64,000 bases of DNA, from NCBI GenBank assembly GCA_947561395.2, contig OX387183.1, forward strand, positions 27,268,853 to 27,332,852, written 5' to 3'. The stretch comes from Buxus sempervirens. Lineage: Eukaryota; Streptophyta; Magnoliopsida; Buxales; Buxaceae. The notes under the pieces are model-generated. The model was not told the origin of the DNA and did no database searches. It was given only the letters and a program-made list of their open reading frames with translations. A program made the position numbers and the translations under genes. Below, one piece after another: positions 1-64,000 of this stretch. Every line of letters starts with the position of its first letter. Positions within the stretch are counted from its first letter, which is position 1.

Positions 1-1039
1 TTTTCATGATTTGTGCTGTATTTTCATGATATTTTAACCGAACCTAATGAACCAATAGGGTTCCCGGGTCACCCCGAAACCCAACATGGGACTTGGACCA
101 TCAGTCCAACCGGATGCATAGTGGGCCTTCCAACAGGGGCCACCAAGTCCAATAAACTTCTTTGCATGTAAATAAGCAATTCAAGCCAATTAACCAAACC
201 GGGCGAGCCAAACCCAATGTGGCCCACCCGAACTTGATGTGTAGAATGATGTGATAAGTAGTATGGTTTGGCCGAGACCAAGGGCAAGGACCTACCGGGC
301 CCGCCGAAGCCCACAAACCAACCAAGTGAGGGTTGCAACCCTAAACTTAAGAAACATGGATTTCCAATCCCAAATCGGGACTACGGGCCCCAAGCCCAAT
401 GTCCAACCCATTCTTGGCAAACTTAACAAGATAAATCTAATACATTTGGTAGCCATTGTGAGGCCCACCCGGGGGCCTGCAAACCAATGCAGACCCACCT
501 TTTGCATGAAAATCACTTAAAACTCTACCTTGAACAAATACTTAAAATCAACTCATTTAACTTAAGCCCAAAGGCCTCTTAGGCTAGACCAAGGCCCACC
601 ATGGGACATGTGAGCTTAACAAAGTCCACCAAGGAGATCCGTGGGCCTTCCAACAGGGCCCACCCAATCAGACTTAGTTCGCTGTAATTAAGCAAGATAA
701 AATCAATTAAAGGGACCCACACCACTTAGGTGGTCTCACCAGACTTAACCAAATTGCATGAAGGATTAGGAATCGGGTGAGAACCAAAGTGAGTTGACTC
801 AAACCAAGACAAACCTAAGGGACCCATCAACCAATGGGGTGGACCGAGATGTCTACAGACTTCCTCGGACCGCAACCGAGACCCTACTTAGAATCTCAAA
901 CCGCAGACCAGCCCAATAGACAAAATTAGGCACCCAGGTGTCCACCTGCATCCCATCAGGCGGTGGAGACTCCAATTTCCTATTTTACCCTCCCGGAAGC
1001 ACACAAATCCGTGCGCCCTGTCGTGCGACCCCGCGCATA
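1..1039 (+). repeat. 3' part of the 5' LTR of host Tat/Ogre-like element A
   Basis: The LTR is cut by the left edge of the window. It begins in the conserved inverted repeat GGGTTCCCGGGT / CCCCGAAACCC near 58-84, runs through a stretch dense in GGCCCA/TGGGCC words, then the block 'gtgtctacagacttcctc' near 850, and ends in GCGCATA where other copies have GCGCACA. A PBS lies three bases downstream, which fixes the strand and the LTR end. Its sequence is closest by eye to the LTR fragment at 61753-63600. Confidence 0.8.
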
Positions 1040-1042
1040 GCC

Positions 1043-1061
1043 TGGCGACTCCGCTGGGGAC
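1043..1061 (+). other. Primer-binding site of element A
   Basis: TGGCGACTCCGCTGGGGAC begins three bases after the LTR end. This 18-19 base form recurs, partly mutated, after two other LTRs here (18835 and 22351), as expected for a tRNA-primed minus-strand start. I recall Tat/Ogre PBSs being assigned to tRNA-Arg, but I did not check that. Confidence 0.75.
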
Positions 1062-1576
1062 TCTCGAGCCAATAGAACCCTTGGTTAGAATGAGTCAATG
1101 TAAGAGGGATTTAGTCGGCTTTAGGGTTTTTCACTATCTTTTTGGTAAGACATAGAATACACACAACTACGTATTCTAGGGAGCCCTGACAAACGGACAT
1201 GATAATCGCCTAAGGTAAGTGGTTTTTAATGGGACCATTGTGACCCTTCCACTTACCTGGGGGACTATCCCAGAACCTCGTATTGCGTGCCATTCTGCAC
1301 CTTACTAGGTAAGACGGTAAAAATTCCTTTATCAACTAAATCCAGACAAAACTCACCCGTATAGACAGAGCACGCAGCCCAACCGCACACACGGGGCACC
1401 CACCACATCATGGATGGTTTAAATGCAATAATACAAACTGCGTGGAGTGACACACACGAAGGAGACTGCATAAATGATCTGACCCTAAATGAATGAGTGA
1501 AATACGGATATTGCATCTTCTTTACCAAGACTTAGACCTCTCTAGCAGCCTACCCTTCTGGTTCCAATGAACTGGC
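1062..1576 (+). other. 5' leader of element A, first part
   Basis: Non-coding leader that is collinear with 18854-19305 and 25842-26250. It shares 'ggagccctgacaaacgg', 'gataatcgcctaagg' and 'gtgacccttccacttacctgg' with them. It breaks at 1576 where solo LTR S1 is inserted, and resumes at 5712. The last five bases, CTGGC (1572-1576), are one copy of the S1 target-site duplication. Confidence 0.75.
1213..1258 (+). promoter_or_regulatory. Leader stem-loop containing a splice-donor consensus
   Basis: AGGTAAGTGG (1213-1222) is perfectly complementary to CCACTTACCT (1249-1258), giving a 10-bp stem with a 26-base loop about 150 bases after the PBS. The left arm also contains AAG|GTAAGT, a perfect plant 5' splice site. 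The left arm is mutated in the two other leaders here. A role in packaging, dimerisation or splicing is inference. Confidence 0.45.
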
Positions 1577-3265
1577 TGTGCGCTCGTCGGAAACGCCGCA
1601 CGGGAAAATTCGGAGTCGCCACAGCCTGATGGGGTGCAGGCGGACACCTGGGTGCCTAAGTTTGTCTAATAAGGCTTGGTTTGCGGCTTGAGATTTTGAG
1701 ACAGGTCTCGGTTGCGGTCTGGGGAAGTCTGTAGACACCCGAGACCACCCCGTCGGATGACGGGTCCCGTGGGTTCCCTGGTTTGAGTCAGCTTACTTTG
1801 GTTTTTCACCCGATTCCTAATTCGATATGCAACTTGGTTAAGTCTGGTGGGACCACCTGAGTGGTGTGGGTCCCTTTAATTGCTTTTATCTTGCTTAATT
1901 AGGTGATCTGAGTCTGATTGGGTGGGCCCCGTTGGAAGGCCCACGATGTCCTTGGTGGGCTTCGTCAAGCCCACGTACCCTTGGTGGGCCTCTGTCTGGC
2001 CTGAGAGGCCCTGTGGGCTTAGGTGAAATGAATTGATTTTACTTAGTTTATTTAAGTTGGAGACTTATGTGATTTTCATGCAACAAGTGGGTCTGCATTG
2101 ATTTGCGGGCCGCTGGGTGAGCCCCCATGGCAGTTGCCAAAATATTTTTAGATTATCTTGTTTTAGTTTGCCAAAGTGATTTGGACGTAGGGCTTGGGGG
2201 CCCATAGTCCCAAATTTAGGCTTGAAAGCCCAAGTTCCTTGAAGCTTGGGGTTTGCACCCTTACTTGGTTTGGTTAAGGGGCTTGGTGGGCCCGATAGGC
2301 CCTTGCCCTTGGACTCGGCCAAACCATACGATTCAAACATCATTCCACAAAACAAGATTCGGGTGGGCTGCCTTGGGTTTGGCCGCCCGGTTCGATTAGT
2401 TAATTTTGCTTTATCTTGCTTACTAGCATGCAAAGAAGTTTATTGGGCTTGGTGGGCCCCGTTGGAAGGCCCACAAATGTTCCAAGTTGGACCTATGGCC
2501 CATGTCCCGTCACTCGGAAACCCTATTGGTTTGCTAGGTTGAATTGTGAGGACATTCTAATCAATGCAAATCCAAGAATTATACACACAAAATGCACTTT
2601 TTGCGGGCTTTGCCATGGGGGTGGTTTCATGGGATTCCAAGGAGGTTTATACCAGTCATGTGGGCCTCTGGGAGGGGCCACATTGGTTCAGGTTTGGGGG
2701 AGGCATCCTATGTGGTTTACCTTGGGTTTCTCCACAAAATGAGAGATGAGAAGAGGGCATGGGGGCTGCTGCCCCTCTCATTTCTCTCCAGCAATTCCAG
2801 CAAGGTGTAGGGGTCTTGGTGCCCCTACTTTTGTGGCCTAACTTCACTTAAACAAAGAACAATTAAAGGCCCAACAGCAAGGCCTATCGTACCATGTTGC
2901 ACTAACACAAGCATGCATGGTTCAATAAAAAGTTGTGCATGGGGTGGGGGTTGGGTTAGGCATGCTAAGATCAGCAAAAGTGCAGAGATGAGGGATCATA
3001 TCCATATGCATACAAACAGCAAACACATAAGGGCAAAAGGTGGTTTTTATTAGGGCACCTAACAATTCTAAGTTGGCCTGAGATGGGGGGAAAGCATGCA
3101 TAATAGCTACTGCAACAACAGATGCGAAGGAGAGCACTAAAACGGAGGCCACATGCACGACAATAAGAAGAGGATTAACCTGAGCCTAAACATGCATTTA
3201 CCCTACACGAGATGGCACTTTCAAGCAAGGGAGTGACCCTGGGGGTGCTGCTGTGTTGGTAACCC

Positions 3266-3900
3266 TGCTGGGAACAGCAGTAGCACCAAAGCCTACTGCT
3301 GTTCCCAACAGCAACTTGAAGGGATCATTGCACGGGGGTGAGAGAGGCATGTTATCACACCAAGAACAACAAGTTACAGGGGGTTAAGGGGTGATGGGAA
3401 GCATGCTTGGACACTTAAAAAAACAGCAAAGTACCAAGGGTAAAGGGAGCATGGGGGTGCACAAATCTGCTGGGAACAGCAGTAGCACCAAGGCCTACCG
3501 CTGTTCCCAACAGCAACCTACATGAATATCATTGAAGGGGTCATGGAAGGCGGTGGGAGCATGCTTACATGGGCCATGCAGCAAGTTAGTGGGGTGAGGG
3601 ATTATGTTTATTAAGCACTGAACAGCAAGTTGAAATGGGGCACACATTCGCAATGCTCAATAAAAAAATGAAAGGCACCTCATGCATACATTATCAAGAG
3701 ATGCTACTAAAAAGAGAACTGCTGTAGGCAAGGCACAGCATTAAATAAGTGGGGGTTTAACGTGTAAAAGGGGGCTAGAAACACATGGATGTAAAGGGGA
3801 GGGAAGCATGCATGTAGGGGCTGATGGGCGGGGCTTGGTCTTAGGCTTCCAAATCTGCTGGGACAGCAGCAAACAGTGAAGGTTTGCTGCTGTCCCCAGC
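3266..3900. repeat. Three related foldback hairpins inside S1
   Basis: Hairpin 1 pairs TGCTGGGAACAGCAGTAG (3266-3283) with 3293-3310 across a 9-base loop, with one mismatch. Hairpin 2 (3468-3515) is a near copy. Hairpin 3 pairs GCTGGGACAGCAGCAAAC (3857-3874) with 3882-3900. All have about 18-bp stems and loops of 7-9 bases. They lie downstream of the LTR TATA box in the LTR sense, so they could form in RNA. Confidence 0.7.
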
Positions 3901-4051
3901 CGCAACTCACCTGGGTCATGATAAATGGCACATGACAATAACCCACCACATGCTATATATGTAAAAAAAAACAAGGAGCAACAATGATCTATCATCACCA
4001 AAGAAAGAAAGAAAGACTCATGCTTGATCACACAAATCAGCAAGTTGGGGC

Positions 4052-4260
4052 GGGGGGGGGGGGGGGGGGGGGGGGTGGTCATGCTCATCACACAACATAA
4101 AAATATGATAATACAAGGGAATAGGGAGCATGGATCTACTCATGAAAACAGCAAGTGACAAGGGTGTGACCAGCAGCAAAATACCCAGAAAAATCACAAG
4201 AAAAAGTGAGAAAAAGAGAAGAAATAAGAAGGGACATGGGGGGGGGGGGGGGGGGGGGGG
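4052..4260. repeat. Two long poly-G tracts (poly-C in LTR sense)
   Basis: Uninterrupted G runs of 24 bases (4052-4075) and 23 bases (4238-4260) lie about 160 bases apart in S1. LTR L3 has a 19-base C run in its sense strand at 23272-23290, so the tracts are probably a lineage feature that expands by slippage. Exact lengths may be affected by assembly. Confidence 0.8.
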
Positions 4261-4851
4261 CGCTGTTATAGGGGTACATTGGACGAAAATCAAGGAACAT
4301 GCTCCTTCTAAAAGAATGCTCAAGATGACCCCATGGACAGCAACTAAAGGACACTGAAAATGGTGTAAAAAAGAAGACTCACATGCCTCCCTAAGAAACC
4401 TACGTGGACTTCTCACTTGTGGTGGCATTCATGCCATAAAAAAGATGGTAGGTGCATGGTGGAACCACCATGGAAGTACTCATGCCAAGCAAGAAGAAAA
4501 CAATGGGAAGGATGGTAAAAAAAGCTACTTTCAAGATATGTTGAACCAAATGTAACCAGGAACCTCACCTGGTGGTCCTTGAGCTTTGGAGTAGGGTGGA
4601 GACACCTCCTTGAAGTGGGGGAGCAGCTGGAGCTTACTTCTTCTTGCACCAACCGCACTTGCTCTCCTCCTTGTTGGAGTGTGAGTGAAGAAGAAGAAGG
4701 GAGAAGAAGGGTGGAAGTACTTGAGATGGTGTGGGAGGTGGTGGAGGGCAAAAGGGGGCTGTGAGAGATAGGATTCAGGTGGGAAGAAGTGGGGGAAGGA
4801 AGCTGAAAACCAACAAAAGAAGCCAACCCCAAGCAAGGGGTGGCTGCTGGG

Positions 4852-5119
4852 CTTTTATAGCCGAGCTTAATGTATCCAGCCTTGGAGGCCGGATACACTA
4901 GAGGCCATGTGTATCCGACCTCCAAGGTCGGCTACACTAACCTCCATGTGTATCCGATATAAAATATCGGATACAAAACATCATAATTTGCAAAATTTAA
5001 TGCCGCTGCGAAATTGTCGGGCAATCGGTGCGAATCTCTCCAGAAGATCTCCTTGTATCTGATGAATAGTGTCGGATATATACAGAGGTATGTGTATCCG
5101 ACATATTTGGTCGGATACA
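4852..5119 (-). promoter_or_regulatory. S1 core promoter: TATA box with upstream palindromes
   Basis: The complement of 4852-4862 reads CGGCTATAAAAG. Next to it, at 4871-5119, are imperfect palindromes of the form GTATCCGAC..GTCGGATAC: near 4871-4898, 4909-4937, 4949-4975, 5049-5077 and 5093-5119. These fill the U3 position occupied by other palindrome words in L1, L2, L4, S5 and S7. Confidence 0.6.
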
Positions 5120-5711
5120 AATTGAAAAAATTACAGATTTGCCCCTCGACTTGACCGATTTGACCGATTCGACCGATTTGACACTTTCGGATATCTGCGG
5201 ATTGCCCCCTGCGAATTTTGGTTTAGTCCCTAAGATATTTGACAATTTTTTGATATTTGAGATTTAGTCCCTGAGATATTTTCCTACATTTCTTGCCACG
5301 TGCACAGTTTCTGCGCCACGTGTGCAGTTTCTGGTTTTGCTGCTCGGAAACTTCGACAGCTTATATCTCCTTCATCCGAACTCCGATTTGAGCAAACTCA
5401 ATTGCGTTGGACTCGTATCGGAGCCCTCTATCCAATGACATAGGGCTGAGCACCTGGCACTGGGTTCGATAAAAATTCAACTGTCAGCTCACCTTCGAGT
5501 TTGACTGGCCCATAGATTCTTCATCCGGACTCCGATTCCAGCAAACTCAGTTGCGTTGGACTCATGTCGGGATTCTCTATCCATTGAGATAAAGCAAGGT
5601 GGCCAATTTTCACTTGATCAAAAAGTCAATTTTTGACCCCTCCGGGTTTGACATTTTAGCTGGGTTTTGCATTTCCGGCTTTTTTGGGAGTGCAAAAATG
5701 AGGTGCTTACA

Positions 5712-6705
5712 CTGACTCTTGGGATGGTATTAGCCCTACGCTCCCGTGGCTTTCCAAGGAAAGTAAGGTAAACCCATCTCCCCAGTTTTCTGGAGTCCAT
5801 TAGCACCACAGGTTTCTTACCATGGTACGCAAGGATCCAGTACTGGTCCAGACCCTTGTAGGCGTATGTCTCGGGCTGGGTATCCTTCCCCACCTAACGT
5901 TTCTGAATAAACCATGCTTTGTGAATGTGATTGTGCTTGAATGATGAATACAAGATGAGTAAAATTGGAATAAAATCAAGAGTCCATTAGGGGCTGCAGC
6001 CCCCGCTTTTTGCATCAAATTGAGTAAACCCTCGATCATGGGCTACCTCAGCCCTGATTTAGGCAGCCAACCTAACTTTGATCAGGGGAACCACCCCAGA
6101 TCCATGCATTGAGTCCTATAAGCCATGGGTCTTGATCCATTAGAATCCGCTAGGAGCACTTTAAGTTCGGATTGGTCTTTTAGAGCAGATAAAAGCCGGC
6201 TAGATTAGACAAACAGATGAAAGCAAGCTAGATCAGAGCAAGGGCACCAAACCCTAGATCCAAGAATTTTTAGCCTACCCACCTTGAAAGCAATTTGTAC
6301 CCTTCTTTTGGGCTCCCGACAACCCGAAAGATGAATTCTTTGCAGACTTTCGTAAATATTGTAAATTTTCACCCTCGATGGCAATTTGTAATTTTCGCTA
6401 TGGTCCAACACCGAAAGCAGATGAAAGAATAGATGAAAGGTAAAAGACTGATCAGGACTTAAACGTGCTCCCTTACACAAGTATGTCTAGGAGTCGTGCC
6501 TCCATTGGCGCCAACCCATAGGACCACACACCATGTGTGCCTGAGTTTAAATTTCGCACTGTTTTAATTTTCACTTTATTTTGTGAAGCATGTGAAAGTA
6601 GGTAGCGGCTCAATTCTTTTGTTTGAAATTATGCATATTTTAGAACTAATTGAGAGTCTGGTGGGAACCCTAAAATTGATTTGGAATTTCGATCAAATAG
6701 TTGGC
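5712..6705 (+). other. 5' leader of element A, second part
   Basis: About 1 kb of non-coding leader, collinear with 26250-27233 in body B ('gggatggtattag', 'ggtttcttaccatgg', 'ccccagatccatgcattgagtcc', 'cctaggagtcgtgcctcc'-like blocks). I see no credible coding frame; short open frames are not shared between the copies. It ends at the ATG of ORF1. Confidence 0.65.
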
Positions 6706-8137
6706 ATGGCATCCTCATCCTCATCTGAGAGAACCCGTTTCCCTAGGATAGAAAAGTGCGCCTGGGATACCCCTGGATCCGCTCTTGGACAAAGCAGCTT
6801 CGAGGGAGTGAGCAGATTGAATGGGAGCACAAATACCATATGGGATAGACTTTATCCTTGTTAAACGTGCCGATAAACTGGAATATGATCCAAGTAGCCT
6901 TGCTTTTTTAGGATCCCCAGCTTTCAATGTTTCAATTCGGGATGAATGAGTTGACTCCCACAATTGAGGAACTTGACCTGTTCCTCCGATTTCTCGACTT
7001 AGGAGAACCCGCTAGGCCAAATCTCAAAGAAAACTACAAGAATGAAGCTTGTGTTTTCTTTAGCCTTTCAAGGGGAGAATTCCAGACTTTAGGAGGTGAC
7101 AAAGCATTCACGAGGGTCTCCAAAACATTCCTAGCTAAGAAAATAAGAAACAAAAAGCAGGAAAGACGCCGGGCTTGGTTTGACACCTTCACCCTTGTGG
7201 TCTATCGCAAATCTTCTTTCCAACTAGGGGAGACAACATTAATTTGGCCCTCATGGAAATTGTGGATCAACTCAGGGCAGGGTACCGAATCATGCCACTG
7301 ATCCTAGCTCAATTATTCCATTCCCATACTTTGTCCAAAAATGGAATCCGGAGGTTTCAAGGGTGCGCTCCCCTCCTCCACATTTGGCTGCAAGACCACC
7401 AGATGGTGTCATCAACTGTCAGTTCACATTATGGGGTAGCCTGTGATAACATCATATGGTTGGACAGAAGAGAGATCAAACCGGACTTGCCTGCTCATGA
7501 GGACTGGTTCAACCACTTTCTCCATCTGAAGGGAGAAACAGACATCTGATTGTGGGGCACATACAACTTCACTTATACCCCCATCTTGGCTTTCAAGAAA
7601 AGAGAGTGCCTTGCCCTGATAGGCCTTACCCATGCGGTGCCATACTATCCAATTTAGGTTCTGAGACAGTTTGGGAAGCCATATGGAATCCCGATCAAGG
7701 ATAATGCAAGCGATATGACCAGTCCACTCACTAAAGGACTAAGGAAGCAGCTGCTGATAGAGTGGGAGACAGTGTGCATGTATCGGGAAGACGTCTTCGT
7801 CGAATCCCACTTTCGAGATTATGAAAAGTGGATGGCTTGGGAATTTGGCCACGACGGCCCCTCGCCTCTTCAGCCCGTCACTTCTAGTGACATTCTAGCT
7901 CCGCCTCCTAACACATACAGGGACAGGGTGGCCGAGCTGCAAGAAACCCACTCCCGTATCCATTCAGCTTATGTGAATTCGGAATGGGAGAGTAGGCAGG
8001 CCAATATGGCCTTGCAACACGAATTGGAACTAGTGCACAAATGCACAAAGGAGGACCGACATCTGCAGAACAGGCTTCTGCGCGCCTTGAGGAGGCAAGA
8101 CGTGTCCTCCCACTATGATGATGACCAACCTAGCTAG
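6706..8137 (+). pseudogene. ORF1 relic upstream of gag (DUF7745-like), element A
   Basis: Tat/Ogre elements carry an additional ORF before gag. This one starts MASSSSSERTRFPR at 6706 and ends DDDQPS-stop at 8137, about 475 codons if unbroken. The central part (6927-7200), with FLRFLDLGEPARPN, FQTLGGDKAFTRVSKTF and KKIRNKKQERRR, followed by MALMEIVDQLRAGYRIMPLILAQ (7244-) and FQGCAPLLHIWLQDH, resembles the DUF7745 family of plant repeat proteins as I remember it. The C-terminal part (7715-8137) is helical and charged, probably coiled coil. It is broken by a frameshift near 6850, a stop before 6952, a one-base deletion near 7200 relative to body B, a TGA at 7547-7549 and a TAG at 7656-7658. The function of the family is unknown to me. 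Confidence 0.7.
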
Positions 8138-8474
8138 GCTTTGGTTTCGCTATATTTTGATATGCATAATGATGTACTGTGTGCCACGACGGCTCCCTTT
8201 CAATTAAATATGAATTTCCTTTTTATGTTATTTAAACTTAACAAGACAAGAATTTGAAATAAAAGAACAAATTTCCCAAAACTAGGGCCACTCGGTCTTC
8301 GACAAACCATCTCTTTCCATCAATTGCAAAATTTCTGGTCTTCGTGACCCCTTAACTCTTTTAAATTGCATCTCTCTCATTGAGATCAGGAAACCTGGCA
8401 AGTGTTTAAAAACACCCAAGACTTTGATCTCAGATCACACCCGTCTGTATCTTTACAAGATCGTTTGGTCCGAC
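8138..8474 (+). other. Spacer between ORF1 and the 145-bp repeats, element A
   Basis: Non-coding and AT-rich, collinear with 31621-31965 ('atgatgtactgtgtgcca', 'aacttaacaagacaagaatttgaa', 'tctctctcattgagat'). I see no gene or clear signal in it. Confidence 0.55.
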
Positions 8475-11400
8475 CTATAGGGCACTGAAGCCGCTGACGG
8501 ATGAGTCGGATATTGGTAGAGGAGCATCCTGGCATAACCTACCCCAGTTAGTGACACCGAAGCCGCCAATGGTTGAATCGGATATTGGCTAAGGAGCGTT
8601 CGGGTACTACTAGCCGAAATCTTAGGGCACCGAAGCTGCCGACAGATGAGTCGGATATTGGTAGAGGAGTGGATAGCATAGCCTACCCCAGTTAGTGACA
8701 CCAAAGCTGCCGATGGTTGAATCGGATATTGGCTGAGTGTCCGGGTACTACTAGTCGAAATCTTAAGGCACCGAAGCCGCTGACGGATGAGTCGGATATT
8801 GGTAGAGGAGCATCCGGGAATAGCCTACCACAGTTAGTGACACTAAAGCCGCCGATGGTTGAATCGGATATTGGCTAAGGAGCATTCAGGTACTACTAGC
8901 CGAAATCTTAGGTGTAAAACCCCAGTTTTGAAAAAAAAAATATTTTAAATAATATAATAATAATAGTAATAATAATAACAAGTAGACTATTGAAAAAAAA
9001 ATTTATTAGCAGGTTTAATCAAAACGTTATTTGCAGCCAAAGAGTTGTGGTCTTTAGTTGACAAAGAAAATAAGTAGAATGTTATTAAGAAATTAAGTGC
9101 GAACTTAAAAACTTTAGTGAACAGGAACTTAGCAAAAAAATAATCCGAGTAACCTCAACTTCAATGAGGGGTAAATATGAAATCCTGAGGGTTAAGTTAA
9201 TGCCGGGGTAAATTAGGTTAAACTTTGCGAAGTCTATAAATAGATTGCTAAGATTGAAAATTTTCGGAGGTTGGGGGAAAAGTCGCTGCTTGGTATAGGG
9301 CGTTGGCCGAAAAGCTTGGATCTCTGGAGGCCAAAAAGCTTGGATCTCTGGAGTCTGTAAGAAAGATAGGAAGCTAGAAGAAGATCCTCAGTACAGGTGA
9401 GTGGCACCGTTTTAAAACTGGGTTTTCGTATTATTCGTAAGTTTAATCTGAATGCATATGTTTTCTGGAAGGAGATAGTCATGTGTAGTTTTTGATCTAA
9501 CAGAGAGTTGAAGAAACAGGAGGGTATTCGCCAAGTGGCGCCAACCCAGAGCCAACTCACCCTGCTCGGCGAAACTAAAATTTGGTCTTACCGCCGAGCC
9601 CGTGCTCAACGCGCGCCTAGCTCGCGAGGTTTTCTTTTTCTTCGCGCCTAAGTCGCACGCTCAGCTCGCGCCCAGTAACCCTGCACTAAGCGCGGCGGGT
9701 TTTGTTAAGTGATTTCTTACCGCCGACCTCGCGCCTAGCACTAGAGGTCAGCGCAAGGTCGATCCTTTGCCGAATGTTGAGATTTGAGAAAAATAAGATA
9801 CAAAGAACACTTTGAGGGTTTTAAGCACTTACTTATTGACTAGTTGGGATGTTAGAAAATACTATATTAGTCAAACCAAAATTTGAGACTATTGAATCAC
9901 CTTCTGAACATTAGTTCGAACTATTCGAAAGGAGAGTTTAAGAAAGTTAGGCAGAATGTTGCTATTTATGATCCTATACGTAAATGAGCCATGTTTGGTA
10001 TATATACTTCATCTGTTTTTTGTTTTTGGAAATTGTATAAATTGGTTTCATTCACCATCAAATGCCTGAAAAGTATTGAATGGTTTTGTGTGAGTAAGAG
10101 GAATCTTATTGCATGAGAATGTCGTTGTGAGGTTGGGAACCTTCAAATTGCGTGAGTTGATGTTCTGGTTGGAACAACTTGTGATGAGTGTATTGGGATA
10201 CACAGGTTTGAAATCAATGTGGGTTTACTGAATGCGGAGATTATATAGTTATTTATCGGTTTTGGTTTAGCTTGTCCTGGATCCAGAGTCTAAGCTTAGT
10301 AATGTGTTGCCTTTATTTTATTGGAGTAATGGCATGGCCATAGAGTGTTGCCACGACCGGTGTAGAGCAGCCAGAAACCCTGAGTAGGCCTGGTTTTCAA
10401 TGTCGAAACCCTGAGTAGGCTGGCATTGGATGACGAAACCTTGAGTAGGCCGTCATTTCAGAGTATCCGAAACCCTGAGTAGGCCGGAACTGTGTACATG
10501 GAGGTGTGGAGGCCGCTCTGGCATGTTGATTAACCAAATCAAATAATTGCATGACAATGACCACTATGGGATTTTTGTTTATATATTAATTGAAGGTAGT
10601 GGAAGTTGGTTTTCTCAGAACATGGAGATGATGATATTGTTTCTTTTGAAACCAATTGGAAATTTTGTTGACAAATGTATTCCTTTTTAAATACGTATTG
10701 ACTGTCATCATCTATATTTTTGTGCCAAATAAATCACCAAGGGTTTAGTTGGTTTCACCAAGTTATTGCCTGCTTACTCGTGTGATTATTCGATTCATAT
10801 TTTACAACTGGTAAATTGTATTTGTGCATGCATGTGCTGCTCGCTGAGATATTCGTATCTCATCCCTTTGCTTCTGTTTTGCTTTTCAGATACGTATGGA
10901 GAGCCGATACTGGCGGGTTGTTTATTGGGCCATGTGAGTTATTACTTTGAGGTTTACTTTAGCGCACTCTGTTTGTAGTTTTCTTATTGGACTCATGTTT
11001 TTCCTTCACTTTGATAGTGCGATCCTGCTATACATAACAATCTCTGGAGATGAGTTACGGGTTTTCTACATGACTCAGATCTAGAGCGTTACATTAGGGC
11101 ACCAAAGCTGCCAATGGATGAGTTGGACATTGGTAGAGGAGCGTCCTAGCATAGCCTACCCCAGTTAGTGACACCGAAGCCGCCGATGGTTGAATCAGAT
11201 ATTGGCTAAGGAGCGTCCAGGTACTACTAGCCGAAATCTTAGGGCACCGAAGCCGCTGACAGATGAGTCGGATATTGGTAGAGGAGCGTCCTGGCATAGC
11301 CTACCACAGTTAGTGACACTGAAGCCGCCGATGGTTGAATCGGATATTGGCTATGGAGCGTCTAAGTACTACTAGCCGAAATCTTAGGGCACCGAAGCCG

Positions 11401-11825
11401 CCGACGGATGAGTCAGATATTGGTAGAGGAGTGTCTTGGCATAGCCTACCCCAGTTACTGACACCGAAGCCGCCGATGGTTGAATCGGATATTGGCTAAG
11501 GAGTGTCCGGGTACTACTAGCCGAAATCTTAGGGCACTGAAACTACCGACGAATGAGTTGAATATTGGTGGAGGAGCGTCCTAGCATAGCCTACCCCAGA
11601 TAGTGACACCGAGGCCACCAATGGTTGAATCAGATATTGGCTCAAGAGCGTCCGGGTACTACTAGCCGAAATCTTAGGGCACCGAAGCCGCCAACGGATG
11701 AGTCGAATATTGGTGGAGGAGCATCCTGGCATAGCTTACCCTAGTTAGTGACACCGAGGCCACCGATGGTTGAATCGGATATTGGCTAAGGAGCGTCCAG
11801 ATACTACTAGCCGAATCTTTTTATT
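8475..11825 (+). repeat. 145-bp tandem repeat array between ORF1 and gag, element A
   Basis: About eight units: three at 8475-8912 and five at 11094-11825, split by solo LTR S2. Unit starts 'ttagggcaccgaa' fall at 11239 and 11384, giving a 145-bp period. Each unit is two related half-units of about 72-75 bp: one has 'gatgagtcggatattgg', the other 'gttgaatcggatattgg', and the second ends in 'gtactactagccgaaatc'. Body B has only about three units at 31966-32430, so copy number varies. The period is not a multiple of three, which argues against a coding repeat. Confidence 0.85.
8913..11093 (+). repeat. Solo LTR S2 (gypsy, TGTAAAACCCC type, 2181 bp)
   Basis: Termini are TGTAAAACCCC and GCGTTACA, flanked by a perfect 5-bp duplication TTAGG (8908-8912 and 11094-11098). 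It lies inside a 145-bp repeat unit that reads through once it is removed. The strand is chosen from the TATA box CTATAAATAG at 9236-9245, about 320 bases from the TG end. Downstream are a GC-rich stretch of GCGCCTAG-like words (9590-9770) and four short repeats of GAAACCCTGAGTAGGCC (10374-10490). The termini match S4 at 27843-30851, which lies in the opposite orientation. A chromovirus (Tekay/Del-like) origin is a guess. Confidence 0.85.
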
Positions 11826-12442
11826 GCCTAGTCCACCAGCGGATGAATTGGAAATTGGTTAAGGCAACTCTGAGTGCTGTTTTCAGCTCCCCTTTTGTGA
11901 CCATGCGTGGTCCAACCCTGTGATACTGAGCTCAGAAAAAACCCCCTAAATTGAAGGTTCTCTTCCCTTGCCAAGACAGCTAAAATAGATCAGTGATTAG
12001 GATTCTCTTTCCCAGTTGCTTGAAAGCGACTAAAATAGACCAGTTAAACCAGGTTCTTTTTCCCAGTCATTTCCATGCGGCCAAAATAGATCAGTTAAGC
12101 AAGATAGGGTTCTTTTTCCCAGTTACCTACGGGTAGCCAAAATAAATTCAGTTTTCAGGAAAAAATAGGGTTTTCTCTCCCAGCTGCCTATGGGTAGCTA
12201 AAATATATCAGCCTTCAGAAATCAGGTTCTCTTCCCTTGTTGCCCTAGGGTAGCTAAAATAGACCAGTTAGGCCAATCACATCAAATGAGGAAAATCAAC
12301 AAAAAGTAAAAAAACAGATTCAATAAAATAAGCTGTGTGATTAATTCCTGTAAAATTGCACTAATGCCAGTCAATCACTTAACCAGGTACCAAAATTGCT
12401 TCCAAAAGTCAGTATCTGCTAAGATCCAGGAAAAGACTTGAT
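11826..12442 (+). repeat. Region before gag with six 50-60-bp tandem repeats
   Basis: After the 145-bp array, 11935-12275 holds six degenerate units containing 'ttctctttcccagttgcc' followed by GGGTAGCTAAAATAGATCAG. The core 'taaaatagatcag' recurs near 11979, 12028, 12080, 12134, 12196 and 12253. Body B keeps two full units before its deletion junction at about 32684. The remaining bases up to the gag ATG look non-coding. Confidence 0.65.
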
Positions 12443-14021
12443 ATGGATCAGCCAGGAGACCAGACGCCGCCAGGGCAACATCCGGCAGAATCTAGCCATG
12501 CGCAAGTAGTCAATGAGATGCAACAGAGAATCGACAGCATGGGTTCTGTTATCCAGGAGCTGATGGCAGAATTAAGGGAGTTGAAGCAAGTCCCCCCAGC
12601 AGTGCCGGTCGCCCACCAGCTGCAGCCGCAGTTCCCACCACCAGCTGAGATGGCACCACCACCGCATCCAGTACATCCCCCTCCCGTGGCACCACCACTA
12701 CCGCCAGCAGCTGCTCCATTCCATATTCCACAGCAGGATCAGTTTTTACCTATCCATCTGGGGTAGTGCGACGAAGACTGGTATAGGACCCAGGAGGTTC
12801 AGTTTGAGGAAAATCTGATGGCAGTGTGAGAAGAGAACAGGGCAGAAATGGCCAACTTGAAGGAGCAACTCAAACAGCTTCAACCTAGCACAGTGCAAAG
12901 TGAGGCTACCCTGGAGAGCCTTTGCTTCTTTTCTGACATTCAGCTCCCAGCTAAGTTTAAGTGCCCGGAGTTGCACCAGTTCGACGGCACCGGATGCCCA
13001 CTGAACCACTTGAGATTGTACTCAGGCGACATGTGCCAGTACGCCAAGGAAGAACGAATCATGGTACAGTTCTTCCAGAAGTCGCTAACTGGGGCAGCAT
13101 ACTCCTCCTGGTTTCTGAGTCTAGATAAGGCTAAGATCAAGACGTGGAATGACCTAGTAGCTATCTTCATCCAACAGTACTGCCTGAATAGTCAGATCGT
13201 GCAAACCAGGGCAGAATTGCAGAGGTTGGCCAAGAAGAGCCAGGAATCAGTACGAGAATATGCTAAACGCTGGAAGGAATTGGCAGCATTGGTACAACCA
13301 CCACTATTGGAACAGGAGATGACGTCGTTATTCATTGCTTCTTTGGGACAACCTTTCTTTACTTTGCTGCTGGGGCAAAGTACGTCCAATTTTAATGACT
13401 TAATCCTAACAGCGGATCGGATCGAAGATGCAGTAAGAGCAGGCAAGATAGATGGCACTGGGCAGAGCACCTACGCCAAGAAAACCAGTGGCTGGGCAGG
13501 CCAGCAGAAAGCAGGGGCAAGAGCCCATGTGGCAAGAGCCACAAGCAGTAAACTATGTGCACCCAGCACAACCTTACCATTTCTCCTAAGGGCCAGAGGC
13601 AATAGCACCCTAGGGGACCGAGCAGGCAGCATATCAAGGAGTGAGAAGGATAAAGGAAGAGATGGAAGCCAGAATGAGGTGGGTGTTCACGCCTCTACCG
13701 TATGCACCAGCGGAGTTGTTGCCAACCTTGCTGAAGAAGGGGTACGTGCAAATCAAGGCCCCTAATCCCCGATTGGTAAAGGCAAGAAGTTACAATACAG
13801 CGGAGCGATGTGAGTACCATTCTAGTGCTCCTGGGCATCACACCAATTGGTGCTGGGACCTGAGGCATGACATCCAAGATTTAATAGACAGCAAGCGCAT
13901 TACGGTCGACCCCTCGGCACCACCTGCTCAGACTCCAGCAGCCGGCGTGACCACCAATCCACCCCTCAATCACTCAAAGGCCTCCACTAGCAAGGCAGCG
14001 ATTCAAGTGAGCTGTGATTAG
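12443..14021 (+). pseudogene. gag: gag relic of element A
   Basis: Gag forms the particle and binds genomic RNA. The frame starts MDQPGDQTPPGQ at 12443 with a short coiled coil and a proline-rich stretch (PPPAEMAPPPHPVHPPP). The capsid-like core follows at about 12960-13450: KCPELHQFDGTGCP, LRLYSGDM, FFQKSLTGAAYSSWF, W-DL-A-F--QY, ESVREYAKRWKELA. This is typical of Ty3/gypsy gag. The C-terminal nucleic-acid-binding region reads CEYHSSAPGHHTNWCWDLRHDIQDLID, the Tat-type zinc-knuckle-like segment (given here as positions 13812-13890, key C, H, H, C). It is broken by stops at 12764-12766, 12826-12828 and 14019-14021, and by a frameshift near 13600-13680. It cannot make a full Gag. Confidence 0.8.
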
Positions 14022-14045
14022 GGCATTGGGCGGTTTGACCCATCA

Positions 14046-15469
14046 ATGTTGATTGGGAAACCAAGGCAAGTAGTGAAGATATACCCCCAGGAGACGGTCG
14101 AACCACAAGTCGTGAGTGTTATTGGAGAAGACGAAGAAGCCTCCCCTGTTGGTTTCCCTCTGGTGCCCTTCCACCCATCTGAAGACCAGGAATTCTTCTA
14201 CCCCACTCCCATCCCTGACCCCAACCCTTCAAACCTCAGCATCTTTGACATCATGGACCTCCCTCCACAAGACCCTTTCTTCCTCTCATTTGAACCACCT
14301 ACCTTGAACCTCTCAAAACTCAACCTCAAACCGCCATCCTACAATGCGGTACCCCCGCTTTATGCAACCCAACCCATCCACCATCAATCCACCACTGCCA
14401 GCACCGAAGCAGAAATCAATCGAATCACCCAATCCGGTTGATACGTAAACACAGACCCCCCCACCCGCACCAGAGAAGGGAGTAGAAGTAGAAGCGAAAA
14501 GGAAGGAAAAAGGGAAAGAAGTGGCTACAGAATTGCCACAGACCCTCAAAAGAAAGGGGAGGGCCACAGAAGAGGAGGTCACAAATTTACACCACAGTGT
14601 TTATACACTGGAATACGACCTCCTCCAGCAGTTGAAAAAGGTGCCCGCCCAGATCTCCATAATGCAACTCCTGATAGACTCAGAGAAGCACAGGGCAACA
14701 CTGATGAAAGTTTTGGGTGACGCATATGTACCGGCCGATATTGACCCTGAGCAGCTAGAGGCAATTGTGTCAGTAATCATGGCGCCACAGGCCATCTCTT
14801 TCTCTGCAGCAAACCTGCCATCTAAGGGTTGCGACCATACTGAGCCACTCTACATCACGGTGAAGTGCGTCGACCTTATTGTCAAGCGGGCATTGACTGA
14901 CAATGGATCGGCACTGAATATATGTCCAATAAGGACATTCCATAGCCTGCAGTTGAATCCTTCGATGATCAAGCCAAGTGCTCATAATGTCAGAGGCTTT
15001 GACAACGCCAGGAGAGATTCATTGGGGAGGTCACTTTGGTGATCATAATTGCAGATAGGCCCTTCACCATGGATTTTGAGCTCATGGATATCAACGCCTC
15101 ATTTAACTTGCTAATTGAGAGGCCTTGGCTGCATCACGCAGGAGCAGTGTCTTCCACGCTGCACCGGATGGTCCGATTTATATCGTGTAATGAGCTGATC
15201 ACGGTACATGCGGAGGACCATCGGGAGTTTGAAAGGGTCGGAGTACCATACGTGGATTATGAGTTGCCTATCACACTCAAATTCCAAGCTGTGGAAATAG
15301 TGCAGGTAAACCACATCCCACAATCTGAAAGGGGGCAACAACTCTCGAAGAGGAAAAGAAGGAACATGTTTGGCGCTGCTGAATGCGCAGACTGGGGTCT
15401 CAGGGTTGGCGAAGGAATGGGCAAATATAAGCAAGGAATCAAGGCAGCCATCCAAACTCACGAGCCAGC
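14046..15469 (+). pseudogene. Protease and G-patch region of pol, element A (broken)
   Basis: An acidic proline-rich linker (14046-14441) leads into an aspartic-protease-like domain. The active-site motif is DNGSALNI near 14895-14920, where retroviral-type proteases have D-T/S-G. About 70 residues on, in another frame, come FELMDINASFNLLIERPWLH and AGAVSSTLHRMVRF (15070-15180), the usual end of the Tat-type protease. Near 15395-15450 a glycine-rich run GLRVGEGMGKYKQGI resembles a G-patch, which in these elements follows the protease. It is broken by a stop at 14439-14441 and frameshifts near 14450-14520 and 15030. At 15469 the frame is cut by LTR L1, and it probably resumes at 63606. Confidence 0.7.
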
Positions 15470-16032
15470 TGTAAGCACCTCATTTTTGCACCCTCGGAAG
15501 TGCTGAAAATAAAAACCTGAGTCGAGAAGTCAAACCCTGAGGGGACAAAAAGTTGACTTTTTAATCAGGTGATAATTGTCCACCTTGCTTTATATCAATG
15601 GATAGAGAATCCCGACATGGTTCCAACGCAACTGAGTTTGCTGGAATCGGAGTCTGGATGAAGGATCTGCAGGCCGGTCAAACTTGAAGGGGAGTTGAAA
15701 GTTGACTTTCTATTAAAGCCCGAACCAGGTGATTAGCGCTATACCAATGGATAGAGGGCTTCGATACGGTTCTAACGCAACTGAGTTTGCCTGAATCGGA
15801 GCCCAGATGAGGAAGATATGAGCAGTTGAAGTTTCCGGGCAGCAATGTCAGAAACTGCACACGTGGCGAGAAACGCAAGTAAATATCTCAGGGAGCAATC
15901 CGTAAATATCCAAAACCTGCAAAATATCTCAAGGATTAAACCAAAATTGTGCAAGGGGCAATCTGTAGTTATCTAAATTGTCAAATTGGTCAAATCCAGG
16001 GGGCAATCTGTAAATATCAAGAATTTTGTCAA

Positions 16033-16298
16033 AATAACCGAAATTTAATTTCGGTTATGAACAAATTGTGTATAACCGGAATTTAATTCCGGTTCATAAA
16101 GTGAAATAAAAAATCGCCCGACAGATTCTCTGATTCCGTACCTGACAAGAAATGATTGCTAATCAAGTGCAAAAGTAACCGAAATTTTATTTCAGTTACA
16201 AACAAAAGCTAGTATAACCGAAATTAATTTTCAGTTACACTGAAAAATTAGTGTAACCGAAAATTAATTTCGGTTACAAAAAAATTTGCTATAAATAG
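16033..16298 (+). promoter_or_regulatory. L1 core promoter with palindrome cluster
   Basis: Five palindromes of the form TAACCGAAAT..ATTTCGGTTA occur at 16034-16058, 16071-16092, 16177-16199, 16213-16237 and 16251-16277. The TATA box CTATAAATAG follows at 16289-16298. L2 has the same words at 19898-20140 and TATA at 20152-20161. Confidence 0.7.
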
Positions 16299-17624
16299 CA
16301 ACCCCAGCCATTTGGCTTGGGGTTGGCTGCTTCCCGAATTTTACACCCTCTCCACCTTGCTCGAAACTCCCTTCCTTACCCTCTCAACCCATCCAAAACA
16401 CCCTAAACCTAAATCAAACTCCTCCCAAGCCCTTTCTCCACCATTTTTCTTCACTTCCACCACTTGGAGGAGATCTCGAGAAGCATTTGGAGAAGAGGAG
16501 GTGCTGTCCAGGAGTTGTGGTGTCACAAAGTAGCTCAAGCACATCTCCAAAAGGGTTTTATACTTCAAGGTATGATTCCCTACTGAGTTTTACGTAACAT
16601 ATATTAAAACAAGCATGATCAAGGCATGTTGATTTGTTTCTTTGTGTGTGTTGTTCCCCTCAATCCAAGCATGCCTTCTTTCTCTACTAGCCTCTTTTAG
16701 GCTCTTTTAAGAGTGGTTATTCCCACATGGCAAGAAGGGTAAGGTAGTTGGGAGTATAAAGAGAGGATGGAAAGTGGTTTGGGTGATTTAAAAGTGGTCA
16801 TTATGCCACCATATGGTCAGTGTTTTGCTGGTTGTTATTGTGCTTTCAAAACAAGGAGCATGTTCCTCTTACGTTTCATCTCATGTATCCCCTAAGTAAG
16901 CCCCCTACCTCTTCCCTTTTGTGCACACTATTTTGTTAGGTTTTATGAAGTAATATCGACGTGATAAGATACATGAGGGATGTGGCTAGTTGCTATCATA
17001 TGCATGCATAAAGTCTTCTTGTTAGTAATAAGGATTTAAAGCATATATGACATGATTTTAGGGTTATATAATCGCCCCATTTTTGCAATTGTTTTATGTG
17101 TTCTCATGGAGGTTTTTCATCACTTTTTTAGTCATCATTTTGTGATCATGAGGAGCCAACCCCTTTGCATGTATATCCCTATGTGTTAGCATGTATCTCC
17201 ATGTGCTCAAAGCATGTTTAGGAAGCTGTCTTTCTGCTGTTGGAGTAGAGAAAGTGTTTTCCCAATCTTAATAGTGCCCAATCATGTATCATCTTGTTCA
17301 CTTATGTTTTGACTTGAAACCTGCCTAGCTTAGTCATGTTGCTTGATTTTGTCCACATGTAAGCATGCTGATGTGTCTTGGAGCAAAAGAAACCAAACCA
17401 GGGATGCTCAGGTCCCTGGTTAGCCCTTGCCTTGGTTTGAAAAAGGGGGGAATAAACCCCTTGATTCCCCTTACTGTTTGGTTTTGAAAACCCCAAAAGG
17501 TAGGCCAAATGGCCTCACTTGAACCACTGTGGGCCCACATAGGGGCCCACAGAGACTTTATACATGCTCACAAGTGTCTTAGATTGGTTTTCTGCTAGAA
17601 AATGCAAAGAATGAGTTTCTGCAG

Positions 17625-18480
17625 CATAACCGAAAACTCAGATCGGTTTCAGGTGTCTTCTGGCTTAACCAAAATTTAATTTCGGTTAAACCAGAAAGAC
17701 AATGTAACCGAAATGTATTTTCGGTTACATTGTATGTTGTGTTTAACCGAAAATAAATTTCGGTTACTTCAAAATTTTAATAAAAATCTGATTTTTGGTG
17801 TTCACAAATTTGTGGTGTAGCTCAAGCCGAACCGGTTGAACCAACAGGGTTTCCGGGTCAACCGGAAACCCAAAATGGTGCATGGGCTCCCAAGCCCGAT
17901 TGGATCCTTTGGTGGGCCTTCCAACGGGGCCCACCCAGCCTAAGATCACTTTTGAAAATAAGATATGATAATTAAAGTAAACCAAGTGGGCTAAACCTTG
18001 CGAGGCCCACCAAAGCCCAGAAATAAAGCATGCTGGCTTAGTGTAAGAATGGTTTGGCCGTGACCGCGGGTGCGGGCCTATCGGGCCCACTAAAGCCTAT
18101 CAACCCAACTGGGTAGGGTCCAATGCCCTAACCCATTAAACCATGGACCACCCGGTCCAAGTCTAGACTAATGGGCCCCAAGCCCAAAGTCTGGCCTACT
18201 TTGAGAATTAACATAAGATGAATCCAAATAAGACACTTGGCAACCATCATGGGCCCGCCAAGGGGCCCGCGAACAAATTCCGGCCCACCTTTGCATGTAA
18301 ATCACTTAAACTCCAACTTGAACCTTAAAGTAAAACCAACTCATTGAACCAAGGCCCAAAGGGCCTCCCAGGCTTAGACTGAGGCCCACCAGAGGCATGT
18401 GAGTTGGACTTAGCCCACCAAATAATCCGCGAGCCTTCCAATAGGGCCCGCCCGATCAGACTCAGATAACTCTAAGGTAA
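17625..18480 (+). promoter_or_regulatory. Distal palindrome cluster and GGCCCA-rich tract of L1
   Basis: At 17625-17767 four palindromes repeat the AACCGAAA/TTTCGGTT word of the promoter cluster 1.35 kb upstream. The next 700 bases contain many GGCCCA or TGGGCC words, several as GTGGGCC-ttccaac-GGGGCCCAC near-palindromes (for example 17912-17934). GTGGGNCC/GGNCCCAC is the known binding consensus of plant TCP factors and overlaps the 'site II' element. Actual binding is not shown. Confidence 0.5.
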
Positions 18481-18834
18481 GAAGATAAAATCAAGTAAAG
18501 GGACCCATGCCACTTTGGCGGTCCCGCAAGACTAAACAAACTGTGCATATTGGAATATGAATCGGGTGAGATAAGACCAGAATTGACTCAAACCAGGAAC
18601 CTATGGGAGCCGTCATTCAACGGGGTGGACTAGGGTGTCTACGGACTTCCCCAAACTGCAACCGCGAACTTAGAATCTCTAGCTGCAGACCAAGCCTTAA
18701 TAGACAAAAATAGGCACCCAGGTGTCTGCCTGCACCCCATCAGGCAATAGCGACTCCAATTTCCCATTTTACCCATCCGGAGGAACGCGCGAAATCACGT
18801 GTGCCCTGCCGTGCGATTTCCCATGCGCACAGCC

Positions 18835-19305
18835 TGGCAATTCCACTGGGGACTTTTCAGCCCAATAGAACCCCTGGTTAGAATGAGTCAACCAAAGAGG
18901 GATTTTAGTCAATTTTAGGGTTTTACTATCTTGTTTTAGCAAGACGCGGAATACGCGCAAATACAAAATCTGGGGAGTCCTGTCAGAAGGACATGATAAT
19001 CGCCTAAGGAAAGTGGAATTTAAGCGGCCCCCTGTGACCCTCCACTTACCTAGGGACTCTCACGGAACCCTGTATTGCGTGCAAATTCTACGCCTTATTA
19101 TACGAGACGGTGAAAATTCCTTTATCAACAAAATCCAGTCAAAACTCACCTGATTAGACACAGCACTCAGCCCAACTGCACACAAGGGCACACCACCACA
19201 CCGTGGATGGATTTAATTTTCAGTTTGGGATAAACTGCATGGGGTAACACGCACGAGGGGGACTGCGTGGATGATCCGACCCTGAATGAATGAGTGACTG
19301 CGGAT
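18835..19305 (+). other. PBS and truncated leader after L1
   Basis: TGGCAATTCCACTGGGGAC (18835-18853) is a degenerate version of the PBS at 1043. The leader that follows matches 1062-1530 and stops at 19305 inside the block that continues as 'atattgatacttctctacc' near 26185. It is cut there by LTR L2; the expected continuation is not found with a matching duplication. Confidence 0.7.
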
Positions 19306-22300
19306 TGTAAGCACCTCATTTTTGCGCTCCTGGAGGAGCTGAAATGTAAAACCCTGGACAGAAAGTTAAACCCCAAGGGTTGAAAAGTTGACTTTTTGAT
19401 CAAGTAATAATTAGCCACCTTGTTTTATCTCAATGGATATAGAATCCTGACACGGTTCCAACACAACTAAGTTTTCAGGAATCGGAGCCCAGATGAAGGA
19501 TTTACAGGCTGGTCAAACTCGAGGGGGAGACGAAAGTTGATTTTTTGCCGAACCCCGAGCCAAGTGCTTAGCCCTATGCCATTTGATAGAAGGCTCCAAT
19601 ACGGTTCTAACGCAATTGAGTTTGCACCAATCGAAGCCCGAATGGAGAAGATATGAGCTGCTGAAGTTTCTGGGCAGCAATGTCGAAAACTGCACACGTG
19701 ACAAAGAAACTATACACGTGGCGAGAAACGCAGGAAAATATCTCAAGGATCAATCTGTAAATATCTAAAATCCACAAAATATCTCAGGGTTTAATCCAAA
19801 ATTGTGTAGGGGGCTATCTGCGAAAATCTCAGTGTTAAATCAGGTCAAATCAGTCAAATCCAGGGAGAAATCTGTAAATATTGAAAGTTTTGTCAGAATA
19901 ACCGAAATTAAATTTCAGTTATACACAAATTGTGTATAACCGGAATATATTTTTGGTTCATAAAGCAAAATAAAAAATCGCCCGACAGATTGTCTGCATC
20001 CGTACCTGACAGAAATTAACTGCCAATCGAGTGCAAAAGTAACTGAAATGTTATTTCAGTTACATATAAATCCTGTATAATCGAAATTAATTTTCGGTTA
20101 TAATGAAAAATCAGTGTAACCGAAAATCATTTTCGGTTATCCTTTTTCTGGCTATAAATAGGGACTCCAGCCATTTGGTTGGGGGTTGGCTGTTCTCCGA
20201 TTTTCTCCCTCTCCCTACCCTGCTCGTCCCTCTTCTCTATACCCTCCCAACCCCTCCTAATACCCCAAACCCCTTCCTAAATCACTTAAAACCCTTCCCC
20301 ATCCCTTCCTTCTTCTCTTGGAGACCTTGGAGGAGACCTTGTGAAGACTTGGTGCTTGAAGAAGTGTTGTCTAGGAGCTGTGGTGCCTCAAAGAGCTTCA
20401 AGCACACCTCCATAGAGTGTTTCAACTGCAAGGTATGGCTTCCCACTAAAATTTATCCAACATATATGAATTTCAGCTCCTTTGGAGGACTTTAATTTTC
20501 AAGTATGTGGTAACTTCATGTCTTAGTCACTACATGCACGGTAGTTTGCCATTTTTGCCTTCTCCTCAAGCTCATTTGATGGAAGGTAACTTCCATAGAG
20601 CAAAAAGGTAAGCCCGGTAGTAGAAAAAGGGTCTAGGGAGCATTTTGGTTGGCTTAAGGTGGTCATACCACTCTCATTTGGCTACTGTTTTAAGGGCATT
20701 ATGGTCATTGGTTCCATGCCAATATGAGGAGCATGTTCCTCTCGTTTGAATCTGTACGTAACCCCGGCATAAGCCCCCTCCCCTTTCCTTCTCTACGTGC
20801 TATTTTGTTAGGTCTGGATGGTAATATTGATATGTTGAAATGCATGAGAAGCATGCCTAGGCTAATATTTGTGGTGTTTCTTTTACTTTTCATCTTGGTG
20901 TAAGCATGCTAATCTGTGTGGAAATAAAGGGTACCAAACCAGGGACCCTCAGTTCCCTGGTTGATCCTTGGTTAGTTTGGAGAAAAGGAGGGATAAACCC
21001 CTTTGATCCGCTTGCTGTTTTGATTCTTGAAAATCCCAAAAGGTGAGCCAAATGGCTCCATTCGAACCATTGTGGGCCCACACAGGGGCCCACGAATGTC
21101 CTATGTATGCTCACAGGTACCTTGGTTGGCTTTCTGCTAAAAATGCAAGAAAGCCAGTCTCAACAGGTTAACCGATAACTCAGATCAGTTACAAGGACTT
21201 TCTAGCTTGACCGAAATTTAATTTCGGTCAAGCCAGAAAGACAATGTAACCGAAATGTGTTGTCGGTTACCCTAAATGTCAAGTTCGACTGAAATCAAAT
21301 TCCGGTTACCTTAGGTGTTTTCCAAAAAATCAATTTTCTTGCACGTTTCCCATTTGCCATGCCATGTGTACTGAACCGGATGAACCAGCAGGGTTTCCGG
21401 GTCAACCAGAAACCCAAAGTGGTGCATGGGCCTTCGAGCCCAACTTGATTCCTTTGTGGGCCTTCCAACGGGGCCCACCCAGTCCAAGACCATATTTAAA
21501 AATAAAGCAAGATAAATAAAATAAACTAAATGGGCCAAACCCTAATGAGGCCCACCAAAGTCCCAAAAAGAAAGCATACTGGCTAATGTAGGAATGGGTT
21601 GGCCGTGACTGTGGACATGGGCCTATCGAGCCCACTAAGCCCACCGACTTAACCGGGTAGGGTACAATGCCCTGACCCGTTGATCCATGGACCATCCGGT
21701 CCAAGTCTAGACCAATGGGTCCCAAGCCCGTGGTCCAGCCTCCTTTGGGAAATTCAAGAAGATAAATGCAAATAAATCGTTTTGGCAACCGTTGTGGGCC
21801 CACCCAATGGGTCCATAAACAAATCCCGGCCCACCTTTGCATACAAATCGTCTTAAATCCAACTCAAAACCTAAAAATAAAATCAAATTGAATCCACCAA
21901 AGCGCAAAGGGCCTCCCAAGCTTAGACTGAGGCCCACCAGGGGCACATGGGCTTGACCAAGCTCACCAGGGACACCATGGGCCTTCCAACGGGGCGCACC
22001 CAGCCAGACTCAGATCATTTAAGTAAATAAAGATAAAAGCAAACAAAAGGGCCCCATACCACTCAGGCGGTCTCGCTAGACTTAACCAAATGGCATGCAG
22101 GATTAGGAATCGGGTGAGAAGCCTCAATTGACTCAAACCAGGAGAACTCAATGGGACCTGTCAACCAACGGGGCGGACTGGGGTGTCTATGGACTTCTCC
22201 GGATCGTAACCAAAAAACCTATTTAGAATCTCAAGCCGCAGACCAAAGCCATAATAGATAGGATTAGGCACCCAGGTGTCTGCCGGCACCCCATCAGGCG

Positions 22301-22347
22301 GTGGCGACTCTGAGCTTTCCGCGTGCCGTGATTTCACCCCGCGCACA
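19306..22347 (+). repeat. LTR L2 (Tat/Ogre-like, 3042 bp)
   Basis: Starts TGTAAGCACCTCATTTTTGC and ends CCGCGCACA. It is the closest relative of L1 here: same palindrome word (AACCGAAA/TTTCGGTT) at 19898-20140 and again at 21167-21309, TATA CTATAAATAG at 20152-20161, the GGTTTCCGGGT inverted repeat near 21389, and the same TGGGCC-rich tail. A degenerate PBS follows at 22351. The preceding five bases, CGGAT, have no matching copy after any LTR end I can assign to it. Confidence 0.85.
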
Positions 22348-22350
22348 GCC

Positions 22351-22481
22351 TGATGACTCCACTAGGGACCCTTTTAACTCAATAGAACCCCTGGTTAGGA
22401 CGAGTCAACCTAAGAGAAATTAGTTGGTTTTAGGGTTCTTACTATCTCGTTTTAGTAAGGAACTGAATACACGTAAAATAC
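22351..22481 (+). other. PBS and start of the leader after L2
   Basis: TGATGACTCCACTAGGGAC (22351-22369) is a mutated PBS. The leader then runs to 22481, where solo LTR L3 is inserted, and resumes at 25837. The duplicated bases are AATAC (22477-22481 and 25837-25841). Confidence 0.65.
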
Positions 22482-22482
22482 A

Positions 22483-23382
22483 TGTAAGCACCTCATTTTT
22501 GCACCCCCGGAAGTGCCGAAAATGTAAACCCTAGACAGAAAGTCAAAACCCAAGGGATGAAAAGTTGACTTTTTGATCAAGTAATAATTGGCCACCTTGC
22601 TTTATCTCAATGGATAGAGAATCCCGACACAGTTCCAACGCAACTGAGTTTGCAGGAATCAAAGTCCGGATGAAGGATCTATGGGCCGGTCCAACTTGAG
22701 GGGGAGCCGAAAGTTGACTTTCTGCTAAACCCCGAATCAACTACTTAACCCTACACCAATGGATAGAGGACTCCGATATGGTTCTAACGCAATTGAGTTT
22801 GCCTGAATCAGAGTTCGGATGAAGAAGATATAAGCAGTTGAAGTTCTAGGGCAGCAGTGCCGGAAAACTGCATAGTGGCAAAAGTCTACACACGTGGCAA
22901 GCAGCAAAGCAAAAAGGTCTTAGGGATTAAATCTGTAATTACCCAAATCAATGAAAAATATCTCAAGGGTAAAGCTGCAGATATCCAAGGGTATCAGGGA
23001 CTAGATCCATAAATATCCAAAGTTGAAAAAATATCCCAAGGACCAATCTGTAAATATCCAAAAGTATCAGGGGCTAAATCTGTAAATATCCAAAGTATCA
23101 AGGACTAAATCTGTAAATGTCCAAAAGTAACAAGGACTAAATCTGTAAATATCCAAAGTGTCAAGGACCAATCCACAAATATCAGGATTTGCTCACGATT
23201 GATGTCTCCTATGGGCATGCATGGGCATCATCCATGAATGTCACCCCTCATGCATCTCTCTCTCTCTCTCTCCCCCCCCCCCCCCCCCCCATGATCAACC
23301 ATGCATGCATCATACATGCATCCCCCTCTCTCTCATGGTTGATGAGCATGCATGTGCATCATACATGCATGCAACACCCCAT

Positions 23383-23425
<43 letters not shown>

Positions 23426-25835
23426 ATGAATGTGCCCCCCCATGCATGCATGCCCATCCCATATACCACATAATAAAGCCCCCCCAAGTGCCATACGTAT
23501 GGGGGTTCTCCCATTTGGTTGCTGGATTTTTCAATAGAGTTTTCCCCTCTAACCTCTTTCCTATCTCTCCCAAGCTCTCTTCATCTCCCCCATGCTCACT
23601 CCCAAGGATTCCTAAGCTCTCCACCACCTTTCTCCACCATATTCAAGTTTGAAAGAGACGAGTGGCTGCTGTTGGTGGTGCGAAGGGAAGGCTCCAGCAC
23701 CTATTTTGCTTCAAAGGGAACCTCTACACCACTCAAGGGTTCCTAAAACCCCAAGGTAAGACTCCATATCTCCATTAGCTTCACATATATAAAAATGCAA
23801 AGGTTTTGAGCATGTTTGAAAAATTTTTTGTCCCATACTATGATGTGTTTCCTACCATGCTTTCCTCCCTCTTTCCTCTCATTTCCATCATGAGTATGGC
23901 TTCCCATGGTAAAGGGGAATACACATACAGCTCCAAGAAAGTGAGGGTTCCATTTCAAGCAAGGTTTAATGGCTTCTTGGTAGGTTGTTTGGTTATTGGC
24001 TGTCCCATTCGAATAGGGGAGGGTGTTCTCCTTTAATTTTATCTAATGTACCCTTTTGAATAATCCTCTTTACCCCCTTCTTTTATGGTTTTCCCTCTAA
24101 GATAGATAAATGGTTTTGTGTGAGCATGATAGGGCTAGCATGCATGGTTTCGTGTGAGCATGAGCATGTTGCAAGGTCTGTGGAATTTTGTTCTTTTCTT
24201 ATCTTTATGTGTTATCCATGCATGATAGGGTTGGATTGCCTAGCATGCATAAGATTCCTCATAATCTAACTCCAATTTAAGGCATATATGCTACTACCTT
24301 AGGATGGCATGAGTTTCATCTTATTTGCTGTTTAGGTGAGTTTTTTTTACTAGGGACTTGTGTCAATTTAACTACTGTTTTGAGTCATGTGAAGTCTATG
24401 CCACCTTGCCTAGTGCACACACCACATGCATGCATGCGTTTTTATAGATCCCATGCCTAAAGTGGTTGTTAATTTTCGGGGGTTTTTATGTAGTTCACTT
24501 TTAGTTTAGTCTTGTTTGCACCACTGTGGGCCCACACAATCACTGGAACACCCCAAGAAGCCCATAAACCCAAGCCCGTTGCAGAGATCCAAAAAATGGC
24601 ATCTTTTAGCTAATCCTTCAACTCAGGTCGGATGAACAGAGTTTCTTTTGTAACCGACAAACCGGATCGGATACAGGTGTCTCTGTGTGTATCCGATGCT
24701 TAAGGTCGGATACAGGCTTCTCTGTGTGTAGCCAACAACTTAGGTCGGCTACATTACAGAGGCTCCATTTTGTTGATTTTCAGCTTCTTAACTCATTTTT
24801 GCAATCCTTTTAGCTAAACCAAGTAGACCAGTAGGGTTTCCAGGTCAACCAGAGACCCAAGATGGGCCATGGACTGACCCGGTCCAATTTGATTTCCAAT
24901 GGGCCTTCCAACGGGGCCTACTAAGCCCGACAAACCTATTTTTGCTAAATAAAGGTAATAAATTGATTGGATGGGCCTAACCCAATGCAGCCCACCAAGA
25001 GCCTGAACTTGAAGCATGTTGGTTTAGATTTAGGCATGGTTTGGCCGAGACCCAGGTCAAGGCCTGTCGAGCGCACTAAGCCCATTGAACCCAACAAAGA
25101 TTAGTGTTCTCAAACCCTAACTCATGAAGTCTTGGGCTTTCAAGCCCAAGCCTAGGTAAAGGGCCCCAAGCCCAGGTAAAGGGCCCCAAGCCCAAAGCCT
25201 GGCCCATTTTGGTATGGATTAAGCAAGATAACTCAACAAACTTGGCATCCATCGTGGGGCCCGCCCAAGGGTCCGCAAGTCAATCCAGACTCACTTTTGC
25301 ATGGAAATCAAATTTAATCTCCGACTTGAAATTTAAATAAAATTGATTCATTGAACCAAAGCCCGAAGGACCTCTCAAGCTGGACTGAGGCCCACTAGGG
25401 GGTATGTGGGCTTAACCAAGCCCACCAAGGAATCCGCGGGCCTTCCAACGAAGCCCACCCAATCTGACTCACATCACTTTAAGCTAAGAAGATAAAATCA
25501 AGTAAAGGGACTCACACCGCTTTGGTGGTCCCGCCAAACTTAACCAAATTTGAATGCTGGATTAGGAATCTGGTGAGTGAGAGACAAAAAGTTGACTCAA
25601 ACCAGGAAAACTATGGGACCCGTCTTTTGACTAGGCGGACCAGGGTGTCTACGGACTTCCCCAGACCGCAATCGAGAACTTGGTTAGAATCTCAAGCCAC
25701 AGACCAAGCCTTAATAGAAAAACTTAGGCACCCAAGTGTCTGCCTGCACCCCATCAAGCAGTGGCGACTCCAAACAATCCCGAGGCACGCATCATTTTGC
25801 ATGCGCCTCGTCGTGCGACCGAAATCAGGTGCACA
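22483..25835 (+). repeat. Solo LTR L3 (Tat/Ogre-like, 3353 bp)
   Basis: Starts TGTAAGCACCTCATTTTTGC and ends CAGGTGCACA. AATAC flanks both sides but is separated from the LTR ends by one extra base on each side (A at 22482, T at 25836). The leader reads through when it is removed. Unlike L1 and L2, its promoter-side palindromes are replaced by ATGCATG words, CT microsatellites (23256-23271, 23383-23422) and a 19-base C run (23272-23290). The distal cluster at 24649-24753 uses TATCCGA/TCGGATA. A degenerate repeat of about 34 bp ('aaatctgtaaatatccaaag') fills 22925-23190. Confidence 0.83.
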
Positions 25836-25836
25836 T

Positions 25837-27233
25837 AATACGCATTCTGGGGAGTCCTGTCAAAGGGACGCGATAATTACCCAAGGCAAGCGGAATTTAA
25901 GCGGTCTCCTGTGACCCTCAACTTACCTGGGGATTCTCCCGGACATCGTATTACGTGCCAATTCTGCACCTTACAATGCGAGAGGGTAACGATCCCTTTC
26001 TCGACAAAATCTAGGCAAAACTCACCCGATTAAAACATAGCACGAGGCCAAACTGCACACACGGGCACGCCACCACACTGTGGATGGATTTAATTTCCCG
26101 CTTTTTTGTGATAAATTGCATGGGGTGACATGCACGAGGGAGACTGCGTGGATGATCCGACCCCGAATGAATGAGTCAAATACGGATATTGATACTTCTC
26201 TACCAAAACTTAGACCTCTCTAGCAGCCTACCCTTCTGATTCCTATAAACTGATCTTTGGGATGGTATTAGAACCTACGCTCCTGTGGCTTGCTGGGGAA
26301 AGCAGGGTAAACCCATCCCCTCAGTTTTCTGGAGTCCATTAGCACCACAGGTTTCTTGCCGTGGCACGCAAGGATCCAGTACTAGTCCAAACCCTTGTAG
26401 GCTTATGTCTCGGGCAGGGTATCCTTCCCCACCTAACGTTTCTGAATGAACCACGCTTCGTGATTGAGAGGGAGTGTATTGTGAATGATGAATACAAGAG
26501 GAGTAAAAGTGGAATAAAATCTAGAGTCCATTAGGGGCAGCAACCCCCGCTTTCGGCATCAAATGGAGTAAACCCTAGATCACGGGCTACCTTAGCCCTA
26601 ATTTAGGAAGCTAACCTAACTTTGATCAGGGGAACCACCCCAGATCCATGCATTGAGTCCTGTAAAGCTATGGGTCCTGACCTGTTAGAGTCCGTTGGGA
26701 GCACCTTAAGTCCAGATTGGTCTTTTAGAGCAAATGAAAGCCGGCCAAATCAGATAAACAAATGAAAGCATGTCAGATTAGAACATGAGCACTAAACCCT
26801 AGATCTAGGGATTTTTGGCCTACCCGCCTTGGAAGCAATTTGTATCCTACCTTCTGGCTCCCAACAGCCTTAAGGATGAATTCTTTGTAGTTTTGTAAAT
26901 ATCTTGTAAAATTCCGCCCTCGATGGCAAGTTGTAATTCTGCTATAGTCCGACACCGAAAGCAGATGAAAGACAAAAGACTGATCAGGACCTGAATGTGC
27001 TCCCTTACACAAGTATGTCTAGGAGTCGCGCCTCCATCGGCGCCTACCCTTAGGACCACACACCATGTGTGCTTGAGTTAAATTCCGCGCTGTTGTAATT
27101 TCTGCTTTATTTGAAGCATGTTAAAATTGGTAGTAGTCCATCTCTTTTGCTTGAAATTATGCATGTCTTAGAACTGATTAAAAGTTTGGTGTAGAACCTC
27201 AAATTGATTTGGAATTTCAATCTGATAGTTGGC
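25837..27233 (+). other. Leader of Tat-like body B
   Basis: Collinear with 1160-1576 plus 5712-6705 of element A and uninterrupted at the S1 insertion point. Non-coding. It includes 'gtgaccctcaacttacctgg' (the right arm of the leader stem-loop, with a mutated left arm), 'agacctctctagcagcctaccc', and 'gggatggtattag'. It ends at the ATG of ORF1 at 27234. Confidence 0.7.
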
Positions 27234-30200
27234 ATGGCATCCTCGTCCTCATCTGAGAGAACCCGTTTCCCTAGGATAGAGAAGTACGCCTGGGATACCC
27301 CCTGGATCCGTTCTTGGACCAAGCAGCTCTGAGGGAGCGAGCAGATTGAATGAGAGCACAAATACCGCATGGGACAGACTTTGTCCCAGTTAAATGTGCC
27401 AATCAACTGGGATATGATCCAAGCAGCCTTGCTTTTATGGGATCCCCAGCTATCAGTGTTTTGATTCGGGATCAATGAGTTGACTCTCACAATTGAGAAA
27501 CTTGACCTGTTCCTCTGATTTCGCGACTTAGGAGAACCCACTAGGCCAAGTTTCAAGGAAAGCTACAAGAATGAAGCTTGTGTTTTCTTTGGCCTCCCAA
27601 GGGGAGAATTCCAGACCTTAGGAGGTGACAAATCATTCACGAGGGTCTTTGACACCTTCACTCTTATGGTTCTGTCGCAAATCTTCTTTCCAACTGGGGG
27701 AGACACCATTAATTTGGCCCTCATGGAAATTGTAGATCAACTCAGGGCAGGGTACCGAATCATGCCACTAATCCTAGCTCAATTGTTCCATTCCCTCACT
27801 TTGTCCAAAAATGGAACCTAGAGGTTTCAAGGGTGTGCTCTCTGTAACGCCCCGAACCCGGGTCAGTGCAAACCAGCACCCAACCCGAACCCGGTTCGCT
27901 ACTGTAACAACCCAAGTCCGATTCAACAATCAAACTCGAGATGTTACCACGAAGCTGGGGTCAGATATACACCAAGATTCACAATATTTTAAAATTTATA
28001 AATCAATTACATCAGAGTTATGGTGGCCAAATGAAATAAACAATTCTTTAATCAATATATTCAATTCAATTTACAATTAAGTTTATCTAATCAACATGTG
28101 ACATTAATACCCATTATAATTCTACCCATCAAATTAAAACCCCATCTTCGCGATCTCTCCAAGCAACCTGAAAAATATAGGGGAAAACGGAGTGAGATTT
28201 ACATCTCAGCAAGTAGCAGGTGCATGCAATTTGAAACAGTCCAATGTAAGCAATAGTCATGAGGTATTCGATTAATCAACGATAAGACGAGAAATCATAG
28301 TTATCCATGGCAATTCCAAATAAAGCGATAAAACATATGATCATGTATAAATACCAATAACTTGATGTTAACGGGGTAAAACCGACAAAAGCGATAAAAC
28401 ACGTGCCGTTGCAGGACTCACAAAGATGATAAGTATTTGAGATGACACTCGACTAAATGCTGTTCCACCGTGCGGCTTAGGGGCAGTGCTACTTGATGAT
28501 ACTCAAGCCCCATGCAGCGCAGCTTAGGCAAGAGCCGTAGTCACCGACTTATTGCGCACGAACCCCGCAGAGTTGGACGTACCACCAGCATGCAGCACCA
28601 GAATCAATACATGGAGTGTGGTCGCTTATCCACATGTACAGGGAATCACCAGCGGCTCACCGGGGTGTCCCTCCAGACATAGGACCCTCCCAGAGCAAAC
28701 TAACTTGCAAAGGGAAGCGCGCTCGCAATATAGGAGTAAATCAACCCAAACTAAATACCACTTAGCTAACCAGCCAAAACTATGGATCCATATACAGCTA
28801 AGCCCACTGACACAAACCACGATAAAACCACATACGGGAGGACACGCTAATGTAGGAGGCATACACACTTTTACCCGTAAAGGATTACACATCTCTACAC
28901 AGAGGATTACCCATCTCTGCCGTAAAAGATAGTATCAAACTCTACCACAGAAGCCGTATCACCCAACCGTAAAATTAAAGAGAGCAATATCATACCACAT
29001 ACCAATCCATACCACAGTATTCAATTCCAAGTGAAAACCATGTTTCAATCCTCAATAATCCAAACAGAGCCTTTTGCATGATAATAGATGCAATTCTTTA
29101 ATTATATTCAAAATAAACCCATGAATCATAAGTTCGATGCAACTTAAAGTTTATGCAAATCCAGTAGCCAATATTCACATTTAAAGCCCAAATAAAAGTA
29201 AATCAAATCATGCTTGAACTTTTCCTTCTTAATCCCTTTATTAGAATCCAATTTCCTACCTTAGCACCTAAGCTAGTTTCTATTTGAATTTTCTGTATTT
29301 TATTTTTCCAGCATGTTCTACAGACCTAGAATGAAGTTTAAAAGATGTTTATAAGCTATAAATTTCAGTAGTATTATTTCTAGCAATATCCATACCCTTT
29401 GACTCTTTTATAAACAATCCTTTCATTATAACCTTCAATTTATTGCTTATTCTTTCCAAATTAATTTTATAATTTTTATAGCTTAATTAGGTCCTTATAA
29501 AGATGCTAACATGCTTAACTAATCATAAGAATTATTGGGTATTTATTCGAATTACAAAATCCCCAAAATCTACAAATTTTACTTAGAGCGCCTACCTCTA
29601 CTGTGCTGGGCGATCCTAGGCGATCCTAGGCGCTCGTGCAATTTTTAACAGAATTTTCCAGATTTCTAAAGTTCGGATTTTTATGCCTTTGCCATATGTT
29701 TCTTTGGTCTAAATTAATCTAATAACATTCTAAAACATTCCTAAAGCCTTCCAGATTAATTCTTGTTAATTAAATACCCTCCTACCTTTATTTACATAAT
29801 CAAACTAAGTTTCCTTCTTTAATTCAATAAATCCTTCAAGAATACAAATCACTAACATGTAAATAGTTTGATTCCATGTAAATACTATTCCGACTAATCC
29901 ATTCAATCCATATGAAATCATAGAAAACGAAATCATGCAGTTCCTCACGTTTTCCAAGGGTTACTACTTGCCTTATACGCTAAATCCTTCTTCCATTGCA
30001 CCTTCTAATTCTGGACCAGAATGTTGCTCCCAACCGTACCAAGCTAGACTCTTCCAATTCAAATCTCCACCGTTCACTATGTAGTTTTATCAGTCACGAA
30101 CAAAACCTCAAAATTTGAAGGCGATCCACCGTACAGATATTCCCCGATCGCGTTTTGATGGTGGCTGGTCAGACACCTCCATTAGAGACCTCCTTCCTTT

Positions 30201-31620
30201 CTCTCCCTCTTTTCTCTTCATAAGAAACCCACGAAAATTCCCTCTCTTCTAACCTTAGTCTCCTATTTATACTAGGCTTTAGAAATCCTAAACAAACCCT
30301 AATTGGCTAATTAAATTTGGGCTAACCCAACCATGGTCTAGTTAATGTCTAATCCTTCTAATTTGATTCCTACTTTTTCTCCACCTTCTATTTTTTGACT
30401 TAAATAATAATAATTAAGTTTCTTATTATCTAAACTCATGAATATAACCTAATTTCGTGCAAAATATTTAATTAAACATTTCTATCACTTAAAACCTTAT
30501 TTTCTCCAAATTAAGACGTGAAATCTCCTAATTACCCTTTTTCCCTATTTTAGGCTTTTATTAATTTCTTTTAATTTCTAACTTGTCAAAATAATTTGTT
30601 TTCTTCTATTTTCTAATTCTAATTATTATTTGATGATCTATTTACTAATTACCCTTTTCTGGAAATTACCAAAATACCCTTTTTATTCTTTTAGGCTAAT
30701 TTCATTAAAATTCTTTCTTTATTTTCAACTTAGGACTTATTTGAATTAATTATCCTCTAAATCTTCACTTTTTATTTTAACTAGGACTTAACTCATATTT
30801 TCTTTTATTTATTATTTATTTATTTATTAGGTGAAAAATCGGGGTTTTACACTCTCCTCCTCCACATTTGGCTGCAAGACCACCTGATGGCATCATTGCC
30901 CGTCAGCACGCATTATGGATTAGCCTGTGATAACATCATATGGCTAGCTCGAAGAGAGATCAAACCGAACCTACCCGCTCCTGAGGATTGGTTTAACCAC
31001 TTTCTCCATCTAAAGGGAGAAACAGATATTTGATGGTGGGGTACATACAACATCCCCTATACCCCCATTATAGCTTTCAATAAAAGAGAGGGCCTTGCCC
31101 TAATAGGCCTCACCCATGCCGTGCCATACTATCCGATTCGGGTTCTGAGACAGTTTGGGAAGCCGCAGGGGATCCCGGTCAAGGACGACATGAGCAATTT
31201 GATTGGTCCACTCACTAAGGGACTAAGGACGCAGCTGCTGATCGAGTGGAAGACGGTGTGCGTATATCAGGAGGACATCTTCATCGAATCACACTTTCGA
31301 GATTACGAGCGATGGATAGCTCGGGAATTCTGCCACGACGACCCCCCACCTCTTCAGCCTGCTGCATCAAGTGACATTCCAGTTCCGCCCCTAACACGTA
31401 TAGGGACAGGGTGGTCGAACTACAGGAGACTCACTCCTATATCCATTCAGCTTATGTGGATTCGGAATGGGGGAGTAGGTAGGCCAATACGGCCTTGCAA
31501 CATTAAATGGCATTGGTGTGCAAGCACGCCGAGGAGGACCGACGTCTGCGGAACAAGCTTCTGTGAGCCTTGAGGAGGTAAGATGTGTCCTCCCACTATG
31601 ATGATGACCAACCTAGCTAG
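27234..31620 (+). pseudogene. ORF1 relic (DUF7745-like) of body B, split by solo LTR S4
   Basis: Homologue of 6706-8137. It runs MASSSSSERTRFPR at 27234 to 27842, then continues at 30857 after S4 and ends at the TAG at 31618-31620. Recognisable pieces include ALMEIVDQLRAGYRIMPLILAQLFHS and GLTHAVPYYPIRVLRQFGKPQGIP, where B keeps an arginine codon at the position of a stop in A. B has an in-frame 60-base deletion near 27647 that removes the KKIRNKKQERRR basic patch seen in A, a TAG near 27820 and a TGA near 31032, plus frameshifts. Comparing A and B shows that their lesions are mostly independent, so both derive from a once-open ORF. Confidence 0.7.
27843..30851 (-). repeat. Solo LTR S4 (gypsy, TGTAAAACCCC type, 3009 bp)
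   Basis: The plus strand reads TGTAACGCCCC ... GGGGTTTTACA, with a perfect 5-bp duplication CTCTC (27838-27842 and 30852-30856). It lies inside ORF1 of B, and the frame matches A once it is removed. The minus strand is preferred because it then starts TGTAAAACCCCGA like S2 and has a TATA box, TATAAATAGG, as the complement of about 30264-30273. Most of it is AT-rich with no gene. A short GC-rich patch with GGCGATCCTAGGCGATCC-like repeats lies at 29608-29640. Confidence 0.85.
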
Positions 31621-31965
31621 ACTTTGGCTTTGTTGTATTTTTGACAAACATGATGATGTACTCTGTGCCATGGCGGCATTCTCTTTTGATTAAGCATGAA
31701 TTTTCTTTCATTATATGTTTGTTCAAACTTAACAAGACAAGAATTTGAAACAAAAGAATTAATTCCCTCCAATAGGGCAACTCGGTCTCCGACGAACCAC
31801 CTTTTCTCAAATAATTGCAATACCCCAGGTCACTATGACCACTCAACTCCTTTGATCGCATCTCTCTCATTGAGATTGCGAAACCCAGCAAGTGTTAAAA
31901 GCACCCCAGACTTTGAGCTCGGATCGCACCCGTCTGTATCTTTTCAAGATCATTCGGTCAAACCT
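31621..31965 (+). other. Spacer after ORF1 of body B
   Basis: Collinear with 8138-8474 of A, non-coding. I see nothing else in it. Confidence 0.5.
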
Positions 31966-32430
31966 GTAGGGCACTGAAACTACCTACGGATGAGTTGGAT
32001 ATTGGTGGAGGAGCGTCCTGGCATAGCCTACCGCTTTCAGTGACACCAAAGCCGCTGATGGTTGAATCGGAGATTGGCTGCGGAGCGTCCGGGTACTACT
32101 AGCCGAAGTCTTAGGGCATCGAAACTGCCAACGGATGAGTTGGATATTGGTGGAGGAGCATCTTGGCATAGCGTACCCCTTTCAGTGACACCAAATCCGC
32201 CGATGGTTGAATCGGAGATTGGCTACGGAGCATCCGGGTACTACTAGCCGAAGTCTTAGGGCACCGAAACCGCCAACGGATGAGTTGGACATTGGTGGAG
32301 GAGCGTCCTGGCATAGCCTACCCCTTTCAGTGACACCAAAGCTACAGATGGTTGAATCAGAGATTGGCTGCGGAGCATCCGGGTACTACTAGCCGAAATC
32401 TTAGGGCACCGAAACCACCGACGGATGAGT
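31966..32430 (+). repeat. 145-bp tandem repeat array of body B
   Basis: Three units plus a partial fourth, with unit starts near 31968, 32112, 32257 and 32401. They have the same two-half structure as the array at 8475-11825 but only about 40% of its copy number. Units within B resemble each other ('ccgctttcagtgacacc') more than those in A, suggesting homogenisation within each element. Confidence 0.83.
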
Positions 32431-32683
32431 CAGGAATTGGTTAAGGCAACCCTGCGTGCTGTTTTCAGCCCCCTTTTTTGGGACCATGCGTGGTCCAACC
32501 CTGTGATGCTGAGCTCAGAAAAATCCCTCTGAAACCCAGGTTCTCTTCCCTGGCCAAGGCGGCTAAAATAGATCAGTCAAACCAGATCCACTTTCCCAGT
32601 CGCTCCTAAGCGACTAAAATAGATCAGCTTTCAAAGATTAGCTTTCAGAAAAGTTAGGGTTCTCTCTCCCAGTTGCCTGCGGG
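32431..32683 (+). repeat. Two 50-60-bp repeats up to a deletion junction
   Basis: Two and a half units with CTAAAATAGATCAG (32561 and 32613), as at 11935-12275 in A. At about 32684, in the middle of a unit ('gttgcctgcggg'), the sequence jumps to pol coding sequence. Gag, protease, reverse transcriptase and RNase H are therefore missing. Confidence 0.7.
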
Positions 32684-32805
32684 GCAAGCTATACAAGAAG
32701 TCCCACAATGATTCACTACTGCTATGTGTAACAGAAGAAGAAGCTCAACAACTGATTGATGAAGTCCATAGGGGACAGTGTAGCGCACATATGAATGGGC
32801 ACATG

Positions 32806-33982
32806 TGTAAGTGTGAAAACGCACACTCCTTTTATGACAAATGGTTGACAAATTATGTCTTCTAATAAATCTTCAAGATGTGCAGATTAAATAATGAAAA
32901 TTCAGTAAAGAAGAAGAAGACGATGCTGCCACACAGCTACCACGCAGCTGGTAGCCCAATGAAATGAAAGATTTTCTAAACAGAGCATTTTATTGTAAAG
33001 GCACTTGCGAAGATCAACGCCGCTGCCACCCCGCTGGCAGCGCATAAGTGAATCAGTGCTTTGAAAGAAAGGTACGTGCACTAGCGTCGTAAGGCGACGC
33101 CGACACGCCGCTGGTAGCGCAGAGCGAGATTGAAGATTATATGATCAGCCGTGCACATGCCGAGTTCTCTCCCGCTAGCAGCTCGCTGGCAGCGCGACCT
33201 TAACTGATTCAACCTGTTCTGAGCGGGATTTGAGTTCGCTTCCAGCCGTCTACCCCGATCACTTCACGACGCCACCAGCGCTCGACGCGATCTGAGTTTT
33301 ATTCTTTAAATAGACGTGCTGTAATTTTTAGTGAGGACTTTTTCCTTTGGATCATTTTGATTTCGGACCTTGAGGTGTTTGAGATTTGATCAAATCTTCC
33401 TTAGAGAGTCGGCGATCGAGTGAGGGGGAGATCTGAGATAGATCACCTGGAATTGATGGTAGAGGATTCTTCTTCAATTCGAAACTTCATCTGATCGTGT
33501 GATCGCCTGGATTGGTGATCGGCTTTGATTGATGCGTAGGTGGATTCCTACTGCATTGGATCGTCTCAGTGGATTCTGAGGTGATTGTTGCGATCTGGAT
33601 TGATCGTGTTCTGCAGCTTGTGGATTCAAGCTGTATTGCAGTTCGTGGATTCGAACTGTGGATCACTGGTGAGTGATTGTTTGCGATCTGGACTGATCGT
33701 GTTCTGCAGCTTGTGGATTCAAGCTGTGTTGCAGTTCGTGGATTCGAACTGTGGATTGCTGTTGAGTGAGTTCAATTGTAAAGGTTAAGTGTGTACTCCC
33801 TTGTAATTGTCTTTTCATTCAATAGTGGATTTTTGAAGGGTTAGTCGCCTCATATAGACTCGAGGTTTTTCCTGGATCTGGATCCAGGTTTCCTCGTATA
33901 ATTCTCTGTGTATTGTTTCCGCATTGTTAAATTCTGAATTGTTGTAGATCGTGGACCTAGAGAGTAGTCCTCTACTCTTTCA
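32806..33982 (+). repeat. Solo LTR of the copia family (1177 bp)
   Basis: Starts TGTAAGTGTGAAAAC and ends CTCTACTCTTTCA, matching the LTRs at 38549 and 47597. It is flanked by a perfect 5-bp duplication ACATG (32801-32805 and 33983-33987). It sits between two codons' worth of integrase zinc-site sequence that is continuous without it. By eye it is more diverged from the two intact LTRs than they are from each other, so it is an older insertion that lost its body by recombination. Confidence 0.92.
33501..33751 (+). promoter_or_regulatory. Nine constant-loop stem-loops in the copia solo LTR
   Basis: Stem, loop TGGATT, then complementary stem, nine times: GATCGCC 33501, GTAGG 33536, CTCAG 33565, CGATC 33591, CAGCTTG 33614, CAGTTCG 33639, CGATC 33684 (loop TGGACT), CAGCTTG 33707, CAGTTCG 33732. 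Stems are 5-7 bp and perfect apart from one G-T pair in the first. The last six are two copies of a three-hairpin block repeated at about 93 bases. They lie downstream of the TATA-like site, so they should be in the transcript. Confidence 0.85.
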
Positions 33983-35001
33983 ACATGCTAGCAAGGAAAA
34001 TCTTGAGAATGGGTTATTACTGGTTGACTATGGAACATGATTGTCATATCCATGTCAGGAAATGCTAGTTGTGCCAGATTTATGCTAATAACATTCATGC
34101 ACCGCCCAATACTCTGTACTCAATGACTTCTCGTTGGCCCTTCGCCATCTGGGGAATTGACATGATTGGAGAGATCCATCCGAAGGCGTCAAATGGGCAT
34201 CGATTCATCTTGGTTGCAATAGACTATTTTACCAAGTGGGTGGAGGCCGTGTCCTTTGCAGATGTCAAGGGGTCACATGTACTGAAATTCATCAGGAATA
34301 ATATTGTTTGTCGCTATGGTGTACCTGAAGCGCTTGTCATAGACAATGCCAAGAATCTGAATAACAGGGACATGGACAAGATGTGTGAAGATTTGAAGAT
34401 CAGACATCTCAATTCTACAGCATATAGGCCCAAGATGAATGAAGCAGTGGAGGCTGCCAACAAAAATCTGAAGAAGATATTGGAGAAAATGGTAGTTACT
34501 TACAGAGACTGGCATGAGAAACTACCCTATGCCTTACATGCATATCAGACCTCAATCCGAACATCGACTGGAGCAACTCCTTTTTCCCTTGTATACGGAA
34601 TGGAGGCAGTTCTTCCTGTGGAAGTACAGATCCCCTCACTCAGAATTCTGAAAGAAACAGAGGTTGATGATGTCGAATGGGAAGAATCAAGGTTTGACCA
34701 GTTGCAGTTGCTTGATGAGAAAAGAATTAAGGCTTTATGCCACGGGCAACTCTATCAGCAGAGAGCAGCTCGGACTTATAACAAGAAAATAATACCACGA
34801 CACTTCAAGGTGGGAAACATTGTTATGAAGAAGATATTCCCCCACCAAGAAGACAATAGAGGGAAATTCAATCCAAATTATGAAGGACCATTCATAGTTC
34901 ACAAAGTTCTATCCAGAGGAGCACTAATCCAAAAAGAAATGGACGGAGCTATTTTTCCTGAACCAATAAATGAAGATGCAGTCAAACTGTATTACCTTTA
35001 A

Positions 35002-36798
35002 GATCATTCCAATTGGGGAATGAAGAGAGGCCATCCTTGACTCTCCCCCAAGCCTGTAAATCCTCCCAAACACCCTAAAAGTTTCCCCTAGTCAGACACT
35101 TTTGGGCCTGAAAATTTCTTTTCAAACCTAGTGCAGGTGTCCCTTCACATCAAAATGGGCATTCCTGGCCTCAAAAAAAAAAAAAGAGAGAGAGAAATCA
35201 ATTGCGAAAAAAATAAAGAAGAAAAAGAAAAGAAAAGAGTTGTGAAAAACAAGAGCAAAATAAAACAAGGAAAATATGAACCCCACACCAAAGAAATAAG
35301 CGAGGATGTAAGCCCTAACAATAAAAAGAACACTGTACAAACCTATAAAGCTACAGCCTTTTCGAGCCACTTATCTTTCTTTCAAAACCCCGGCCTAGCC
35401 TACATTTCGTCCTATCTTGAAGACCTCTCGAATCCCAAAGTGAATGATCTCAAGCAAAACAGTTAAATCTGCATTCTCTGGTGATGACGGAATTTGATTA
35501 TCCCTGAAAAAACCAGACATGGTGAAAACCCAAAAAGGGCGCTGTGTACAAAAAGGGTCAGTTGTGGTAAAAAAAACTGGTCGTACCTTGATTAGAAAGA
35601 AGAATGCAGTAAGAACAGGTTGGACAGTGTGCTGAATGGAGACAGTCAACTGATCTGAAGGGCCCAGACTGGCATACCGTGTTTGAGTCAACACCTATGA
35701 TGACAAGGCTGAAAATATTAAGCACACTAATCTGTGTCTAACTTGAGGATCAACTCTTATGATAAGTGCAGGCACAAGCACATACTACCACGTCTGTGTT
35801 TTTCTGTAATTATTCTGCTTAACTACTCTTGAAATCTCCCTAGCTGTGCTGCTACCCTTTGAAGAAAGGTTTATTACCTTGATCAACAGCCATTTTTGAT
35901 TGTAATGAGTAAAAGGCTTAAAATAAACAAACCCTGCATATCCCCAGTGGAGCAAACACTGATGTTTTGTTCTTTGTACAGGTCCAAAGAAGGAAGAAAG
36001 ATGTAAGATGAACATGAGAAGGATACTTTGATCCTTTCTTCCCTAGCAGAGATTTCTCCCCTTTTCATCCCCAGCAGAGCTCAAAAGAAAAAAGACCATC
36101 AAGATTCTCGGACCCTCCAACATAACTTCAAGAGCAAAGCGAAGCATTGCAATAATCCCCAGGGAGTTGTCTAGGCAAATCATATTCCCACCAGATCCCC
36201 AATGGAGTAGCTCATGAGTGGGAAGAGAAGATTTAATGACTCAACAAAGAAAGAACCTGGCAAGGAAAAGCAACAAGAAAAGGCAATGACAGGCCAATTC
36301 GCCCCTTCTTGTAAATTTTGATTCCCACTTTTGTAAATAGCATAGGCTAGAGTAGGTGTGTGGTCTCCGAGATGATGGACAGCAGCGCAAAAGCTTCCTC
36401 CCGTCCTCCCACCTACACTCCCAAACCCCTACCTTGGCCTGATGACCTTTTTAAAAAAAAAACTGAAGTCACTAAAAGCTTTAATGGAACAAACAAGAAG
36501 AAAAGGACATTGTTAAGTGCCTTGCATCAACGCCGAAACAGGCTGAAGAGCTCAAATCTAATCTTATCTTTCTTTTCAAAAACAAAGGACTAAGGAACAG
36601 CCCTATTCAAACCCGAAAGATGGTATAGGGATTCCAAAGTCAGGAAGTGATACTAGACATCTGACACTTCCTTTTCACTAAAGACAATTCAATGATTGAG
36701 CTCGTCGACCATGTCGACAGAAATGCAAGGTGCAAAAATAAGGTTCTTTTTCTTCTTTGCCGTTCATCCCCAAGGTGACTCCGGCTAAGAGGGGCAGC
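35002..36798 (+). other. 3' untranslated region and polypurine tract of body B
   Basis: About 1.8 kb after the integrase stop with no convincing gene; open frames here are A-rich or short. It holds an A/GA-rich tract (35172-35245). It ends in GCTAAGAGGGGCAGC (36784-36798), a polypurine tract directly before the TG of LTR L4, which links this pol fragment to L4 as its 3' LTR. Confidence 0.65.
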
Positions 36799-37372
36799 TG
36801 TTAGCACCTGATTTTTGCACCCCTAAAATAAAGAAAAATAAAAATTTTAACTAAAAGTCAAACCTGGAAGGGGTCAAAAAATTGACTTTTTGATTCAAAT
36901 GAATTTGGCCATCAAACTTCATCTCATTGAAAAGAGCATTTCAACATGGTTCCAACACAACTGAGTTTGCTGGAATCGGAGTACGAATGAGAAAGTTATG
37001 AGCTGGTCAAATTTTTGGGGAGCGAAAAGTTGACTTTTTGCTCGACCCCAATTCACCTGCCAAACTTGATCCCAGTGAATAGGTGGTTCCGAGCCGGTTC
37101 CAACAACACTAAGTTTGCTGAAATCGGACACCGGACAAAGAAGTTATGGGCAGTTGAAGTTTCAGAAAAACTGCCCATGTGGCAGAAAGGCAACAGAAAA
37201 TAGAATAAACTAATAAAATAAATGTGTTTGTTAATATAGTAAATATTTTAATAATATTTTAAGTAAAAGAATCTCATTTTATAATAAAATAATAAGAGAA
37301 AATCGAATGAAAATCTTATAAAAAATCAAATTGAATAATGGTTTGAAATCCAAACATTTTAAAAACGTGATC

Positions 37373-37638
37373 GCCCGTATTTGAAATACGGGCAGGGCAT
37401 GCCCGTATTTGAAATACGGGCAGGGCATGCCCGTATTTGAAATACAGGCAAGCTTCTAGAAGAGGACGCGCGTCACTGTATGGCGGGACACGCGTCCCTT
37501 ACGTCCGATTCTGCGAGATTTGCAAATGTGCGTTTTTCGCCCGTATTTGAAGTACGGGCAGGGCATGCCCGCATTTGAAGTACGAGCAAGGCATGCCCGT
37601 ATTTCAAATACGGACACGACCTTTTTGCCTATAAATAG
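37373..37638 (+). promoter_or_regulatory. L4 core promoter with CCCGTATTT palindromes
   Basis: Six palindromes of the form CCCGTATTTGAAATACGGG lie at 37373-37450 (three) and 37539-37614 (three), joined by 'cagggcatg'. The TATA box CCTATAAATAG is at 37628-37638. The same word, more degenerate, recurs at 38385-38489. Confidence 0.72.
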
Positions 37639-39038
37639 ACCCTCACCCTCTCCTTCTTCAACATTACCACGCCCAAACTCTGCCCAAACCCTGCCACCCC
37701 CAATACCTAACCCAGAAATACCCATTTTACCCCTGAAATGCTGCCAAACCTTCCCATTTCACCCTGCAAGCATAAATAACCCATCGAACCTCTTTCAAAT
37801 TCAGTTCAAAGAATCCAACGGGACGCGGAAGCGCTGCCGGAATCCTCGGAGATCAACATACTAAAGAAAAGGTAATGGCAAGGAAGCCTATTTGGTAACA
37901 TGACAATTCATATACATTAAATTTGATCTTTTCTTATAAACTTTGTTTATTTTCTATTCTTCCAACTATTTCTCATCATATTTGATCTGTTTTGCATGGC
38001 TTTGGTCTCCCCATGGTGAGAGGGAGACCTTACATGAAAGAAGGAAGTTAGCTTTACAAAAGCCTAAAAGGTTACTTGGATTAACATGATCTTCACGGCA
38101 AGGTAATCATTAAACAAATCTATTGTATCCCAAATTCTAATCCCCCCTTTCCTATTCTCATTGGATATGATCGTGCATGAAGAAGAAGGATCCCAAAAAG
38201 TGGCAAAAAGAAGAAAACTATTCCTTTCGATGAACGCCAAAGAAAGAAGCAATACAAGGTTGAAAACAAGACATGTTTGTCACTGTAAATGAGTTGGAAA
38301 CCTCTACAGAAGTTGCTGGAGACCCCAAGAAGATAGCCGGACCGATCCCAAGCAAAATTGGCACAAAAAGATGAAAACTAGGTGTGCCCGTAAATGCAGT
38401 GCAGGCTGGGTGTGCCCGTGTTTTCTGTACGGGTAGGTTGACCCGTATTGCATTTACGGGTAAAGCCAGCCCGTATGGCAAATACGGGCAATTACAAAAA
38501 TAACTTAAAAAATACAATTTTTCGCCCGGTTGGATTTGGTCCGACCCGTGTAAGTGTGAAAACTCACACTCCTTATATGGCAAATGTTTGACAAATTATA
38601 TCCTCTAATAATCTTCAAGATGTTCAGAATCAAAATATAAATTCTATGAATTTAGTAAAGATGAAAGTGAGGCTGCCACACAGCTACCACGCCGCTGGTA
38701 GCTCAAGCAAATGTAAAGACTTCTAAAAGAAGAACATTTCGTAAAGGCACCTGCAATGAAGAACGCCGCTACCACTCCGCTAGCAGCGCATAAGTGATAT
38801 AGCACTTTGAAAGTAAAGCACGCGTACCAATTTCGTAAGGCGACGCCGACACGCCGCTGGCAGCGCAGAGCAAGAGTGAAGAGACTGCATATCAGCTGTG
38901 CACATGCCGCGTTCCCTCCCGCTAGCTGCGCGCTCTTAACTGAGTATTTTGTATTTGAGCGGGATTGAGTTCGCTACCAGCCGTCTACCCCGATCGCGCC
39001 ACGACGCCACCAGCGCTCAACGCGATATGAGATTTCTT

Positions 39039-39048
39039 CTTTAAATAG
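39039..39048 (+). promoter_or_regulatory. TATA-like box of the copia 5' LTR
   Basis: CTTTAAATAG lies just after the U3 word array and about 200 bases before the stem-loop array. The same box is present in the solo LTR near 33305-33314 and the 3' LTR near 48087-48096. Transcription would start about 30 bases on, so R and U5 include the stem-loops. Confidence 0.55.
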
Positions 39049-39236
39049 ACGAGCTGTATTCTTTTTGAAGGGACTTTTTTCTTTGGATCAATTTGATTTT
39101 GGATCTTGAGGTGTTTGAGATTCGATCAATTCTTCTTTAGAGAGTCGGTGATCGAGTGAGGGGGAGATCTGAGATAGATCACCTGGAATTGAAGTTTGAG
39201 GATTCTTCTTCAATTCGGAACTTCACCTGATCGTGT

Positions 39237-39487
39237 GATCGCCTGGATTGGTGATCGACTTTGTTGGATGCGTAGGTGGATTCCTACTGCATTGGATCGT
39301 CTCAGTGGACTCTGAGGTGATTGTTGCGATCTGGATTGATCGTGTTCTGTAGCTTGTGGATTCAAGCTATGTTGCAGTTCGTGGATTCGAACTGTGGATC
39401 ACTGTTGAGTGATTGTTTGCGATCTGGATTGATCGTGTTTTGCAGCTTGTCGATTCAAGCTGTATTGCAGTTCATGGATTCGAGCTG
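39237..39487 (+). promoter_or_regulatory. Nine constant-loop stem-loops in the copia 5' LTR
   Basis: Same nine positions as in the solo LTR: stems start at 39237, 39272, 39301, 39327, 39350, 39375, 39420, 39443 and 39468. Loops are TGGATT except TGGACT in the third and TCGATT in the eighth. The fifth stem reads TAGCTTG / CAAGCTA where the solo LTR has CAGCTTG / CAAGCTG, a two-sided change that keeps pairing. The ninth stem is partly broken (CAGTTCA / CGAGCTG). Confidence 0.85.
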
Positions 39488-39720
39488 TGGATTGCTGTTG
39501 AGTAAGTTCAATTGTAAAGGTTAAGTGTGTGCTCCTTTGTAATTGTCTTTTCATTCAATAGTGGAAATTCGAAGGGTTAGTCGCCTCATATAGACTCGAG
39601 GTTTTTCCTGGATCTGGATTCAGTTTTCCTCGTATAATTCTCTGTGTGTATGTTTCCGCATTGTTAAATTCTTAATTGTTGTAGATCGTGGACCTATAGA
39701 GTAGATCTCTACTCTTTCAA

Positions 39721-39735
39721 TTGGTATCGGAGCCT
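39721..39735 (+). other. Primer-binding site of the copia element
   Basis: TTGGTATCGGAGCCT starts two bases after the LTR. The usual plant copia PBS is TGGTATCAGAGC, complementary to the 3' end of initiator tRNA-Met; here one A is G. Gag-Pol starts 45 bases further on. Confidence 0.85.
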
Positions 39736-39779
39736 ATTCACTTTGAATTGCTATACAAAGTGTGATCTAGATCTATAGC

Positions 39780-42700
39780 ATGGACTTTGGAAAAGAAGGA
39801 GGATCTGCCTCTAGACCTCCATTATTTGAAGGTAACAATTATTCTTACTGGAAAGCAAGAATGAGAGCTTACCTGAAATCTATCGATGAGCGTGTCTGGC
39901 TCTCGGTTTGTAATGGTTATCATCCACCTGTGATCACAACAGAAGGAGGTGTTGTGATGCCTAAACCTCGTGATCAGTGGAGTAAAGCTGAATCTGATCT
40001 ATGTGGATGGAACAACAAGGCAATGAATGCCTTATTTTGTGCTATTAGTGTTGAGGAATTCAGGAGAATTTCCTCATGTGAAGTCGGTAAGGAAGCTTGG
40101 GACATTCTTGAGGTTACTCATGAAGGAACCTCAGCTGTCAAGCTGTCTAGACTTCAAAGACTTACAACATCTTTCGAAACTCTATACATGAAAGATGATG
40201 AGTCTTTTGATGAATTTTATGCTAGACTGTCAGATATTGTTAATTCAAGTTTTAACCTTGGAGAAAAGATCTCTACATCTAAGGTTGTTAGAAAAATCTT
40301 GAGATCTTTGCCTGAAAAATTCAGACCAAAAGTTACTGCCATTCAAGAGGCAAAAGATGTTGATACCATGAGAATTGAAGATCTGGTAGGATCTTTACAG
40401 ACTTATGAGCTTGATCTGAATATTCCTAAAATAAGTAAAGGAATAGCTCTAAAATCTGTAAATAATGAAGAATCAGATAATTCTGATGTAGATATGGATG
40501 AATTAGTTCTCTTAGCTAAAAAGTTCAAGAAAATGTTTAAAAAGAGACAATCTAATCCTGTGTTATCCATGGACAGATCTAATAGAAGATCTGATAAGAA
40601 AGTTTCTGATCTAAGAAAGGAGAAGAAATTTTCTCAGAATGATGAAGTTCAATGTTATAAATGTAGAGGATTTGGACATGTTGCTTCTGATTGTCCCTCA
40701 AAGGATAAAAAGAAAAAGACAAATTATCAGGTTACTTGGGATGACAGTAATACTGATAATTCTTCACAATCAGATGAGGATATTTCTGCTAATTTTACTG
40801 CTTTCAATTCTTTTTACTCATCTTCTTCTGGTAGTTCAATCTCTGGCATTGCAGGAGATAATAAAGAGACTTTATCAGATGATGAAGAAGAATTACAAGA
40901 AGCCTATAATCAGCTCTATAAGGAATTCAATAGAGCTCAGAAGAAAGTCAAGAAATTGAGTAAAAAATTGAAGGAATCACAAACAGAGAAAAATAAAGCT
41001 CTTGCAGAAATAGATTCAATAAACAAGAAGTTACTTGAAAGACATGCCAAAGAAAATTTTCTGGTAACTTCTTTGACTGAAAAAACTGAAAAATTAAAAG
41101 AAAAAGAAGCTCAGATTTCTGCACTTCAAGGTAAAGTTATTGAACTTGAGAAAGTTTCAAATTCAATTCAATCTAATGCTTCAAATTTTTCTTCAGGAAA
41201 TCATCAAATTGATGAGGAATCAACTTCAAAGGAAGTTCCTGAATGCTCAAATTCTGCTAAAAAGAGAATGAGTGTAAGTAATCAAAATAAGGAATTTTCT
41301 CAGAAAAATTCTGCTGGAGAAGTAAGCTCAACAGGTAAAATTTCAAAATCTGAAAAATCTAAATCTGTACAGTTTAGAAATACTGTCAAATCTGGAAATT
41401 TTGATTCTTCTGAATATAGATTCATACCTGTGTGCCATCATTGCAATAAAAAGGGTCATATAAGACCAAAGTGTTATGTTTTGCATGGTTTTCCCAAGGG
41501 AGGTTTTGACAGTAAGAGGAAAGTAAATCAAAGTCGGTCCTTGGATTTATATAACAGATTTGATTCCTTGTTGAAATTGACTGAATCATTAAATAAGGAA
41601 GTTACAAATCTGTCAAAGAAACTTCCTTCAAAATCTCAAGTTGTTGATGAAGGGACTTCTCAGAAAACTCATGAAAAACAGATTTGGGTTAGAAAAGATT
41701 CCTTAGTTGCAAATGTGGTTCATATAGCTTTGAAAGCTCATGATGTCAACATGTGGTACTTGGATAGTGGTTGTTCAAGACATATGTGTGGACATAAGTC
41801 TATGTTTAGTACCTTTGAAGAATATTTTGGTGGAAGTGTAACATTTGGTGATGGAAGCACTTCTCAAGTCAAAGGTAGAGGAACAGTAACTGGTCCTAAT
41901 GGAGTTTGTCTAAAAAATGTTTTATTTGTCTCTGGTTTGAAGGCAAACTTAATCAGTATTAGCCAGTTATGTGATTCAAGATTGTTTGTAAATTTTACCA
42001 GAAAAGAATGTAAAATTTTGGATAATTCTGGTAGAACTGTTCTTATAGGTGTAAGAACAAGTGACAATTGTTATGGAATCATTGGAAACAATGAAAAATC
42101 TTTAAAATCTTCTGTATGCAATGAAATTGATTTGTGGCATAGAAGACTTGGTCACATTAACTATAGAGATTTGTCAAAAATCTCTAAATCTGAACTGGTT
42201 AGAAGAATTCCCAAGTTTGGGAACAATAAAAAGAAAGGAATGTGTGGTCCTTGCAATCAAGGAAAGCAAATCAAAGCCACACACAAGAAAACCAACATTG
42301 TAGGAACCTCTAGACCATTAGAACTGATTCATATGGACTTGATGGGACCTACAAAGACTGAAAGTCTTGGAGGAAAGAGGTATATCTTTGTTGCTGTAGA
42401 TGACTACAGTAGATACACCTGGGTAAATTTTCTAAGAGAAAAATCTGAATGTTTTGATTGCTTTAAACAATTGTGCTGTCAAATTCAAGTTGAAAAGAAC
42501 TTGCAAATAGGGAGGATTGTTAGAATAAGATCTGATCATGGGATAGAATTTGAAAATCATATGTTTTCCAAGTTCTGTGAAGAACAAGGAATTAAACATG
42601 AATTTTCTGCTCCTAAGACTCCACAGCAAAATGGAGTTGTGGAAAGGAAGAATAGAGTTCTACAAGAGATGGCTAGAACCATGATGATAGCCAAGAAAGT

Positions 42701-44735
42701 GTCAACAAAATTCTGGGCTGAAGCTATAAATACTGCCTGTTATATAAGTAACAGAGTATATGTCAGATCTGGGTGGAAACAAACTCCTTATGAAATCTGG
42801 AAAGGAAAACAACCAAACTTGAAATATTTTAGAGTTTTTGGAAGTAAATGTTATATCTTAAGGGACAGAGAAAATCTAGGAAAATTTGATTCTAGAAGTG
42901 ATGAAGGAATTTTTCGAGGATATTCTTCTTCAAGTAGAGCATACAGAGTTTTTAACTTGCAAAAATCTGTTGTAATGGAGTCTATTAATGTGTTAACAGA
43001 TGATGAAGGAATTGACTGTGAATTTTTGCAGGTTGTAGATGAAGAGGATGAAGTAAGAGATTCTTCCTCAAGCAATGAAATTGTTCCTCTGACAAAAACT
43101 CTCAAAGATCACCCAACTGAGCAAATTGTTGGAAATATTTCAGATGGAGTAAGAACAAGACATCAATTACATAATGAGGTAAGATTTTCTTCTTATCTAT
43201 CTCAATTTGAGCCAAAATCTTATAAAGATGCCTTGGTCGATGAATCTTGGTTAAATGCTATGCATGAAGAACTAAACCAATTTACTAGAAATAATGTATG
43301 GGAATTGGTTGAAAGACCCTCTAATCTGAATGTGATAGGAACCAAATGGATTTTTAAGAACAAATCTGATGAAAATGGGGTTGTAACCAGAAATAAAGCT
43401 AGGCTTGTTGCTCAGGGATACACTCAAGTAGAAGGAATAGATTTTGATGAAACCTTTGCTCCTGTAGCTAGGTTAGAGTCAATCAGATTACTTTTGTCTA
43501 TTGCATGCTATTTGAAGTTTAAACTGTTTCAAATGGATGTTAAGAGTGCATTCTTGAATGGATATCTGAATGAAGAGGTTTATGTAGAGCAACCTAAAGG
43601 ATTTGAGGACTCAAATCATCCTAAACATGTTTTTAAGCTGAACAAAGCCTTGTATGGACTCAAACAAGCTCCTAGAGCTTGGTATGAGAGACTCACCTCA
43701 TTTTTACTTGAATCTGGATTTATGAAAGGAAATGTAGATAAAACTCTGTTTATTCAAAGAGAGTCCAAGCATATTTTAATTGCTCAAATCTATGTTGATG
43801 ACATAGTGTTTGGATCTACTTCTGAAAATCATGCTCACTCTTTTGGAGACTTAATGAAGAGTGAATTTGAGATGAGTATGATGGGTGAACTGAATTTTTT
43901 CTTAGGACTTCAGATTTATCAATCTCAACAAGGGATTTTTTTCTCTCAAGCAAAATATGCTAGAAATCTTGTCAAGAGATTCAGTTTAACTCATGCAAAA
44001 CATGCTAGGACTCCTATGAGTACTAGCTTAAAGCTTGGAAAAGATGAATCTGGGAAGGATATAGACCCTACCTTGTACAGAGGGATGATTGGAAGTCTTC
44101 TGTACTTAACAGCAAGTAGACCTGATATAAGTTTTAGTGTTGGAGTTTGTGCAAGATATCAGGCTAATCCTAAAGAATCTCATCTAAATGCTGTGAAAAG
44201 GATTATAAAGTATGTTAATGGAACTGTTGATCTGGGAATTTGGTTCTCCAAAGAGACTAACCCATATCTTACTGGATACACTGATGCTGATTGGGCTGGG
44301 TGTATGGATGATAGAAAAAGCACCTCTGGTGGTTGCTTTTATATGGGTAATAATCTCATTGCTTGGTTAAGCAAAAAGCAAAACTCAGTTTCACTGAGTA
44401 CAGCTGAAGCAGAGTACATTGCTGCAGGAAGCAGTTGTACTCAACTAATTTGGATGAAACAAATGCTATCTGATTATGGTTTAGATCAGGACCAAATGAT
44501 TCTCTTCTGTGACAATCAAAGTGCCATAAATATTTCCAAAAATCCTGTTCAACACTCAAGGACTAAACATATAGACATCAGGCATCACTTTATAAGAGAG
44601 TTAATTGAAGACAAAACTGTTATGATTGAATATATATCTACTGAAAAACAGTTAGCTGATATTTTCACTAAACCTTTAGATCAGAACAGATTTGAAACTC
44701 TTAGGAAATCCCTAGGAGTATGCTCTCAAAACTGA
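39780..44735 (+). CDS. Copia Gag-Pol polyprotein, intact (1651 aa)
   Basis: One open frame encodes all core functions. Gag comes first, with the plant copia gag core in the first 240 residues. It has a CCHC knuckle [14 protein letters not shown] (292-305), a long coiled coil (about 364-462) and a second zinc knuckle [14 protein letters not shown] (552-565). Protease follows with [11 protein letters not shown], catalytic D662. Integrase has an HHCC domain from H787 and catalytic D853, D919 and E955 (DD35E). Reverse transcriptase has YVDD at 1338-1341, preceded by GTKWIFKNK and [10 protein letters not shown]. RNase H has TDADWAGC (D1502), SLSTAEAEY and LFCDNQSA, and ends with [10 protein letters not shown]. 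There is no stop or frameshift, and no separate gag frame, so the Gag:Pol ratio must be set another way. The ATG is the first in frame after the PBS. Confidence 0.95.
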
Positions 44736-45978
44736 AAATCAGGTTCTGTTTTGAGTTAATTTAGATGTAAAATGATTTACATGTCTGTTCAAAATGAATT
44801 TATGTGTTCTTGACACTAAAATCTAAATTCAGGAAGCTTGAGTCTATGCATATTGACAGAAATGTTGTGTTTTCAACTATCATTTTTGTCTTAAACACCT
44901 TTGTATATTGAAGTTTATTATGTGTTGAAGCTTGGGATCTATAGGCTATCACCTTTATGAAAAGAAAAGTTTTGGAAATGGTTGCCACAGAGATTAGAGT
45001 GAAAGCCACTGTAATTCTCAAAAAGAAAAAGAGAAAGAAGGTATATTCTTGAAATGAACTGTAAACTCAGGTTTTTTAAGGGTCAATGCCTTCTACAAAA
45101 AGAAAAGAAAAAGAGATCAGAAAAGACTACCTATCTCTGATGTGCGAAAGCCACCAAAATGAAGTTTGGGGTATGTCTATACTTACCAAGTATGATTACA
45201 CTAAAATAGCCTTTCATATGCATAAAGTGTACAAGTCAAAAATATTTCACACACTACACAAGCAATGTTTCATTAATATGCGTGTGTGCTCAATATCTTG
45301 AAAAATTTATAGTATGAGAAACCATGAAGGAAATTTTGGTCATAGATATGAAAAGTGTCACATCTGAATTAACCTTAATAGGTTCTTCAAGATCAGTTTT
45401 GTGATAAGTACTTCTTAGATTGAATAAAAGTTGATTATCTGAATGATTTTTAGTTTAGTTAAAATCTTAGCTTTGTGTTTAGATGTATGAGTTTTTCATG
45501 AAAAATAGTTGAAACTCTTTTTATAAATTTTTGCCTTGTAAATGTGTTTTTTCTTGTTTGTGCATGTGCACCTTCTACGTCGCTAGAAGCGTGCTGGTAG
45601 CCTTCTCTCTTTCTTCATGCTTTGGCACCTGCCTTGTTAAGCGTCGCTGGATGCACGCTGGTAGCGTGTTCTGTTTGTCTATAAATAGTGAAAATCTGTT
45701 TCACTTTTTACCCTTGTTTTTTTCTTGTCTGCGGTGCTTCTCGCTCCTCGCGTCGTGCTTTCTTTGCCTTCGTGCTTACCTTCCTTCACCGTGTTCACTG
45801 TTCAGGTAAAATTTTTTTTGCTGTCTTCTTCTTGCTTCTTCAATGTTTTTCTTCCTATTTCTATGTTCTTCTCTCGTTCTTCTTAGTTAGGGTTTGGAAG
45901 TTTGTTCTGCCATTAGGGCATTGTCGAGCTTTGCTTGTATTCTTCTCTCTCGTCTATTCTTTTCTGTTTTGTTTCATC
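44736..45978 (+). other. Interval between copia pol and the second ORF
   Basis: About 1.2 kb. The first 800 bases are AT-rich with several A/G tracts (45020-45040, 45096-45117), which could act as extra polypurine tracts; Sireviruses are reported to carry multiple ones. The last 400 bases hold promoter-like motifs (45575-45690). A hydrophobic frame in phase with the second ORF from 45688 is probably a by-product of T-rich sequence, not a signal peptide. Confidence 0.55.
45575..45690 (+). promoter_or_regulatory. Candidate internal promoter of the copia second ORF
   Basis: CGTCGCTAGAAGCGTGCTGG (45578-) and CGTCGCTGGATGCACGCTGG (45643-), each followed by TAGC, resemble the CCGCTGGTAGC words of the LTR U3. 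The TATA box CTATAAATAG follows at 45679-45688, about 290 bases before the ORF start. The order is the same as in the LTR: word array, then TATA. Confidence 0.5.
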
Positions 45979-47265
45979 ATGCCTCCCAAGAAGAAGTCTA
46001 GAACTGATTCTCCTTCCACCTCTTCTCCCCTAGTAAGATCCTCACCGGTTGTCTCTTCTCCACCGGTGAGACCCCCTTCCCCTTCTCATTCCTCTGAACC
46101 ATTCATTAGAAATGGTTTATCTGATTTTAATGAGTTCTTCAAGCACAGGCCACTCCTTTTGGAAAGGGCCATTAAGCTTGATTCATTTTCTGAATCTCCT
46201 CTCTTCTCATTGTTTTCGGACAATGGTTGGAAAAAATTTGCTTTGATAAGTGGTTTTGCATATCCTGACCTGGTTCGAGAGTTCTATTTGAACCTCCACC
46301 ATCTTCATTCTGCCAATCAAGGATTTGTCAAGGCCTATGTCAGGGGCATCTCTTTCGACTTCTCGAAAGAGCTTATCTCATCTCTTCTAGAACTGCCCCT
46401 TGTTGATTCTCCCTCCTTTGACTTCTTTGATTCTCACTCTGATCCTCCCATGGAGTCAATCATTCCGTCACTTATTGTTCAGGGTGCTCCCACTTCCATA
46501 AAAAATAAGCCCACCTATCTTCCTCATGGTTCTCTTCAAGATCTTCTCCGGATCTTGAATCTGTTTATCTGTGCTTCTCTGGTTCCCTCAGATCATCATT
46601 CTGAGATCTCTCACTCTAGAGCACGACTCCTTCATGCTATCTGGAACAGAGACAGTGTCTGTCTTCCGTCAATCATTTTCAATCAAATCCTTCAGTCTCG
46701 GAATTTAAAATCCAAGACTGCTGCTCTTCCATTTGGGATTTTTATCTCATTCTTGTGCATTCATCAGGGGGTCCTCCCTGATCCTGTCGAAATGGTTCTT
46801 CATCCTAAACCTCCCATTGATGACTCCACTCTCACCCGAAGCAAACGAGCAAATCCTTTTCGGTTGGCTTCTTCAGAGCCTTCCTCTTCTCAGTCCTCCT
46901 TGTCCAGTTCGGATGCTATGGCAATCCTGGACAAGTTGAACTCCATGCAAGCCTCCCAGGAGGCTTTCAATTCTAAGGTTAGGGCTCACATGCTCATGAT
47001 GAGCATGTTCAAATCAGAGACCCAGGAGAAGCTAGAGAAGCTTGCAAAGGATGTTGACTTTGCTTGTGGCGAGGTGCAACGGGATGTTGCTGCTCAGCAA
47101 CGAATGCAAAACGAAGCTGATCATTTTCTGGGCAGCATTCGAAGAACTCAGCTGGAGATGGATCACAAGCTCTGTTGGTTGCACTCCCGGTCCCAAGATG
47201 CTTATCGGCATTACTCCAAAACTTGGGATCCGAAACCTCCTTCCAGAAAAGGGGAGTCATTTTGA
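45979..47265 (+). CDS. Post-pol ORF of the copia element (428 aa), plant transposon-protein-like
   Basis: Starts MPPKKKSRTDSPSTSS, a basic Ser/Pro-rich head that could be a nuclear signal (residues 1-40). A globular part follows (about 45-290) with NGWKKFALISGFAYPDLVREFYLNL, VRGISFDFSKELISSLLELP and ARLLHAIWNRDSVCLPSIIF. This resembles the 'putative plant transposon protein' domain (PF20167, from memory), which is found on many plant retroelements and has no known activity. The C-terminus (about 310-428) is a predicted coiled coil. There is no signal peptide or transmembrane segment from this start, so it does not look like an envelope glycoprotein. The ATG was chosen over an upstream in-frame ATG at 45688 because protein-like composition begins at 45979. 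It sits 1.24 kb after pol in the same orientation. Confidence 0.72.
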   Translation: MPPKKKSRTDSPSTSSPLVRSSPVVSSPPVRPPSPSHSSEPFIRNGLSDFNEFFKHRPLLLERAIKLDSFSESPLFSLFSDNGWKKFALISGFAYPDLVREFYLNLHHLHSANQGFVKAYVRGISFDFSKELISSLLELPLVDSPSFDFFDSHSDPPMESIIPSLIVQGAPTSIKNKPTYLPHGSLQDLLRILNLFICASLVPSDHHSEISHSRARLLHAIWNRDSVCLPSIIFNQILQSRNLKSKTAALPFGIFISFLCIHQGVLPDPVEMVLHPKPPIDDSTLTRSKRANPFRLASSEPSSSQSSLSSSDAMAILDKLNSMQASQEAFNSKVRAHMLMMSMFKSETQEKLEKLAKDVDFACGEVQRDVAAQQRMQNEADHFLGSIRRTQLEMDHKLCWLHSRSQDAYRHYSKTWDPKPPSRKGESF

Positions 47266-47596
47266 TGATGTTGCTGCTGGTGCTGGTTGATGGTTGCTGG
47301 TTGAGGATCATCAAGTTGTTTTTTGTTGTTTGTTCTGTTGGTCTGTGTTTTTTTTTTTTTTTGTTGGTCTTCGGGGTTTCTGGATGTAGGTTTATGGGGG
47401 AGTTTTTTGTTTGGCTGAATGTGTATATAGTTGCTGAACACTGTATATTTCGTCTGAATACTGTATATTTTCTCTGAACATGAATGAAATTCTGAATTCT
47501 CTCTTATCATGGTGTTTTGAATGTTTAAATGGAATTCTGAATTTGATAATAAGAACTGTTGTAAGTTTGTTGTCAGGCATTTGCCAAGGGGGAGAT
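47266..47596 (+). other. Copia 3' untranslated region and polypurine tract
   Basis: Non-coding, with a T tract at 47348-47362. It ends in AAGGGGGAGAT (47586-47596), directly before the TG of the 3' LTR, the primer site for plus-strand DNA synthesis. Confidence 0.85.
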
Positions 47597-48767
47597 TGTA
47601 AGTGTGAAAACTCACACTCCTTATATGGCAAATGTTTGACAAATTATATCCTCTAATAATCTTCAAGATGTGCAGAATCAAAATATAAATTCTATGAATT
47701 TAGTAAAGAGGAAAGTGAGGCTGCCACACAGCTACCATGCCGCTGGTAGCTCAAGCAAATGTAAAGACTTCTAAAAGAAGAACATTTCATAAAGGCACCT
47801 GCAATGAAGAACGCCGCTACCACTCCGCTGGCAGCGCATAAGTGATATAGCACTTTTAAAGTAAAGCACGCGTATCGGCTTCGTAAGGCGACGCCAACAC
47901 GCCGCTGGCAGCGCAGAGCAAGAGTGAAGAGACTGCATATCAGCTATGCACATGCCGCGTTCCCTCCCGCTAGCTGCGCGCTCTTAACTGAGTATTTTGT
48001 ATTTGAGCGAGATTGAGTTCGCTACCAGCCGTCTACCCCGATCGCGCCACGACGCCACCAGCGCTCAACGCGATATGAGATTTCTTCTTTAAATAGACGA
48101 GCTGTATTCTTTTTGAAGGGACTTTTTTCCTTGGATCAATTTGATTTTGGATCTTGAGGTGTTCGAGATTCGATCAATTCTTCTTTAGAGAGTCGGTGAT
48201 CGAGTGAGGGGGAGATCTGAGATAGATCACCTGGAATTGAAGTTTGAGGATTCTTCTTCAATTCGGAACTTCACCTGATCGTGTGATCGCCTGGATTGGT
48301 GATCGACTTTGTTGGATGCGTAGGTGGATTCCTACTGCATTGGATCGTCTCAGTGGACTCTGAGGTGATTGTTGCGATCTGGATTGATCGTATTCTGCAA
48401 CTTGTGGATTCAAGCTGTGTTACAGTTCGTGGATTCGAACTGTAGATCACTGTTGAGTGATTGTTTGCGATCTGGATTGATCGTGTTTTGCAGCTTGTGG
48501 ATTCAAGCTGTGTTGCAATTCATGGATTCGAGCTGTGGATTGCTGTTGAGTGAGTTCAATTGTAAAGGTTAAGTGTGTGCTCCTTTTTAATTGTCTTTTC
48601 ATTCAATAGTGGAAATTCGAAGGCTTAGTCGCCTCATATAGACTCGAGGTTTTTCCTGGATCTGGATTCAGGTTTCCTCGTATAATTCTATGTGTGTATG
48701 TTTCCGCATTGTTAAATTCTTAATTGTTGTAGATCGTGGACCTATAGAGTAGATCTCTACTCTTTCA
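47597..48767 (+). repeat. 3' LTR of the copia element (1171 bp)
   Basis: Same length and termini as the 5' LTR, with about 30 base differences by eye. The stem-loop array is at 48285-48535. Its fifth stem is partly broken (CAACTTG / CAAGCTG) and its ninth more so (CAATTCA / CGAGCTG). All loops that I can check are TGGATT or TGGACT. Confidence 0.95.
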
Positions 48768-49460
48768 ACCCAAAAACTTAAAACCCGACCCAATGAGTAA
48801 CTTGGACTTCTTTAAGTCCATTTTTGGACTATGGGCCTAGATGGGCCCACCAAGACCCCCCTTGGGCCCACATGAGTGGCCACATTTTGACTAGCCTACA
48901 CCAGGCCTGTTTTCAATAAACAGGCCCAGGCCCCTTAACCCTTGGCTAATGGGCCAAATCCAAGCCCACTTAGCCCATTGCATGTGTAAATAGTTTAATT
49001 TAATAAATAACCAAAAAAAAAAAGGGGTTACCCAATAACCTTACTGGGCCCCAAGCCCAACTTTGGCAACCTACGGGTCTTCCAAGGGGACCCGCGTCCG
49101 ACCCACTTCACTTAAATAAAAAGATAAAATGAAATAAAAAGGGGCCCACACCTCTAGAGGACCCCGCCAGACCAAAAAAGTACATGCTGGTCTAGGAAGG
49201 GTGAAAATTGACTCAAAACTATGGAAACCCGAGGGACCCGTCAGACCGACGGGGGCGGGCCGGGGTCTCTTCGAACTTCCCCGGAAGTAACCGAGGACTT
49301 AGCTAGAACTCTGAAAAGCCGCAGACCAGACTTAGACCCGAATAGGGCAATCACCATGTCTGCCTGCACCTCTCAGGCAGTGGCGACTCCGAAAGTCCCG
49401 AGGTACGCACGAACCCATGTGCGCCCCGTGTGCAATCTAGGCCAAATTTAGGTGCGCACA

Positions 49461-50126
49461 GCACTCTTACGTAAATATGGTGTTACACATAGAGTTGCCA
49501 CTCCTTATCATCCCCAAACAAGTGGTCAAGTTGAGGTTTCCAACCGGGAACTGAAGCACATATTGGAAAAAATAGTTAACTCATCCAGAAAGGATTGGTC
49601 AAAGAAGCTTGATGATGCATTGTGGGCATATCAGACTGCTTTCAAAACACCAATTGGAATGTCTCCATACTGACTTGTCTATGGAAAAGCTTGTCATCTC
49701 CCGGTGGAATTAGAACACAAGGCCCACTGGGCAATGAAAACTTTGAATTTTGATCTTGTGACAGCTAGAGAGAAGAGGCTTCTACAACTAAATGAGATGG
49801 ATGAATTTTGGCTTGATGCTTATGAGAATGCTTGAATTTACAAGGACAGAACAAAACTCTGGCACGATAAGCACATTCAACGGAAGGAGTTTCTTGTTGG
49901 CCAGAAAGTGTTACTCTACAACTCTAGGCTGAGATTTTTTCCGGGCAAGCTTCGTTCTCATTGGTCTGGCCCTTTTATTATGGTAAGAGTTTACCCCCAT
50001 GGAGCTGTAGAGATTCAATATGACACAAAAGGCACCTTCAAGGTCAATGGTCAGAGATTAAAGACTTATGTTGATGAGGATTTCAAGAACTACAAGTCCT
50101 CCTATTTGCTCCACCCGTCAACATAA
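49461..50126 (+). pseudogene. Athila-like gypsy integrase, 3' part (broken)
   Basis: The reading frame opens at the L4 junction with [30 protein letters not shown], the end of the integrase core including its catalytic E. It continues [27 protein letters not shown], then [20 protein letters not shown], a hallmark of Athila-type pol. Stops are at 49671-49673 and 49833-49835. The last part (49908-50126) reads [18 protein letters not shown] and ends near 50126. The upstream half of pol is absent, because L4 abuts it without a duplication I can match. Confidence 0.83.
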
Positions 50127-51121
50127 ATGATGGTTTTCAGTCAAGCTAATGACTATAACCAAGCGCTTCTTGGGAGGCAACCCAAGTGTTTTTCATTTTT
50201 TTTTATTTTTTTATTTTTTTATTTTTTTATTTTTTTATTTTTTTATTTTTTATTTTTTTATTTTTTATTTTTTTATTTTTATTTTTTTATTTTTTATTTT
50301 TTTATTTTTATTTTTTTATTTTTTTATTTTTTTATTTTTTTGTATTCTACTTTCATTTTTACTCATTTTTTTTATTATTTTTTTTTCAGGTTCTTGAAGG
50401 TTATTCATAGTCATACAAGTCCATCCTACAGTCCATCTCAACATCTGAAAATCAGGGGAGTATTTTGTCCCTTTCTCTTTATTTTCATTTTACTCTTGAA
50501 CATTGAGGGCAATGTTAGATTCAAGTTGAGGGGAGTTGTGCTGAAATCTCATGTTTTGTTGACCTCTATTTTGGTGATCTCAAACCCATATTTTTTATTT
50601 GATGTGCTGAATAGCCTGCTTGTAGGATAGTTTTCTTTGTGATGTGAATTTCTAGCTCATGCCTAGCAATCCAAATAGCTTGATATTCTTGGTTAAGCTT
50701 AACCAGTTGAACACATAATCACATGACTGGGAGATCTAAATTTTGGCCTTTATTACTTATCTTTGGATAGTGTGATTTCATTTGTCTCACTTTGAACTTA
50801 GCACGAGCACACTAATGCATTGTGTGTGGGGTATGAGAACTGAAACCATTCATAGAAGTTTTGATAACTTGAGTTTTGTTGATTGACTTATAGATGGACA
50901 ACTTTGGCATGGTAATTGTGGTATGAGAAAAGAAAATTTTTTTCAAAGTAACAAACAGTGCTAAGAGATTTTGAGCTCCTTTCTACTAAGTAACCGGGCC
51001 TCTTGCCTCACTAAGCAATGAGTGTTCGCGTCAAAAGGTAAGGAGTCTTAAATGGTTGATAATGTGGCTAGTTTAGCTTTGTAGCCTTTTTGTCTTGAGT
51101 TAGTAAAACCTGTAGGGGTGT

Positions 51122-53604
51122 TGTGCGCGCGTGGGAAACGCGGCACGTGGGAATTCGGAGTCGCCACCGCCTGATGGAGTGCAGGCGGACACCTGGGTGC
51201 CTAATCTTGTCTATTTAGGGCTTTCGGTCTGCGGCTTGAGATTCTAAGTTTGGTTCTCGGTTGCGGTCTGGGGAAGTCCGTAGACACCCCAGTCCACCCC
51301 GTCGGATGACGGGTCCCGTGGGTTCCCTATTTTGAGTCAGCTTTCTCTACTTTTGGCTCTTACCCGTTTTCTAATCCCGCATTCATTTTTGTTAGGTCTT
51401 GGTGGGACCACCTGAATGGTGTGGGTCCCTTTAGTTGATTTTATTTTGTCTTAATCTTAAGTGATCTGGGTCTGTTTGGGTGGGCCCCGTTGGAAGGCCC
51501 ACGGTGTCCTTGTTGGACCTAGGCAAGCCCATGTACCCTTGGTGGGCCTCAATCTAACCCTAAGAGGCCCTGTGGGCTTTGGCTAATGAGTTAGTTTTTA
51601 TTAAGGTTTAAGTTGAGGTTTAGGTGTTTTTCATGCAAGTGGTGGGCCGGATCGGTTGGTGGGCCCCTTAGGTGGGCCCACATGGTGGCCAAGTGATTTT
51701 GCATCTCTTATCTTCTTTAGTTTACCAAAGTGGGCTGGTCATTGGGCTTGGGGCCCATGATCCAGGCTTTGGGCTTTGGAAGCCCAGTTCCTTGGAGTTT
51801 AGGGCCTGTACCCAAACTCGGTTCGGTTGGCGGGCTTTGGCGGGCCCGAAAGGCCCTAGCCCATGGTCTCGGCCAGACCACACAATTTATGCATTCATTT
51901 CACACATCATGGTTCGGGCGGGCCGCATTGGGTTTGGCCCATCCAATTAGATTGGTTCATTTTCACTTAATCTTGCTCAGTTGCATGCCTTGGTGTTCAT
52001 TGGGCTTGGTGGGCCCCGTTGGAAGGCCCACTAGCGTGCCAAGCTGGACCGGTCGGTCCAAGTCCCATCTTGGGTTTCCGGGTGGCCCGGAAACCCTGTT
52101 GGTTCACTAGTTTTAGTACAACTCACCCAAGAATTCGGCAGAGCAACAGAATATGCAAAAATCATGCTTTCTATGTGTATCCGGCAACTCAGGCCGGATA
52201 CACAAGGTCCACAGGTGATCCGGCCAGAGTGGCCAGATACACAGAGGCTCTAGGTTATCCGGCCTTAGTTGCCGGATATGCCTAGACCTCAGGTGATCCG
52301 GCCTGAGTTGCCGGATCACCCTGGAATTGGCCTTTTTGGGTTTTGGCCTTTTGGAATGAATCCCAGGGGCTCCCAGGATGGTTTTGAAAGTCTCGTGGGC
52401 CCCTGTGAAGGCCCACGTAGGTTCAGCCTTGGGAGAAGAAGCCTTCCTTGGCTTCTTTCAAGGCTTTCAGCAAAAGGGAATGGGAATGGGGAGCATGCTT
52501 GGAGGGTGAGGGATCATGCTTGCACAAAAACTGTAGTAAGTACTAAAACAGCAATAAAGCATTAAAACAAACCTTGCCTCAAACAAGTAAGAAAAACTTG
52601 AAGAAGGGAGAGAGGAGGGGGCTTATCATGGGGATACATTAGAGGGGATTGGGTAGGGAACAAGCTCCCCTTTTAAACATGCTTGAAACAATACCAAAAC
52701 AGCAAGACAAGAGGACCAAAAAGTGGGTGATAGCTGGACTACCATGCTTCCCTAGAGGACCCTACGTGGGTCTCTTACATATGGTGACTCCATGCCATGA
52801 AAGGGACACCAAAACATGCACAAATCATGCTCAACAATGGCCATGCAGAACAAGGAGATAAATGAGAAAGAAATATTCCAAAAAATCTACATTTAATATA
52901 TGTTAAACACAATGTACTAAAGAACCATACCTGGGGGTTCTTGAACCCTTGAGCCAAGTGGAGACCTCTCCTTGAGCTTGAACAGCAACTGGAGTTCCTC
53001 CTTTGGCCACCACAGCACTTCAGTCCTTCTTGCTTCAACAAGAATGGAGAGGAGAAGAAGGAGATGAGGGTGGCTTGGGGTGGTAAGGGGAGGTGATGGG
53101 AGGCTAGTAGGGTTGGAAGGGGTGGGATTCGAAGGGGGTAGGTGAGAGAAGAGAGCAAGGAAAAAGAAGAAATGGAAGCCAACCCTGGACTGAGCTGCTG
53201 TTTTGCTATTTATAGGCAATTTAATGTATCCGGCAACTCAGGCCGGATACACTAACGCCCCCTCTTATCCGGACTTGAAGTCCAGATACACTAGCTTCCC
53301 TTTGTATCCGGCAACTCAGGCCGGATACATGACTTAATAATTTCAAAATTTAATGCCGCCGCGAAAAAGTCAACTCTTGGCTTTTCCTTAAGTTTGACCG
53401 CCCGCAGAACCTTCATCCGGACTCCGATTCCTGCAAACCCAGTTGCGTTGGAACCGTGTCGGGATCCTTTATGCAATGGGATAGATCAAGGTGGCCAAAT
53501 TTTATCTGATTAAAAGGTCAACTTTCCACCCCTCAGGGTTTGACTTCTTGGCCGGGTTTTTACATTTTCTGGCTTTTTGGGAGCGCAAAAATGAGGTGCT
53601 TACA
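51122..53604 (-). repeat. Solo LTR S5 (Tat-like, 2483 bp)
   Basis: On the minus strand TGTAAGCACCTCATTTTTGC to GCGCGCACA, with a perfect duplication GGTGT (51117-51121 and 53605-53609). Its palindrome word is TATCCGGCAACTC / GGCCGGATA. It occurs three times beside the TATA box (53226-53331) and five times distally (52177-52320). The GGTTTCCGGGTGGCCCGGAAACC inverted repeat is at about 52073-52096, and the TGGGCC-rich part at 51380-52060. Confidence 0.9.
53205..53331 (-). promoter_or_regulatory. S5 core promoter with TATCCGG palindromes
   Basis: The complement of 53205-53217 reads GCCTATAAATAGC. Palindromes GTATCCGGCAACTCAGGCCG.. lie at 53226-53252, 53266-53290 and 53306-53331. The word is nearly identical to that at 52177-52320 in the same LTR. 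Confidence 0.7.
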
Positions 53605-54474
53605 GGTGTCTTCACACCTAATGCCCTTTGAGCCATCTGGTTCAGGAGTCATTGGTCCAATACTCGATAAATGGGTCAATTAGAAAGCTTAAGGAAGCTA
53701 GACATTGCACAGTCCACATGTTGTGAAAAAAAAAAGAAAAGAAATATAGAAAATGAAAGTCAAAATGTCATGCTTTGGTTGTTTCATCAAATAAGGAGTC
53801 CTCTAAATTGGGTTTGTTAGAACTTTTATAATGGAATTATTTTGAAGCCTCATAATGATGTGTTAGATCACTTTATACCAAAGGCACTTGTGATGTTACA
53901 CTATCTAAGTATAAGTGATTAGGCTCATTGTTGATTTCTTAAGATCGTGAACATGGAGTTTCAAATTTTAAGTTATCCTTGAATATTAACTGTTGTTCTG
54001 GGTGTTGCTTTATCTTCTTTGATAGCATGTGTTTGAAATCAATTTCATGTTTGTGGGTATCACCCTGGTAAACCCTCACGAGACTATAACTCGTCCACTA
54101 GGGGCACCTAGGGGTTTAAAGGCTTGTTGCATATGCTAAATGCAATCGAGAGTGCCAGCGAAAGTGGTATAGTTAGGACTTTTTGTTTTAATTGTTTTAG
54201 TTCAGTTTTGCTAGGGACCAGCAAAAAGTAAGTTGGGGGTGTGATAAGTCATGAAAATACCACATTTTAGCACATTAATTTCATGACTTATCTAGTTTTA
54301 TTTCATATTTAATTCCCAATTTTACTTAGAAATTGTCAAAGTCTTTCATCTTTGTATTTTATTTTCATTGTCTAAACTGTGCCTAATTTGTTGATGTAGA
54401 GATACTCTTGCTGGTTATAGAAGTCACGGTTCAAACGGCGTAACATTCGGAGTCAAATTGAAGAAGTTATGATC

Positions 54475-54722
54475 AGCGTTCGCTGGCTGTTCGACTATCG
54501 TTCGAACGTTAGTGTTCTGCAGAGAAACCCGAGAGTAGCGTTCGCTGGCCGTTCGACTGTCGTTTGAACGTTAGTGTTTTGCAGAGAAACCTGAGAGCAG
54601 CGTTCACTGGCCGTTCAATGAACGTTCGAACAAGAGAAGAGGAAACAGTTGTTTGACTTGAACGTTCGACCCGCGTTCAACTGTCATTCGAACGTTCAAG
54701 TAGTAAAAACTGTTATAAAATT
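54475..54722 (+). promoter_or_regulatory. 62-bp repeats with CGTTCGAACG words before a TATA box
   Basis: Three units start AGCGTTCRCTGG at 54475, 54537 and 54599 with a 62-base period. Each contains TTCGACT..CGTTCGAACG. The array continues with single words to about 54700. The TATA box TTATAAAA follows at 54714-54721. The arrangement parallels the word arrays before TATA boxes in the copia and Tat-like LTRs. Confidence 0.65.
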
Positions 54723-56837
54723 CCGAACTTTGCAGATTTGTTTCCTTTTTCTCGGGGATCTTCTTCTAACTTTTAGGAGGATTTTAAGGGGTTTCTAAGA
54801 GAGAGGAGATTAGGTCGTTTTTGGACTTCTAAGTCGTGGATATACAAGAAAAGGAAGTTCTCTTTTCCTTAGGAGTTTATTATTGGAAGGAAAGTTTCTT
54901 TTCCTCTTCAAGGATTCTTGGGCAAGCTTATGGGATTTCTATAAAGGAGAGAGCTGAAATGTGAAAAGGAGGAGTTGATGCTGGGAACGGGAGAAGGAAG
55001 CTGGAACATGGGAGAGATCAGAGCTTGGATCGTCATTAGTTTATTTCTTCTCTTTTCTTCTCTTTCTTTTGTTATACTCTGTTTTTTATGGTTGTTCTTA
55101 GTTCAATCATGAACTAACTTTTATTACTAAGGCTTTGATGTAATCTAAAAATGATGTTTTAATTCTAAATATTATTGCTAATGAATTTAGGATTCATTCT
55201 TCGAGTATTTTATTATTGTACTTAACCCAATTGAGTACTTGCTCACCATTCAATTGTATTTGGTAGTTGTATTGAGACCGAGAGGAGATATACAATTTTA
55301 GTTCTTGTGATAAAATACCATTTTCTACATCTTGATAGAGATATTGGCATGGTTTATGTAGCTTTGTGTTTTGTACATGAAAGTCCACAGATCTTAATGT
55401 GCCTTTTTGCTTTTAAATTCACATAGATATCGTGAGTTATCGTGGGGAGGTAAGTTCGTTGGTGCTCGAGAGAGACCATTGGATAGAATAGAGATTTTCA
55501 CTTTAAAATTGGATTATAAATTTCAGTAGCATGTGTATTCAAGAGTTAATTCAGATTGGTTTATGATTGTGCGCACCTGACTTCGGTGGTCGCACTGGGT
55601 AAAAATGGGAATTTGGAGTCGCCACCGCCTGATGGGGTGTAGGCGGACACCTGGGTGCCTAGATTTTCTATTAGACTGGTCTGCGGCTTAGAGATTCTAA
55701 GTAAGTTCTCGGTTGCGGTTTGGGGAAGTCCGTAGACACCCGAGTCCACCTCGTCACGTGACGGGTCCCATAGGTTTCCCTGGTTTGAGTCAACTTTGGT
55801 CTCTCACTCACCCGATTCCTATTCCAGCATGCACATTTGTTTAAGTCTGGTGGGACCACCAAAGTGGTGTGGGTCCCTTTACTTGGTTTTATCTTCTTAG
55901 TTAGAATGATCTGGGTCTAGTGGGGTGGGCCCTGTTGGAAGACCCACGGTATCCCTTGGTGGGCCAAGTGTGGTCCACGTGTTCCTTGGTGGGCCAAGTG
56001 TGGCCCTTTGGACTTTGGTTCAATTTTGACTTGATTTTATTTTGAAGTTCAAGTGGGGTTATTAAGTTATTTCCATGCAAGGTGGGCCAGATTGCTTTGC
56101 GGGCCCCTGAGTGGGCCACACAATGGTAGCCAAGTGATTTATTAAGTTTATCTTGCTTAGGTTTCCAAAATGGGCTAGGCCTTGGGCTTGGGGCCCTTTA
56201 CCTGGGCTTGGGCTTGAAAGCCCAAGACTTCCTTGGTTAGGGTTTTAAAACCCTATCCTGGTCTGGTTCAATGGGCTTGGTGGGCCCGACAGGCCCTGCC
56301 CATGGTCTCGGCCAAACCACAACCTAATTTAAGCATGCATGGCCCACCTAGGGCTTGGGTGGGCCTCAAGTGGTCTGGCCCGCCCAATTCCTTTGATTAT
56401 CTTATTTTAGTACAATTCAATGGTTCAGGCTGGGGGTGGGCCCCGTTGGAAGGCCCACTGGAAATCAAGCTAGATCGGTTGGTCTGGGTCCCATGACCCG
56501 GAAACCCTATTGGCACACTTGGTTCGATTTGAGAATGTTACCCACAGTCAGCAAAGATTACAGAATATGTAGAAATCATGAAATACACAAAATATATGAA
56601 AATCACATACACTGGGTCCAAGGGGAGGGACCTGGGACCCTTGTGGGCTTTGCCCACGGGGCGAGGTCCCTTTCTGCACCAAGGAACGAGTTAGATGCGT
56701 GGCGAATAAAAGGGTTGGGGGGCTGCGAGGGGCGAAGCCCCCCGCGGTACGGTATAGGGTTATTTAAGGAATTTCAAAAATATAGGCAATTCGGCCTTAA
56801 AAAGGGTATGCGCCGACCTTCGGGTGCTAGGCATGAG

Positions 56838-57292
56838 TAGAGCCGGAAAAAATCGAACCGACCCGACGGGTCAACCCGACTAACCCGATTATAAACGGGT
56901 TGGGTTGACCCGTTTATTAATTGGGTCGGGTGTGGGTTGGGGTTTTCCCAACCCGCCTGTAATCGGGTCAAACTCGATTATGACCCGCCAACCTGATTAT
57001 GACCCAATTAAAAAAAATGTGTAAAAAAGTGCATGAATCAACCCGATTATGGCCCGCCAACCCAATTATGACCCGAACCCGACCCAATTATGACCCGATT
57101 ACCCCATAATCCTATTTTAATAATATTTTTGAAAAAATAAAAAAATATATATAATCGGGTTGGCGGGTTGAACCCGTTTATTGGCGGGTTGGGTTCGGTT
57201 TGGGGTTTTCCCAACCCGCCAGTAATCGGGTCAACCCGAACCCGACCCGTTTAACCTTGAACCGATTACGACCCGACCCGTTTCCAGCTCTA
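56838..57292. mobile_element. hAT-type MITE (455 bp)
   Basis: Terminal inverted repeats TAGAGCCGGAAA and (complement of the other end) TAGAGCTGGAAA. It is flanked by a perfect 8-bp duplication GGCATGAG (56830-56837 and 57293-57300); 8 bp is diagnostic of hAT. The body is built of CCCGACCCG / CGGGTTGGG and GATTATGACCC words and has no transposase. It lies in S6 between the TGGGCC-rich part and the GCGC array. Confidence 0.85.
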
Positions 57293-57339
57293 GGCATGAG
57301 GTCAACGCGAAGTGGGCGGACCAAAAACAGCGAAAAAGC

Positions 57340-57690
57340 ACCCCGCGGGCAAGGTGGGCGCGAGCTCAGCGCACCCAAAAGGAAGTAGGCGCGAGCTAGA
57401 CGCGAGCTCAGCGCACCCAAAAGGAAGTGGGCGTGAGCTAGGCGCGAGCTCAACGCACCCAAAAGGAAGTGGGCGCGAGCTTAGCACGAGGTGAGCGCAC
57501 CCAAAAAAAGGAAGTGGGCACGAGCTAGGCGCGAGCTCAGTGCACCCAAAAGGAAGTGGGCACGAGCTTAACGCGAGGTGAGCGCACCCATAAAAGGAAG
57601 TGGGCGCGAGCTTAGCGCGAGCTCAGCGCACCCAAAAGGAAGTGGACGCGAGCTTAGCACGAGGTGAGTGCAAGCTCAGCGCATACCCTG
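57340..57690. repeat. GCGCGAGCTCAGCGC tandem array in S6
   Basis: About nine units of roughly 35-50 bp share GGGCGCGAGCT..AGCGCACCCAAAAGGAAG. It occupies the place of the distal palindrome cluster of other Tat-like LTRs. It shares the core GCGCTGAGC (in LTR sense) with the promoter-side palindrome of the same LTR at 60892-60907. Confidence 0.75.
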
Positions 57691-57937
57691 ATTCTCTGTT
57701 TTTTTCTTCCAAACTCCATGATTGACTGGTTTTTTAAGGTTTTTAAGCTCTACAACTACTTTCTGGGGATCCTTAGATTCCTAGAAGACCTTCGAACACA
57801 GCTTGACTTCAACATCCCGACTCAAATCTCTTCGGAACCCCCAAATCCGAGACAAAACACTAACAGAACATGAATAATGAAGAAGGGAACAGGGGGGGCT
57901 TTATCGGGATACAATAGAGATGAGATTACCATGGGGG

Positions 57938-60311
57938 TGTTAGCACCTGATTTTTGCACCCCAAAATGAAGGAAAATGAAAAGTCAAAACCCTAAGGGGG
58001 TCAAAAAATTGACTTTTCCAATTAAGGAAATTTGGCCATCAAACTTTATATCATTGAAAAGAGCATTTCGACACGGTTCTAACGCAACTGAGTTTGCTGG
58101 AATCGGAGTCCAGGTGAGAAAAATATGGCCCGGTCAAACTTCCAGAAAGCAAAAAGATGACTTTTTGCTCGGCCCCAATCCAACTACCAAGCCTGATCTC
58201 AATAGATAGCTGGTTCCGAGCTAATTCCAACAACACTAAGTTTGCTCAAATCGGACACCAGATGAAGAAGTTATGAGCAGTTGAAAATTCAAGAAAACAG
58301 CCCGTGTGGCAAAAACAGCAGGATAAAGCAAAATAAATGAACAAATAAATAATCATATATTAATGCTTTAATAATATAATTTTAGATATTTTGAATATTT
58401 TAATAATATAGCTATAAAGAATCTCGAATTTTATAAAAAAATAATAATAAAATCTTTATTAAAAATCAAATTTCATAAACTATTTGAAATCCGGCATTTA
58501 AAAAACGTGTGAAACCGCACTTGAAGTACGGTTTGGTCTAAACCGCACTTCAGATACGGTTTGATCTTCTAGAAGGTGGACGCGTGACCTGTACGGCGAC
58601 AGCTGGCAGATTCGTGCAGATTTGCACGTGTTGAATGCCAGCCACACTTAAAGCGCGGTTTTTTATTTTTTGGTGCAATCTTGTCACAACCGCACTTTAA
58701 GTACAGTTGTGACCAAACCGCACTTAAAGTACGGTTCCGGCCAATTTTTGCCTATAAAAGGGGGACCACCCCCCATTTGGAGTAAGCTGGCCCCCCTTCG
58801 GTCCCCACACCCTCTCCCTGTTCTTAGCCCATCCGAAACTCTGCCCACACCCTGTCTCTCTCAATACCCAACCTCAAATCCCCAAAATACCCTTACTTTG
58901 CTCAAACCTTGCCTAAACTCTCACCTTTCGCTCTATAAACATAAGTAACCCATCAAACCCCTGCCAAAACCCAATTTGAAAATATAAGAGGACGCGGAAG
59001 CGCTGCCCAATTTTTTCGAAGTACCACAAAGTGCAAGTAAATCAACAAAAAAGTTCCATTGTAAGTATTTCTTTTTATTTTGCAAAGTATAACATAATTA
59101 TTTTTTGATGTCTTCATATATTTTTTATTACCTCACTATTTCTAACCTGTTTGTCGCTTGTCTAAGGCCATGAAAGGCTAAATTAAGGTGGTTATTTCAT
59201 TAAAAGAGAGGGGGCTATCCATGAATTAATATGGACACTTTAAACTAACTCATTTTGCTATGATGGTTGGTTTCTTTTTAGAACTAGTCCACCCCTGTAA
59301 TCTCCCCTTTTCCCTACTGGATAATGATTGTGATTGACTGACCAAAAAAGGAAGGGAAGCTCATGATTCTAAAGAACTTGGAAGAAAGTAAGAAAGAGGC
59401 CTTTTAGGCCAAAAGAGAAAAATGCAGCATCCCAAAGGAGTTGGAAGCCTGACGGAGGTTTTTGGAAGCCCCAGAAAATCAAGCAAAGTGATCCAGATTA
59501 AAATCGGTGCAAACAAGTGAAACTGAGCAGCAACCGTACATACAGAATGGTTCTGACCAAACCGCACCAAGAGTGCGGTCAGATTAGAAAAATGACTTAA
59601 AAATTAATTTATTTGGCCCGGTTGAACCTAATTCGACCTGAACCAGCCTGAACTAGTCCCTCAAGCAATTTGGGCTATCTTGAGCCCATATTTGGACCAT
59701 GGGCCTAGATGGGCCCATTGACCCCCATGGGCCCACCTTAGACCGGTCTACACCAGGCCCGTTTTCTATAGACGGGTCTAAGGCCACCTGACTCCAGGCT
59801 AGTGGGCCAAACTCAAGCCCACCAAGCCCAAAAATTTGTAAATACATAAAACTTAATAAAATAACCAAATGGGTTACCCAATAACCCAATTGGGCCCAAG
59901 GCCCAACCATGGCAGCCCACGGGTCTTCCAACGGGATCCGGGTCCGACCCACTTCATCTAAATAAAATAAAAAAAAGATAAAATCAAAATAAAAGGGACC
60001 CACACCTTCAGAGGGCCCCGCCAGGCCAAAAGAAGCAGCATGCTGGCATAGGAAGGGTGAACTTGACTCAAAAACCAGGGAGACCCGAGGGACCTGTCAA
60101 ACCGACGGGGCGGGCCGGGGTGTCTTAGGGCTTCCCCGAACCGTAACCGAGGACTTAGATAGATCTCTAAAAAGCCGCAGACCAGACTTAGACCCGGTTA
60201 GGGCAAAACCGTGTCTGCCTGCACTCTCAGGCAGTGGCGACTCCGAACGTCCCGAGGCACGCACAAAACGTGCGCCCGGTGTGCGAGCTAGGCCAGGTTT
60301 AGGTGCGCACA
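57938..60311 (+). repeat. Solo LTR S7 (Tat-like, TGTTAGCACC subtype, 2374 bp)
   Basis: TGTTAGCACCTGATTTTTGC to GGTGCGCACA, with a perfect duplication GGGGG (57933-57937 and 60312-60316). It is the uninterrupted relative of L4. The ends form an imperfect inverted repeat (TGTTAGCACC / GGTGCGCACA, 8 of 10). Its palindrome word AACCGCACTT..AAGTACGGTT occurs at 58512-58740 and again at 59532-59583. AT-rich filler lies at 58320-58500, and the tail is GGCCCA-rich (59680-60010). Confidence 0.92.
58512..58760 (+). promoter_or_regulatory. S7 core promoter with AACCGCACTT palindromes
   Basis: Palindromes AAACCGCACTTGAAGTACGG and variants lie at 58513-58533, 58540-58562, 58686-58710 and 58715-58736. The TATA box CCTATAAAAG is at 58751-58760, in the same position as in L4. 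Confidence 0.68.
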
Positions 60312-60842
60312 GGGGGAACATGCTCCCCCTTCGAATCAATCAAGCACGAACAGCAAATAACTTGGCAAACACAGAAAACACCCTAGTCATGCTTGAAAGC
60401 TTGAAATGAGCTCATTCTTGCTTGTATTAAACAGGGAACATTACCTTGTTTTAATCCTTTGCAGGGTATGCGTGAGGCTTCCTGGGAGTGCACGAGCAGT
60501 TGTTGGAGGCTCCTCCTCCGAGCATCAAGGGCAGGTTCCTCCTTCTCCTTCAAGCATCAAGAGGGGAGGGGGCGAGAAAGATCCGAGGAAGGTGGAGAGA
60601 AGTGTGCCTGGTTTTTTCTTTGGGGAAGATGGTGGCCAAGACCAGTGTGTCTGGTTTTTTCTTTGGGGAAGATGGTGGTCAAGACCAGCTTCGAATGCCC
60701 AACGAAGAAGAAGCCGATGAAAGAAAGAAAACCCAATCAGGAAGAAAGCCCCTCCAAAAAAAATGCCGAACCCCAAAAATCCGAACCCTAGAAAAATGCC
60801 CCCACCTTCAAAATCCGAACCCCCTGCAATGAATGGTCGTGC

Positions 60843-60940
60843 GGTTTTTATAGGAGAGAAAAAAAAGGGGTATCCGCTCAACTTGCGCTGAGCGCAAGCT
60901 AAGTGCATACCGCTTGCCACGTTCGCGTGAGCGACCAAAT
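60843..60940 (-). promoter_or_regulatory. S6 core promoter
   Basis: The complement of 60844-60853 reads CCTATAAAAA. On the upstream side (higher coordinates) lies CTTGCGCTGAGCGCAAG (60891-60907), a 7-bp palindrome with a 3-base centre, followed by further GCGT/ACGC words to about 60937. Confidence 0.5.
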
Positions 60941-61752
60941 GATTAAAAATCAATTAATGAGGCCGCTCGTTTGTTTAAAAAATCTGAAAATTAAGATATA
61001 GTCCCTGGGATATTTGGGTTTAATATTATTTTATTCAGATATTTTCAGATTGGTCCCTGGGATATTTTGAATGTTTGGATATTTATGGATTTGATCCCCG
61101 AGATATTTTCTTGCACAACTCGTCATGTGTACAGCTTTTTGCCACGTGCGCAGTTTGCCGGTTTTGCTGCTCGGGAATTTCGTCAGCTCATATTTTCTTC
61201 ATCTGGGCTCCGATCTGGGCAAACTTAGTTGCGTTAGAATCGTATCGGAGCCCTCTATCCAATGGCATGGGGGTAAGCACCCAGATCGTGGTTTATCAGA
61301 AAGTCAACTTTCAGCCCCCCTCAAGTTTGACCGCCCGCAGAACCTTCATCCAGACTCCGATTCCTGCAAACTCAGTTGCGTTGAAATCGTGTCGAGATTC
61401 TCTATCCAATCAGATAAAGCAAGGTGGTCAACTATCACCTAATCAAAAAGTCAGCTTTTTGTCCCATCGGGGTTTGACTTTCTGCCAGGGTTTCCATTTT
61501 TAGCACTTCCAGGGGTGCAAAAATAAGGTGCTTACAATGATGAAATCAAATGCCTTAGTATTTTTAATCTCTTATTGAATCTTACTCTTATATTTTCTTA
61601 GTTAATAATTTTAATTGCTAGTTAAACACCCATCTCACTTTTTGATTATCCAAATAGAATTTAGGATAGTAATTTCAATATTTAGTAGCTAAAATTCCTT
61701 GTGGGTTCGACACTCTATTTCATCACTTTATTACTTGTTACGAATTCGTGCA

Positions 61753-63600
61753 CTTGCAAAAAAGTACATCATGTGGCACACCTGAGCGTCCAGCAGCAGC
61801 AGCAGCACCTCCATTCTCTTCGTGTTATCTCCATGCATGCATTTAGAACTTGCTTGGTGGTTTGTTTGGTCTAGATACATGGTTTGTTTAGTTATTTGCT
61901 GTTTATATATATATATATATATGAGCATGCTCCTTTCCCCAAGAGCTTGTTGTGTGCCTCTGTGTGTTGATGCATGCTCCCCCAACCCCTTTACCATTAG
62001 CTGTATTTTTTATATGCATGTGAGCATGTTACCTCCCCCCTATGACCTACTGTTTTTAGATAAGGATGCATGATCCTCTCCTCTTGTGCCTTGCTGTTTT
62101 TTTCGTGGTGCAATATGCATCATCATGCCACCCTTGCCCCCTTGTAACCTATTGATATGTGCTCCAATAAAATCGGTTTTTGCTCTTGCATGCTCATTGT
62201 TCGAGCACCTGAGAATACATGATCTCGTCCCCCTGAACTTGTGTCGATTTTGGGCATGCTTAACCCCCCTCCATGTTGTTGTTTGACTATCTAATTACCA
62301 TGATGTTGCATGTGTATTGGTATGCTTGCTTGCCCTTCGCCCTCGCTGGCAAACCCCAAAGGAAACCCAAGGGGATGCCTTCCCAAATCTGAACCAATGT
62401 GGGCCCTCTCTGGGGCCCACATGACTTGTAGAAGACCCCTAGGAAGCCCACAAAAGCACCCCAATGGCCGAACCCCGAAAAGCAGCACTTTTAAGGTGAT
62501 CTGACAACTCAGGTCGGATCACCCTTGGCTTATGCATGGTCGGCAAGAAATGCCGGATACATGGCCAAAGTGCCATTTTGCACATTCCTTGATTGTTGCT
62601 ATATTTAAGTGATCTTTTCAAGCAAACCGAGCAAGCCAATAGGGTTTCCGGATCACCCGGAAACCCAACATGGGACATGGACCACCGGTCCAATTACATT
62701 AGTGTGCCTTCCAACGGGGCCCACCAAGCCCAATAAACCTTTGTGCATGTAATTAAGCAACTCAAAGCAGTTAACTGAACCAAGTGGGCCAAGCCCAATG
62801 TGGCCCATCCCAAACCCATTTTTGTGTGGCATGATATGTAATAAGTAGCATGGTTTGGCCGAGACCCAGGACTAGGGCCTATCGGGCCTGTCAAAGCCCA
62901 CTAACCAAACCCAGGAAGGGTGCAAGCCCTACACCTCAAGGAACTTGGGCTTTCAAGCCCAAATCTGGACTACAGGCCCCTAGCCCAATGTCCAGCTCAC
63001 TTTGGCAAAGATAAACAAGATAATCTAAAAATATTTTGGCAACCGCCATGGGGGCCCATCCAGGGGCCCGCAAACCAATACAGACACACGTGTTGCACGA
63101 AAATCACTTAAGTCTCCAACTTGAATAAACTAAGTAAAATCAATTCATTTCACCTAAGCCCACAGGGCCTCCTAGACCAGACAGAGGCCCACCAAGGGTA
63201 CATGGGCTTGACTAAGCCCACCAAGGACACCATGGACCTTCCAAGCGGAGTCCACCCAATCAGACTCAGATCACCTAATTAAGCAAGATAAAAACAAATT
63301 AAAGGGACCCACACCACTCAGGTGGTCCCGCCAAACTCAACCAAATTGCCTATCGGATTAGGAATCGGGTGAGAACCAAAGGTGAGTTGACTCAAACCAG
63401 GGAACCCACGGGACCCGTCATCCAACGGGGTGGTCTGGGGTGTCTACGGACTTCCCCAGACCACAACCGAGACCCTTCTCAGAATCTCAAGCCGCAAACC
63501 AGACCAATAGACAAGATTAGGTACCCAGGTGTCCGCCTGCACCCTATCAGGCGGTGGAGACTCCCAATTTTTCCCGTGGGGCGTTTCCGACGTGCGCACA
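61753..63600 (+). repeat. Tat-like LTR fragment L5 (3' part)
   Basis: Its 5' part is missing, cut at the Athila LTR end. It holds an AT microsatellite (61904-61922), a distal palindrome cluster GATCTGACAACTC / GGTCGGATC (62499-62523), the inverted repeat GGTTTCCGGAT/ACCCGGAAACC near 62641, and a TGGGCC-rich tail. It ends GACGTGCGCACA. In the middle it is very similar to the LTR of A at 1-1039. Its last 60 bases, however, follow the S1/S5 subtype (TTTTCCCGTG..GCGTTTCC). Confidence 0.8.
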
Positions 63601-63918
63601 CCTGCCTTGGAAGAAGACCACCTGCAAGGCCTGGCTCGGATGCTCTGGGAAGATCCACGGTCCCTAGAGATGATCGGAGATGCAGTGGAAGTAGACCCGT
63701 TGGCTCCAGCCTGGTCACCAGACAACCTACCGGTGTTGTTCGCCTTGGAATCTATAGATGAAGTCACCATGGCGTTTGCCTCGCCAGATGAGTCGTTCAT
63801 CCCTGAAGGGATACCGATCCACCCTGCGATTGTCATAGAAGTGCCGCCACCTGCTCCCATGGAAGAATCCAAAGAAGCAGAAGACCCTGCCATGTATATC
63901 TGCATGATGGAAGGGTGA
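63601..63918 (+). pseudogene. Pol linker of a Tat-like element, probably the continuation of A
   Basis: Directly after L5 an open frame reads ALEEDHLQGLARMLWEDP, then FIPEGIPIHPAIVIEVPPPAP and an acidic tail, ending at the TGA at 63916-63918. I do not recognise a domain. The acidic, proline-rich style fits the linker between G-patch and reverse transcriptase. It joins in phase to the frame cut at 15469, and the first five bases CCTGC resemble CCAGC before L1. The remaining 63919-64000 shows no clear feature. Confidence 0.5.
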
Positions 63919-64000
63919 GACAGCTCGGGAACACCAAGCCGCAGGGCAAGGTCTCCTCCTTTACCTCCCTATATCTCGCACCCCGGAACTCGCGACAGGT

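Follow-up and report, generated by a model that had tools for sequence, protein, structure and literature searches.

The 64,000-nt window analyzed here, from Buxus sempervirens contig OX387183.1, contains a solo long terminal repeat (LTR) and a full Copia element at 38549-48767 (Table 1). The two LTRs of the full element are 97.5% identical, and its 5' LTR shares 87% identity with the solo LTR. The gag-pol frame is intact and has the Copia domain order, with integrase before reverse transcriptase (rve 847-951, then RVT_2 1174-1417). In addition to the CCHC knuckle found by Pfam, a second CX2CX4HX4C pattern, which Pfam did not find, is seen by eye farther on. The best of 18 homologues of gag-pol residues 1-500 is an Olea europaea protein with 58% identity across half of the query. 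As Sireviruses are defined in PMC2829016, the polypurine tract (PPT) AGGGGGAG stands beside the 3' LTR, and it does so in the full element; the primer binding site (PBS) TATCGGAGC is one base off the consensus TATCAGAGC given there. A cluster of PPT copies 5' of the 3' LTR is a further Sirevirus trait; in this element there is one AGGGGGAG at that place plus GGGGGAG at 47396, and two other copies of AGGGGGAG are within the LTRs. We refer to the element as a Sirevirus-like Copia (Pseudoviridae).

Several other features were recorded in the window. The second open frame, in the env position, matches PF20167, which bears the Pfam name putative plant transposon protein. GCTGGYAGC boxes are found at 38694, 38856, 45593, 45657, 47742, 47827 and 47904; these sites belong to the U3 regions of the two LTRs and to the stretch immediately 5' of the env-position frame. 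They occupy places typical of the Sirevirus RM boxes, yet are without the CGG-CCG core. Beside the full element, at 37373-37613, two tandem arrays with a 28-bp period lie in inverted orientation about 90 bp apart. Tandem repeats with a 145-bp period occur at three places in the window (8478-8912, 11094-11819 and 31967-32430).

Table 1. Coordinates of the LTRs, the hairpin arrays and the parts of the full element, numbered from the first base of the window
Feature	Position	Strand	Details
Solo LTR	32806..33982	+	target duplication ACATG on each side
TGGAYT hairpin array, nine hairpins, solo LTR	33500..33752	+	
Hairpin 1	33500..33521	+	loop TGGATT 33508-33513; 8 pairs incl. G.U
Hairpin 2	33531..33557	+	loop TGGATT 33541-33546; 5 pairs, one-base bulge, 5 further pairs
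Hairpin 3	33559..33586	+	loop TGGATT 33570-33575; 11 pairs incl. G.U
Hairpin 4	33589..33608	+	loop TGGATT 33596-33601; 5 Watson-Crick and 2 G.U pairs
Hairpin 5	33612..33635	+	loop TGGATT 33621-33626; core CAGCTTG/CAAGCTG
Hairpin 6	33638..33659	+	loop TGGATT 33646-33651; core CAGTTCG/CGAACTG
Hairpin 7	33682..33701	+	loop TGGACT 33689-33694; duplicate of hairpin 4
Hairpin 8	33706..33727	+	loop TGGATT 33714-33719; duplicate of hairpin 5
Hairpin 9	33731..33752	+	loop TGGATT 33739-33744; duplicate of hairpin 6
5' LTR of full Copia element	38549..39719	+	target duplication ACCCG at 38544-38548
TATA-like TTTAAATAG	39040..39048	+	5' of array; also at 33305 and 48088; putative promoter
Matching array, 5' LTR of full element	39236..39488	+	
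PBS TATCGGAGC	39725..39733	+	
Intact gag-pol frame	39771..44735	+	gag_2, CCHC, integrase, RVT_2
Second open frame, env position	45685..47265	+	PF20167
PPT AGGGGGAG	47587..47594	+	adjoins 3' LTR
3' LTR of full Copia element	47597..48767	+	target duplication ACCCA at 48768-48772
Matching array, 3' LTR of full element	48284..48536	+	

Nine hairpins with differing stems stand in a row in the solo LTR. All nine stem-loops reported by a first-pass annotation of this DNA were recovered, also by RNA folding, and the loops are as it described them, TGGATT in eight of the nine and TGGACT in one. Several stems are longer than first described once G.U pairs and one bulge are admitted. Since a 93-bp tandem duplication repeats hairpins 4-6 as hairpins 7-9, the array has only six independent stems. 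Measured from the TATA-like box, it occupies the stretch from ~195 to 445 bp farther downstream, with the PBS beyond it. The box lends support to a predicted location in the RNA leader, which the annotation had proposed from the place of the array downstream of the box.

Both LTRs of the full element carry the array too, as had been noted (39237-39487 and 48285-48535), but with differences in loops and stems that were omitted at the time. In both of these LTRs the loop of hairpin 3 is TGGACT and the stem of hairpin 9 is opened by an A.C beside the loop. The 5' LTR has TCGATT as the loop of hairpin 8, and the 3' LTR has an A.C in the stem of hairpin 5. Differences that separate the solo LTR from both full-element LTRs are found at 2/112 stem, 2/54 loop, 6/88 spacer and 85/489 U3 positions.

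RNA folding of the plus strand at 33490-33770 gives the nine hairpins with open hexaloops (MFE -115.1 kcal/mol, z -7.7), which none of 200 shuffles equalled. The minus strand of the region also folds well (z -9.6), so folding by itself cannot tell the strand. Hexaloop hairpins with at least five Watson-Crick pairs number nine in 33501-33751: seven have TGGATT, one TGGACT and one the unrelated TGGTGA, while hairpin 1, whose third pair is G.U, falls outside this count. In 2000 dinucleotide shuffles of the array the mean was 0.17 qualifying hairpins and the maximum 3, and the same loop never occurred twice. Each left arm of the six independent stems pairs with its own right arm (40 of 42 positions in all), and when the right arms were permuted in all 720 ways only the true order did so. 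In 508 segment-by-strand tests (500 nt each) across the 64 kb, one loop was shared by at least four different stems only over the three arrays, and three other segments reached three; the maximum was likewise three in 256 tests on the outer ends of loci. Rfam gave no match above the gathering score in 38000-49500.

The predicted leader is also stable as a whole (z -6.0, 20 shuffles), and in the full element it has four AUGs before the gag AUG, three of them inside the 5' LTR array. These features would suit a structure that acts without any reader of the loops, through ribosome scanning or shunting, pausing of reverse transcriptase, strand transfer or the juxtaposition of poly(A) signals. We consider this quite unlikely, since it leaves unexplained a loop that is constant within the family despite variable stems.

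The array is abundant in the source genome (676.5 Mb), where three TGGAYT at array spacing occur at 9535 places, several of them per array, versus 390 for the reversed pattern. Among 80 loci, several of which were the same array, 76 matched the LTR family; the four without a family match (L031, L032, L033 and L041) were left out. Many of L031-L060 are the same array, and 78 entries were collapsed to 59. To these, 37 and then 19 were added without further collapse, which gave a set of 115 copies that still holds near-identical LTR pairs; 40 further places were left out. The distance between two anchors ranges from 237 to 444 bp, and each copy has 4 to 12 TGGAYT hairpins of at least four pairs (median 9). 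Tandem duplications are evident in the window array and among the copies. Of the 5750 pair cells in hairpins 1-6, 5610 are paired. Between subfamilies, hairpin 2 alternates between G-C and A-U, and hairpin 5 among G-C, G.U and A-U; unpaired states include T.T in hairpin 1 (50/115 copies) and A.C in hairpin 2 (19/115). Because most of the copies were located through array similarity or the loop pattern, a bias toward intact loops, the constancy of the loop in most of them is due in part to how they were located. For 19 copies (of 38 beyond the window) chosen by a flank outside the array, the loops of hairpins 1-6 are TGGAYT in 113 of 114 cases and TGGGTT in one.

Searches beyond this family gave the following. 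A second TGGAYT family, with 3' arms that do not begin with C, was sought with a pattern that excludes arms starting with C, and hence the window family; it matched 230 places versus 177 for the reversed control. Four of these places (L081-L084) were rejected, being TTCGTGG-rich repeats with many TGGAYT and no hairpins. No viral contig matched the array pattern; when viral contigs were sought through the gag-pol protein, four stretches fit a pattern, none encoding a relative. Four bacterial contigs from the array-pattern search of genome contigs were taken as chance, and their outer 500 nt served among the controls.

Pairing was analyzed on a tree of the 115 copies built from the flanks only, with the changes in the stems traced onto its branches. 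Branches with more than two copies below them were counted as internal and taken to represent the active lineage, and the remaining tip branches were taken to represent mostly decay after insertion. On internal branches 21 changes keep or restore pairing and 4 break it, compared to 66 and 55 on the tips (Fisher one-sided P = 0.0046). Other cut-offs gave P of 0.009-0.023, leaving out each hairpin in turn 0.001-0.038, and trees that included array columns 0.002 (non-stem columns) and 0.009 (all). An earlier test on a tree of 59 copies, counted per column, gave 11 kept or restored and 4 broken on internal branches, and 33 and 23 on the tips. When the partners were slid by one to three columns, internal branches had 5-13 kept and 15-24 broken. 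When A.C was allowed as the wobble pair instead of G.U, as in RNA of the other strand, the internal count became 13 to 12. The excess, being present only under the pairing rules of the sense strand, thus argues for RNA. On internal branches stem columns also changed less often than spacer columns (0.25 and 0.69 changes per column), while on the tips the two were about alike (1.23 and 1.31); in the two trees that included array columns this contrast had P of 0.001-0.008. The changes in the loop on internal branches were four at position 5 (the Y) and one at position 4, with no others.

Covariation across many copies, which the annotation had set as the test of its proposal, is seen as an excess of pair-keeping changes on internal branches but not at significance in the strict counts of distinct changes: counting each kind of change once gave P of 0.06 and 0.12, and minor pair types were 15 paired and 10 unpaired when present in at least three copies versus 23 and 27 in fewer (P 0.18). 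The events in the branch test may also be dependent through recombination between copies. A by-product of mutation would agree with these strict counts and with the tandem duplications; covariation would then be mimicked by template-switch correction of quasi-palindromes, by tandem duplication and by symmetric deamination at CHG sites. It gives, however, no reason for a constant loop, would not favor internal branches or the rules of the sense strand alone, and would tend to convert the many G.U pairs to Watson-Crick pairs. We regard it as very unlikely for the array as a whole.

The same mutational processes are the best reading of the change that first drew attention to the structure. The first-pass annotation had pointed to a C>T and a G>A in the fifth stem of the 5' LTR, which together keep the pairing, as a sign of selection. 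The double change is real, but it is private to the 5' LTR: neither the 3' LTR of that element nor the solo LTR has it. The two LTRs of an element are identical at insertion. The change therefore post-dates insertion, when no selection on the RNA of the array would be expected. The two substitutions are transitions at CAG/CTG, a CHG context that the palindrome mirrors, and CHG methylation is known in plant DNA; decay of methylated sites on the two sides of the palindrome would explain the pair better. G>A changes private to the 3' LTR also exist; they break stem 5 and weaken stem 9. Selection on the structure, as proposed by the annotation, thus draws nothing from the 5' LTR and is supported instead by the contrast of internal and tip branches, by the other families described below and by stems 5 and 6. 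The seven-pair cores of these two hairpins, 25 bp apart, differ by exactly two base pairs, with both sides changed and the same loop. Overall, the structure of the array is very probably under selection in the sense RNA; the evidence is good, not overwhelming.

Palindromes are a known feature of Sirevirus LTRs. In PMC2829016 the RM boxes are described as palindromes with a CGG-CCG core, clustered upstream of the TATA box. A maize consensus appears in PMC10760457, which, like PMC5311732, cites a 2016 study on RM-box structure and small RNAs. RM boxes and the array are alike in being many small palindromes clustered in Sirevirus LTRs, but RM boxes have conserved arms and a short variable center, whereas the array has variable arms and a conserved TGGAYT center. 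Two features of RM boxes were tested and both failed: i) no CGG-N0-6-CCG was found on the plus strand of the element; and ii) the array lies ~195 bp downstream, not upstream, of TTTAAATAG. The array was therefore rejected as a set of RM boxes. The palindrome clusters of Sirevirus LTRs (PMC2829016) would lend some weight to DNA-level regulatory palindromes akin to RM boxes, but the reversed conservation of arms and center, the position, and the retention of G.U pairs, which are mismatched in DNA, make this highly improbable. The probability is just as slight that the array is a host-side hairpin, important chiefly for yielding small RNAs by which the element is silenced. Structured Sirevirus LTR regions do accumulate small RNAs in maize, according to PMC10760457, but such a source would be costly for the element and could not be expected to maintain pairing or loop in the active lineage.

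Related arrays with other loops are present in the same genome. Further gag-pol copies, 35-59% identical to P0004, were found with this public homologue, and the DNA just upstream of gag was taken for six of them. Five have a PBS and form two groups by DNA similarity; the similarity to P0004 and the PBS suggest that both are Sirevirus-type. In the first group, F1 (L145) and F1b (L149) have five GGGAG-loop hairpins each, on four distinct four-base stems, and F1 has two additional hairpins with the loop GGGA. In the second, F3 (L147), F4 (L148) and F5 (L150) have AGTT on five distinct stems each, always within a G-C pair; these arrays are placed relative to the PBS only, upstream of it. The shared-loop counts were reached in none of 300 shuffles for F1, F3 and F4, and for F1b and F5 the shuffle maximum was two (200 shuffles), with four loop lengths tried per copy. 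F1b has eight GGGAG sites (L149 889-1122) versus seven in F1 (L145 858-1055), the extra ones in a repeated segment, and the number of hairpins looks fluid in this group, as in the window family. In the sixth copy, F2 (L146), neither PBS nor array was seen in the stretch taken, with at most two stems per loop over 751 nt, and it was not counted as a leader group. Palindromes of the form GTATCCGG..CCGGATAC lie upstream of its gag. Counting the window family, three groups have an identified leader; all of them carry an array, and the three loops differ.

A constant loop on variable stems suggests some reader of the loop. A host RNA-binding protein, acting on how the retrotransposon RNA is exported, stabilized or translated, would be expected to impose the same constraint on structure and loop, and the predicted place of the array in the leader would suit it. 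A single host reader does not, however, predict three groups in one genome with differing constant loops. The loops differ between groups, so the reader presumably changes with the element, which favors Gag. A host protein is therefore the less likely reader of the two, and we think it unlikely.

From the hairpins computed here, the sense-strand constraint on pairing, the constancy of the loop among family members and its differences from group to group, we infer that the array may act in cis, as an RNA element within the predicted leader of this Sirevirus-like Copia, and that it would serve as a multivalent packaging label bound by Gag; our confidence in this is evenly balanced. The sense transcript would fold as a row of short hairpins with the same loop, UGGAYU, on differing stems. 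The pairing would be maintained while the element lineage is active and lost after insertion. The element's own Gag would bind the exposed loops through its CCHC knuckle or knuckles, and several such sites would jointly select the RNA of that family for packaging. The Gag of the element has a CCHC knuckle, and at least one G is exposed in all three loops. According to PMC7599994, retroviral nucleocapsid knuckles grip guanosines that are exposed in loops, and many such sites are present in the packaging signal of HIV-1. Two reports count against Gag labels: HIV-1 tolerates an altered GGAG loop (PMC7599994), and no role in vivo could be discerned for the packaging signals of STNV-1, according to PMC6475782.

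Dimerization by kissing loops was rejected on inspection: UGGAYU is not self-complementary, and A(A/G)TCCA occurs on the plus strand of the element only at 43762 and 46709, outside the leader. Other readings considered were that the loop might be an m6A, a Smaug-type or a tRNA B-box site.

Known systems resemble the array in part. The Drosophila gypsy element carries an array of su(Hw) sites in its 5' UTR, which are repeated protein sites in the leader of an LTR element, as may be the case for the window array; these are DNA sites, whereas the window array would consist of RNA hairpins. The packaging signals of STNV-1 have a loop motif. Like the array, they are several short degenerate hairpins, proposed in PMC6475782 to act jointly on a coat protein, but they are dispersed, whereas the window array is tandem and lies in the predicted leader of a retrotransposon. 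The SL2/SL3 psi of HIV-1, with many nucleocapsid sites according to PMC7599994, has several leader stem-loops near the PBS with exposed guanosines, as has the array in its predicted leader. Unlike psi, the array repeats an identical loop on as many as 12 hairpins with unrelated stems, and its part in binding and packaging is putative. The accessible part of an HMM study of LTRs describes a stem-loop at the PPT and no hairpin array with a constant loop (PMC3601003). The first-pass annotation knew of no description of such an array, and none was found in the literature searched (titles and abstract starts, most subscription journals being outside the scope).

LTR retrotransposons make up a large share of many plant genomes, and to our knowledge it is poorly understood how they select their own RNA for packaging. 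We tentatively suggest, with somewhat less than even confidence, that the arrays are family-specific RNA address codes of Sireviruses: the constant loop would match the Gag encoded by the same family, and families expressed together would each package their own RNA; loop and Gag would coevolve, the loop marking the family. Because its hairpins can be counted and its loop is specific to the group, the RNA element leads to a prediction for every Gag as to the loop that it would bind, and it can be searched for in other plant genomes. Furthermore, it permits a test of selection in which the decay after insertion serves as a built-in control.
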